Notes under the pieces: model-generated
What the model saw: only the letters and a program-made list of their open reading frames with translations
Databases searched by the model: none
What the model was told of the DNA's origin: nothing
In this document: positions 1 through 34,816 of the stretch, piece after piece
Position numbering within the stretch: position 1 is the first letter of the stretch
Layout of the letters: each line of letters begins with the position of its first letter
Made by a program: the position numbers and the translations under genes
From: a virus
Reading direction: 5' to 3' (one strand)
IMG/VR virus record: IMGVR_UViG_3300048672_000535
Location: 1-34,816 of that record
Length of the DNA stretch: 34,816 nucleotides

Positions 1-1231
1 GATCACGATTTTCCTTCTGGGTAGCATCAGTGAACTTGCTGATCTTGCGCAGGTTAGCCTTGTCAACATCCTTGTTCTTCTTGCGGAGTTCAGCCAGTTC
101 CTGTGCTTCCTTCTTCCGAATTTGTGCCTCAACAATTGGATCGATGATCTCTGGTGTGTTGATCACCTTCTTGGCAATCGCGTCAAAGTCAATGTCGCCA
201 AAGAATGACGTGACTTCCGCCACAGTATTCGTGCAACGCTCTTTGGTCTGGCTATCGAACTTCAAATTCCGGAATCCAGAAACCCAAGTAGCCAAGAGCA
301 AATGTTGCTTGATCTGGTTAGGTAGTACGTCGAACTTGTATTTCTTCTTGATGACAGTACGCAGTGCATCTGTGATCCTGTTCAGAATTACATCTACATG
401 GGTGCCGCCATTCTTGACGTTCAGGCCGTTAATGTACGACAAGGCACGGAACTCTTCCATCTCACCAGATGGAGCTACGATCATAGAGATCTTTTCTTCA
501 TCCAACAGGACAGAGTGCTCACTGAACTTCTTGGCGATATCCTTGAGTGAACGGAACTTAATCTTTTCACCATTGAAAGTGAACTGGATGCCCTTGTAAC
601 AAATAGCCAGGTTTTCGATGCGATCACGGAGATAGTCAATATGATTCTTGTCGATCTCTGTCATGCCAAATCGTTCTAGATCTGGGTAGAACTTGACAGT
701 AGTACCTTTAGTCTTGATCGGCTTGAGTTTGAATGAAACATCAGAGCAGTTGTTCTTCACAGAGACCACAATACCATCTGTGCCATTAGATGTAGTACCG
801 GTAAATTCCTTGCTGAACACAGATGTGGCGAAAGACCCGATGCCGTTCATACCCATAGTCTCGCGGTCATCTGTGAAGTTAGACCCAGACCTAGCACGAG
901 TCCAAGCAGCAACAGGCTGGTAAGTATCTCCAACCTTGTTCAGTGGGATACCGCGGCCGTTGTCTGTCACTTCAATGAAGCAACCAGAAATATCTGAGCC
1001 AACTGTTACCGAGATTTTGTTGGCATGCTCACCATCAGTGCGAATGAACTCATCAACACCGTTGTCAATGATCTCATTGACAACTTTCAGAAGGCCTGGG
1101 ACTACATGGATCACACCCCATTCATAGTTCAGAATACCGGAGTATTCTTCCAGAATGCAGGACCCGATGTACATCCCTGGCCTTCTGATGACATGTTGTG
1201 CATCAGTTAAAATTTCAAATTTTTGTTCCAT
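1..1231 (-). CDS. 39: DNA topoisomerase II large subunit, T4 gp39-like (C-terminus beyond window)
   Basis: This is the ATPase subunit of the phage type II topoisomerase, which relaxes DNA during replication. About 410 residues are visible from an ATG start, and the frame is still open at the window edge. GHKL motifs occur in order: EIIDNGVDE near residue 60 (N-box), DNGRGIP near 95, and MNGIGSF near 134 (glycine lid). A transducer-like region with SYINGLNVKNGGTHVD follows. The first residues MEQKFEILTDAQHVIRRPGMYIG are typical of the GyrB/gp39 start (shown here only as a short motif, RRPGMYIG). No TAG codon occurs in the visible frame. A minus-strand promoter core lies about 70 nt upstream, but HEG1 now sits behind it. 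Function is known from the family; the subunit split is inferred from T4. Confidence 0.93.
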   Translation of the reverse strand, partial: MEQKFEILTDAQHVIRRPGMYIGSCILEEYSGILNYEWGVIHVVPGLLKVVNEIIDNGVDEFIRTDGEHANKISVTVGSDISGCFIEVTDNGRGIPLNKVGDTYQPVAAWTRARSGSNFTDDRETMGMNGIGSFATSVFSKEFTGTTSNGTDGIVVSVKNNCSDVSFKLKPIKTKGTTVKFYPDLERFGMTEIDKNHIDYLRDRIENLAICYKGIQFTFNGEKIKFRSLKDIAKKFSEHSVLLDEEKISMIVAPSGEMEEFRALSYINGLNVKNGGTHVDVILNRITDALRTVIKKKYKFDVLPNQIKQHLLLATWVSGFRNLKFDSQTKERCTNTVAEVTSFFGDIDFDAIAKKVINTPEIIDPIVEAQIRKKEAQELAELRKKNKDVDKANLRKISKFTDATQKENRD

Positions 1232-1245
1232 CAAAACCCTCAAAG

Positions 1246-1253
1246 TATAAATA
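1246..1253 (+). promoter_or_regulatory. T4-type late promoter (TATAAATA) for HEG1
   Basis: A perfect TATAAATA octamer on the plus strand, 75 nt before the HEG1 start. In T4 this sequence alone specifies late transcription by gp55/gp33 sigma. It points away from the topoisomerase gene. Confidence 0.7.
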
Positions 1254-1298
1254 AAAAGTGGTACTCGCGGGACGGCAATCCCCAGTACCTTTAGACAT

Positions 1299-1323
1299 AT
1301 TATATCACAAAACTTAGGAGAAT
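1299..1323 (-). promoter_or_regulatory. Early/middle promoter core, upstream box missing
   Basis: The minus strand reads TGTGATATAAT, the extended -10 shared by the phage promoters, but the usual CTTTTATT box is absent. The adjoining bases are instead the AGGAG ribosome site of HEG1. HEG1 insertion probably replaced the box of the topoisomerase promoter. Confidence 0.5.
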
Positions 1324-1327
1324 TGTT

Positions 1328-2356
1328 ATGTCCAACGAGACTATTTACAATAGCAAATTTCGCGATGCATACCCAGATATTGATCTCTCAGAATACTTTG
1401 AATTCATAGAAAAACATAGACTACAAAAGTCAGTAAAATTTCAAACGGCGAATCACCACATTTTACCAAAATGGGCATTTTCAGAGTACAGAAATTTTGG
1501 TACAAATCCATGGAATAAAGTAATACTATAGCACAAAGATCATCTCAAAGCGCATTTCTTTTTATGGAAGAATTGGAGACATGTCAAAAATGCTTCCCCA
1601 TTATTATGGATGATGACTGATGAATTAAAATTCGCATTCACAGAAGAAAATATAGACAATATTAAAGAGTTATATGAAGAAGCATGTTCTGCTCATGCCA
1701 AGGAAGTCTCTTTCCAGTTTTCAGGTAAAACAAAATCAGATGAACACAAGAAAAATCTAAGTATTTCAAGAAAGAAAGACGGGAAATATAAAGGGTTGGT
1801 AAACTGTGAAGTGATAGAAACAGGAGAAAAAATAACTGTATCATCACAAGAATACAAAGAAAATAAAAATTTATACAAAAGACATAACATGGGTAAGCCC
1901 GCATGGAATTCTGGAATTAAAGGTGGATCTTGTAAAGATCTATTATCTGTGTACATTACCGGAACCGACTCATTAAAACGAATATAGACAGAAGAATATA
2001 AAAAGAACAAAGATCAATATACCCATCCATCTAAAGGCAAAACTGGAACACCTGATCATTTATGTGTTAGAAACATTTTGTCTGGTGACTATTCTAGAAT
2101 CTAGAGCGAAGAATATGAATCAAATAGAACAATATACGAATTTATTTCCGTTGGTAAGAAATGGTACAATAATGGGGAAATAAATCTTCGCTTTTCACCC
2201 GGTGATCAAATTCCAGAAGGGTTCACCTCCGGCAGAAAACCGAATAGCCTAAAAGGATTTAAGAAATCAGTTGTGACGTGTCCTCACTGTGGTATAACTG
2301 GCGGTCAAGGGAATTTAACTCGCTACCATTTTGATAAATGTAAACTGAAGAAATAA
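1328..2356 (+). CDS. HEG1: HNH homing endonuclease with three in-frame TAG codons
   Basis: A 342-residue reading frame from ATG (AGGAG 8 nt upstream) to TAA, if TAG at codons 68, 220 and 259 is read as an amino acid. The HNH core is NHHILPKWAF near residue 47, NPWNKVIL near 61, then TAG, then HKDHLKAHFFLWK. Downstream are repeated DNA-binding modules of the form R-I-TAG-(T/S)EEYxxN, and a C-terminal zinc finger CPHCG...H...C. All three segments stay in one frame and each TAG sits where relatives of this family commonly carry Ser or Thr, so the gene is better seen as recoded than broken. It is one of only two genes on the plus strand, with its own late promoter. It probably mobilises itself into phages lacking it. 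Confidence 0.85.
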
Positions 2357-2415
2357 CCTGCATCAGTCAAAATTTTAAATTCAGTCGTCATTATTTTCCT
2401 GTATGTAAAAGACTA

Positions 2416-2440
2416 ATTATATCACATTCTTTCTAGTGGA
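2416..2440 (-). promoter_or_regulatory. Promoter core inside the 3' end of the phosphatase gene
   Basis: Minus strand GTGATATAAT, an extended -10 element, without a clear CTTTTATT box. It points towards HEG1 and the topoisomerase, so HEG1 lies between two copies of this core. Confidence 0.45.
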
Positions 2441-2826
2441 TAGTCTTTCAGTGCATGCCAGCAGATGATTCTCAATGTGGAATCATCACGGTTATAGTCA
2501 TCATCAACGTGAATGAATTCCTTCTTCGCTTCGATGTCTTCTTCATACCCAGTATTTCGGAATGTGTGCATCGCCTGCTCGTAGTTCTCACGGTTCATGA
2601 AAACGATCTTGTCTGCCCACATAATCAAGTTGGCAGACAATGGAATCAGTGCTACTGGATCAGTACCACAAGAACGAGTATTGAAGCCCATCCCAGTAGC
2701 CACATCTGCCGCAGTTGGTGAACGAAGCATACCAACAGAACATACAAACAACAACCGAGTGGCATTACCTTGGTACTGGTTGTTGTATGGAGCACTCAGC
2801 TCAAAGATTTTAGAAGTTTTCGACAT
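2422..2826 (-). CDS. Low-molecular-weight protein tyrosine phosphatase-like protein
   Basis: 134 residues, ATG to TGA. The segment LLFVCSVGMLRSPTAADVA near residues 25-43 matches the N-terminal P-loop of LMW phosphatases, C-X5-R-S, with the catalytic Cys and Arg present. The domain is shorter than the usual ~150-residue enzyme and lacks an obvious C-terminal DPY loop; DDDYNRDD near 108-115 could serve as a general-acid loop. It overlaps the upstream membrane-protein gene by 31 nt, so the two are co-transcribed. Activity on phosphotyrosine or arsenate is inference. Confidence 0.7.
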   Translation of the reverse strand: MSKTSKIFELSAPYNNQYQGNATRLLFVCSVGMLRSPTAADVATGMGFNTRSCGTDPVALIPLSANLIMWADKIVFMNRENYEQAMHTFRNTGYEEDIEAKKEFIHVDDDYNRDDSTLRIICWHALKDYPLERM

Positions 2827-2972
2827 AATACATAAACGGATACTAGAAGACCTACCGGAAACAGAAAAATCCGATCATACCAAGGTTCTGGTCCATTCTT
2901 GTCGCCGAGACGAGAAATAAACCAATATACACTAAAGACTGTATAGAGTAACAGAATTAGAAGATAAATCAT
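2796..2972 (-). CDS. Small membrane protein, 58 aa
   Basis: ATG overlaps the stop of the upstream gene as ATGA and the stop lies inside the phosphatase gene start. The product has two hydrophobic stretches (residues 2-20 and 37-50) joined by a short charged loop, DKNGPEPWYDR. I do not recognise the family. Overlaps on both sides support it as a real, translationally coupled gene. Confidence 0.65.
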   Translation of the reverse strand: MIYLLILLLYTVFSVYWFISRLGDKNGPEPWYDRIFLFPVGLLVSVYVLCRKLLKSLS

Positions 2973-3163
2973 TTCTTGAAGAATTCTTGCATCTGTGATG
3001 TCAGTGCAATGATGGTGGACGTTACGTAGTCTGTCTCAAATTCATCCAGGTTCCGAATGTGTGATTCGGAGCCATTATCGTAAGTTCTGAATAGGGAAAC
3101 TACCTTCAAGTCGGGAGACACTTGAAGGTAAGCGGATGGATCTCGTTTGAGTGGTATTTTCAT
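2969..3163 (-). CDS. Hypothetical protein, 64 aa
   Basis: Soluble 64-residue product with no motif I recognise. It overlaps the genes on both sides by 1-4 nt, the ATGA style that marks translational coupling in this operon. Confidence 0.65.
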   Translation of the reverse strand: MKIPLKRDPSAYLQVSPDLKVVSLFRTYDNGSESHIRNLDEFETDYVTSTIIALTSQMQEFFKK

Positions 3164-3345
3164 CAGATTACTCCAAAGTGCATCAGCATTTTTTCAATTG
3201 CAACATACCACGCCCAGAGAGGAATGATCACAGCGAACAGAGTTGACCAGAAACCATTTGCGATCACAATACCAGCCACCCAAAGAGGGATGGTAACAAA
3301 AGGCACGGGCAACAAACTGATGGTGATAGTTTTACGAGTAGCCAT
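3163..3345 (-). CDS. Small membrane protein, 60 aa
   Basis: Begins with a short basic segment (MATRKT), followed by two hydrophobic helices covering nearly the whole protein and separated by ANGFW. Likely an inner-membrane protein. It sits 1 nt after the preceding gene and shares one base with the next. Function unknown. Confidence 0.65.
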   Translation of the reverse strand: MATRKTITISLLPVPFVTIPLWVAGIVIANGFWSTLFAVIIPLWAWYVAIEKMLMHFGVI

Positions 3346-3346
3346 T

Positions 3347-3514
3347 TCAGTCTTTCAATTGAGCAATGAATTCTTCGAAGAGGTAACCTTCTTCTTGCAA
3401 TTCTGTGAGCATTTCACCATTGAAGCAAGGGCGATCACCGTGTTTCATGATGTACTCAGCATATTCGGAAGAGTACATCAGATCATCAAGTTGGGATTCA
3501 GTGTATTTGTTCAT
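3347..3514 (-). CDS. Hypothetical acidic protein, 55 aa, leaderless start
   Basis: First gene after a promoter. Its ATG lies six bases past the TATAAT box, where transcription would be expected to begin, and no ribosome-binding site is visible. The product is acidic, with the pattern ESQLDDLMYSSEYAEYI and ELQEEGYLFEEFI, likely helical. Family not recognised. Confidence 0.7.
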   Translation of the reverse strand: MNKYTESQLDDLMYSSEYAEYIMKHGDRPCFNGEMLTELQEEGYLFEEFIAQLKD

Positions 3515-3520
3515 GGATGT

Positions 3521-3545
3521 ATTATACCACGGAACTGAATAAAAG
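3521..3545 (-). promoter_or_regulatory. Promoter, CTTTTATT box plus extended -10
   Basis: Minus strand reads GCTTTTATT, 11 nt, then TATAAT preceded by GTGG. This is the best copy of the family found all over the window. The box is centred near -30, as in T4 MotA-dependent middle promoters, not at -35. It drives the ten or so genes down to HEG1. Confidence 0.8.
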
Positions 3546-3550
3546 CTTGT

Positions 3551-3826
3551 TTAGCTCAAAGCAATGCCACTGGTTCGCTGCAGGTAGTTCTTCTCGATGT
3601 CTGTATCAACATCACCAACGGCGATGATGTGATCAGAATTAAGCAAGATCTCATCTCCTTTGATTGTGTGCATATATGGCATCATTCCCATCCCCATTCT
3701 ACCATCAGGGCCCTGTTGAACAAAAACCTGCATGACATGACTATAAGTATGCCCACCGGAGAATCGCGTCACCTTTCGACCGATAAGTTCATCACCATTA
3801 CTCATTTTCAAACATACTACATTCAT
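3551..3826 (-). CDS. Hypothetical protein, 91 aa, small beta-barrel-like
   Basis: Start chosen at the ATG one base after the upstream TAA. The N-terminus VVCLKMSNGDELIGRKV resembles the first strands of Sm-like barrels (strand, G-D/E-x-x-x-G). The middle is rich in Met and Gly (GRMGMGMMPYM). Sm-like fold is only a suggestion. The next downstream element is a promoter, so this is the last gene of its operon. Confidence 0.6.
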   Translation of the reverse strand: MNVVCLKMSNGDELIGRKVTRFSGGHTYSHVMQVFVQQGPDGRMGMGMMPYMHTIKGDEILLNSDHIIAVGDVDTDIEKNYLQRTSGIALS

Positions 3827-3827
3827 T

Positions 3828-4172
3828 TTACATATCCAATTCAAGTTGTTGTTTCATTTTCAAGGTTTCTGGGATCTCAGGGCAGACTCTGTGCTCCCAC
3901 CACTCAGACCCATCATATTCACCTCGTTCCAGCCAAGTACCATCATTAAGCCAAACTGTGCCGAACAATTCCTGACAGCCATAGCCGTTCTCATACTCGA
4001 AGTCTAGAGAATCCAAGAATGCATCCAATTCAGCATCAGAATAACCTTCTTTCAACTCTATTTGTGCCTGGGTAACATCGCCGAAGTCCGGGCCATGTTT
4101 GATACTTGCGCACTTAACATTCGAATATCGGCCAGAAATTACTTTATTCAATTCGTCTTTAGCATTTCTCAC
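3828..4172 (-). CDS. Hypothetical protein, 114 aa
   Basis: ATG overlaps the stop of the upstream gene by 4 nt. The C-terminal half has the aromatic pattern GTVWLNDGTWLERGEYDGSEWWEH, suggesting beta hairpins (quoted motif: GEYDGSEWWEH). Not recognised. Confidence 0.65.
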   Translation of the reverse strand: MRNAKDELNKVISGRYSNVKCASIKHGPDFGDVTQAQIELKEGYSDAELDAFLDSLDFEYENGYGCQELFGTVWLNDGTWLERGEYDGSEWWEHRVCPEIPETLKMKQQLELDM

Positions 4173-4681
4173 AATACTTCTCCTTCTTCCATTTCATAAA
4201 ATTCACCTTCACGTATGATCACAGATTTACCTCTTGGAAAAGAATCTCCATCCCAGAGTGTACGGCCGGCCATGCTGAACATACCGGTATCTGTCACCGG
4301 CATCCACCAGCCGCCATCGATCATGATCTTTCCAGTCTTGGATTCAAACGACCGGAAGTCATGTTGGAAACGAGAGTAGATCAAGTCACCTTCTTTGTCT
4401 TCATAGACGGCCAGAAGCAACTTCTCTACATGAGATGCACCTGTGATATAAGCAACGCCGTCACGCGGATAAACAGCAAAGTAATTACTGTGCCCAAGTT
4501 CGGTCTTGGGATTTGGTTCATAGAACACTTCCGCATGAAAATCAGTAAACTCACCTCGATTATCACGAAGAGGGAACTGACCGACGTATTTGGCAGTAGG
4601 ATAGTGCTTTAGAACAACTTCAATATTGATGACAGAAGATGTAAAGTACTTCAGGAATTTGCTTTGATCAAGTTTTTTCAT
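4169..4681 (-). CDS. Hypothetical protein, 170 aa
   Basis: The ATG at MKKLDQ is preferred over an in-frame TTG five codons earlier. Soluble mixed alpha/beta product with GGWWMPVTDTGMF near residue 120. It follows the AAA+ ATPase gene closely and overlaps the next gene by 4 nt, so it may act with the ATPase. Family not recognised. Confidence 0.65.
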   Translation of the reverse strand: MKKLDQSKFLKYFTSSVINIEVVLKHYPTAKYVGQFPLRDNRGEFTDFHAEVFYEPNPKTELGHSNYFAVYPRDGVAYITGASHVEKLLLAVYEDKEGDLIYSRFQHDFRSFESKTGKIMIDGGWWMPVTDTGMFSMAGRTLWDGDSFPRGKSVIIREGEFYEMEEGEVL

Positions 4682-4692
4682 TCTACCGTACC

Positions 4693-5778
4693 TCAAAAGG
4701 CCCCCATTACGTTAAAGACTTTCTGAACTTCTTGCCATGCTTCGATCTTTAGCTTACCGAACGTGTAAGAATCAACTTCAAAATATGCAATACCAGTTTC
4801 TTTATCAAAGGACTTCAATGTCTTTTGAACATCAAAGTATTCCCACTCGGCCACAGATTCTTTGAAGTCGCTATCCTTATCTACCAATTCATCAGCAGCG
4901 ATTCGAATACCATAGTCAGTATCAGAGAATAGGTCATTGACTGTGTCATTCACGACTGAAACAGTTTTATACCGATCACTCTCAACACGGAACCTAGCTT
5001 TCATCTCGGATGTTGGTTGCACGTTCATATACTTCATGACTTCTTTGGCAGGCTCATTATATCTGTTCATTTCCTCAACGAGCGAGCTCATCGAATCAAA
5101 TGAAGCACCAACAAACAGTTTACTCAACAAAGTAATCAAACCTTCACGATGCTCGGGGTTTACCACATTTTCATTGACATATGCGACCATAAAATCATGG
5201 TCAACACCATCATACTTGAAGTGGTAGTACAAACGACCCGGACGGCTGATGAATGGGTCAACTAGTTTGTTGACATTATTCACAGTTACCAAGAACAATT
5301 TCTTCTGGGTGTATGTACCGTCGAAGATTGTCAGCACTGCTTCTTGATCTTCTTCGTTATACACCTTTTCAAACTCATCAAAGAAGATAACACATTCCAT
5401 GTCAATGGAAGCCAAGAAGGAACTGAACTTATCGCCAGTATACGGTTCATTAATGATTACAGTAGAAATGCCTTGCTTAGAGCACTCAATACAGACCTCG
5501 CGTGCCAAGAGTGTCTTACCGCTACCAGGAACACCGGAGAGCAAAACACCTGTAGACTTAATACGAGACATGTAAGTGCCGATGATACGAGCAGAACGGG
5601 GTCTTACATCACCGTAGTATTTCTTAGGCTGCTCGAAAGCATCAATACGCTTCAAGTAGAAGTCGCCTGATGGTGTCACCTGGACGATATAATTTGCAAC
5701 TGGCAAAGTAGATGATACTTGCAGATCTGTCTCATCTGCAATATTGACACGAGTACCAGAAGAAAGATAGATAGACAT
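4693..5778 (-). CDS. AAA+ ATPase
   Basis: 361 residues. Walker A GVPGSGKT lies at 82-89, Walker B IFFDEFEK at 131-138, and an arginine-finger-like SRPGRLYYHFKYD follows near 190, the order of classical AAA domains. The first 70 residues form a separate N-domain, and the last 100 residues are not recognised. It could be an unfoldase or a remodelling factor of phage or host complexes. No protease motif (HEXXH) follows, so it is not FtsH-like. It heads a short operon with the 170-aa protein. No TAG codons. Confidence 0.85.
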   Translation of the reverse strand: MSIYLSSGTRVNIADETDLQVSSTLPVANYIVQVTPSGDFYLKRIDAFEQPKKYYGDVRPRSARIIGTYMSRIKSTGVLLSGVPGSGKTLLAREVCIECSKQGISTVIINEPYTGDKFSSFLASIDMECVIFFDEFEKVYNEEDQEAVLTIFDGTYTQKKLFLVTVNNVNKLVDPFISRPGRLYYHFKYDGVDHDFMVAYVNENVVNPEHREGLITLLSKLFVGASFDSMSSLVEEMNRYNEPAKEVMKYMNVQPTSEMKARFRVESDRYKTVSVVNDTVNDLFSDTDYGIRIAADELVDKDSDFKESVAEWEYFDVQKTLKSFDKETGIAYFEVDSYTFGKLKIEAWQEVQKVFNVMGAF

Positions 5779-5788
5779 AATAAAAATT

Positions 5789-6142
5789 TCAATCGTTAGA
5801 TGTAAAAGGTACTTCGGAAACGTTCAGACAAAAACCACCATAGTAGCCATTATGCTCGTTATGCATAGACAGTGTGATTGGACCAACAGAAGTCATGATT
5901 TCCAGGAACTGAACTTCATGACAACCGTACTCAGCATCTGGAGCATCTGGAGCATCTATTACTTCATGTCTGATGTAACGAGCCCCGATATATTCTTTCA
6001 GATCATCACCATCATTAGACATGTAACGGTGTTCGCAACAAGACTGGCCAGCATCAGTGAAATTCAGACCCGAACCGTCTTCAAACCTGATGTGTAATAC
6101 ATCATTGAACAACAACACCTCAGAGATAACTCTGTCTTTCAT
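5789..6142 (-). CDS. Conserved phage protein, 117 aa (DUF7448-like)
   Basis: The segments TDAGQSCCEHRYMSNDGDDL and HNEHNGYYGGF are characteristic of a small phage family that I believe is catalogued as DUF7448. The Cys pair and several His residues could bind metal. I chose the ATG preceded by AGGA; an in-frame ATG eight codons earlier lies exactly six bases after the promoter -10 and could give a leaderless, longer form. Function unknown. Confidence 0.7.
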   Translation of the reverse strand: MKDRVISEVLLFNDVLHIRFEDGSGLNFTDAGQSCCEHRYMSNDGDDLKEYIGARYIRHEVIDAPDAPDAEYGCHEVQFLEIMTSVGPITLSMHNEHNGYYGGFCLNVSEVPFTSND

Positions 6143-6172
6143 CTTAATTCCTAAGTTTGTTTCCATGTTGGT

Positions 6173-6197
6173 ATTATAACACTGATTTCGATAAAAG
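6173..6197 (-). promoter_or_regulatory. Promoter, CTTTTAT box plus extended -10
   Basis: Minus strand CTTTTAT, spacer, GTGTTATAAT. The first in-frame ATG downstream comes six bases after TATAAT. Confidence 0.75.
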
Positions 6198-6203
6198 AAA
6201 CTT

Positions 6204-6569
6204 TTATGTTGAATCTTGCTTTGGAGCCCACATTTTTGCAAACTTCAGGACGTTTGGAATCTCGATCCTAGGACACACCACGATGCAGGATGGTTGTCCA
6301 TCAAGAGTCTTATTCTCATGTCCAAGATGAACATCGTCAAGTGCTGCAATCTTGTCAAACTCTTTTCGATTGACCCGAAGAGTAACCTTCTTGAATGAAT
6401 TGATCAACCAATCCATATAGACTGGGTGTCCACGATCATTGTAGATGTCATCATAAAAAGTTTCGGCGAACTTCATATGAGCATTCAGGACGGAATGCGC
6501 GACTAGCGTCGGAACCATGTAGTCTGGAACTTCATCTAGAACAGCGATATACAATTTCAAGTCAGCCAT
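6204..6569 (-). CDS. Conserved phage protein, 121 aa, possibly PTH2-like
   Basis: Starts MADLKLYIAVLDEVPDYMVP followed by TLVAHSVLNAH. The order (strand KLYIAV, then a loop, then helix with AHSVLNAH) resembles the peptidyl-tRNA hydrolase 2 fold (strand, GKxxAQxxHA), as does the late CIVVCPR strand. The PTH2 catalytic residues are not clearly present, so a real hydrolase activity is doubtful. It overlaps the upstream gene by 8 nt. Confidence 0.55.
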   Translation of the reverse strand: MADLKLYIAVLDEVPDYMVPTLVAHSVLNAHMKFAETFYDDIYNDRGHPVYMDWLINSFKKVTLRVNRKEFDKIAALDDVHLGHENKTLDGQPSCIVVCPRIEIPNVLKFAKMWAPKQDST

Positions 6570-6840
6570 AATATCCATGCTCTTTGTATGTTTGATTGAA
6601 TCTCTTTTCACAGCAGACACATTGGTTCCATCTTTCAGTGTAAGCTTTGTCGTTGTATGAACCGGGAAAGTAGTGTTCTTTATTGGCTAACTCTGTATGC
6701 GGACAACCATCCAGCAAGTCAGCTAATAACTTTTCAGCTTTTCTTAGTTCTTCGCGTTTAGAAGAAATTTCTGCTGATAGTCCATCGTACGCCATTTTCC
6801 AGAGAGCATTGGTGGTATTCAGTGCCATCCGTATTTCCAT
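6562..6840 (-). CDS. Small zinc-binding protein with coiled coil, 92 aa
   Basis: A charged helical stretch SSKREELRKAEKLLADLL is followed by CPHTE and then NQCVCCEKRF, giving a possible Zn site CPH...CxCC. The start MEIR or the later MALN are both possible; the gene overlaps the upstream one by 22 nt. Confidence 0.6.
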   Translation of the reverse strand: MEIRMALNTTNALWKMAYDGLSAEISSKREELRKAEKLLADLLDGCPHTELANKEHYFPGSYNDKAYTERWNQCVCCEKRFNQTYKEHGYYG

Positions 6841-7172
6841 TTCTTAATGAACAATCCATCACTGCGAAAACTATTCCACATCAGATTCCATTCATATGGA
6901 AACCCAATCGACCGAGCACCATCATTGAGTTCAACGGTGATTTTTGTTTTAGTATGAATACTTCTCATTAAAACATCAGGCATTCCCTTTGTGGTCTTGA
7001 TATTTTCATACCAAACTTCTTCAGATCGAATCTGTGATTGGGCATTAGTCACAATGTCGTATACTGATTGTTCGGTGTCATCATTTTCAATTTCAATCTG
7101 GACATCAGAATCGTAGCTGTAATAATCGCGGATGATCTGTTGTGCTTCTTTGGAAGTAAGTGTGATTTTCAT
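6819..7172 (-). CDS. Hypothetical protein, 117 aa
   Basis: The ATG overlaps the stop of the 53-aa gene as ATGA. N-terminal KITLTSKEAQQIIRDYY looks like a short helix-forming domain. No known motif. It is in the middle of an overlapped gene train. Confidence 0.65.
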   Translation of the reverse strand: MKITLTSKEAQQIIRDYYSYDSDVQIEIENDDTEQSVYDIVTNAQSQIRSEEVWYENIKTTKGMPDVLMRSIHTKTKITVELNDGARSIGFPYEWNLMWNSFRSDGLFIKKWKYGWH

Positions 7173-7330
7173 AGAGAATCAATATCTTTCTGACAGTCTT
7201 TTGCTACCTGACTCAAAATATCATCGATGTCGTTGGCAACATTCAATGCTTCCTGGAGAAGCAAAGTAATGTCTTCCGGCGTTTTAGGGGCTACCATTGC
7301 ATAAGGGTCAAATTTATCAAGAATTTTCAT
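7169..7330 (-). CDS. Small acidic protein, 53 aa
   Basis: ATG shares a base with the TGA of the preceding gene (TGATG) and its stop overlaps the next ATG (ATGA). The product, starting MKILDKFDPYAMVAPKTPED, is acidic and probably helical (DDILSQVAKDCQKDIDSL). Its size is typical for a T4-like operon. Function unknown. Confidence 0.7.
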   Translation of the reverse strand: MKILDKFDPYAMVAPKTPEDITLLLQEALNVANDIDDILSQVAKDCQKDIDSL

Positions 7331-7809
7331 CATTTCAGCTTATTCCGAATCAACTGTTCCAATTCTGCAATCGTTTCAACCACCGGAACTTTATAGAATT
7401 TGCAAACAATGTCCACATTTCCTTTTCGGAAATATCCAGTAGGACAGACGACGCCAATCACTCCTCCATCGGGTGCAACCAAACCAAGTTCCAACAATGT
7501 GATTGGTGAAATTGTAGCAGGATCAAAGACGAAAATCTGGTATTCAGAAAGTTTCATCAACCCATTCAATTCCCATGTGACTTGGTCATTGAACTGTGGG
7601 TTATCGATTTCCTGTTTCCAAGAAGAATCCCAATCATCGCGGCGTGGATTCAAGTAGCGAATCGGAAGATCACTGGTGCGATTGAACAACTCAGTCTGCC
7701 AATCAACAGCTTTACCCATCTCAATTGAGCCTGCCATGAAGATTGTTGTCAGTTCCAACTCACATGGGTGGACGTATTCAGGTGCCTTCAGCAGAGTTGC
7801 TTGCGTCAT
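7330..7809 (-). CDS. Nucleoside 2-deoxyribosyltransferase-like protein
   Basis: 159 residues from the ATG preceded by AAAGG. Motifs of the NDT-like superfamily appear in order: IFMAGSIEMG near residue 22, LNPRRDDWD near 49, NPQFNDQVTWEL near 66, and VFDPATISPITLLELG near 92, the last containing the expected catalytic Glu. Such enzymes exchange or hydrolyse nucleobases of deoxynucleosides, so a role in phage nucleotide salvage or in making modified precursors is plausible. Confidence 0.75.
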   Translation of the reverse strand: MTQATLLKAPEYVHPCELELTTIFMAGSIEMGKAVDWQTELFNRTSDLPIRYLNPRRDDWDSSWKQEIDNPQFNDQVTWELNGLMKLSEYQIFVFDPATISPITLLELGLVAPDGGVIGVVCPTGYFRKGNVDIVCKFYKVPVVETIAELEQLIRNKLK

Positions 7810-7810
7810 T

Positions 7811-8032
7811 TTATTGCCTTTTTGGGTATTCATGTTCATCGAATTCACCATCACGCTTCCCATTTGCGTCATAGACACTATAAGAAGTAACGAATGTTGA
7901 TTGTTCGAAACAATTCATCATCAAAAACAATGCCAATCCATTGCGAGGATCATACCCAACTCGAAAAGATTCGGTATAGTGCCCTTCAGTAGAATAATTT
8001 ACACTGACCAAGATGGTGTTTTCTTGCGTCAT
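7811..8032 (-). CDS. Hypothetical protein, 73 aa
   Basis: Beta-rich product (TILVSVNYSTEGHYTESFRV) that ends one base before the next gene starts. It overlaps the upstream membrane gene by 4 nt. Not recognised. Confidence 0.6.
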   Translation of the reverse strand: MTQENTILVSVNYSTEGHYTESFRVGYDPRNGLALFLMMNCFEQSTFVTSYSVYDANGKRDGEFDEHEYPKRQ

Positions 8033-8226
8033 ACAAATAACTTCCAGATGAATTTGATCAGAGCAAAGATTGCTTGGATGTAAGTAAACCCCAAGATGAC
8101 AACAATCAAACCGACTGACAACTTTTCATCGGTTTTCCAATCTTGTTCAATTGCTCTAGCGATTCGCTCAGTGAACATAATCAGAAGAATCCAGTGTGGA
8201 TCTTTATTTTGTTCGGTCATTTTCAT
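8029..8226 (-). CDS. Small membrane protein, 65 aa
   Basis: One amphipathic segment near residues 10-30, then a hydrophobic helix (VGLIVVILGFTYIQAIFALI) near the C-terminus. First of three adjacent membrane-protein genes with overlapping ends. Confidence 0.6.
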   Translation of the reverse strand: MKMTEQNKDPHWILLIMFTERIARAIEQDWKTDEKLSVGLIVVILGFTYIQAIFALIKFIWKLFV

Positions 8227-8398
8227 TGCTCCATTTCGAAAACAAATCTGCGAAGAAATACCAGATGATCATGACAATAAAACATGTCACGTTCATTGGG
8301 AAGTCCCACCAGCGATCACCTTGATAGAAGTCTTTGGTATTGAACCAAATAACACAGACACAAGCCCAAACAAGCAAGATAAAAAGCACAGCGATCAT
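8204..8398 (-). CDS. Small membrane protein, 64 aa
   Basis: Start chosen at the ATG preceded by AAGG. Two hydrophobic helices (residues 1-18 and 36-52) with a Trp-rich loop, QGDRWWDFP. The end overlaps the next gene by 23 nt. Confidence 0.6.
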   Translation of the reverse strand: MIAVLFILLVWACVCVIWFNTKDFYQGDRWWDFPMNVTCFIVMIIWYFFADLFSKWSNENDRTK

Positions 8399-8405
8399 TT
8401 TTGCC

Positions 8406-8642
8406 TTAGAAGTAACCAGCAACAGCACCTAGAGGTGCAACAAACACACCAATGCCACGAATGATCAATTCAACTGCGACTGAGTTGAGATCCTGACCAA
8501 ACATACCAACAATCTTGATGATGTTGGAAATGTAGCCATAAATCGCCGCGATGACACAAGAAACCCACAAAAGAATACCAACAACGGTTGCGGGGAATAC
8601 GATTTTGAACATGATATAGAAGGTTGTTACATCGGACAACAT
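8406..8642 (-). CDS. Small membrane protein, 78 aa
   Basis: Two long hydrophobic stretches, residues 14-35 and 58-76, joined by SNIIKIVGMFGQ. It is the first gene after a promoter. The tandem of three membrane proteins suggests an envelope function such as superinfection exclusion, but this is inference. Confidence 0.6.
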   Translation of the reverse strand: MLSDVTTFYIMFKIVFPATVVGILLWVSCVIAAIYGYISNIIKIVGMFGQDLNSVAVELIIRGIGVFVAPLGAVAGYF

Positions 8643-8657
8643 TTGTCCGATGTTTAT

Positions 8658-8682
8658 ATTATACCACAGAACTCAATAAAAG
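8658..8682 (-). promoter_or_regulatory. Promoter, CTTTTATT box plus extended -10
   Basis: Minus strand ACTTTTATTGAG, spacer, GTGGTATAAT, followed 15 nt later by the ATG of the membrane-protein operon. Confidence 0.75.
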
Positions 8683-8904
8683 TCACACCTCTGGTTTATT
8701 CTTTTCTCGTTTCTTAGCCATTTCAGCCAAGTGGCGCTGTTGAGTATCCCATGCATCAATGAACATGCGCTTAACATGCCCGCGCATGTGAGGATCCACA
8801 TAAGTGGCCAGAAGTGCTTTGACGGTGTTTGGCATCTTCCATGTTGGACCGGTCACACGGGCTTTGCGTGGAGTCTGAGAATCACCTTTTTGTTTTGCTT
8901 GCAT
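8683..8904 (-). CDS. Small basic protein, 73 aa
   Basis: Lys/Arg-rich at both ends, with a helical middle (NTVKALLATYVDPHMRGHVKR, of which VDPHMRGHVKR is distinctive). May bind nucleic acid. Its stop abuts the promoter for the next operon. Confidence 0.6.
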   Translation of the reverse strand: MQAKQKGDSQTPRKARVTGPTWKMPNTVKALLATYVDPHMRGHVKRMFIDAWDTQQRHLAEMAKKREKNKPEV

Positions 8905-8936
8905 TTTATTTCCTTTAGTTTACTAATGTTGCTCTG

Positions 8937-9275
8937 TTAAAAATCTGGCTGAACCCATGGTGTGTTCATATACCATTCAATCATCTTTTCGATACACTCG
9001 TTCAATTTCTTGAAACGTTCATCATCATCAAAAATACCATCTCCATGAACTCGATCGGTAGAAAAGATAGTATGCCCAACATCCGGAACATCTATCCTCA
9101 ACGAACCGTGCCGCAATCGGATGTAAGCACACTGAGTGCCTTTCTGATCATAGACATCATATTGTTCAGGACATGCGTAGCAAGTTCTTTCCAATCGATA
9201 CCCATGAATATACACTTCCACTTTCCGGAAGTGTTCTACCTTCTCATCACTGAAAACTGTTACATCACTTGACAT
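8937..9275 (-). CDS. Hypothetical protein, 112 aa
   Basis: Contains YACPEQYDVYD and CAYIRLRHGSLRI, a beta-rich middle and an aromatic C-terminus. Its start overlaps the end of the SPFH gene by 11 nt. Not recognised. Confidence 0.6.
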   Translation of the reverse strand: MSSDVTVFSDEKVEHFRKVEVYIHGYRLERTCYACPEQYDVYDQKGTQCAYIRLRHGSLRIDVPDVGHTIFSTDRVHGDGIFDDDERFKKLNECIEKMIEWYMNTPWVQPDF

Positions 9276-10071
9276 TCACAATACCTTTAAAGTCGTATGG
9301 GATAACAACTGACTGCACTTTTCCTGCCTTCACACCTTCAGCGATCATAGTCAATGCCTGAGCATTCATGTAAGCGATAGACTGACCAGCGTTTGATGTC
9401 AACATTTGCATGCGCCGTGCTTCTGCTTCAGCAATCTTAATTTCATTCTCTTTTACCTTCAGTGCATTTTGAGATGCAACCAGATCAGTAGCAGATTGCA
9501 AAATAGCAGAGTTGGGGAGAATGTTACGGACTTGGACTACGTTCAGAGTCAGAGCAGAATCCAACTTCTCAGTCTTCAATTGCTCGGTGACAACATGTCG
9601 GATTTCTTCTTCAATCTTCTGTCGATTGTCTGCTGCTTGCAGGTTAGTGTAATTGCGCACAACCTTATAAGCTGCGTTGTTAACCAAAGTCGACATGTAA
9701 TTGTACATCAGCAACATATCACCATCTTGCTCCGTAGCGTGGAAAGACTTGGACTTTGTGCTATACAACTCTGCAACAGATGATGGATTGATGGCATAGA
9801 CAACGGTAATATCGAAGTCAGCCAAAGCAGTGTTCTCAGATGTCATTGGAGTTTTATTCTCCAAATTGATAGCGATATCCTTCACAGGGAAAATCATCAC
9901 GCCACCCACTACAGTTTGATTCCACGTGCCTGGCATCAGCTCGCCACCTTGGATCTCTTTACTGGCGTTGATCCGAACACCAACCGAGCCGGTTTCAATC
10001 CGAGTCATGCAACCAGTCATCATAACAGTAGCAAGAGCGATAGCAGAAATTTTGAAAATAGATTTGATCAT
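9265..10071 (-). CDS. SPFH/Band-7 domain lipoprotein
   Basis: 268 residues from the ATG preceded by GGAG. Signal peptide KSIFKISAIALATVMMTGC ends in a lipobox (TGC), so Cys 21 would be lipidated. Next comes a prohibitin-type domain (TGSVGVRI near 29, then DFDITVVYAI near 92), and a helical C-terminal part LKVKENEIKIAEAEARRM. Homologues form large membrane rings that govern protease or envelope quality control; T4-like phages encode versions of unknown role. Likely anchored in the host envelope. It heads an operon with the 112-aa gene. Confidence 0.85.
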   Translation of the reverse strand: MIKSIFKISAIALATVMMTGCMTRIETGSVGVRINASKEIQGGELMPGTWNQTVVGGVMIFPVKDIAINLENKTPMTSENTALADFDITVVYAINPSSVAELYSTKSKSFHATEQDGDMLLMYNYMSTLVNNAAYKVVRNYTNLQAADNRQKIEEEIRHVVTEQLKTEKLDSALTLNVVQVRNILPNSAILQSATDLVASQNALKVKENEIKIAEAEARRMQMLTSNAGQSIAYMNAQALTMIAEGVKAGKVQSVVIPYDFKGIVNVK

Positions 10072-10083
10072 GAAAAACTCCAA

Positions 10084-10260
10084 TTAGAACAGAATAACGA
10101 ATACGGACAACAGGAAAATAGCCAGAGACAAGAAGATGATTCCCTTGAAAGCACCTTTCACATAAGAGGACTTTTCTTCCGGAGAAGAGAAGCTATAGAA
10201 GCTATAGAACAGATAAAGAAGAGCAGCAAGTAAAACAGGGGCAAAGAAAAGTTTGATCAT
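10084..10260 (-). CDS. Small membrane protein, 58 aa
   Basis: Two hydrophobic helices (residues 5-24 and 38-57) around a short polar loop FSSPEEKSSYVKG. ATG overlaps the preceding stop as ATGA and the gene precedes the SPFH lipoprotein by 12 nt, so it may belong to the same complex. Confidence 0.65.
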   Translation of the reverse strand: MIKLFFAPVLLAALLYLFYSFYSFSSPEEKSSYVKGAFKGIIFLSLAIFLLSVFVILF

Positions 10261-10586
10261 TTTAGTCCAGACATATGTTTTTGAATCTTGCTTTTTACTT
10301 CAGTAATAGCTTCAGATTGTGTAATCTTTGTTTCTTTAGACCGAAGAAGACTATTGATATAAACGATAGTGTTGCTTTTCGTGATTTCTTCATTTGTCCC
10401 ACGAATATACCATCGCCGCCAGTCATGCATATGCGACCACGGTTTGTACTCTATCATATCAGATTCAATTAAGTCCATCACAAAGATGGAATACAGGCGG
10501 ATGTGCGGTTCTGCAAGGATGAGACCTAGTGTGAACAGTGGTCGTTTGACATAGTACCAAATACTACGACCCATAAACTTAAGCAT
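10257..10586 (-). CDS. Hypothetical protein, 109 aa
   Basis: Begins with a partly hydrophobic segment (WYYVKRPLFTLGLILAEPH) and ends basic and helical (SEAITEVKSKIQKHM). Perhaps a peripheral membrane protein. Overlaps neighbours by 4-8 nt. Confidence 0.6.
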   Translation of the reverse strand: MLKFMGRSIWYYVKRPLFTLGLILAEPHIRLYSIFVMDLIESDMIEYKPWSHMHDWRRWYIRGTNEEITKSNTIVYINSLLRSKETKITQSEAITEVKSKIQKHMSGLK

Positions 10587-10824
10587 TTTTACGAACTTTC
10601 AAAAATTTGAAGAAACTATAGAGAATCGGGCCAATAATCAAAACTGTCACAGAATAGAAACCAAATATTGCAATAGCAAAACCGATTGCAAATATACTCA
10701 ACCCCAAGGAAATTCCTGCTAAAGAAAGAATAGTCAGTTTCGCTATCAGTGACTCAACATCTGAATACTCTGAAGACCAGTTATTGGAAGCTTCATCAAG
10801 ATATGTAAAGAACTGTTTGATCAT
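10579..10824 (-). CDS. Membrane protein, 81 aa
   Basis: Polar N-terminal 30 residues, then two closely spaced hydrophobic helices (SLAGISLGLSIFAIGFAIA and YSVTVLIIGPILYSFF) and a basic tail. ATGA overlap with the cell-wall hydrolase gene implies coupling. Holin-like topology is possible but unproven. Confidence 0.6.
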   Translation of the reverse strand: MIKQFFTYLDEASNNWSSEYSDVESLIAKLTILSLAGISLGLSIFAIGFAIAIFGFYSVTVLIIGPILYSFFKFLKVRKNA

Positions 10825-11444
10825 ACCTTCAAATCATCCTTGTAAAAAATATGTTGGCCGACCTTCATGATTTTCTTTGAATCACAAGCCCACTTTGGCT
10901 GACGAATCCAATCAGTGTGATAGAAGGTAGCAGCATCCAGGCCTTTGATGCGCACACCATTTTCAACATCTGCTACTGCCTTCAGTGTCTTTGTCCAGAG
11001 TTCGCCAGTTGGTTTCTCTTGACGTTTCTTTTTCTCGAGAGTCCAAGAGAACTGTGCCTTCTGATAAACAACTGCACAGACATCAGATTTCCAACGAGTT
11101 GGGTGTTGTACACGATTCAACGTAGCCTGAGCCACAGCAATCTTACCTACATGAGATTCAATTCCCGCCTCAAAGAACACATTTCGAGCGAGACATTCAC
11201 GTTCCTTCTGAGTCAGTTTAACCTTTTTCTTAGTATTGATCAACTGAATATCAGTGGGACGTTTGACTTGTTTCTTCTCCTTGAGCTGCCGAACTTCAGA
11301 CTCAAGTTCTTTGATTCTACCAGAGACTTCATTCAGATTATTCTCTGTCTGTTTTTGATTGACAGACACCTGAATTAGTAATCCAGCAGTCACCAAGCCA
11401 AGAAGCACTGTGGCAATAAGAGGTGTTGATGTGTTTTCGTTCAT
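10821..11444 (-). CDS. Cell-wall hydrolase, SleB-like, membrane-anchored
   Basis: 207 residues. A single N-terminal membrane segment (residues 8-26) and a coiled coil (residues 30-58) precede a Hydrolase_2/SleB-like domain: ECLARNVFFEAGIESHVGK near 82, AVAQATLNRV near 101, and FYHTDWIRQPKW near 171. The Glu of FFEAG is the expected catalytic acid. The enzyme should cut peptidoglycan glycan strands, acting from the inner membrane on the periplasmic side. The ATG starts six bases after a -10 box. A lysis or spanin-like helper role is inferred. Confidence 0.8.
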   Translation of the reverse strand: MNENTSTPLIATVLLGLVTAGLLIQVSVNQKQTENNLNEVSGRIKELESEVRQLKEKKQVKRPTDIQLINTKKKVKLTQKERECLARNVFFEAGIESHVGKIAVAQATLNRVQHPTRWKSDVCAVVYQKAQFSWTLEKKKRQEKPTGELWTKTLKAVADVENGVRIKGLDAATFYHTDWIRQPKWACDSKKIMKVGQHIFYKDDLKV

Positions 11445-11450
11445 GTGTCT

Positions 11451-11475
11451 ATTATATCACAAATCTTGCAGACGT
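11451..11475 (-). promoter_or_regulatory. Promoter core, weak upstream box
   Basis: GTGATATAAT on the minus strand, overlapping the last codons of the HD gene. The CTTTTATT box is replaced by coding sequence. The hydrolase ATG lies six bases downstream of TATAAT. Confidence 0.6.
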
Positions 11476-11906
11476 GACTCAATTTCATAGAAAAAGATTT
11501 GATACTTTGCCATTCTTTCAAAATCTTTTTGGGTCACACCCTTCAGTCGGCGGATGTCAGAGTTATGACGCAAATCGCACTTCTTGACCTTCATAGCGTC
11601 CACAGAACTAAAGACACCTTCTTTGTACTCTTCCAGAGTCTGCCCTGGAAGTTTTGTCAGAAGTTTGAGAGCATCAATAATGCGAGGAGTCATACCTGAC
11701 TCAATCAGATCTTTCCATGTCGTTTTGGTATCTTCCACAACATCATGCAGCACAGCAATACATTGAAGTTCCTCATCATCTTCTTTGAGAAAGGAAGTCA
11801 CGCGCAGTGGGTGAAAAATGTAAGGTTTACCACCTTTGTCAAATTGACCTGCATGAGCGTTAGTTGCAATCAGAATTGCAGTGGAGAGCAGTTCACCTTT
11901 TTTCAT
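11457..11906 (-). CDS. HD-domain phosphohydrolase (SpoT/MESH1-like)
   Basis: 149 residues from the ATG preceded by AAGGA; an in-frame ATG six codons earlier sits six bases after the promoter and would give a leaderless form. Motifs: AHAGQFDKGGKPYIFHPLRV near 18-36 (first metal His), VLHDVVEDT near 53-61 (the HD pair and ED), and KKCDLRHNSDI near 113 (last Asp). This order matches the (p)ppGpp hydrolase branch of the HD family. A phage enzyme that removes alarmone or a related nucleotide during infection is a reasonable inference. Confidence 0.8.
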   Translation of the reverse strand: MKKGELLSTAILIATNAHAGQFDKGGKPYIFHPLRVTSFLKEDDEELQCIAVLHDVVEDTKTTWKDLIESGMTPRIIDALKLLTKLPGQTLEEYKEGVFSSVDAMKVKKCDLRHNSDIRRLKGVTQKDFERMAKYQIFFYEIESRLQDL

Positions 11907-11930
11907 AATGCATCCTTTGTCCATGTGTCT

Positions 11931-11954
11931 ATTATATCACAAGAATGAATAAAA
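11931..11954 (-). promoter_or_regulatory. Promoter, CTTTTATT box plus extended -10
   Basis: Minus strand GCTTTTATTC, spacer, GTGATATAAT, then ATG after six bases. Confidence 0.75.
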
Positions 11955-11967
11955 GCTCAATTTGAAA

Positions 11968-12111
11968 TCAATCTGGGCCTGCTTCATAAGCACCACAAAT
12001 CAAGCAACGGTTCATAGTTCGAGACATCATCTTGGATGAATCTGTCTTGTCCCACTTATGACCATGGAACAACCAGCACTTAAATCTTGTCCACCGTGTA
12101 GGTTCAGTCAT
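11968..12111 (-). CDS. Small zinc-binding protein, 47 aa
   Basis: Starts MTEPTRWTRFKCWLFHGHKW and ends with RCLICGAYEAGPD. A CxxC pair plus the earlier Cys/His (KCWLFHGH) could bind one zinc. It starts within a few bases of the preceding stop. Last gene before a promoter. Confidence 0.65.
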   Translation of the reverse strand: MTEPTRWTRFKCWLFHGHKWDKTDSSKMMSRTMNRCLICGAYEAGPD

Positions 12112-12112
12112 T

Positions 12113-12271
12113 TCAAATATCCCGTTTGCGTTGGGCCTGTTGACGTTGAAAGTCTTTCTTCTTTTCATTCCGGGAATATTGCTCACCCTCTTTGCGAGGT
12201 TTTTCACGGAATGTTTTGCTTGATACACGAGTAGGAGTGAAGTCAGAGTACTCGGAGTCAGATTTGCGCAT
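12113..12271 (-). CDS. Small highly charged protein, 52 aa
   Basis: Product starts MRKSDSEYSDFTPTRV and is rich in Arg, Lys and Gln (KKKDFQRQQAQRKRD), probably disordered or RNA-binding. It lies 8 nt after the preceding gene and 1 nt before the next ATG region. Confidence 0.6.
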   Translation of the reverse strand: MRKSDSEYSDFTPTRVSSKTFREKPRKEGEQYSRNEKKKDFQRQQAQRKRDI

Positions 12272-12279
12272 GATAGAAA

Positions 12280-12480
12280 TTAGTAGGTCCAAAGGGTTAG
12301 TGAAAGAGTTGCTTCATCGAGTGAAGTCCAATTGCCAGCACACCAGATATAAGGTGGTTCAGGTGTCTGGTGTGTACAGAATGGATTGTATTCTCCGATC
12401 CAGTATTCTTGTGAGTCGGGCGAGAACAGAAGCGCGTAGCAAGGATCTGTCTCGTGATGTTTGATGATCTGAGAAGTCAT
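12280..12480 (-). CDS. Hypothetical protein, 66 aa
   Basis: Trp/Tyr-rich beta protein (YWIGEYNPF, YIWCAGNWTS). ATG overlaps the stop of the upstream gene. Not recognised. Confidence 0.65.
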   Translation of the reverse strand: MTSQIIKHHETDPCYALLFSPDSQEYWIGEYNPFCTHQTPEPPYIWCAGNWTSLDEATLSLTLWTY

Positions 12481-12677
12481 AGAGGGAATAAGTCCAGTTG
12501 AACGGTGTCGCGAGATTTGATCTCATCAAGATGAAATCTCAATGCATCTTTAGTAGTAGGAAACCCGGCGCGGATGTAGTCACCAAATTCTTCTTTCCAC
12601 TCTTTGTAAGATACATACCAATCATATCCAGCCTCTTTGTACTGACGTTGTTGGCATTCGGTGAAAGGTTTGATCAT
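12477..12677 (-). CDS. Hypothetical protein, 66 aa
   Basis: Contains YKEAGYDWYVSYKEWKEEFG and a predicted helix FPTTKDALRFHLDEI. Coupled by ATGA to both neighbours. Not recognised. Confidence 0.65.
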   Translation of the reverse strand: MIKPFTECQQRQYKEAGYDWYVSYKEWKEEFGDYIRAGFPTTKDALRFHLDEIKSRDTVQLDLFPL

Positions 12678-12724
12678 ACCATCACCTCAAAAGACTTAAC
12701 GCTAGCCATTGTAAATTTAGCCAT
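12674..12724 (-). CDS. Mini-protein or leader peptide, 16 aa
   Basis: MAKFTMASVKSFEVMV, preceded by AGGTGA at good spacing and overlapping the next ATG as ATGA. It may serve mainly to couple translation of the operon. Confidence 0.4.
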   Translation of the reverse strand: MAKFTMASVKSFEVMV

Positions 12725-12753
12725 TTGATCACCTGTTGTGTTTCGATGTGTTT

Positions 12754-12778
12754 ATTATAACACAACACAGAATAAAAG
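12754..12778 (-). promoter_or_regulatory. Promoter, CTTTTATT box plus extended -10
   Basis: Minus strand GCTTTTATTC, spacer, GTGTTATAAT. First ATG is 29 nt on, with a ribosome site. Confidence 0.75.
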
Positions 12779-12779
12779 C

Positions 12780-12980
12780 TTACTTTACTTTACCTTCTTC
12801 AATCATCTTTAGTGAAGTAATTTGAGGGAACTGGTGATCTCGGTAAGGGGAATGACGATTCTTACGCTTGATGTCTCGAGCTAAAGCGGCTGCTTCAATC
12901 ACCAACTTGTAGCGATTGCCGGATTGCTCCACACATTTTTCAAGATCAACAGTTGGGCCACGGCTTTCGGAAATACTCAT
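12780..12980 (-). CDS. RNA polymerase omega subunit-like protein
   Basis: 66 residues. The core DLEKCVEQSGNRYKLVIEAAALARDI matches the omega (RpoZ) signature V-x-x-x-x-x-x-x-x-NR(F/Y)-x-LV-x-x-AA-x-RAR, and the end ITSLKMIEEGKV matches the omega C-terminal helix (A-L-x-E-I-x-x-G). Host omega is 80-90 residues, so this is a compact version. It could replace host omega in polymerase during infection, or help phage sigma or AsiA-like factors. Assignment rests on pattern only. Confidence 0.7.
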   Translation of the reverse strand: MSISESRGPTVDLEKCVEQSGNRYKLVIEAAALARDIKRKNRHSPYRDHQFPQITSLKMIEEGKVK

Positions 12981-13033
12981 TTGTTCACCATTTCAGTTTT
13001 AAATTTGCACATAAGATATTTTACACACATAGG

Positions 13034-13324
13034 TCAGTCATCATCAGAACTAAGCAAGTCAAGATACTGACTGATCTTCTCTAGTTCCTCTGCTGATTGT
13101 TCATGCAGAGTCTTCACACCAAAGTATTTTCTTGGATTGCCACACAACATACAATTAGAGTTGCCGCAATTTACATACCATGCTCTATCAGAGAATTTGT
13201 TAGTAAGAGGAGGTGGTTCAAACCAATATGTAACTTTAGTAGCAATTTTGTGGCGTTTGATACCCTTTGATTTGGTCTTGGATATTCGCTTAGAACGGCT
13301 TAGCTTCGTTTCTGGATCACTCAT
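13034..13324 (-). CDS. Small zinc-binding basic protein, 96 aa
   Basis: Very basic N-terminus (SRSKRISKTKSKGIKRHKI), then WYVNCGNSNCMLCGNPRKYFG, where C-x4-C-x2-C and GNPRK recall a widespread family of small phage/bacterial proteins, and an acidic tail. Immediately upstream of the suppressor tRNA in genome order, but downstream of it in transcription. Confidence 0.65.
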   Translation of the reverse strand: MSDPETKLSRSKRISKTKSKGIKRHKIATKVTYWFEPPPLTNKFSDRAWYVNCGNSNCMLCGNPRKYFGVKTLHEQSAEELEKISQYLDLLSSDDD

Positions 13325-13362
13325 CTATATCACCTAATTGGTTAACAGATCATCTATATTAG

Positions 13363-13453
13363 TGGAGGAAGGCATCGGAGTCGAACCGAATCCCCGTCAA
13401 GGGACAATGGGATTTAGAGTCCCTTCCAGCATCGCCTGTCTGGTTTACCTTCC
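13363..13453 (-). tRNA. Amber suppressor tRNA-Ser(CUA)
   Basis: Acceptor GGAAGGT pairs with GCCTTCC, U73, encoded CCA. D-stem CCAG/CTGG. The anticodon loop is CTCTAAA, giving anticodon CUA. The variable arm is long (TCCC...GGGA), so it is class II, and the T-loop TTCGACT is canonical. The phage's own tRNA-Ser genes (GGA, UGA, GCU) share U73, GG-start acceptors and a very similar D-arm, whereas its Leu and Tyr class II tRNAs have A73. It should therefore be charged with Ser and read UAG. It stands alone, away from the main array. Confidence 0.9.
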
Positions 13454-13457
13454 ATTA

Positions 13458-13507
13458 GAGAATTCTAACACTAAAGCACAATGAAGTACACTGGTGTTAG
13501 AATTCTC
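13458..13507 (-). other. 14-bp perfect hairpin just upstream of the suppressor tRNA
   Basis: GAGAATTCTAACAC and its exact complement flank a 22-nt loop. It begins 5 nt before the tRNA 5' end in transcription order. It may guide processing of the tRNA precursor. Confidence 0.6.
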
Positions 13508-13847
13508 CGATTTACTTACGACAGCCTGTGGTACACAAACGAAGTGGACTCCACTTCATAAACCATACTCAGGATTTGAAGACCTTTAAATTGCCTTCAG
13601 CCTTTCGACCTTCACCGGCTAAACTTTGTTCTTTGACCAATTGATCGTTGAACTTTATACTTTAAAAGTTGACCTTTAAGCTTTGATCTTTGAATTGCCA
13701 CAAGGGACTTTCCATTGATTGTTTTGCATTAAACAGTGCAAATTACTTTTATAAAGTATGTGATCTATGTTTTGATTCTTTAGATCAGAGAATGGCCCTT
13801 CTGTCTGTGTTCGTCGTAGTAAATCAGAGAATATGTTTATATATGCA
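13508..13847 (-). other. 340-nt non-coding leader region with small hairpins
   Basis: No frame of useful length, even with TAG as sense. There are several short inverted repeats: GAAGTGGA/TCCACTTC, TTTGCA/TGCAAA and TGATCT/AGATCA, and repeated CTTTGA words. It separates the 211-aa gene from the suppressor tRNA and could be a regulatory or structured RNA. Confidence 0.4.
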
Positions 13848-14483
13848 TCAGACTTCGATCAGTGTTCGCGCATTGCTTTCACTCAACAGGAAGTCAAGTT
13901 CTGTGTCAACCTGAGAAATTTCCTCAGTCAGTTCTTCAATCTTCTCTGCGATCTTCAGTGGATCCAACAGAGATGCTTCCTTGGCTTCACGTTGTGGCTT
14001 TGCAACCATGTCGAACGTAGAAGCATCTATCTTTGATTTGTCACTGCCGTAGATGGTAGCCAGATTCTGTTCGATCTGAGTCTCCAACTTGTCATTCTGT
14101 TGCTTGACGATGCTGTTGGCTTGGATCAACTGACGTTGCATCTGAGTCTTCAACTGTTCTTTCAACTGAATGGACTTCTTCAATTCAATAGCCACGGCTA
14201 CAGTCATGATCTTGTTACCGAGAGTGATCTCGGTAGTAGCATTGGAAGCAACGATAGCTGCCTTAAGTTTGGCACGAGTCGCAATTTCGTTCTGAATTTT
14301 ATCCAGAGCGGATTGCATTTTAGCAGATGCCTGGAATGGGGTCTCATTCCCAGTCAACATCTTTGCTTTGTCACCCTTACCAGCAACGGTGCCAACGAAG
14401 ACACTCTCGGTGATAAGACGAGCAACGCGGTCGTCAATACGCTTCAGTTCAGCCAAAGCACGAGTAATAGAGATAGTAGTCAT
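13848..14483 (-). CDS. Coiled-coil phage protein, 211 aa
   Basis: Start chosen at MTTISITRALAEL, preceded by AAGGTGA. The N-terminus ITRALAELKRIDDRVARLI and most of the rest are predicted helix, with a Gln-rich coiled coil near residues 100-140 and another near 170-200. The middle TLGNKIMTVAVAIELKKSI is conserved-looking. I do not know the function. It is last before the long non-coding leader. Confidence 0.7.
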   Translation of the reverse strand: MTTISITRALAELKRIDDRVARLITESVFVGTVAGKGDKAKMLTGNETPFQASAKMQSALDKIQNEIATRAKLKAAIVASNATTEITLGNKIMTVAVAIELKKSIQLKEQLKTQMQRQLIQANSIVKQQNDKLETQIEQNLATIYGSDKSKIDASTFDMVAKPQREAKEASLLDPLKIAEKIEELTEEISQVDTELDFLLSESNARTLIEV

Positions 14484-14540
14484 ATTCAATTCACCTTTCA
14501 TTCTTTAATCAAAATCAAAAATTCTTCATTCATTTGTCAA

Positions 14541-15206
14541 TTATACATCAGTGTAGTGTGAAGTAAACACTTCTTTTTCAATATCCAACAAATTCATATC
14601 TGAAGGAAACTCATACCGGTCGTAGTGATCTCGGTTAGTTTTTCCTACTGGCATGACATTCATAGCAATGACAATACGGCAATTAGAACGATTGGGAGCA
14701 GTGTAGTGCTGCAACCAACCCGGAAACACATGTGCCGTACCTTCATCGAAAGGCATTGTCACAGATGGTTCTACATACGGCTGCACCATTGCACTGTACT
14801 TGGGTTCCATTTGCCACATAGAAGCAAGAGGGTTCATGAACGTCGTCCCATCTGTGGCTGAATCTGCATGAATATACATAGCAGAACCGAGGAATGCATT
14901 CTTATGGCAGTGCAAGTGATGATACGCTCCAAACTCTTGCTTTGTTGCCCACATACTGGTGATGATAAAATCTGGATGATATCCCATCTTAAACATCATC
15001 TGCCAGACATTCTTGCGCATGAAATCCGTAATTGCTTTGAACTTTGGATTCTTGTGCAAGTTTGCATCTGTGATCAAAAGACCATTCTTCTTCCCGGAAG
15101 TGATATAGTTCCTGTCATTCATCAACCATCCGATGACATGAGACTTCTCTTCTTGGAAGTTTGTCATCTCTTTAGTGAGAATAGGTGTACTGAAAAATTC
15201 TTGCAT
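14541..15206 (-). CDS. 2OG-Fe(II) oxygenase-like protein (2OG-FeII_Oxy_5 type)
   Basis: 221 residues. Candidate metal ligands are in YHHLHCHKN near residue 97 and WLQHYTAPN near 168; the Arg expected to bind 2-oxoglutarate is in RIVIAMNVMPVG near 180. FPGWLQHYTAP followed by R-x-V-x-A-x-N is typical of the phage 2OG-FeII_Oxy_5 family. Substrate unknown; such enzymes hydroxylate proteins or nucleic acids. The gene starts directly after a broken tRNA 3' half. Confidence 0.75.
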   Translation of the reverse strand: MQEFFSTPILTKEMTNFQEEKSHVIGWLMNDRNYITSGKKNGLLITDANLHKNPKFKAITDFMRKNVWQMMFKMGYHPDFIITSMWATKQEFGAYHHLHCHKNAFLGSAMYIHADSATDGTTFMNPLASMWQMEPKYSAMVQPYVEPSVTMPFDEGTAHVFPGWLQHYTAPNRSNCRIVIAMNVMPVGKTNRDHYDRYEFPSDMNLLDIEKEVFTSHYTDV

Positions 15207-15214
15207 GTTTTATT

Positions 15215-15242
15215 TGGTGCGACGTGTTGGACTCGAACCAAT
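15215..15242 (-). pseudogene. 3' half of a split tRNA gene (element A)
   Basis: Holds the T-arm (TTCGAGT loop), acceptor strand ACGTCGC, A73 and CCA. Its acceptor is an exact complement of GCGACGT at the other end of the 956-bp insert, so both halves come from one tRNA gene. Confidence 0.75.
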
Positions 15243-15247
15243 AGTTA

Positions 15248-15272
15248 ATTATAACATCATTGTCATAAGAAA
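15248..15272 (-). promoter_or_regulatory. Possible promoter core at the element edge
   Basis: Minus strand GATGTTATAAT is an extended -10. It could drive the oxygenase gene now that the insert separates it from its former operon. No CTTTTATT box. Confidence 0.35.
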
Positions 15273-15296
15273 TAAACCTTTTCAAAGTGCATTTCT

Positions 15297-15304
15297 TATA
15301 AATA
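15297..15304 (+). promoter_or_regulatory. T4-type late promoter (TATAAATA) for HEG2
   Basis: Perfect octamer 90 nt before HEG2. A GATCATTA hairpin lies between it and the gene. Confidence 0.7.
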
Positions 15305-15393
15305 GATGGTTAGATCATTACTGGTAATAATGATCAACACAGTAAGGTAACAACCGTGCTGTCCCATCATTAGTATATATCAAGGTAACAATC

Positions 15394-16173
15394 ATGACCT
15401 ATAAAAGACTTTCTGCTTCTTGCTTAGACTGCAAAAAAGAAATTTCTAAAAATAATTTTCAAAGACACATAGATTCTTCATGTGGAAAACCATTTGTGAG
15501 ATCAGAAGAATATGAAGACCTTAAAATACGATCAAATTGTATCAAGTGTGACAAATTCTGTGAAAATCATAATTCGCTCACGCAACATGAAATAAGATGT
15601 AAAGGTCCTATAATCAAAACATGCGAATATTGCAATACAAAATTTTCAAATAAAAACAAGAAGGTTAGATTTTGTTCTTATGAATGCAGAAGAAATAAAC
15701 CATTATAGCAAAAACACAAAGATTCTATAGCAAAAGGAATGCAACGAGCAGTGAAAGAAAATCCTGATTCTTATGCAGGCGGTTACAATAGAGGTAGAGT
15801 CAAATCATTAACTTGCTCAAATGGATTTACGGTTCTTGGGAAATGGGAACAAACTTTTGTAGAGTTTTGTCTATCAAACAACATTGAAATTCAACAACCT
15901 AATACTGGATTTTCGTACGAGTGGAATGGTTCTAGAACTTACTTTCCAGATTTTTATCTTCCGCATTTAGACCAATGGGTTGAAATCAAAGGATATGAAA
16001 CTGAAAGAGATAAAGCAAAATGGGATTCGATGATCAATTTTCACAAGAAGAATCTTAGAGTCATTAAGCAAAAAGAGATGAAAGATCTGAATGGTACAGC
16101 GTGTTGGATTCGAACCAACGGTGGGATTTCTCCGGCAGATTATGAGTCTGCTACTCTCGGCCAACTGAGTTAA
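15394..16173 (+). CDS. HEG2: EDxHD-type homing endonuclease with one in-frame TAG
   Basis: 259 codons if TAG at codon 105 is sense. The N-terminus has two C2H2-like fingers (CLDCKKEIS..H..C and CIKCDKFCE..H..C) and a third Cys-rich knot (CEYCNTKF..FCSYEC). The C-terminal half has the Vsr-like nuclease pattern GKWEQTFVEF, then TYFPDFYLP, then WVEIKGYETERDKAKW. The TAG sits in RRNKPL-TAG-QKHKDSIAKGM, where relatives usually have Ser or Thr. The natural end appears to be near KEMKDLN; the last ~28 codons are read from the antisense of the element's tRNA, so the stop has been lost or borrowed. Confidence 0.85.
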
Positions 16174-16179
16174 CGCTGC
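16092..16179 (-). tRNA. tRNA(CAU) carried by homing element A
   Basis: Acceptor GCAGCGT/ACGCTGT, A73, CCA. Anticodon loop CTCATAA, canonical T-loop TTCGAAT. The variable region is 15 nt, unusually long for a Met or Ile2 tRNA. It overlaps the 3' end of HEG2 on the opposite strand. Confidence 0.85.
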
Positions 16180-16198
16180 ACTTTAATTTCTATTTCTC

Positions 16199-16223
16199 AG
16201 CACTACCTCTATGCTAACGTCGC
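16199..16223 (-). pseudogene. 5' half of a split tRNA gene (element A)
   Basis: Acceptor GCGACGT, TA, then the D-arm GCATAGAGGTAGTGC. Sequence stops being tRNA-like just after the D-arm. Pairs with the 3' half 950 bp away. Confidence 0.75.
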
Positions 16224-16246
16224 GATGTTGTTATTTAACTATTAAA

Positions 16247-16669
16247 TCACACCTGGAAGAATTGATTGAAAATTTGCATCTTATTGAAAACTTCTTCGTC
16301 AATCTTACAACGGGCAAACATATTGACCCGTTGACCATCCTTCAACACCAAGGTACCTTTGACGATATCCTCATGCTCCGGGTCATGGAAAGTACCAGTG
16401 AAGATTGACACTTCTTCAGATTCAAATGCTTTGGTTTGATCGTAGTCAATACCGATCGAGAGAATCTGCTTCAGAATGGATTCATTAGTAGTCGGTTCAT
16501 AGTAATAGTAGATATCAGACTTGATATCGTACTTCACACAGAAGGCAAGATACTGTTTCCTATCAAAATTATCTACACCACCATAGAAGCTAGGCTCATC
16601 ACAAAAGAATACACATGAACCGGAGTGCAAAGCAGCCCAGATAGCAAAATTTTTAGCGTTCTTTTCCAT
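16247..16669 (-). CDS. Hypothetical protein, 140 aa
   Basis: Contains SGSCVFFCDEPSFYGGVDNF and a middle rich in Tyr (DIYYYYEP). Soluble. The C-terminus is VFNKMQIFNQFFQV. It lies 5 nt after the next-upstream gene. Not recognised. Confidence 0.65.
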   Translation of the reverse strand: MEKNAKNFAIWAALHSGSCVFFCDEPSFYGGVDNFDRKQYLAFCVKYDIKSDIYYYYEPTTNESILKQILSIGIDYDQTKAFESEEVSIFTGTFHDPEHEDIVKGTLVLKDGQRVNMFARCKIDEEVFNKMQIFNQFFQV

Positions 16670-16674
16670 GGTGA

Positions 16675-16926
16675 TCAGAGGTATGGGTTGTAGGTTGGAT
16701 CGCCGAAGATTGAATGGTAAGTGTATTCATCGTCACCATAATTCTTGTAGAACGACAGGTTAACAGAATTCAACCAATCCGGGAAGTCTTTCAATTTCAC
16801 AGAAGTGTGACTCTGTCCCATTGCAATACGGTCAACTTCATAGTAGACATCGTGATTCAGATTCTTTACAAGTTCTTTATCGCGATCATACCCAGCATTT
16901 GGATTAGTAACTTTTGCAAACAACAT
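16675..16926 (-). CDS. Hypothetical protein, 83 aa
   Basis: Start chosen at the ATG two bases past the preceding stop. Product starts MLFAKVTNPNAGYDRDKEL; aromatic C-terminus with YTYHSIFGDPTYNPYL. Not recognised. Confidence 0.6.
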   Translation of the reverse strand: MLFAKVTNPNAGYDRDKELVKNLNHDVYYEVDRIAMGQSHTSVKLKDFPDWLNSVNLSFYKNYGDDEYTYHSIFGDPTYNPYL

Positions 16927-16927
16927 A

Positions 16928-17734
16928 TTACAGTCCCAACAGCTCACGTTCTTCTTCGGTCAACTTAGCAAGAGCGACAGATTTCTTTTCAAGACGTTCA
17001 CGTTCTTTGCGTTCTGCTTCACGAGTAGTTTCCAAGAAACGTTCTGCTTCTTCCATGTCTTCACGGAGTTGAGTTACAGTCCTCGTATCATGCTCCATAT
17101 CAAATGGCAGTCGGACATCGCAATATCGAGAAGTTTTGAACTCGAAAGCTTTATATTCAGATGATCCAACAGCTTCCATAGCGTGATAGAGTTCTGAAAC
17201 ATAAGAATGTACCAATGTAAGCAACCTGGTCTGATATGTAGCAAGGAACCTTGCTAATGCAAGGTTCCTTGCATCTTCCAATTGGTGTTCATTAGAACGC
17301 AGTGCTTCAGCTTCGGCACGTTTTTCAGCAGCAGTTTTACGTTTGGTAGCCATTTTGGTTTCAGTGTTTGTTTGCATAGGTGTATTATAACACACTTCTG
17401 AATAAAAGTTACGGTATTCGCGGTCCATAGCAAAAACTAATTCAGTGAAACGGTGGCCTTCTTTGTTGTCAGGATAAGCTTGACGAGATAGATGCACAGG
17501 AGTCAAATCATCATAAACGTACTCTACTACCTTCTGCCCGGTAAAAACCTCCATGTACGCTCTACATACAGACTGCTTAATAGCAGCGACAGTCAATGGA
17601 GAATCACAGTATTCAAATGCAAGTAAAATATGCCATCCGCGATATGAATGCGGAGTGTGGAAAGACTGACACTTGAAGACGAAATCTTCGTCTGTCCAGG
17701 TATCAACGATTGCTTTCAATTCACCGAGGTTCAT
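16928..17734 (-). CDS. In-frame fusion ORF with an internal promoter, 268 aa
   Basis: One uninterrupted frame. Residues 1-119 form a compact alpha/beta protein (GWHILLAFEYCDSPLTV). Residues 128-268 are a charged helical protein beginning MATKRKTAAEKRAEAEAL and ending with a coiled coil (REDMEEAERFLETTREAERK, then LTEEERELLGL). A full copy of the phage promoter lies across codons ~109-118, and an ATG follows its -10 by six bases. Most likely these were two genes whose separating stop was lost, and the second part is also made alone from its own promoter. Confidence 0.65.
   Translation of the reverse strand: MNLGELKAIVDTWTDEDFVFKCQSFHTPHSYRGWHILLAFEYCDSPLTVAAIKQSVCRAYMEVFTGQKVVEYVYDDLTPVHLSRQAYPDNKEGHRFTELVFAMDREYRNFYSEVCYNTPMQTNTETKMATKRKTAAEKRAEAEALRSNEHQLEDARNLALARFLATYQTRLLTLVHSYVSELYHAMEAVGSSEYKAFEFKTSRYCDVRLPFDMEHDTRTVTQLREDMEEAERFLETTREAERKERERLEKKSVALAKLTEEERELLGL
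17384..17408 (-). promoter_or_regulatory. Promoter inside the fusion ORF
   Basis: Minus strand ACTTTTATTCAG, spacer, GTGTTATAAT, then ATG after six bases (codon 120 of the fusion frame). Confidence 0.7.
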
Positions 17735-18021
17735 GATTTAACTCCGAAATGATATTCGATTGAATAAGCGGCAGACTCGAATGCATCTGCTTGAGCGCGA
17801 CATCGTTCATAATACTCCGTCGAATCATAATACCAATACCCACTTTCTTTACATTCAGCTTGACTCTCTTTCATCAACTCCACACATTCTTTGATGATCA
17901 GCTCTGCAAACTTACGTTTGTCAAAATACATAGAAGTTTGTGGGTAGCCATTACACCCAGGAGGGTAAGTATCTTCAGAAATTGTTGCTTTGGAGATCAA
18001 TTCGTCAATCTTGTCTTGCAT
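17731..18021 (-). CDS. Hypothetical protein, 96 aa
   Basis: Pattern FAELIIKECVELMKESQAEC then YYERCRAQADAFESAAYSI is typical of a small helical protein common in T4-like phages. ATGA overlap with the fusion ORF. Confidence 0.7.
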   Translation of the reverse strand: MQDKIDELISKATISEDTYPPGCNGYPQTSMYFDKRKFAELIIKECVELMKESQAECKESGYWYYDSTEYYERCRAQADAFESAAYSIEYHFGVKS

Positions 18022-18025
18022 GATT

Positions 18026-18409
18026 TTACTTCTTCGAGTGAGTAGACAGGAATTTGATTTCAGCCTTAGTCAATTCCGACCAAGTCTTTGCTTTAAGTTT
18101 TTCAACCTTTGTAGCAATATCGAGCAGTCGTTTTTCTTCCTCGGCTTTAGCTTTGGCCTCTTTCTCGCGGCGAACCTGGTCTTTCTTCTTATGGTCTTCC
18201 CACCAAGATTGAACCTGAGCAGGAGTGACACCAGCTTCTTTCCAATCAGTAGCGGCAATGAAGTTTTCTGTCCTTCCAGACTTCTCAATAAATGAGAGTG
18301 CAGCACAGAGAGCTGCTTCAAGATTGGCTTTGTCAAGCTTCAATTGTTCAAGTTGCGCATATTCAATGGACGGGGCTGTACGGTCATAATCATAAGACAA
18401 GCAAGGCAT
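18026..18409 (-). CDS. Coiled-coil protein, 127 aa
   Basis: Residues 18-50 and 80-110 are helical, the second highly charged (DQVRREKEAKAKAEEEKRL). Contains GVTPAQVQSWWEDHKKK. Not recognised. Confidence 0.65.
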   Translation of the reverse strand: MPCLSYDYDRTAPSIEYAQLEQLKLDKANLEAALCAALSFIEKSGRTENFIAATDWKEAGVTPAQVQSWWEDHKKKDQVRREKEAKAKAEEEKRLLDIATKVEKLKAKTWSELTKAEIKFLSTHSKK

Positions 18410-18425
18410 TTTGAAACTCCTTCAA

Positions 18426-18632
18426 TTAGCGTTTGTAGTGTACTGGGCGCTCATAAGAGCCATCTTCGAACCGATGAACCGAGACATAGTAACCGTACTT
18501 AGATCCATCTTCATATGTGTAACTGAATGTCCGACCGTGGAGGATCTCTCTTACAGAGAGATCCCATGTCTCTAGCAATCCCTCTGAATCAAGGGCTTCA
18601 TCCAGAGTTTGAAAGCGATTTTGTTTGATCAT
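18426..18632 (-). CDS. Hypothetical protein, 68 aa, leaderless start
   Basis: ATG six bases after the -10 box, no ribosome site visible. Contains GRTFSYTYEDGSKYGYYVSV, a likely beta sheet. Confidence 0.65.
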   Translation of the reverse strand: MIKQNRFQTLDEALDSEGLLETWDLSVREILHGRTFSYTYEDGSKYGYYVSVHRFEDGSYERPVHYKR

Positions 18633-18638
18633 GGTTGT

Positions 18639-18662
18639 ATTATATCACAGAGATCAATATAC
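18639..18662 (-). promoter_or_regulatory. Promoter core within the preceding gene's end
   Basis: GTGATATAAT on the minus strand; the upstream box is degenerate because it overlaps the last codons of the 51-aa gene. Confidence 0.55.
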
Positions 18663-18809
18663 TTGACCGCGAAATTCGACGGATGAGATCGGAGTATCTG
18701 GATACCAACGAGTGAACTTCTCTACTGCATGATCCTCATCTTCAGCGATAACATCACAGTAGTCGTCTGAATAGAAGACAGTGAATTTGTAGAGATCAAT
18801 CTGTTCCAT
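18654..18809 (-). CDS. Hypothetical protein, 51 aa
   Basis: Product begins MEQIDLYKFTVFYSDDYCD, followed by VIAEDEDHAVEKFTRWYPD and a C-terminal strand VEFRGQVY. This strand-helix-strand pattern is seen in many small phage proteins. Driven by the promoter 37 nt upstream. Confidence 0.7.
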   Translation of the reverse strand: MEQIDLYKFTVFYSDDYCDVIAEDEDHAVEKFTRWYPDTPISSVEFRGQVY

Positions 18810-18846
18810 AGTGTTTACCGTCACTCAATGTTTTGTTGATAGAGGT

Positions 18847-18872
18847 ATTATAACACAGGAATGAATAAAAGC
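18847..18872 (-). promoter_or_regulatory. Promoter, CTTTTATT box plus extended -10
   Basis: Minus strand GCTTTTATTC, spacer, GTGTTATAAT. It stands directly downstream of the tRNA array in transcription order. Confidence 0.75.
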
Positions 18873-18888
18873 TTCATAATAAAGTAGA

Positions 18889-18977
18889 TGGAGGAGAGCA
18901 TCGTTGCCGCCACGAATCCCGTTTCCGAGACCAGTACATTTCCAGTGTATGCCAGGGGCTGCCCTGGGTTACTCTCC
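18889..18977 (-). tRNA. tRNA-Ser(GGA)
   Basis: Acceptor GGAGAGT/GCTCTCC, U73, CCA. Loop CTGGAAA. Long variable arm TCTCG-GAAA-CGGGA. T-loop GGCGGCA (G54/G58, G55) with an AG in the D-loop. Confidence 0.88.
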
Positions 18978-18984
18978 ATAGAGA

Positions 18985-19059
18985 TGGACCGCACTAGAGA
19001 AATCGAATCCCTATTTCTTGGTTCGTAGCCAAGTGTTCTATCCGTTGAACTAAGCGCGG
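18985..19059 (-). tRNA. tRNA-Arg(ACG)
   Basis: Acceptor CCGCGCT/AGTGCGG, CCA. Loop CTACGAA. Canonical T-loop TTCGATT. Confidence 0.9.
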
Positions 19060-19084
19060 ATGAAATCTAGTGTCTATTTTGAGG

Positions 19085-19162
19085 TGGCAGGCAGCGAGAG
19101 ACTCGAACTCTCATTACATCCAGATTTGGAGTCTGGGATCTTGCCAATTAGAAGAACTACCT
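19085..19162 (-). tRNA. tRNA-Trp(CCA)
   Basis: Acceptor AGGTAGT/GCTGCCT, G73, CCA. Loop CTCCAAA. Canonical T-loop TTCGAGT. Confidence 0.9.
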
Positions 19163-19308
19163 ATGAATTTGTGCCGGATTTAGTCTGATAATCCGGCGAA
19201 GAGTTGTAGAATTCGCAACCATGCCTCGTTAGAGACTCGCGTGATTCATCATTTAGCTATCAACACATCCTAGGTGCATTGAAAACGCCGTACACATTTG
19301 GCGAATTT
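19163..19308 (-). other. 146-nt spacer with a hairpin
   Basis: No gene seen. GCCGGATT and AATCCGGC form an 8-bp stem with a 9-nt loop at its left end; GTTG/CAAC follows. Possibly a processing signal or a decayed tRNA. Confidence 0.4.
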
Positions 19309-19398
19309 TGGAGGAAGACTGACGACTTGCACGCCAACCCATTTCTGAGTCGATCCGCTTTCAAGGCGGTCCAGGTACGCTTGCCCTGTTAATCTTCC
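19309..19398 (-). tRNA. tRNA-Ser(UGA)
   Basis: Acceptor GGAAGAT/GTCTTCC, U73, CCA. Loop CTTGAAA, long variable arm. T-loop TGCAAGT (U54/A58 but G55), D-loop AAGC (A18). Closest relative of the suppressor tRNA in acceptor and D-arm. Confidence 0.88.
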
Positions 19399-19406
19399 AT
19401 TGTCTG

Positions 19407-19481
19407 TGGAGAGCAGTATCCGTAACGCTCGGATCTCTTCTGGGTTGCAATCAGAGGCCCATCTATCTAGACCAACTGCTC
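19407..19481 (-). tRNA. tRNA-Cys(GCA)
   Basis: Acceptor GAGCAGT/ACTGCTC, U73 as expected for Cys. Loop TTGCAAC. T-loop AGCGTTA (A54/U58, G55). Confidence 0.87.
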
Positions 19482-19489
19482 ATTACTAT

Positions 19490-19566
19490 TGGTACCTTCG
19501 GAGGAAGTCGAATCCTCACTCTAACGACTCTCGATCGTTCGCGTCTACCATTTGCGCCACGAAGGT
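19490..19566 (-). tRNA. tRNA-Leu(GAG)
   Basis: Acceptor ACCTTCG/CGAAGGT, A73. Loop TCGAGAG, with C33 in place of the usual U33. Leu-type D-arm GGCGCAAATGGTAGACGC but only a 5-nt variable region. Canonical T-loop. Confidence 0.75.
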
Positions 19567-19574
19567 ATATTATT

Positions 19575-19652
19575 TGGTGCGCAAGGTGGGATTCGAACCC
19601 ACACTGTTCGGCATCTAAAACCGCTGTCTCCTACCAATTGCACTACTTGCGC
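19575..19652 (-). tRNA. tRNA-Leu(UAG)
   Basis: Acceptor GCGCAAG/CTTGCGC, A73. Loop TTTAGAT. Short variable region, odd for Leu. Canonical T-loop TTCGAAT. Confidence 0.85.
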
Positions 19653-19665
19653 ATTTAAACTTCTT

Positions 19666-19742
19666 TGGGGTGTTTGACGGGTAACGATCCCGCTCTATCA
19701 GTTTCACAGACTGAGGTGCTAAACCTTTACACTACAAACACC
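19666..19742 (-). tRNA. tRNA-His(GUG)
   Basis: Has the His hallmark: extra G at -1 opposite C73. Acceptor GTGTTTG/CAAACAC. Loop CTGTGAA. T-loop ATCGTTA (A54/U58). Confidence 0.92.
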
Positions 19743-19748
19743 ATATTT

Positions 19749-19823
19749 TGGTACCTCGTGACAGGATTGAACTGCCGACCATCGCCTTGTAAGGGCGCTG
19801 CTCTACCGCTGAGCTAACGAGGC
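19749..19823 (-). tRNA. tRNA-Val(UAC)
   Basis: Acceptor GCCTCGT/ACGAGGT, A73. Loop CTTACAA. T-loop TTCAATC, canonical type. Confidence 0.92.
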
Positions 19824-19828
19824 AAATT

Positions 19829-19902
19829 TGGAACGCCGTGGTGGTACCGCCCCACCTTACCCTGGGTCAAAGCCAGGTATCGTACTTTAAGATTCACAGC
19901 GC
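19829..19902 (-). tRNA. tRNA-Gln(UUG)
   Basis: Acceptor GCGCTGT/ACGGCGT with a weak first pair, as Gln tRNAs like. Loop CTTTGAC. T-loop GGCGGTA (G54/G58, G55), D-loop AAAG (A18). Confidence 0.87.
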
Positions 19903-19910
19903 ATTTTATT

Positions 19911-19985
19911 TGGTAGATTCTATCCGTTACGCTCGGAGTCCTATTCCTTATGAGGGAATCGTGCTGCTATCACACCCTAGAATCT
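19911..19985 (-). tRNA. tRNA(CAU), Met or Ile2
   Basis: Acceptor AGATTCT/AGAATCT, A73. Loop CTCATAA. T-loop AGCGTAA (A54/U58, G55). Whether it is elongator Met or a lysidine-modified Ile tRNA cannot be told. Confidence 0.87.
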
Positions 19986-19994
19986 ATGATTATT

Positions 19995-20087
19995 TAGTCC
20001 ATTGTAGGCAGGACTCGAACCTGCACGTGGGTTTTATTTCCACCGGCCCAGCAATGGGCCTATGTCTACCATTCCATCACTACGGAC
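19995..20087 (-). pseudogene. Degenerate tRNA-like gene, class II
   Basis: Good T-arm (TTCGAGT loop) and Leu-like D-arm (GGAATGGTAGACA), with a long variable arm. The acceptor pairs only with a 3-nt bulge (GTCC-GTAG/CTAC-AAT-GGAC), there is no CCA, and the anticodon loop has six bases. Probably decayed. Confidence 0.55.
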
Positions 20088-20124
20088 TCAGGGGTTAATT
20101 ACTCCCCTGTTTTACTACAGATGA

Positions 20125-20343
20125 TCAGTCTGCAGTGAAAACTATATACGGTTCAGGTTTGTCTTTCCAGTGATCATAATTCCACACATTTTTATCAGTC
20201 CCATAAGTACAGATCAACGTATTCATATGATCTCTATGAAGAACTGCTTCTTCTAAAGTATTATATCCTAAACCCAATTGGGATGGATCATTTGGACTTA
20301 TAACACCATATGGATACTTCACATGTCCTGCAATTTTATACAT
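20125..20343 (-). CDS. Hypothetical protein, 72 aa, within the tRNA array
   Basis: Start at MYKIAGHVKYPYGVISPND. One compact domain with LGYNTLEEAVLHRDHM and an aromatic C-terminus ending YIVFTAD. It sits just downstream of tRNA-Ser(GCU). Not recognised. Confidence 0.65.
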   Translation of the reverse strand: MYKIAGHVKYPYGVISPNDPSQLGLGYNTLEEAVLHRDHMNTLICTYGTDKNVWNYDHWKDKPEPYIVFTAD

Positions 20344-20366
20344 AGTTAAAACCCCCAATTACACAG

Positions 20367-20455
20367 TGGAGGAGAGAGTCCGTCCCGACCGGAATGCCAT
20401 CACTGACACCAACTGTTTAGCAAACAGCGCCTGCGCCCGGGCAGGTTCACTCTCC
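20367..20455 (-). tRNA. tRNA-Ser(GCU)
   Basis: Acceptor GGAGAGT with one mismatch, U73, CCA. Loop TTGCTAA, long variable arm. T-loop GTCGGGA (G54/G58, U55) with GG in the D-loop. Confidence 0.85.
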
Positions 20456-20590
20456 AATAATACTAAATTTTCTTTTTTCTCTAATTGCATCTGCAATGAA
20501 AGACGAGTATTTCCTTCTATACTGACAAAACCAATAATCACTGAACATCGGAATCTGATGAACATGTGCATCGTCAAAATAAAAAATCAT
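20447..20590 (-). CDS. Possible small protein, 47 aa
   Basis: ATG preceded by GGGGT; product begins MIFYFDDAHVHQIPMF. It ends inside the first bases of tRNA-Ser(GCU). It follows the tmRNA coding piece. Coding is plausible from composition only. Confidence 0.4.
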   Translation of the reverse strand: MIFYFDDAHVHQIPMFSDYWFCQYRRKYSSFIADAIREKRKFSIIGE

Positions 20591-20599
20591 GAAATACCC

Positions 20600-20808
20600 C
20601 AAATTATGATGGGTGTTTTGGTGATAAGGAACACCCAAGGAATCCTCACTGGGCGATCAAGCCGCCATCAGGTATGTATCAGCGTTTGCCTTTACTTTTG
20701 TTTGCTTCTTCGGCCGGGATATCCCAACCCTTTGGCATGTGCCTGGCTTCTGCGTTGCCAAACTGTCCGTGTCCATACTCATTGCGAGTTCGAATCTAGT
20801 TCAGCCCC
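20600..20808 (-). ncRNA. ssrA: tmRNA coding piece (permuted ssrA), tag ANADTYLMAA
   Basis: Starts GGGGCTG then a GATTCGAAC element, as in bacterial tmRNA 5' ends. A pseudoknot-like segment (CATGCC...GGGTTGGGATATCCC) leads to the resume codon GCA. The tag frame 20657-20689 encodes ANADTYLMAA and ends in TGA, close to the bacterial ANDENYALAA. After it come a GGCG/CGCC stem and a GGGTGTT/AACACCC hairpin. There is no 3' tRNA-like end downstream; it lies upstream instead. The 3' limit is estimated. Confidence 0.85.
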
Positions 20809-20937
20809 ATCAACAAGAAACTTCGGAATATATGGACAAAATATAACACCAGAAACATCACCATTCCCATCAACAGACACGATAGGAGAATAATTTTCAA
20901 TCTCGTAGTGTGTGCCTTTGTCTATCAAGTTATTCAT
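20779..20937 (-). CDS. Possible 52-aa protein in the tmRNA intervening segment
   Basis: ATG preceded by AAGGA, 13 nt after the tmRNA acceptor CCA. The frame covers the whole intervening segment and runs 30 nt into the coding piece before TGA. Composition looks coding (SVDGNGDVSGVIFCPYIP). Translation would compete with tmRNA processing. It may also be chance. Confidence 0.45.
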   Translation of the reverse strand: MNNLIDKGTHYEIENYSPIVSVDGNGDVSGVIFCPYIPKFLVDGAELDSNSQ

Positions 20938-20949
20938 AAAATTCCTTTT

Positions 20950-21040
20950 TGGTGGAGCTGGGCGGTACTGCCCCGCCGTGACTCACACATTTCTTTTCAC
21001 TTCACGGATCCAAAGATCCATACAGTCATTAGGTAATCAG
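20950..21040 (-). ncRNA. ssrA: tmRNA acceptor piece (permuted ssrA)
   Basis: Ends GGCGG-GGCAGTA-CCGCC (T-arm), CAGCTCC, A73, CCA. The acceptor pairs with GGGGCTG of the coding piece and creates the G3:U70 pair that marks alanine acceptors. Helix 2 is also formed across the two pieces: TCCGTG here with CACGGA there, and TGTGAG with CTCGCA, correctly nested. Thus the gene order is 3' piece, 141-nt spacer, 5' piece. The 5' limit is estimated. Confidence 0.83.
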
Positions 21041-21101
21041 ATAGGCAATTGGAGTTCGACACTTAAGCGGACACTTCCAATCGTTATTCCTATCTTCAAA
21101 A
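21041..21101 (-). other. Nested hairpin upstream of the tmRNA acceptor piece
   Basis: AGATAGG/CCTATCT encloses ATTGGA/TCCAAT, separated by a loop. It may be part of the tmRNA precursor or a processing site. Confidence 0.4.
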
Positions 21102-21177
21102 TGGTTGCGAACGGTCTGAATCGCACAGACGACCTTCAGCTTATGAGGCTGACGAGATACTACTTCTCCACGCCGCA
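21102..21177 (-). tRNA. Initiator-like tRNA-Met(CAU)
   Basis: Sequence after the acceptor (GGAGAAGTAGTATCTCGTC, loop CTCATAA, GAAGGTCGTC) closely follows bacterial initiator tRNA. The inner acceptor pairs are poor. T-loop TGCGATT (U54/A58, G55). Confidence 0.75.
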
Positions 21178-21287
21178 ATAATTCTTGCCGGTCACGTATC
21201 GTCCAGCATAAAGGGAACGCGGTTCAACCCCTTTATCGTTTACAGAATCAATCATGAACCATAGATGTCTTTCCATCAGTCATTAAA

Positions 21288-21363
21288 TGGTGCCCCCACG
21301 AGGAATCGAACCCCGGACCTTCTCCTTACAAGGGAGCTGCTCTTCCGGCTGAGCTATAAGGGC
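21288..21363 (-). tRNA. tRNA-Thr(UGU)
   Basis: Acceptor GCCCTTA/TGGGGGC, A73. Loop CTTGTAA. Canonical T-loop TTCGATT. Confidence 0.92.
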
Positions 21364-21368
21364 AAAAT

Positions 21369-21444
21369 TGGAGCAGGTAGCCGGTAACGATCCGGTCTAT
21401 TCAAGTTTGGAAGACTAGCGTGTATCCGTAAACACCTTACCTGC
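21369..21444 (-). tRNA. tRNA-Gly(UCC)
   Basis: Acceptor GCAGGTA/TACCTGC, U73 as expected for Gly. Loop CTTCCAA. T-loop ATCGTTA (A54/U58). Confidence 0.9.
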
Positions 21445-21457
21445 ATTATTCTATTTA

Positions 21458-21533
21458 TGGTGGATCCTCTCGGTACCGACCCGAGTCCTCTAGCTTTTCA
21501 GGCTAGCGCGCGCACCTGCTACACAAAAGATCC
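21458..21533 (-). tRNA. tRNA-Phe(GAA)
   Basis: Acceptor GGATCTT/AGGATCC, A73. Loop CTGAAAA. T-loop GTCGGTA (G54/G58). Confidence 0.9.
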
Positions 21534-21537
21534 AAAC

Positions 21538-21612
21538 TGGAGCTGAAGATGGGAACTGACCCCATAACTATCCCATACCAAGGGATGATTTTTCCAGTTA
21601 AACTACTTCAGC
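21538..21612 (-). tRNA. tRNA-Thr(GGU)
   Basis: Acceptor GCTGAAG/CTTCAGC, U73. Loop TTGGTAT. T-loop GTCAGTT (G54/G58). Confidence 0.82.
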
Positions 21613-21619
21613 AAAATTG

Positions 21620-21705
21620 TGGTCCTGCGTGATGGTTACGATCCATCTACAGGTTGGTGCCTCTGACTTGAATCGACCCCAAATACTCTCCATTTACTAC
21701 CCATG
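21620..21705 (-). tRNA. Degenerate tRNA, class II-like, anticodon uncertain
   Basis: Good T-arm GATGG/CCATC with loop ATCGTAA and CCA, D-loop GG. Acceptor pairs at only five of seven positions, and the variable region is about 19 nt. The loop GGTCGAT would give UCG, but lacks U33. Confidence 0.5.
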
Positions 21706-21709
21706 AACG

Positions 21710-21798
21710 TGGTGCGAGAGACGGGATTCGAACCCGTATGAACCATTCAGTTCGGCAGGGTTTAAGCCTGCTGCGTCTACCGATTCCGCCACCCTCGC
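21710..21798 (-). tRNA. tRNA-Leu(UAA)
   Basis: Acceptor GCGAGGG/TCTCGC-type, A73. Loop CTTAAAC. Long variable arm GAAC...GTTC, the only Leu tRNA here with the normal class II arm. Canonical T-loop. Confidence 0.93.
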
Positions 21799-21807
21799 TT
21801 AAATTCT

Positions 21808-21885
21808 TGGTCCGCTGTGAGGGATTCGAACCCACACTGTACTGAGTTTGAATCAGTTGCCTCCTACCAATTACGCTAACAGCGG
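21808..21885 (-). tRNA. tRNA-Leu(CAA)
   Basis: Acceptor CCGCTGT/ACAGCGG, A73. Loop TTCAAAC. Short variable region. D-arm like that of Leu(UAG). Canonical T-loop. Confidence 0.85.
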
Positions 21886-21891
21886 ATGTTT

Positions 21892-21967
21892 TGGTCTCCG
21901 TGGAGAGGTTCGAACTCCCGACCCCAAGCTCCCAAAGCTAGTGCGCTACCAACTGCGCTACACGGAG
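21892..21967 (-). tRNA. tRNA-Pro(UGG)
   Basis: Acceptor CTCCGTG/CACGGAG, A73. Loop TTTGGGA. Canonical T-loop TTCGAAC. Confidence 0.92.
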
Positions 21968-21974
21968 GTAATTA

Positions 21975-22048
21975 TGGTACCCAGTAGAGGTAACGATCCT
22001 CTGTCTATCGATTATCGGTCGATTGCTCTGCCTTTGAGCTAACTGGGT
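21975..22048 (-). tRNA. tRNA-Ile(GAU)
   Basis: Acceptor ACCCAGT/ACTGGGT, A73. Loop CCGATAA. T-loop ATCGTTA (A54/U58), GG in the D-loop. Confidence 0.9.
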
Positions 22049-22049
22049 G

Positions 22050-22217
22050 TTTGATTGTCTCTCTGATTAACTGCACGCTTACAATCAAAAGGTACACCTT
22101 AAACACATCAGAGTAATGTACAAGTCATTAATAAACCGTACGTCAGACTTGTAATTGAGTACGAGAGTTTGAAAGTTCCGATAACACCCATCGTCATTTT
22201 CAACCGTTGGAAACTCT
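22050..22217 (-). ncRNA. Three consecutive hairpins, possible structured RNA
   Basis: Perfect inverted repeats follow each other: TTTGATTGT/ACAATCAAA (9 bp), TACAAGTC/GACTTGTA (8 bp) and AGAGTTT/AAACTCT (7 bp). No tRNA or coding frame fits. It sits between tRNA-Asp and tRNA-Ile in one transcript. Confidence 0.5.
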
Positions 22218-22244
22218 AGTTTAGAGCTAAAGTTTCATTTGCTC

Positions 22245-22319
22245 TGGCGCCACGGAAGGGAATCAAACCCTCATAGTACGGATAGACAATCCGCTGCATT
22301 ATCAATCTGCCACCGTGGA
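22245..22319 (-). tRNA. tRNA-Asp(GUC)
   Basis: Acceptor CCACGG/CCGTGG with a poor first pair, G73 as in Asp. Loop TTGTCTA. T-loop TTTGATT, with U56 in place of C56. Confidence 0.8.
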
Positions 22320-22325
22320 ATATAG

Positions 22326-22415
22326 TGGTCTGCATGAGAGGATTCGAACCTCTGAGATCCCTTCGGGCCTCCGGCTTCCAAAACCGGCGCTCTGACCTGA
22401 CTGAGCTACACACAG
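22326..22415 (-). tRNA. tRNA, anticodon UGG, class II variable arm
   Basis: Acceptor CTGTGTG/CATGCAG, A73, CCA. Stem CCGGT/GCCGG with loop TTTGGAA gives UGG (Pro), yet the variable arm is about 17 nt (GGCCC-GAA-GGG). Canonical T-loop. Identity is uncertain because Pro tRNAs normally have short arms. Confidence 0.7.
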
Positions 22416-22424
22416 AATTATTTT

Positions 22425-22499
22425 TGGCGGTTCTAGAGGGTAACGATCCCTCTCCTACGACGTGACAAGCCGTTATGCGTCCGTGAACACCTTAGAACC
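22425..22499 (-). tRNA. tRNA-Asp(GUC), second copy
   Basis: Acceptor GGTTCTA/TAGAACC, G73. Loop TTGTCAC. T-loop ATCGTTA (A54/U58). It starts one base after the HEG3 stop. Confidence 0.87.
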
Positions 22500-23004
22500 T
22501 CATTTTGTCAATTTTAGAAAAATATCTTCGGCATTTTCTTTCTTTACCCACTCACCGGTCTCTTTAGTAAGATCAGGGTGAGAAAGAATCAATTTTTCTT
22601 TATATCTACGATCCAAAACAAAATTGTATTTTTTCCAATTTATATCTTCTAAACGGATCATATGTTTGGTATGACTCAAGTCTATCAATGACATCCATTG
22701 TCATACCTATTTTAAAATGTGAAGGAAAGACTGGGTTACTTATCATATAAACCATACCAGCTTTCACTTCGTTAAAGGAAAAACCACGTTCATACAGCAA
22801 ACGAACCAACGTTCTACCTGCTAATTTTCTTGCAAATTTATATTCTTGACCCCGGCGAAGACCTTTATTCTTCTAACCGAAAATCTCGCCATATATTGTG
22901 ATATATGAATGAAGATGTTTTTCTTCTACTTGAAATAATCCAACACTCGGAATCATCTTCTCATGGATCATAACGTCAATCACGCGTTGTTCAAAATCTT
23001 TCAT
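22500..23004 (-). pseudogene. HEG3: GIY-YIG homing endonuclease, one TAG and one frameshift
   Basis: ATG preceded by AGGAG. Frame 1 starts MKDFEQRVIDVMIHEK and passes a TAG at codon 44 (GEIFG-TAG-KNKGLRRGQ), then reaches the GIY-YIG core MVYMISNPVFPSHFKIGMT and RLESYQTYDPF. At a run of six T (A on the coding strand) at 22629-22634 the frame must shift by one base to continue as KYNFVLDRRYKEKL to a TGA. Removing one A restores the family pattern. So it is a recent pseudogene, a sequencing error, or slippage at A6. Confidence 0.75.
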
Positions 23005-23025
23005 GGAAACTCCTATGAAAAAGAA

Positions 23026-23128
23026 AAAGCAATGCTGTGCAGGTAGGACTCGAACCCACAAGACCTTTCGGAAGGCACGTTAACGGCGTGCTGCAGTACC
23101 AATTATGCTTACTGCACAGCATTGCTTT
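23026..23128 (-). repeat. 17-bp inverted repeat extending a tRNA acceptor stem
   Basis: AAAGCAATGCTGTGCAG and its exact complement bracket tRNA-Asn, so that the 7-bp acceptor becomes a 17-bp helix. Confidence 0.8.
23036..23118 (-). tRNA. tRNA-Asn(GUU) with extended acceptor
   Basis: Acceptor TGTGCAG/CTGCACA, G73, followed by CA rather than CCA. Stem GCACG/CGTGC, loop CCGTTAA. The variable region is about 15 nt, unusual for Asn. Canonical T-loop TTCGAGT. Confidence 0.8.
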
Positions 23129-23135
23129 CTCATTT

Positions 23136-23248
23136 GAAAGTAGTAAGTGGAGGCGGCAGGTAACGCTCCTACACAGGCTTATTGATGATGCGGCTGATTT
23201 ACAGTCAGTTGAGCTCGCTTATGCTCAGCACCTCCACTTACTACTTTC
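23136..23248 (-). repeat. 18-bp inverted repeat around tRNA-Tyr
   Basis: GAAAGTAGTAAGTGGAGG and its exact complement extend the acceptor stem of tRNA-Tyr. Confidence 0.8.
23148..23235 (-). tRNA. tRNA-Tyr(GUA) with extended acceptor
   Basis: Acceptor GGAGGTG/CGCCTCC, A73, no CCA encoded. Stem CTGA/TCAG, loop CTGTAAA. Long variable arm as expected for bacterial Tyr. T-loop AGCGTTA (A54/U58, G55) and D-loop AAGC (A18). Confidence 0.87.
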
Positions 23249-23256
23249 TTGTTATT

Positions 23257-23330
23257 TGGCATTCTCAGCGGATCCCGACACCGCATCTTGTCCTTGAAAG
23301 GGACATGTTCTTCCTTTAAACTATGAGAAT
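23257..23330 (-). tRNA. tRNA-Glu(UUC)
   Basis: Acceptor ATTCTCA/TGAGAAT, G73. Loop CTTTCAA. T-loop GTCGGGA (G54/G58), GG in the D-loop. Confidence 0.88.
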
Positions 23331-23335
23331 ATCTC

Positions 23336-23410
23336 TGGAGTCGCATACGGGTTATGCTCCCGTCTAGTCACCTTGAAAGGGTGATGACCTCACTAGAAGT
23401 CCAATGCGAC
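23336..23410 (-). tRNA. tRNA-Glu(UUC), second copy
   Basis: Acceptor GTCGCAT/ATGCGAC, U73. Loop CTTTCAA. T-loop AGCATAA (A54/U58, G55), D-loop AG. Differs from the first Glu tRNA along its whole length. Confidence 0.85.
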
Positions 23411-23417
23411 ATTATTC

Positions 23418-23450
23418 TGGCGCGTCTGGCAGGAATCGAACCCACATTCA
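23418..23450 (-). pseudogene. 3' half of a split tRNA gene (element B)
   Basis: T-arm with TTCGATT, acceptor strand CAGACGC, G73, CCA. It complements GCGTCTG of the 5' half 740 bp away. The HEG4 stop codon lies at its inner edge. Confidence 0.78.
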
Positions 23451-24047
23451 GATCGCAAAATTCTTACACTGGTCTAAAGAATCTAGAATGACAATATTCT
23501 AAAATTGATTCTTCAAACATACTAACTTTTTAGACTGAACCTTTATTGCGTGAGGATTTTTTGGATCAAGAAAAATATCATGATCTAACAAATAGAAGTC
23601 TGGGAAGTAGTTCCGTGTAACTCCTAAATCATCAATCCACTTGAGTGGAGCTGGGCGAACCCAACGTATACTCTGTTCATCTAACCGTTTTGCTAACTCT
23701 AATTCCCAACTAGAATCTAGCAAAACACCTTTGTATTCAATGACACCCTTTTTCAATCTTCTATGATCTGAAGCAAGTGCCTTTTCTCGTAAAAGTTGTT
23801 TTGTCTCATCTGTGTGCGTTTTACCGATACTAGACATTGAAATTTTCTTCTTTGTCTCATCTGAGCAAACTGCACCATAGCTGTACTGATTCTTAGATTC
23901 CGTAATATGTGATCTTGCATGCGCCAAAGCATCTGCATAATCTTTACGTTTCGGATTCTAATCACACCATCTAGAATGATTAGCCATAAAACCTTTTGGC
24001 AAAGTTTCTGTGGCGAACTGTTGTTGGCAATGTTTACATGTTTTCAT
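23448..24047 (-). CDS. HEG4: EDxHD-type homing endonuclease with two in-frame TAG codons
   Basis: 199 codons from ATG to TGA if TAG at codons 30 and 183 is sense. N-terminus: zinc-knuckle MKTCKHCQQQF then MANHSRWCD-TAG-NPKRKDY, a common homing endonuclease module. Middle: DETKKKISMSSIGKTHTDET, a helix-turn-helix-like NUMOD repeat. C-terminus: DSSWELELAKRLDE, YFPDFYLLDHD, then the family ending KLVCLKNQF-TAG-NIVILDSLDQCKNF. Stopping at codon 183 would cut off the conserved last strand, strong evidence that TAG is read through. It shares the transcript of tRNA-Arg and a late promoter. Confidence 0.87.
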
Positions 24048-24063
24048 AATAGTATCTTTATAG

Positions 24064-24138
24064 TGGTGCGCCGACCAGGAATCGAACCTGGAACAGGAGT
24101 TTAGAAGACTCTTATGATATCCGTTTCACCATCAGCAC
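24064..24138 (-). tRNA. tRNA-Arg(UCU) carried by homing element B
   Basis: Acceptor GTGCTGA/TCGGCGC, A73, CCA. Loop CTTCTAA. Canonical T-loop TTCGATT. Confidence 0.9.
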
Positions 24139-24147
24139 ATGATATAC

Positions 24148-24155
24148 TATTTATA
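24148..24155 (-). promoter_or_regulatory. T4-type late promoter for tRNA-Arg and HEG4
   Basis: Minus strand TATAAATA, 10 nt upstream of tRNA-Arg(UCU). Confidence 0.65.
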
Positions 24156-24159
24156 AAAT

Positions 24160-24193
24160 TAGGCTGTTGCCTTATCCATTAGACCACAGACGC
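24160..24193 (-). pseudogene. 5' half of a split tRNA gene (element B)
   Basis: Acceptor GCGTCTG, TG, D-arm GTCTAATGGATAAGGC, then ACAGCCT, which looks like the start of an anticodon arm. The break is therefore in the anticodon loop. Confidence 0.78.
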
Positions 24194-24660
24194 ATTATGC
24201 TTTAGGCTACTACATCAGCACATAATTGCGACCAAGCAATCTGGATACATCAGGTTCACCAGGGTGGAATAACGATCGATTGGCTAGACTTCACGTTTCT
24301 TCTACCGTTAAACATTATCTTAAAATCCTTTGTAATGACTTCATATTAACCTGATTCGAGCAGGCTCATCTGCAACAATAGGGATCCGCACCCTGAGTCA
24401 TTCCGTTGTTACCTAACAAAGGATTTTAAGATAATCCCTGGCAGGCATGCAGCCTAACTATATTCTGCATGTGGTTCCCACCAAGGATTCAAATTAAGTT
24501 CATAGCCGTGGCTGTTGGGAGAGAATCACGATCCCCTATAACAACATGTGATTGTAAGCGTTAGCTCAATCTACCTTCAGTGTTTCCACCTGACTACAAA
24601 CTCAATATAAAATAGACACTAGATTTTTAAAGAACTACTACCGAAGCACTATCGCTGTTG
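24194..24660 (-). ncRNA. Non-coding transcript head with 20-bp stem and tRNA-like debris
   Basis: No coding frame. A perfect 20-bp inverted repeat (24314-24333 with 24416-24435) encloses a T-arm-like hairpin CCTG-ATTCGAG-CAGG and further pairs AATGACT/AGTCATT. A 7-bp hairpin CATGCAG/CTGCATG follows at ~24450. Fragments resembling tRNA arms occur near 24270 and 24540. It lies directly downstream of a promoter, so it forms the 5' part of the tRNA-array transcript. Confidence 0.5.
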
Positions 24661-24668
24661 GTGTGTTT

Positions 24669-24693
24669 ATTATAACACAACTTTTATTAAAAG
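24669..24693 (-). promoter_or_regulatory. Promoter of the main tRNA transcript
   Basis: Minus strand CTTTTAAT, spacer, GTGTTATAAT; no gene starts for 470 nt downstream. Confidence 0.7.
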
Positions 24694-24709
24694 TCATGTT
24701 TTATCTAAC

Positions 24710-24965
24710 AAAATTCTTCAGGCTGATTTCTCGGAACCTTTATGATGTACTGGTGATATTTTATCCAGTATCTTTCCGTCACAAGACGGCTGCTTATCTC
24801 TTTTTAAGCTAACATCACTTTAATCGACTTCCTCTATCGCATATCCGGTTTATCAAATCCGGCTGAAGATAGTTTCGGTACTCACCTAACCTGTGCTGCA
24901 ACACTTGCTTTGGTGACCAAGATCAGACTTCTGACTAATTGCAGTCAATCAGCCTGAAGAATTTT
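24710..24965 (-). ncRNA. Structured RNA closed by a 19-bp perfect stem
   Basis: AAAATTCTTCAGGCTGATT at one end and its exact complement at the other, 218 nt apart. Inside are ACTGG/CCAGT, CCGT/ACGG and TCCGG-type hairpins. No coding frame even with TAG as sense. Confidence 0.6.
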
Positions 24966-24974
24966 ATTAGATGT

Positions 24975-25163
24975 GCTTTCTTGCTTGTGTTTCTACACCA
25001 AAGACTACAACGGTCCTAGTACACGTCCATTTAGCTCTGGGTCTTTAGACCCCTTTGCGTATATTGTACTAGATTGACTTACACTTCCCGTACCCAAGAA
25101 CTTGTCGAGGATTCGTCACTCTTTAACTGATGGACACTTCTAATCCCACAGCAGCAAGAAAGC
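24975..25163 (-). ncRNA. Structured RNA closed by an 11-bp stem
   Basis: GCTTTCTTGCT/AGCAAGAAAGC close a region holding CTAGTACA/TGTACTAG and, inside it, GGGTC-TTTA-GACCC. It lies immediately upstream of the previous RNA in the same transcript. Confidence 0.55.
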
Positions 25164-25227
25164 AAAATTTTAATGAACTGGACCTTTCGGTCATCTTAAT
25201 CCAACACTATCATCGGATCATGTGTTT

Positions 25228-25253
25228 ATTATATCACAGGACTGAATAAAAGT
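25228..25253 (-). promoter_or_regulatory. Promoter of the two structured RNAs
   Basis: Minus strand ACTTTTATTCAG, spacer, GTGATATAAT. No gene follows for over 500 nt. Confidence 0.75.
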
Positions 25254-25272
25254 CACTGTGAAGTAACAACTT

Positions 25273-25352
25273 TTTGAAAATTTGATCTAATACTTGGATC
25301 TTACTACCAGCCTTACAGAGTGATGCCATTTGCATTAGATCAAATTTTCAAA
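25273..25352 (-). ncRNA. Short RNA with 19-bp perfect terminal stem
   Basis: TTTGAAAATTTGATCTAAT and its exact complement flank a 42-nt loop. It starts about 50 nt after its own promoter. Confidence 0.55.
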
Positions 25353-25407
25353 GAACTGTTTTGTCTGCACTACAAGGTCCGATCACCCTGTTTGTGTTGA
25401 TGTGTTT

Positions 25408-25432
25408 ATTATATCACACATCTGAATAAAAG
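25408..25432 (-). promoter_or_regulatory. Promoter of the short structured RNA
   Basis: Minus strand GCTTTTATTCAG, spacer, GTGATATAAT. Confidence 0.75.
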
Positions 25433-25444
25433 CTCTACTATAAA

Positions 25445-25475
25445 CAAAAAGAGGATCCTGTTTCCAAGATCCTCT
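25445..25475 (-). terminator. Rho-independent terminator
   Basis: AGAGGATC/GATCCTCT stem with a 10-nt loop followed by five T on the minus strand. It ends the small late gene. Confidence 0.85.
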
Positions 25476-25518
25476 GAGGTATGAACTTTATAGTTCTTTT
25501 TATACTTCGAGAATCTTG

Positions 25519-25650
25519 TCAGGCATAACCTGAACCCTCAATCAGAGAATCTGTGATCGCATAGAAACGATTAGAAGCGCGGGCTGGGGTGCAGTGTTGG
25601 GGTTTATACCAACTCTGTCTTTCCATCGCTGTCTTATGTCCTAGGATCAT
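25519..25650 (-). CDS. Small late gene, 43 aa
   Basis: Product begins MILGHKTAMERQSWYKPQHC and continues TPARASNRFYAITDSLIEG; AAGGTG precedes the ATG. The unit is self-contained: late promoter, gene, terminator. I do not recognise it, though the segment CTPARASNRFYAI looks strongly constrained. Confidence 0.65.
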   Translation of the reverse strand: MILGHKTAMERQSWYKPQHCTPARASNRFYAITDSLIEGSGYA

Positions 25651-25684
25651 TGAATTCTACACCTTAAAATTTTGTTGCATATTT

Positions 25685-25692
25685 TATTTATA
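25685..25692 (-). promoter_or_regulatory. T4-type late promoter of the 43-aa gene
   Basis: Minus strand TATAAATA, 35 nt before the ATG. Confidence 0.75.
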
Positions 25693-25742
25693 CAAATCTA
25701 ACAACTTTTTGTCAACTATTTGCGTCGGAAACGCAACTATTT

Positions 25743-26144
25743 TCAATCTACTAAAATGACGTTATATTCTTCAATAGATTCTACCATGTGCTTTCCGGTA
25801 CCAGGTTTAGTAGTACGGGTGACACCTGGGGGAAGTGCAGTGATATACGTGACTTTCTTACTGTCATTATGCACATCTACTACAACACCTTGTCTTTTCT
25901 TCTTAGAATAGATAACATGCTCGCCATCAGGAACAACACCAGTAGAAAGATGTTTCTATACAGTATGATGAAAATCATCCCATTCAGTCTTCCCCAGGTC
26001 GGCGCGTTCAGATGCTCTAGAAGCAGCATGCGGTCTTACTGTGATCTTCCACCCGTTTTTATTGGCGGATTGAAGATTCTATGACTTCGCTTTTTCTAAT
26101 TCGCGTTGAGTAGCTTCTAGCAAGTATTCTTTAAATGTTAGCAT
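25743..26144 (-). CDS. Phage protein with two in-frame TAG codons, 133 aa
   Basis: ATG to TGA with TAG at codons 22 and 63. N-terminus MLTFKEYLLEATQRELEK is of the kind found on T4-like structural or head-associated proteins (a short acidic helix). Middle: WKITVRPHAASRASERADL, then HVIYSKKKRQGVVVDVH near 77 and TYITALPPGVTRT near 100. No shift of frame is needed, and coding character continues on both sides of each TAG. I cannot name the function; the pattern recalls late virion or toxin-fold proteins of T4-like phages. Confidence 0.75.
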
Positions 26145-26373
26145 TAATGTATTCAATCTGCTCGTTGTTCAAACCACCGAAAGTTTCGTCCCATTCTTTC
26201 AACACTTGTTGAAAGGCTGAAATTGTTTCCGATCCAGTATTTAACAACTCACAAATCTCGATAGCTTCAGACTCATATTCATCCGACATATCTATGTCTT
26301 CGACATAGGCACACTGGGTACCAAATGGATCTAGATCGAATAGAATCTTTGAAATGTGGTTTACTGTTTTCAT
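26131..26373 (-). CDS. Hypothetical protein, 80 aa, near-leaderless start
   Basis: Begins MKTVNHISKILFDLDPFGTQ, then an acidic helical body with EAIEICELL and FQQVLKEW. ATG lies seven bases after the -10 box. Overlaps the TAG-bearing gene by 14 nt. Confidence 0.65.
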   Translation of the reverse strand: MKTVNHISKILFDLDPFGTQCAYVEDIDMSDEYESEAIEICELLNTGSETISAFQQVLKEWDETFGGLNNEQIEYINANI

Positions 26374-26380
26374 GTGATCT

Positions 26381-26405
26381 ATTATACCACAAGAAGATTA
26401 AAAGT
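26381..26405 (-). promoter_or_regulatory. Promoter
   Basis: Minus strand CTTTTAAT, spacer, GTGGTATAAT; overlaps the end of the esterase gene. Confidence 0.7.
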
Positions 26406-26931
26406 TCAGGACTTTTTTGACAGAATCAATAAAAATTTGACCAGCAAATCTGTGGTCATGACCTGGTACCATAAGAACTTTTCCGCCAATGCTTTCTACT
26501 TCATTCAAAGTTTGGAGACTATCAAAGACTTCATCTCCTTCTGCGAGAATATATGTGCCATCAGCATCTACAAGTTCATCATACTGCGAACAAATTTCAT
26601 CCGATACTCCATATTTTTTTAGAGATGTACTTGGTGACATGGCAGGATTAATCAAGATCCGTCTAGCTGCATACAATTTTCCAATTCTGGATGCATACCA
26701 TGCGCCAAGACTAGTCCCTACTAGGACCAATTTCTCATCAGAGTTTGGATCAGTCAGTAGAACATTGTCAATGCATTCTTGTAGATGTGGGATAGAAATC
26801 GTGGGATCAACATCAATGTTGAATGCATATACAGTGTCTTCTGGGAAGGCACTCTTTAACTGTTGGACTTTTAGTGTGTTACAGTTAGAACCATATCCAT
26901 GGAAGTAAATGAAAATCTTATCTTGTTTCAT
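26398..26931 (-). CDS. Alpha/beta hydrolase, YqiA/UPF0227-like esterase
   Basis: 177 residues. FIYFHGYGSN near 6-15 is the oxyanion region, LVGTSLGAWYA near 84-94 carries the nucleophile Ser in G-x-S-x-G, LINPAMSPS near 107 follows it, and GHDHRF near 159 supplies the His. The layout is that of YqiA-type esterases. ATG is six bases after the -10. Substrate unknown. Confidence 0.8.
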   Translation of the reverse strand: MKQDKIFIYFHGYGSNCNTLKVQQLKSAFPEDTVYAFNIDVDPTISIPHLQECIDNVLLTDPNSDEKLVLVGTSLGAWYASRIGKLYAARRILINPAMSPSTSLKKYGVSDEICSQYDELVDADGTYILAEGDEVFDSLQTLNEVESIGGKVLMVPGHDHRFAGQIFIDSVKKVLNF

Positions 26932-26937
26932 GAAGCA

Positions 26938-26962
26938 ATTATAACACAATCTTAATTAAAGA
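26938..26962 (-). promoter_or_regulatory. Promoter
   Basis: Minus strand CTTTAATT, spacer, GTGTTATAAT. Confidence 0.65.
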
Positions 26963-26963
26963 T

Positions 26964-27521
26964 TCATTTCTTTGGGTGACCTACCATCTTTTTGGTGTGC
27001 ATATGTCCACCTATAGTTCTGTCATAATGCACACCATCTTGATGATGGGAAACATCTTTATTAAGAAGTTCTTTCGCTCTACTAGAAGGAATATCAGGAG
27101 TCCCTATTTTTGCATGGATGTGACTCATTTTACCCGAAATTTCACCCCACGCTCTCTTTTGTAGATGATCATCAATCTTGGTTTTCATGAAATCTTTCTT
27201 ACCCTGATCAGAACCATCTGTACCAGAAGCAATTGATTTTCTACCATGACTGTCTTTATAGAGATTGACCTACGAAACTTTTCCATCTCTTTTAGTCATC
27301 TTTATATTAGAATTTGATATATCATGGTGTATAGCATCAGATTCTTCTTTTGTGCCAGAACCAAGACCTCCATATCCACCAATCTATTTGTACTATGTAT
27401 GCAGTATATCGTGAATTTCTTTTCTATGTTTTTCTCTATGAGATTCATGAGAAGGATTGAATCCCGGAGAAAGAACCTTCTCATGAATCTATTTTTCTAG
27501 AAACTCTCTAAACTACAACAT
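26964..27521 (-). CDS. Phage protein with five in-frame TAG codons, 185 aa
   Basis: ATG preceded by AAGGGG; TAG at codons 3, 11, 43, 46 and 84, TGA at the end. With TAG as X the segments read FREFLEK-X-IHEKVLSPGFNPSH, HDILHT-X-YK-X-IGGYGGLGSG, GKVS-X-VNLYKDSHGRKSI. The middle resembles a phage module seen with GNAT-like or virion proteins, typically SYxxIGG, so Ser fits codon 43 well. C-terminal half is basic with many His. Without recoding only a two-residue peptide would be made. Function unknown; the MLxFREFL start recalls T4-like capsid-associated proteins. Confidence 0.8.
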
Positions 27522-27547
27522 TATTCCGACCCCTTAAGTTATTTTTC

Positions 27548-27721
27548 TTATTTAATGACTGGCACACACTTGGCCCAGTCAAACTTTGGCAGAGTCTCTA
27601 CAACCTTCATGGCAGCTTCACATTTCTGTAGCGAAAGGAATCCATCAATCGCAGCCGGCCCACCAGTAGCTACGTTACCATAACCAGACGACAAGTACAT
27701 AACAAGAACGAATGTGGTCAT
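27548..27721 (-). CDS. Small secreted or membrane protein, 57 aa
   Basis: Hydrophobic start MTTFVLVMYLSSGYGNVATG may be a signal peptide. Two Cys (QKCEA, AKCVPVIK) could form a disulphide in the periplasm. Located 3 nt after the 63-aa gene. Confidence 0.65.
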   Translation of the reverse strand: MTTFVLVMYLSSGYGNVATGGPAAIDGFLSLQKCEAAMKVVETLPKFDWAKCVPVIK

Positions 27722-27724
27722 GAT

Positions 27725-27916
27725 TTATTTCTGAGAAGTGAGAACAACACAGGGGCCTGGCTTCATAGAGTCGCGCTTAGATGTAGACACGCGTTTTGCA
27801 ATATTGCTCAACTTCTTTTGCTCTTTGGTCTTCTCAATCGTGCCATTGAAGACACCATTTGCATTGCGGATGTTAGAGGAAGACATCGAGAAAATCACAG
27901 CGGAGAGTTTAGTCAT
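27725..27916 (-). CDS. Small basic protein, 63 aa
   Basis: Starts MTKLSAVIFSMSSSNIRNAN; Lys/Ser-rich middle IEKTKEQKKLSNIAKRVST. Driven by the promoter about 30 nt upstream. Confidence 0.6.
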   Translation of the reverse strand: MTKLSAVIFSMSSSNIRNANGVFNGTIEKTKEQKKLSNIAKRVSTSKRDSMKPGPCVVLTSQK

Positions 27917-27945
27917 GATAAAGTTCCTTTGGTTGGTATGAATGT

Positions 27946-27970
27946 ATTATACCACAGACTTCAATAAAAG
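27946..27970 (-). promoter_or_regulatory. Promoter overlapping the end of the Toprim gene
   Basis: Minus strand GCTTTTATTGAAG, spacer, GTGGTATAAT. The Toprim stop TAA is formed by bases of the -10 box. Confidence 0.75.
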
Positions 27971-28294
27971 CTCAACTTTCTGCAACAAATTTGTAACCTC
28001 AGCTTCAGAAGAATCACCCAGGTCTTTCTCACCAGTGGTCACAGCAAAGTCTCCAAACTTAGCCAGACGGAGTCCGGCCTTGTCGTTATCATGAACCACC
28101 ACAACTTTCCTGCCCAATGAATGCAACCAGTTGTATACATCATTAGAAGGGTCATTGCTTAGTACAGCCACAGCAGGATATCCACGGGAAGTTAAGCGAC
28201 ATGCATCGAACACACCTTCGGTGACAAAAACGGCATCAGATCTAAGGTGAAGTGACTCCACACCAAAAACGGCTACGGTTGGAGACTTTCTCAT
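27947..28294 (-). CDS. Toprim-domain protein (second half of a primase-like pair)
   Basis: 115 residues. AVFVTEGVFDACRL near 20-35 has the Toprim Glu in TEG, and VVVVHDNDKAGLRLA near 64-78 has the D-x-D metal motif. The upstream gene overlaps by 4 nt and holds the region that precedes Toprim in longer primases. There is no helicase part. Possibly a primase accessory or a DNA-repair nuclease. Confidence 0.8.
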   Translation of the reverse strand: MRKSPTVAVFGVESLHLRSDAVFVTEGVFDACRLTSRGYPAVAVLSNDPSNDVYNWLHSLGRKVVVVHDNDKAGLRLAKFGDFAVTTGEKDLGDSSEAEVTNLLQKVELLLKSVV

Positions 28295-28488
28295 TGTGAA
28301 GTATCTACCTTCTTTGGGATTATTCTTTTTCTCTTTCCGGCATCAGGGCGATACTGCTGGTAGCCAACCATAGCTCCAGACAAGTTCCAGAGGTAGAAAG
28401 TTGCAACACCTTCTTCTTGATCCAGAACAGGCCGATGCAGTTCCATGTCACAGTGTCGGTTCAGTAAATGTTTAGTCAGATCAGTCAT
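28291..28488 (-). CDS. Toprim partner, N-terminal primase-like fragment, 65 aa
   Basis: Contains VATFYLWNLSGAMVGYQQYRP and KRIIPKKVDTSQ, the pattern found just before the Toprim domain in T7-type primases (GYQxYRP). ATGA overlap with the Toprim gene means the two products are made together. Confidence 0.72.
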   Translation of the reverse strand: MTDLTKHLLNRHCDMELHRPVLDQEEGVATFYLWNLSGAMVGYQQYRPDAGKRKRIIPKKVDTSQ

Positions 28489-28794
28489 ATAGTTCCATTA
28501 CCAACGAGCGACAGGGTACTTCTGAATTATCCTTTTAATATGTCCATTCTATTAGGAAGGGAGTCCCCTGTAAACCCCTCTTAGCTGTTTCACGCTGTTC
28601 TACGATACAATTTTGTTTATCGAGTCTCAGTCCTGATAAATTTCCTTAATCATAGAAATCTAAAGAAAGCTGCGAGAACGACATTTCTGTGTTTTATCGC
28701 AGCTAAGTGATTGATCTATATACACTTTTTTGATCGTTTTTCGGTGGATGATGGGGTGGTCATGGTTTCTATAGGAAAACAGCAGAAACTAAAA
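28489..28794 (-). other. 306-nt intergenic region with an 8-bp hairpin
   Basis: No convincing gene. AGCTGCGA/TCGCAGCT form a hairpin at 28669-28704. AT-rich tracts surround it. It lies between a terminator and the Toprim pair and may hold regulatory or origin functions. Confidence 0.4.
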
Positions 28795-28812
28795 ATCCCC
28801 TAAAGAGGGGAT
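28790..28812 (-). terminator. Rho-independent terminator
   Basis: ATCCCCT/AGGGGAT stem, four-base loop, five T on the minus strand, directly after the hydroxylase gene. Confidence 0.85.
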
Positions 28813-28816
28813 CAAA

Positions 28817-29356
28817 TTATGGGTTCGTTGGTGAATGTTTCAAATCAAACACAAACGTAACTCTGTCTACACCGCCGATGTTATTCGCCCAATGATCTCG
28901 TTTATTATCAAACCAGAAGAAAGTTCCGGGCTGAACTTCCAACCAGTCACCATCACACCAGTAGTTGTAGACACCAGACAGTGAGAAATGGTAGCGGTCC
29001 TTGTTCAGGTAATAATCTCCGTCGTCAACGTGCTGACCTACACCACCACCAGGTGCAAGTTTGAAGAACGCTGCTCGAGAATGTTCTGATGCATTTCTTT
29101 CTTCTAGAAACTTTCGCATCAGTGGAAATTGCCAATAAGCAGGGGTCTTACTGTGAATATCTGAATTCTTGATATTCCCAGGTTTGTCTTCTACTCCCAT
29201 GCAAAGAGGTAAGAACCCATACGGGTCTTTATCACCCCCGATGTCTTGCATCTTCTTCACCATTTGCCAAAGATGCTTGTTCTTTTCTAGTTCTTCTAGA
29301 AAAGGTTTTGTGTCAATACCCGACTCAATGATTCTAATTTTTCCTGTGATTCTCAT
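28817..29356 (-). CDS. Aspartyl/asparaginyl beta-hydroxylase-like dioxygenase
   Basis: 179 residues. AAFFKLAPGGGVGQHVDDGDYY near 95-116 gives the H-x-D iron pair, RYHFSLSGVY follows, then GTFFWFDNKRDHWANN near 143-158 with the distal His, and DRVTFVFDLKH near 164 with the 2-oxoglutarate Arg. This is the order of the Asp/Asn hydroxylase family. The target could be a host protein. Translationally coupled (ATGA) to the 59-aa gene upstream and followed by a terminator. Confidence 0.82.
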   Translation of the reverse strand: MRITGKIRIIESGIDTKPFLEELEKNKHLWQMVKKMQDIGGDKDPYGFLPLCMGVEDKPGNIKNSDIHSKTPAYWQFPLMRKFLEERNASEHSRAAFFKLAPGGGVGQHVDDGDYYLNKDRYHFSLSGVYNYWCDGDWLEVQPGTFFWFDNKRDHWANNIGGVDRVTFVFDLKHSPTNP

Positions 29357-29532
29357 TCTTTACATCCTGTGACTTGGTGTAAAAGTTCATACAGTTCTTT
29401 TTCTATTTCTTGCCTGGTGGTGCCTGCTTTCTCATCCAATGTATCATGCATTCGTCCTTCTCTGCCTTCTGTATAAGCCAGATCCCAGTACTTATCAATC
29501 AACTCCATCAAATGTTCAATAGACGTTGTCAT
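29353..29532 (-). CDS. Small acidic protein, 59 aa
   Basis: Product starts MTTSIEHLMELIDKYWDLA and is helical and acidic throughout, ending HQVTGCKE. Overlaps both neighbours by 4 nt. Resembles small T4-like host-interacting proteins, but I cannot name it. Confidence 0.7.
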   Translation of the reverse strand: MTTSIEHLMELIDKYWDLAYTEGREGRMHDTLDEKAGTTRQEIEKELYELLHQVTGCKE

Positions 29533-29711
29533 ATGTTATCCGTTGGTGTTAGGTTGATAGGTTGTGCGTACGTGCATGCCCGACATATAATTCTTCTCTT
29601 ATATCCGATAAAACAAATTCCACAGACGCAACACAAATTTTGATACTGACCGCTTTCATGATCGTAATCTTCTGTGAAATTTTCAGGTGAATTGTCAGGA
29701 TCTAATGACAC
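29529..29711 (-). CDS. Small zinc-finger protein, 60 aa, GTG start
   Basis: Four-Cys zinc site: LCCVCGICF and IICRAC, separated by IGYKRR. GTG is preceded by GGAGG at 5-nt spacing. N-terminal part acidic. Confidence 0.7.
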   Translation of the reverse strand: MSLDPDNSPENFTEDYDHESGQYQNLCCVCGICFIGYKRRIICRACTYAQPINLTPTDNI

Positions 29712-30033
29712 ATCTTCCTCCGTTACTGTCAGCCCATTCTTTTAGGGCGCCGACGAATTTATCAAAAGCTGCATCGCGCTTTTCATCTGATGAAAACACC
29801 ATACTACCGGACCTTGGTTCTTCTAGATACTTTGCACCAAGCAACCAGATTCGCTCAGTCTGAATGTCCATCCGGGAACGGCTGATCACTTCGTATCCAT
29901 TTGAAGCAACGAACTTGAAGTATTCCCCATCGTCATCGCCCATATAGATTGTTCTTGGGTGCTGTCGGATAATGTCGAACGTCAACCGTCTGGTAGTTTT
30001 AATCAACCGACATTCTAAAATGATTTCACTCAT
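29695..30033 (-). CDS. Hypothetical protein, 112 aa
   Basis: Beta-rich N-terminal half (RRLTFDIIRQHPRTIYMGDDDGE), helical C-terminal half (DAAFDKFVGALKEWADS). 17-nt overlap with the zinc-finger gene. Not recognised. Confidence 0.65.
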   Translation of the reverse strand: MSEIILECRLIKTTRRLTFDIIRQHPRTIYMGDDDGEYFKFVASNGYEVISRSRMDIQTERIWLLGAKYLEEPRSGSMVFSSDEKRDAAFDKFVGALKEWADSNGGRCVIRS

Positions 30034-30415
30034 CTATTAACTTCCTCAAGCTTGAAATTTTGTTCTGATTCTGCAAGATCTCTTCAGTAAGTCGAACGAT
30101 TTCACGCTGGAGATACTCGTTGCGTCGAGCCAGATTATTCGCCCGTTCATGTTGACGCGTCTCTTTTGCTGCAACAATTGGATTATCCGAATGCAACAAA
30201 CACAACGGAAACAAATAATCTTCAGTTTCCCACCCATCATCATCAGAATATTCCGCTGTCAAACATACAGTATCGCCGTCAATATAAGCAGTGGTTGGAG
30301 TTGGATAAATTTCCGGTTTGCTCAAATACGCTTTGAGAACTTCTATCAAATAATCAATGTTTTCTGTCAATATCGAGAATCTGAGATTCGTCGGGTCTTT
30401 AAAATCGATGGTCAT
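30026..30415 (-). CDS. Hypothetical protein with C-terminal coiled coil, 129 aa
   Basis: ATG preceded by GGGAG. Product MTIDFKDPTNLRFSI..., beta-rich start, then a leucine-type coiled coil NEYLQREIVRLTEEILQNQ (shortened). May dimerise. Not recognised. Confidence 0.65.
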   Translation of the reverse strand: MTIDFKDPTNLRFSILTENIDYLIEVLKAYLSKPEIYPTPTTAYIDGDTVCLTAEYSDDDGWETEDYLFPLCLLHSDNPIVAAKETRQHERANNLARRNEYLQREIVRLTEEILQNQNKISSLRKLIDE

Positions 30416-30469
30416 TTCTGCTCCCAGTATTTGTGCCATGCTTCTGCTGATTTTTCAGTGTGCCATCAT

Positions 30470-30766
30470 TCATTTCGCAATTTCCTCCGTGTCTTTCAGC
30501 ACCTGTTCAGCAATAATTTGAGCGGATGCGTGGCACCCAGCATCGAAGAATTTTTTGGCTTGCTTGTCCATATCGATGTACATTTCCAATGTTTTGCGTA
30601 GCTTATCAATCGAATTTTGATTTGTCTGAACTTCTGATTCTAGATCGTCAATTCGGTCAAACAACTGCTTCACAAGTTCTGAATTGACTGTCCCCGGCGC
30701 GAAGTTGATTGCTTGTTTAACCTGATCGATTGCCAATTGACTGAAAGGTTTATCGACGTGTGTCAT
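30470..30766 (-). CDS. Coiled-coil protein, 98 aa
   Basis: Central helix SELVKQLFDRIDDLESEV and KLRKTLEMYIDM. It ends AEQVLKDTEEIAK, nearly the same as the end of the next gene upstream (KQVLKDTANI), so the two are probably diverged duplicates. Confidence 0.65.
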   Translation of the reverse strand: MTHVDKPFSQLAIDQVKQAINFAPGTVNSELVKQLFDRIDDLESEVQTNQNSIDKLRKTLEMYIDMDKQAKKFFDAGCHASAQIIAEQVLKDTEEIAK

Positions 30767-30999
30767 ATGTTCGCCGTGTCTTTGAGCACTTGCTTTGATT
30801 TGATCTGTGATGGATCAGGAAGTCGGTAGTCTATTGCCTCAAGCAATTCAGTATAAGCAACTGACCCTTCCAATACCTCACGCAATTTAACAATCGCTTT
30901 TTGCTGCTTTCTGATGACTTCGGCTGCGTCATGCATATAGGTGTCATATCCCGTTTCGAGATATTCAGCTAGTTCGATTGGTGTCATGTCAGTGCTCAT
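30763..30999 (-). CDS. Helical protein, 78 aa, paralogue-like
   Basis: Starts MSTDMTPIELAEYLETGY. Contains AAEVIRKQQKAIVKLREVL, then DYRLPDPSQIKSKQVLKDT. ATGA overlap with the 98-aa gene. Confidence 0.65.
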   Translation of the reverse strand: MSTDMTPIELAEYLETGYDTYMHDAAEVIRKQQKAIVKLREVLEGSVAYTELLEAIDYRLPDPSQIKSKQVLKDTANI

Positions 31000-31002
31000 A
31001 AA

Positions 31003-31464
31003 TTAATTGTTCGCATCAATACCAAGCGTAGCCATGTAATCAACCAACTTCTGACGTTGTTCTTTCAGTGCAACCAGCATAATTTTTCGGTCAATCTGAA
31101 CATCTACTGTCCCGCATTTAACATGCCTCATTTCAACGTATGCGGGACCGGGCACTTTTTTGTAGTGTTCAATCAACTGATCAAGATTTTCAATTTCATT
31201 GATAGTCAGTTTGAGATTGATCAGGGCAGTTTTGTTGTCTTTAAGAGAAATCATTTTGGTTTCCTTTGTTGATTCAACCAGTTCGAAGTTTCTTGCTGCC
31301 CAGTAACCATTTGCGATGAGAATTGTCTGAGTGCCATCAATATCTGTTGATATTTTATCAACTGTATATACACATGTGGGATCGCTATCGGGTCCAATTT
31401 CCACGAGCCACACGGTATAGTCTTCATTTTGGATGCGTTTAACTTTGTCGCCTACTTTGAACAT
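31003..31464 (-). CDS. Hypothetical protein, 153 aa
   Basis: First ~60 residues form an SH3/KOW-like beta barrel (MFKVGDKVKRIQ, then VYTVDKISTD). From residue 70 a helical domain follows (IENLDQLIEHYKKVPG, LKEQRQKLVDYMATLG). Possibly two fused small domains. Driven by the promoter downstream of nadV. Confidence 0.65.
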   Translation of the reverse strand: MFKVGDKVKRIQNEDYTVWLVEIGPDSDPTCVYTVDKISTDIDGTQTILIANGYWAARNFELVESTKETKMISLKDNKTALINLKLTINEIENLDQLIEHYKKVPGPAYVEMRHVKCGTVDVQIDRKIMLVALKEQRQKLVDYMATLGIDANN

Positions 31465-31499
31465 TTTGAAACTCCTTCGATGTTTGTGTTGTTAGATGA

Positions 31500-31524
31500 A
31501 TTATAACACAAAAATGAATAAAAG
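31500..31524 (-). promoter_or_regulatory. Promoter overlapping the nadV terminator
   Basis: Minus strand GGCTTTTATTCA, spacer, GTGTTATAAT. The T-tract of the terminator serves as the CTTTTATT box. Confidence 0.75.
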
Positions 31525-31538
31525 CCCTGAAGGGCTTT
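31521..31538 (-). terminator. Terminator of nadV
   Basis: AAAGCCC/GGGCTTT stem with a TTCA loop followed by TTTATT on the minus strand, right after the nadV stop. Confidence 0.75.
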
Positions 31539-31541
31539 ATT

Positions 31542-32921
31542 TTATTTGTTGGAGTTTGCTCGAACCTCGTCAAACTTGATCTGGTTATAACAATTTCCGT
31601 TGTAGTACCGAAGTTTCAGCATATTCGCTTCACCTTCTGGCACACCTTCAAGAGTAGAAGTAACTGTGAAGTCTTCAGCCACGCTGAACATACCTGACAT
31701 GGACTTCTTACCAGAGTCTGTGATTGGATCTTTCGCCACAGGACCCCATTCACCATTGATACGAGCAGCAGATGCCTTCATAGCAAAACTATAGGTATCG
31801 CGTGTCAGTCCTTGCAAGAGAGACCCACCTGCACCAAAGGCCAAGTTATCAGCCGAATACCCCATGGTGTCAACAATCATTCGCAGAATAGATCGGATCG
31901 TCATCTTGTTGATGCCGTCGCCCCAAATAAAGCGAACATTGTTCAGGACTTTGTACCCTTTGTCATTCAGTGTAAACCCGAAGCGCTGAGCAGCAGAGCT
32001 GATCAAAGTAGGAAGAACTTCCAGTGGATCACCAGAGTCTGGACGGATAACCAAAGTACCACCCGAACTGACAACCAAGTCTTTCAACTCACCACCCCAG
32101 ATATTTGACACTGCGTTGTAGATGTCATAGCTATCAGACACTACGGCATAGATAGAACCGGGCTTGGAGAATTGCTTCACCATATTTTCATATGCCAATG
32201 CTTCCGATCCACGACCCCAGCTTGTGATCGTCGAGTGTTCAGCGGCTGGGATCGACCACCCTGTCGCGTAGATGTCGGCATCATAGAACTTCGATGCACC
32301 AAAGATGCCAGCAACGGTGTCAGTGCCCATGAAGTTGATCAAGTGCGCAGCAGCACCAACTTCAGCGGATTCGTAAGAAGACACACCACGGAAGCCAAAG
32401 TCGTGCAGCTTGAAAGGGAGACCAGCAATATCGCCTGACTTGTCCAGGTAGTCGGCGATGATCTGCTTGATTTCCCATGAGTTGGTCGCAACAGTCGAAC
32501 CATACCACACGTCACGCAACATGGCGGTTTCAACCCAAGTCGTCAGCCAGAAGCAACGTGGATCAGTATTAACCACAGTTACAACAGGCGTTTTTGCTGG
32601 AACCACCAAACCTTCATCAATACCGAATACCATCAGTGGTAAGAAACCTTTGTGAGCATCAACGATGTAGAGCCAATCTTCAGTGTTGAACGGTTCCCCA
32701 TGAGCAGTCCAGAACTTTTCTGCTGCCAGAACTTCTTCGCGGGTAACAGGAACCGCCAGAATTTCTCGGATGAACTTCTGCAAACCGAAGTTGACGATTT
32801 TGTCTCCAGATCGAGGAGTGACATAGCTGTAGATGTACTCAGTGCCAGGAGGATACTGCTTTGCCATCGAAACTTTGTAGCTGTCGGTGTTGAAGACGAT
32901 TGATTTGAAATTTGTAGTCAT
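31542..32921 (-). CDS. nadV: Nicotinamide phosphoribosyltransferase
   Basis: 459 residues, close to the usual NadV length. It joins nicotinamide with PRPP to give NMN, restoring NAD during infection. Motifs in order: NTDSYKVSMAKQYPPGTEY at the start, KLHDFGFRGVSSYESA near 167, GTDTVAGI near 199, VVSDSYDIYNAVS near 261, LVIRPDSGDP near 290 (PRPP/ribose contacts), GDGI near 335 and FGAGGSLLQ near 362. Several T4-like and Vibrio phages carry nadV, often next to natV, which I do not see here. No TAG codons. Ends in a terminator. Confidence 0.95.
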   Translation of the reverse strand: MTTNFKSIVFNTDSYKVSMAKQYPPGTEYIYSYVTPRSGDKIVNFGLQKFIREILAVPVTREEVLAAEKFWTAHGEPFNTEDWLYIVDAHKGFLPLMVFGIDEGLVVPAKTPVVTVVNTDPRCFWLTTWVETAMLRDVWYGSTVATNSWEIKQIIADYLDKSGDIAGLPFKLHDFGFRGVSSYESAEVGAAAHLINFMGTDTVAGIFGASKFYDADIYATGWSIPAAEHSTITSWGRGSEALAYENMVKQFSKPGSIYAVVSDSYDIYNAVSNIWGGELKDLVVSSGGTLVIRPDSGDPLEVLPTLISSAAQRFGFTLNDKGYKVLNNVRFIWGDGINKMTIRSILRMIVDTMGYSADNLAFGAGGSLLQGLTRDTYSFAMKASAARINGEWGPVAKDPITDSGKKSMSGMFSVAEDFTVTSTLEGVPEGEANMLKLRYYNGNCYNQIKFDEVRANSNK

Positions 32922-32982
32922 TTGAAACTCCTTCTGTTTAGACTATTTCTGATCTTTGATTATAGGTGATCAGAGAACCTAA

Positions 32983-33273
32983 TTAGCGATTGTGTGGGTT
33001 TGTTTCCAGAACATAGTCTTGCCAACCGCGATTTGGTGGTTTAGGCATGTCCCATGGTCTAGCAGATTGGGTTGGGTCTTTGTATTCCTGTTGTGATGTG
33101 ACCTGTTTGTTGCAAAGTGGACATGCAACTTCGAGCCAAGGTCCGTCTCGTTGATCCGATCCGGCTTTGCAATCTTTTTTCTGTGCAGTAAATTCCGTTG
33201 CACAGTTATTGCAACCAAATTTATATGTGACTTCTTCTGGGAGTCTACCCTGCTTGAGGATTTTGATAGTCAT
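32983..33273 (-). CDS. Zinc-ribbon protein, 96 aa
   Basis: Two CxxC pairs, KFGCNNCATEF and VACPLCNKQV, form a zinc ribbon. The N-terminus is a strand (MTIKILKQGRLPEEVTYK), the C-terminus is rich in Pro and Trp. ATGA overlap with the 67-aa gene. Confidence 0.72.
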   Translation of the reverse strand: MTIKILKQGRLPEEVTYKFGCNNCATEFTAQKKDCKAGSDQRDGPWLEVACPLCNKQVTSQQEYKDPTQSARPWDMPKPPNRGWQDYVLETNPHNR

Positions 33274-33473
33274 TTGTATGTGATCGCTTCAATCTGTGTC
33301 ATGTCAAGTGCTGCGCCGTGCAAGCGCTCGGCTGGCAAGTATTTCATATACCAATGTCGTTTGATATCTATAGCACCAATGTTACCGGTTGTATGGTGTG
33401 GAGTGATGAGAACATCTTTAACGCCACGAAGAATAATGACGCTACCGCTTTTCATATAAATTCGAACTCGCAT
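33270..33473 (-). CDS. Hypothetical protein, 67 aa
   Basis: Beta-rich (RVRIYMKSGSVIILRGV). GGAGTTGC precedes the ATG. An earlier ATG six bases after the promoter opens a 19-codon frame that overlaps this start and ends in TAG. Confidence 0.62.
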   Translation of the reverse strand: MRVRIYMKSGSVIILRGVKDVLITPHHTTGNIGAIDIKRHWYMKYLPAERLHGAALDMTQIEAITYK

Positions 33474-33504
33474 TTTGCAACTCCTGCACCGTTTGCATGT
33501 GTCT

Positions 33505-33529
33505 ATTATATCACAACTTTGAATTAAAG
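33505..33529 (-). promoter_or_regulatory. Promoter
   Basis: Minus strand CTTTAATT, spacer, GTGATATAAT, ATG after six bases. Confidence 0.7.
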
Positions 33530-33590
33530 TCCAGCAGATTTTTCTAACAAAGTTCTAATCTGCTCAATGATTTTGCTTCGATGTTCATAT

Positions 33591-33902
33591 TCAACCTTTA
33601 GAGATTCGATATTTCACAATTGTCCAATCCTTACCTTCTTGAATCCAAGGTGCTGTATAGCTGCGCAGGTTGCAACTATAAACACTACCATCAAGAAACA
33701 TGTGATCAATAATCGTTCCAGCCGGAAATTCCGTTGGGCAATGTTCTTTGTTCCAGTCGGGCGGAACATCAATCCATTCAACGTTGGAGCCTTCAACGGT
33801 CAATACAATTGTCGAATCAAGTGGGAAGCCACAATGCGCAGCAATGATGCGATGAAGTTCAGTTTGTGTCAGGGAAACTTTGTATTCGATGTTGATGTTC
33901 AT
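33591..33902 (-). CDS. Hypothetical protein, 103 aa
   Basis: N-terminal helix SLTQTELHRIIAAHCGFP, then beta-rich with VEWIDVPPDW. Not recognised. It lies 12 nt after the 80-aa gene. Confidence 0.65.
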   Translation of the reverse strand: MNINIEYKVSLTQTELHRIIAAHCGFPLDSTIVLTVEGSNVEWIDVPPDWNKEHCPTEFPAGTIIDHMFLDGSVYSCNLRSYTAPWIQEGKDWTIVKYRISKG

Positions 33903-33914
33903 TTTTGAATCTCT

Positions 33915-34157
33915 TCAGATTGCCATGTACCAAATTGTACCAATTCCACACGCAGCGGCTAGTACCAGTGAGATATTTGTCGAAATTCGGCCCCGTTTGC
34001 CATAGTCTCCATATCGCTTGGAAATCAAATTATGAGCGGTCAACATCACCACAAAGAACACAAAAATCCCACAAATTACTGGAAAGAAATCAGCCGACAT
34101 GACAAAGTGCCACATCGCAGCTTCCATTGGGTTACGGTAAACGATCACTTCTTGCAT
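33915..34157 (-). CDS. Membrane protein, 80 aa
   Basis: Two hydrophobic helices, ADFFPVICGIFVFFVVML (residues 22-39) and ISLVLAAACGIGTIWYM near the end, with a basic loop SKRYGDYGKRGR between them. First gene after its promoter. Confidence 0.65.
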   Translation of the reverse strand: MQEVIVYRNPMEAAMWHFVMSADFFPVICGIFVFFVVMLTAHNLISKRYGDYGKRGRISTNISLVLAAACGIGTIWYMAI

Positions 34158-34170
34158 TTTCGAAACTCCT

Positions 34171-34332
34171 TCAAATTTGTTTGTGTAGAAGTATTATACC
34201 ACACACTTCAATTAAAGTTCGGCATCGTAGATTTTTATATCTCTGGACGCATCGTTCCCAAAAATGCTCGGTGAACGAGAACCCAACAATCGGACTCTGC
34301 ACTTCATTAAACAGTTTGGTTGGGAGATCCAT
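34171..34332 (-). CDS. Downstream part of a probably frameshifted gene, 53 aa
   Basis: Starts MDLPTKLFNEVQSPIVGFSF, then TEHFWERCVQRYKNL. It begins 3 nt after the stop of the next gene upstream, and reading back in this frame gives GIGHFLI, which joins smoothly to the upstream product if one base is dropped. Contains the next promoter in its last codons. Confidence 0.5.
   Translation of the reverse strand: MDLPTKLFNEVQSPIVGFSFTEHFWERCVQRYKNLRCRTLIEVCGIILLHKQI
34193..34217 (-). promoter_or_regulatory. Promoter
   Basis: Minus strand CTTTAATT, spacer, GTGGTATAAT, 35 nt before the 80-aa gene. Confidence 0.65.
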
Positions 34333-34334
34333 TA

Positions 34335-34451
34335 TCAAGAAATGTCCAATCCCTTGACTGGATTTATTGGAAACACACCCTCAATCCATTTTCGCCTAAC
34401 TTCATATTTTCCTTTCCGTTTCACCATAATGAATTCATAAAAATGTTTCAT
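34335..34451 (-). CDS. Upstream part of a probably frameshifted gene, 38 aa
   Basis: MKHFYEFIMVKRKGKYEVRR followed by KWIEGVFPINPVKG, then LDIS and TGA. The tail after VKG looks out of frame. Confidence 0.5.
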   Translation of the reverse strand: MKHFYEFIMVKRKGKYEVRRKWIEGVFPINPVKGLDIS

Positions 34452-34452
34452 T

Positions 34453-34816
34453 TTACCAACCTTCCATTGGGTGTTCCAGATAGACCTGAACTTGTTTGCG
34501 GATTTCATTGGTCACGTTCTTGATCCGACCTGTATTGAAACTGACGCGGATGAACCAGCGCCATCCGGGTGCGACAGCAGCCGTTGCTTGATGGAACACT
34601 CGGTCATCGAAGCCGATGTAAACTCCCGAGGGAGCCAAAACACTCTGCATTTTACCGGACTTTACCGCAGCATCAACTTCACTGTGCCACTGCTTGTAGA
34701 TGACACCTTCTTCTGGAACTTCCAGTTCAATGTGACCAACAGCAAATTGAGTAGGGCAGATGTCGCCATTCACCAACCCCATTACATGCGAAGAACGGTA
34801 TTCTGGAGTAATGTAG
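34453..34816 (-). CDS. Hypothetical protein, incomplete at the window edge
   Basis: At least 120 residues, frame open at the right edge. Contains PSGVYIGFDDRVFHQATAAV, then APGWRWFIRVSF and NEIRKQVQVYLEHPMEGW. The pattern H-Q-A-T-x-A...R-W-F-I-R looks like the distal His/Arg strand of a phage double-stranded beta-helix (2OG-type) protein, but the first metal motif is not visible. Function uncertain. Confidence 0.6.
   Translation of the reverse strand, partial: YITPEYRSSHVMGLVNGDICPTQFAVGHIELEVPEEGVIYKQWHSEVDAAVKSGKMQSVLAPSGVYIGFDDRVFHQATAAVAPGWRWFIRVSFNTGRIKNVTNEIRKQVQVYLEHPMEGW

Follow-up and report, generated by a model that had tools for sequence, protein, structure and literature searches.

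The locus considered here raises two questions: whether a circularly permuted tmRNA is encoded within a phage tRNA cluster, and what lies between its two pieces. The window, by which we mean the whole stretch of DNA analysed, is an entire IMG/VR viral contig of 34,816 bases (GC 41%). Its phage genes encode an ATPase, NAMPT, an endolysin, a 2OG oxygenase and a tail-fibre-like protein, and there is a DNA primase match. A dense tRNA cluster occupies the minus strand, with the tmRNA gene inside it (minus strand, about 21,020-20,611).

A permuted tmRNA gene in the window

A sequence-only reading of the window had proposed a circularly permuted tmRNA in a T4-like phage and had suggested a permuted-tmRNA covariance model, for instance ARAGORN, as a check. 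The Rfam family tmRNA_permuted (RF04321), whose cut-off is 47 bits, matches with 68.5 bits (window-wide E = 2.5e-11), from 21009 to 20657 on the minus strand and over the full model length (1-213). ARAGORN, which by default does find permuted tmRNAs of other phages, misses this gene with default settings; at a relaxed threshold, one of several calls of low confidence is a permuted gene encoding the tag ANADTYLMAA. A one-piece tmRNA was also considered and rejected, the corresponding model (RF00023) yielding merely a 14-bit scrap elsewhere in the window. In RNAcofold, the two pieces paired unprompted into an acceptor stem of 7 bp, a T-stem of 5 bp and an outer helix 2 of 6 bp.

All elements that had been named were located, and the existence of a permuted tmRNA gene on this phage contig is confirmed. 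The acceptor piece comes first, exactly 141 nt before the coding piece; GGGGCTG and CAGCTCC form an acceptor stem with G3:U70; the helix-2 strands CTCGCA/TGTGAG and CACGGA/TCCGTG pair across the pieces in the correct nesting; and the tag ANADTYLMAA is encoded by a GCA...TGA frame. Some details had to be corrected: the gene lies on the minus strand, its T-loop is GGCAGTA and not TTCRANY, and the coding piece runs on through a terminal hairpin that the sequence-only reading had left unmentioned. The parts of the gene are as follows.

20950-21020, minus strand: acceptor (3') piece, encoded first (RF04321, RNAcofold; exact 5' end predicted)
21008-21003, minus strand: helix-2 strand TCCGTG, acceptor piece
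20987-20982, minus strand: helix-2 strand TGTGAG, acceptor piece
20977-20961, minus strand: T-arm GGCGG-GGCAGTA-CCGCC, acceptor piece
20960-20954, minus strand: acceptor strand CAGCTCC, then an encoded ACCA up to 20950, acceptor piece
20809-20949, minus strand: intervening segment (IVS) of 141 nt, with predicted excision during maturation (sequence)
20611-20808, minus strand: 5' (coding) piece (RF04321, coordinates)
20808-20802, minus strand: acceptor strand GGGGCTG, 5' piece
within 20611-20808, minus strand: D-arm-like GAACTAGATTCGAA, 5' piece
20788-20783, minus strand: helix-2 strand CTCGCA, 5' piece
20771-20766, minus strand: helix-2 strand CACGGA, 5' piece
20762-20756/20737-20731, minus strand: pseudoknot-1-like stem TTTGGCA/TGCCAAA, 5' piece
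20657-20689, minus strand: tag reading frame with resume codon GCA, ANADTYLMAA and stop TGA (RF04321, relaxed ARAGORN)
20611-20636, minus strand: 3'-terminal hairpin GGGTGTT...AACACCC of the coding piece (coordinates)

The phage origin of the contig is supported, and its T4-likeness is putative: no structural hallmark such as gp23 was found among the scanned ORFs of this 34.8-kb fragment. The best match of the window's AAA-ATPase is Ochrobactrum phage vB_OspM_OC, filed under Kyanoviridae, and the nearest phage by NAMPT is Acidovorax phage ACP17; neither has a permuted tmRNA over the cut-off. Searches by DNA, tag sequence, AAA-ATPase, nested ORF (see below) and 5'-piece motif returned no close relatives of the window. 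SmpB, which the sequence-only reading had advised looking for, is absent from the window contig and from 18 further IMG/VR records in which our pattern scans had found loci, all of these contigs being fragments. Therefore, the window's tmRNA presumably employs the SmpB of the host.

Several other features of the window were noticed in passing. Two adjacent ORFs at 15394-16173 (plus strand) resemble a zinc-finger part and a homing-type endonuclease part and overlap a minus-strand tRNA-Met (16092-16179), possibly representing a homing endonuclease gene beside a tRNA. A sequence resembling tRNA-Ser(GCT) lies at 20369-20455 (minus strand); its acceptor ends pair (GGAGAGT/ACTCTCC), its T-arm is odd, and both ARAGORN and Rfam miss it. 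Outside the main tRNA cluster, ARAGORN calls a tRNA with anticodon CUA at 13363-13453 (minus strand), which it names tRNA-Pyl and which is a possible amber suppressor.

A small ORF nested in the intervening segment

The sequence-only reading gave the length of the 141-nt gap and left out the ORF inside it, which we consider the most interesting part of the locus. The IVS starts AAAAGGAATTTTATG and contains the following features.

20943-20947, minus strand: Shine-Dalgarno-like AAGGA, 5 nt before the ATG, inside the helix formed by the IVS ends (sequence)
20779-20937, minus strand: nested small ORF of 52 codons plus TGA, MNNLIDKGTHYEIENYSPIVSVDGNGDVSGVIFCPYIPKFLVDGAELDSNSQ (layout and codon-usage statistics)

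The ORF starts 12 nt past the CCA and its frame is open through the whole IVS, so that the last nine codons and the stop sit in the tmRNA 5' piece, with the stop 28-30 nt inside. An ORF of this layout, with both ATG and Shine-Dalgarno (SD) sequence, arises in 0.5% of shuffled IVS (P = 0.005). Codon usage is gene-like: the ORF scores 0.119 per codon, compared with 0.106 at the 5th percentile of the window's genes and −0.086 at the 95th percentile of wrong frames, and it exceeds stop-free shuffles with P = 0.003. Statistically, the window's IVS is more than a spacer and has the layout of a small gene.

Recurrence of the layout in other phages

We surveyed IMG/VR by pattern scans (CTCCACCA ... 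GGGG...TTCGA), followed by a filter for acceptor and T-stem pairing, and selected and binned the loci by IVS length. Some pattern matches are false (L060, for example, has tRNA genes between the motifs), and the sequences are partly related, hence not independent. After filtering, at least 248 distinct phage permuted tmRNAs remained, a count that includes the window and Pelagibacter phage Mosig. ORFs were counted if they were SD-led, started no more than 31 nt from the CCA and stayed open to the IVS end. Among the matches listed, 23 of 53 distinct phage copies with an IVS of 122-160 nt carry such an ORF, against a shuffled expectation of 0.9 (maximum 4 in 100 runs); another count gave 23 of 54 against 0.8. 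The excess is smaller for IVS of 85-122 nt (9/92 among the matches listed, expected 3.8), and short IVS of 15-85 nt show no enrichment (3/102 among those listed, expected 4.2).

These ORFs, about 26-78 codons long, make up at least ten unrelated families; none has a nuclease match, and several look like single-pass membrane proteins. The placement of the SD and start codon (ATG at +10 to +14 after the CCA, with AAAGGA-type leaders) is alike in the window and in the families under selection. Selection was assessed on 13 non-overlapping pairs from eight families, the window's ORF not being among them. Pooled pS is 0.575 and pN 0.180, with 131 synonymous and 190 non-synonymous differences (binomial P = 4e-22 when substitutions are treated as independent). 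The excess is absent from the other two frames of the same sequences (pS/pN of 0.28/0.23 and 0.19/0.26). Judged by these substitution patterns, the eight families, taken together, are under purifying selection at the protein level. The loci that carry IVS ORFs are, by model score, otherwise ordinary permuted tmRNAs: of the eleven whole records scored with RF04321, all at 97-154 bits, ten bear an ORF and one (L155) has a free-standing copy, and default ARAGORN calls all the ORF-bearing loci given to it (L021, L063, L036 and L350) permuted.

Three of the IVS-ORF families have free-standing homologues in other contigs, on the same strand and upstream of the tmRNA.

L155: family B, free-standing, immediately ahead of the acceptor piece; IVS of 53 nt
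L201: family F, free-standing, immediately ahead of the acceptor piece; IVS of 60 nt
L164: family B, free-standing 578 nt upstream; IVS 66 nt
L423: family A, free-standing about 1 kb upstream; IVS 112 nt

The simplest reading of these arrangements is that neighbouring small genes have moved into or out of the IVS more than once. A further candidate family, K (...WYYTENEWSRLGMLGPLPPERNKQ...), is found in several IVS, where it lacks its own start codon, and as free-standing genes at other sites. A conserved WYYTENEWSRLGMLGPLPPERNKQ-like peptide was seen in the IVS of L011, L012, L030, L034, L037, L045, L059, L352, L407 and L459, in frame with the acceptor piece and mostly lacking a start codon, with free relatives in L354, L182 and L403.

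All nested examples come from metagenomic contigs. No convincing match to the IVS-ORF families searched turned up among named phages, and a joint search with eight IVS-related families likewise produced no match in named phages. A locus in an Alteromonadales MAG contig (L247/L270; CALMJT010000228.1) has a permuted tmRNA of 148 bits whose IVS encodes MKPTLLYYLFEGKRFSGKRYGMYKWTKERYQILYDVE; it is probably a phage contig in a bacterial bin and was left out of the survey count. In another phage permuted tmRNA (L015:6061-6207), the IVS holds a tRNA-Val (gac) call at 6101-6170, resembling a published case of a tRNA within an IVS (PMC11915505).

Against this background one may ask whether the window's IVS is a spacer only, its ORF being an untranslated chance frame within a true permuted tmRNA gene. 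The ORF has no homologue in any search, PHROGs and Pfam included; its single-sequence AlphaFold model is a low-confidence beta hairpin (mean pLDDT 67); open frames that start with ATG appear in 6% of shuffled IVS when no SD is required; and the IVS of Mosig, Stenotrophomonas phage Marzo and Mesorhizobium phage Cp1R7A-A1 lack a convincing ORF. However, the rarity of ATG plus SD in shuffles, the gene-like codon usage and the placement shared with the families under selection all argue against a spacer, and we regard this explanation as unlikely.

Type and integrity of the window's tmRNA

In the permuted tmRNAs of bacterial genomes (40 parsed, mostly alphaproteobacterial), the T-loop is as a rule GGCGGTA or GGCAGTA, and the GGCRGTA type is found in nearly all alphaproteobacterial copies parsed. 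Permuted tmRNAs over the cut-off were present in 105 of 115 sampled alphaproteobacterial genomes. The notion that GGCAGTA represents a defect was rejected, as GGCAGTA/GGCGGTA is the usual loop in Alphaproteobacteria. By this sequence motif, the window's tmRNA is of the alpha type, which suggests, without proving it, that the phage has an alphaproteobacterial host.

The gene is nevertheless divergent. Its RF04321 score is lower than those of other intact phage copies (77-154 bits) and of most alphaproteobacterial copies (111-166 bits), and GTCAC stands ahead of the T-stem in place of the conserved GGAC, which is usual in this class of RNA without being strictly required. Partial decay is possible because of this low score and the altered GGAC, although the deviation occurs in an otherwise intact gene and is within the tolerance of RF04321. 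A stronger version, in which the tmRNA is decaying or non-functional, for example drifting after capture from an alphaproteobacterial host, could also account for the failure of default ARAGORN, but the 7-bp acceptor stem, G3:U70, CCA, helix-2 strands, resume codon, tag, stop and hairpin are all intact, and the two pieces pair even though their sequences diverge from every relative found. We therefore consider a decaying gene distinctly improbable.

Tag endings were tabulated for the phage permuted tmRNAs parsed from the matches listed: LAA is found in 187 of 213 and MAA, the ending of the window's tag, in five. An MAA ending could alter protease handling, a point in favour of a decoy or dominant-negative tmRNA that is charged or enters ribosomes and there inhibits or redirects host trans-translation, for which the CDS-less tmRNA of mycobacteriophage DS6A, as cited in PMC11915505, provides a precedent. 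Unlike that of DS6A, the window's gene encodes its tag in full, from resume codon to stop codon, making a decoy very unlikely. Finally, a chance juxtaposition of tRNA-like fragments, conceivable in a region so dense in tRNA genes, is in effect excluded by the significance and full-model extent of the RF04321 match.

Relation to known systems

The sequence-only reading named no precedent for a two-piece tmRNA in a T4-like phage, but one has already been published: the T4-like methylophage Melnitz, which infects OM43, has one (Buchholz et al. 2022, PMC9004378). The same study searched 18,146 phage genomes and counted 53 two-piece structures, of which 50 belong to marine or aquatic phages. Two-piece tmRNAs are also annotated in Mosig (Kyanoviridae, SAR11) and Marzo, and our survey gave at least 248 copies, that of Mosig included.

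The closest bacterial counterpart is the Caulobacter-type ssrA (RF04321; alpha_tmRNA, RF01849), which has the same piece order, G3:U70 stem, cross-piece helix 2, GGCAGTA T-loop, tag frame and hairpin. The window's gene differs from it in being phage-encoded, in its ORF-like IVS of 141 nt (most alphaproteobacterial IVS parsed are 10-80 nt) and in its lower score. Melnitz and Mosig, both T4-like marine myophages, encode permuted tmRNAs as the window does, but with a different tag and T-loop; the IVS of Mosig is 44 nt and without ORF, and no IVS gene is described in PMC9004378. Permuted tmRNAs are likewise present in the isolated phages of Menderavirus (Marzo, at 119 bits, and IME-SM1) and in Cp1R7A-A1 (99 bits), the latter with an alpha-type T-loop like that of the window; in contrast to the window, their IVS contain no convincing ORF.

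Foreign sequence has been recorded in the IVS of permuted tmRNAs, namely, a tRNA-Ala gene and a repetitive element (PMC11915505). These cases share with the window the housing of foreign sequence, but theirs are not protein genes. Homing endonuclease genes occur in self-splicing group I introns of the tmRNA T-loop (PMC11915505) and, like the IVS ORFs, are protein genes in an excised segment of an RNA gene. The IVS ORFs differ in that they are short, lack a nuclease match and reside in the gap between two pieces instead of an intron. The two-piece phage tmRNA is thus of a known kind, and what appears to be new, going by sequence comparison, is the putative protein gene nested in its IVS. No description of such a gene was found in the open-access literature searched, including the most complete recent tmRNA survey (PMC11915505).

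Proposed maturation and coupling

The best explanation of the locus, and in our judgement a probable one, is a two-piece phage tmRNA of alphaproteobacterial type whose IVS is laid out as a small gene. By analogy with bacterial permuted tmRNAs, the precursor would be transcribed with the tRNA cluster, host RNase P would cut before G20808 and the 3' end would be formed at the CCA at 20950. The two pieces would be held together by the acceptor stem and helix 2, and the host alanyl-tRNA synthetase would charge the RNA with alanine, after which EF-Tu and SmpB could employ it to rescue stalled ribosomes, adding the tag (A)ANADTYLMAA. The IVS would serve as a nesting site for phage microprotein genes, expressed from the precursor or from the excised segment.

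Pairing of the IVS ends may link the two products. In short phage IVS the ends are paired (mean duplex z of −3.5 over 102), and ORF-bearing IVS retain the end helix, usually with z of −1 to −5; in the window, AAAGGAATTT pairs with the GAAGTTTCTT region (z = −2.8). One side of the helix in ORF-bearing cases comprises the SD and often the start codon, the other the last codons, so that translation start and the fold that joins the tmRNA pieces would share bases. In addition, RNase P cleavage would render the window's nested message non-stop, because the stop codon sits in the mature tmRNA. The full-length nested product could then be made solely from precursor that has escaped cleavage, the remaining products being tagged by the tmRNA itself. 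Synthesis of the product and maturation of the tmRNA would consequently compete, coupling the small protein to tmRNA maturation. Families A, B and TM26 stop before the cleavage site, and such coupling would thus not hold alike for all. A broader proposition may be drawn from the sequence layout, in which microprotein genes would commonly nest in the permuted tmRNA genes of phages and both products would be coupled by the SD-sequestering helix, by cleavage that removes the stop in overlapping cases such as the window's, and by tagging of the truncated product by the mature tmRNA. The small protein would then be a timed or self-limiting signal, in the manner of arfA but within the tmRNA gene; we offer this tentatively, as a reading that is more likely wrong than right.

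The usual view of phage tmRNAs is that they are host-derived spare parts. If the IVS routinely carries small protein genes, a segment thought to be discarded would be a coding locus, and microprotein families would surface inside an RNA gene, where standard annotation can miss them. This would also account for the length of some phage IVS, which is a multiple of that of most bacterial IVS. The nested arrangement would provide a directly testable system for the competition between RNA processing and translation on one transcript.

Unannotated tmRNAs in isolated phages

Permuted tmRNAs that lack annotation were noticed in several isolated phages. Cp1R7A-A1, whose host is an alphaproteobacterium, has its copy at 58735-59021 of MT188704.1. 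Others are found in Xanthomonas phage X1 (121009-121337, 77 bits) and Xanthomonas phage Rb1 (16300-16605, 103 bits).

In Shigella phage Ag3 (FJ373894.1, 136385-136569; L002:1361-1545), a gene-free region of this Ackermannviridae phage holds a tmRNA-like stretch that lacks annotation and has a clear tag frame, ANDDVVLMAA*. It scores 29.8 bits with RF04321, below the cut-off, and has no obvious tRNA-like domain. Similar DNA is present in Klebsiella, Enterobacter and Salmonella relatives. The related phage CBA120 is reported to have an unusual gene-less region of 2 kb (PMC3184105). The same gene-free region of Ag3 contains a sub-threshold match to the sRNA family STnc100 (L002:2177-2286; 33.7 bits, cut-off 47).
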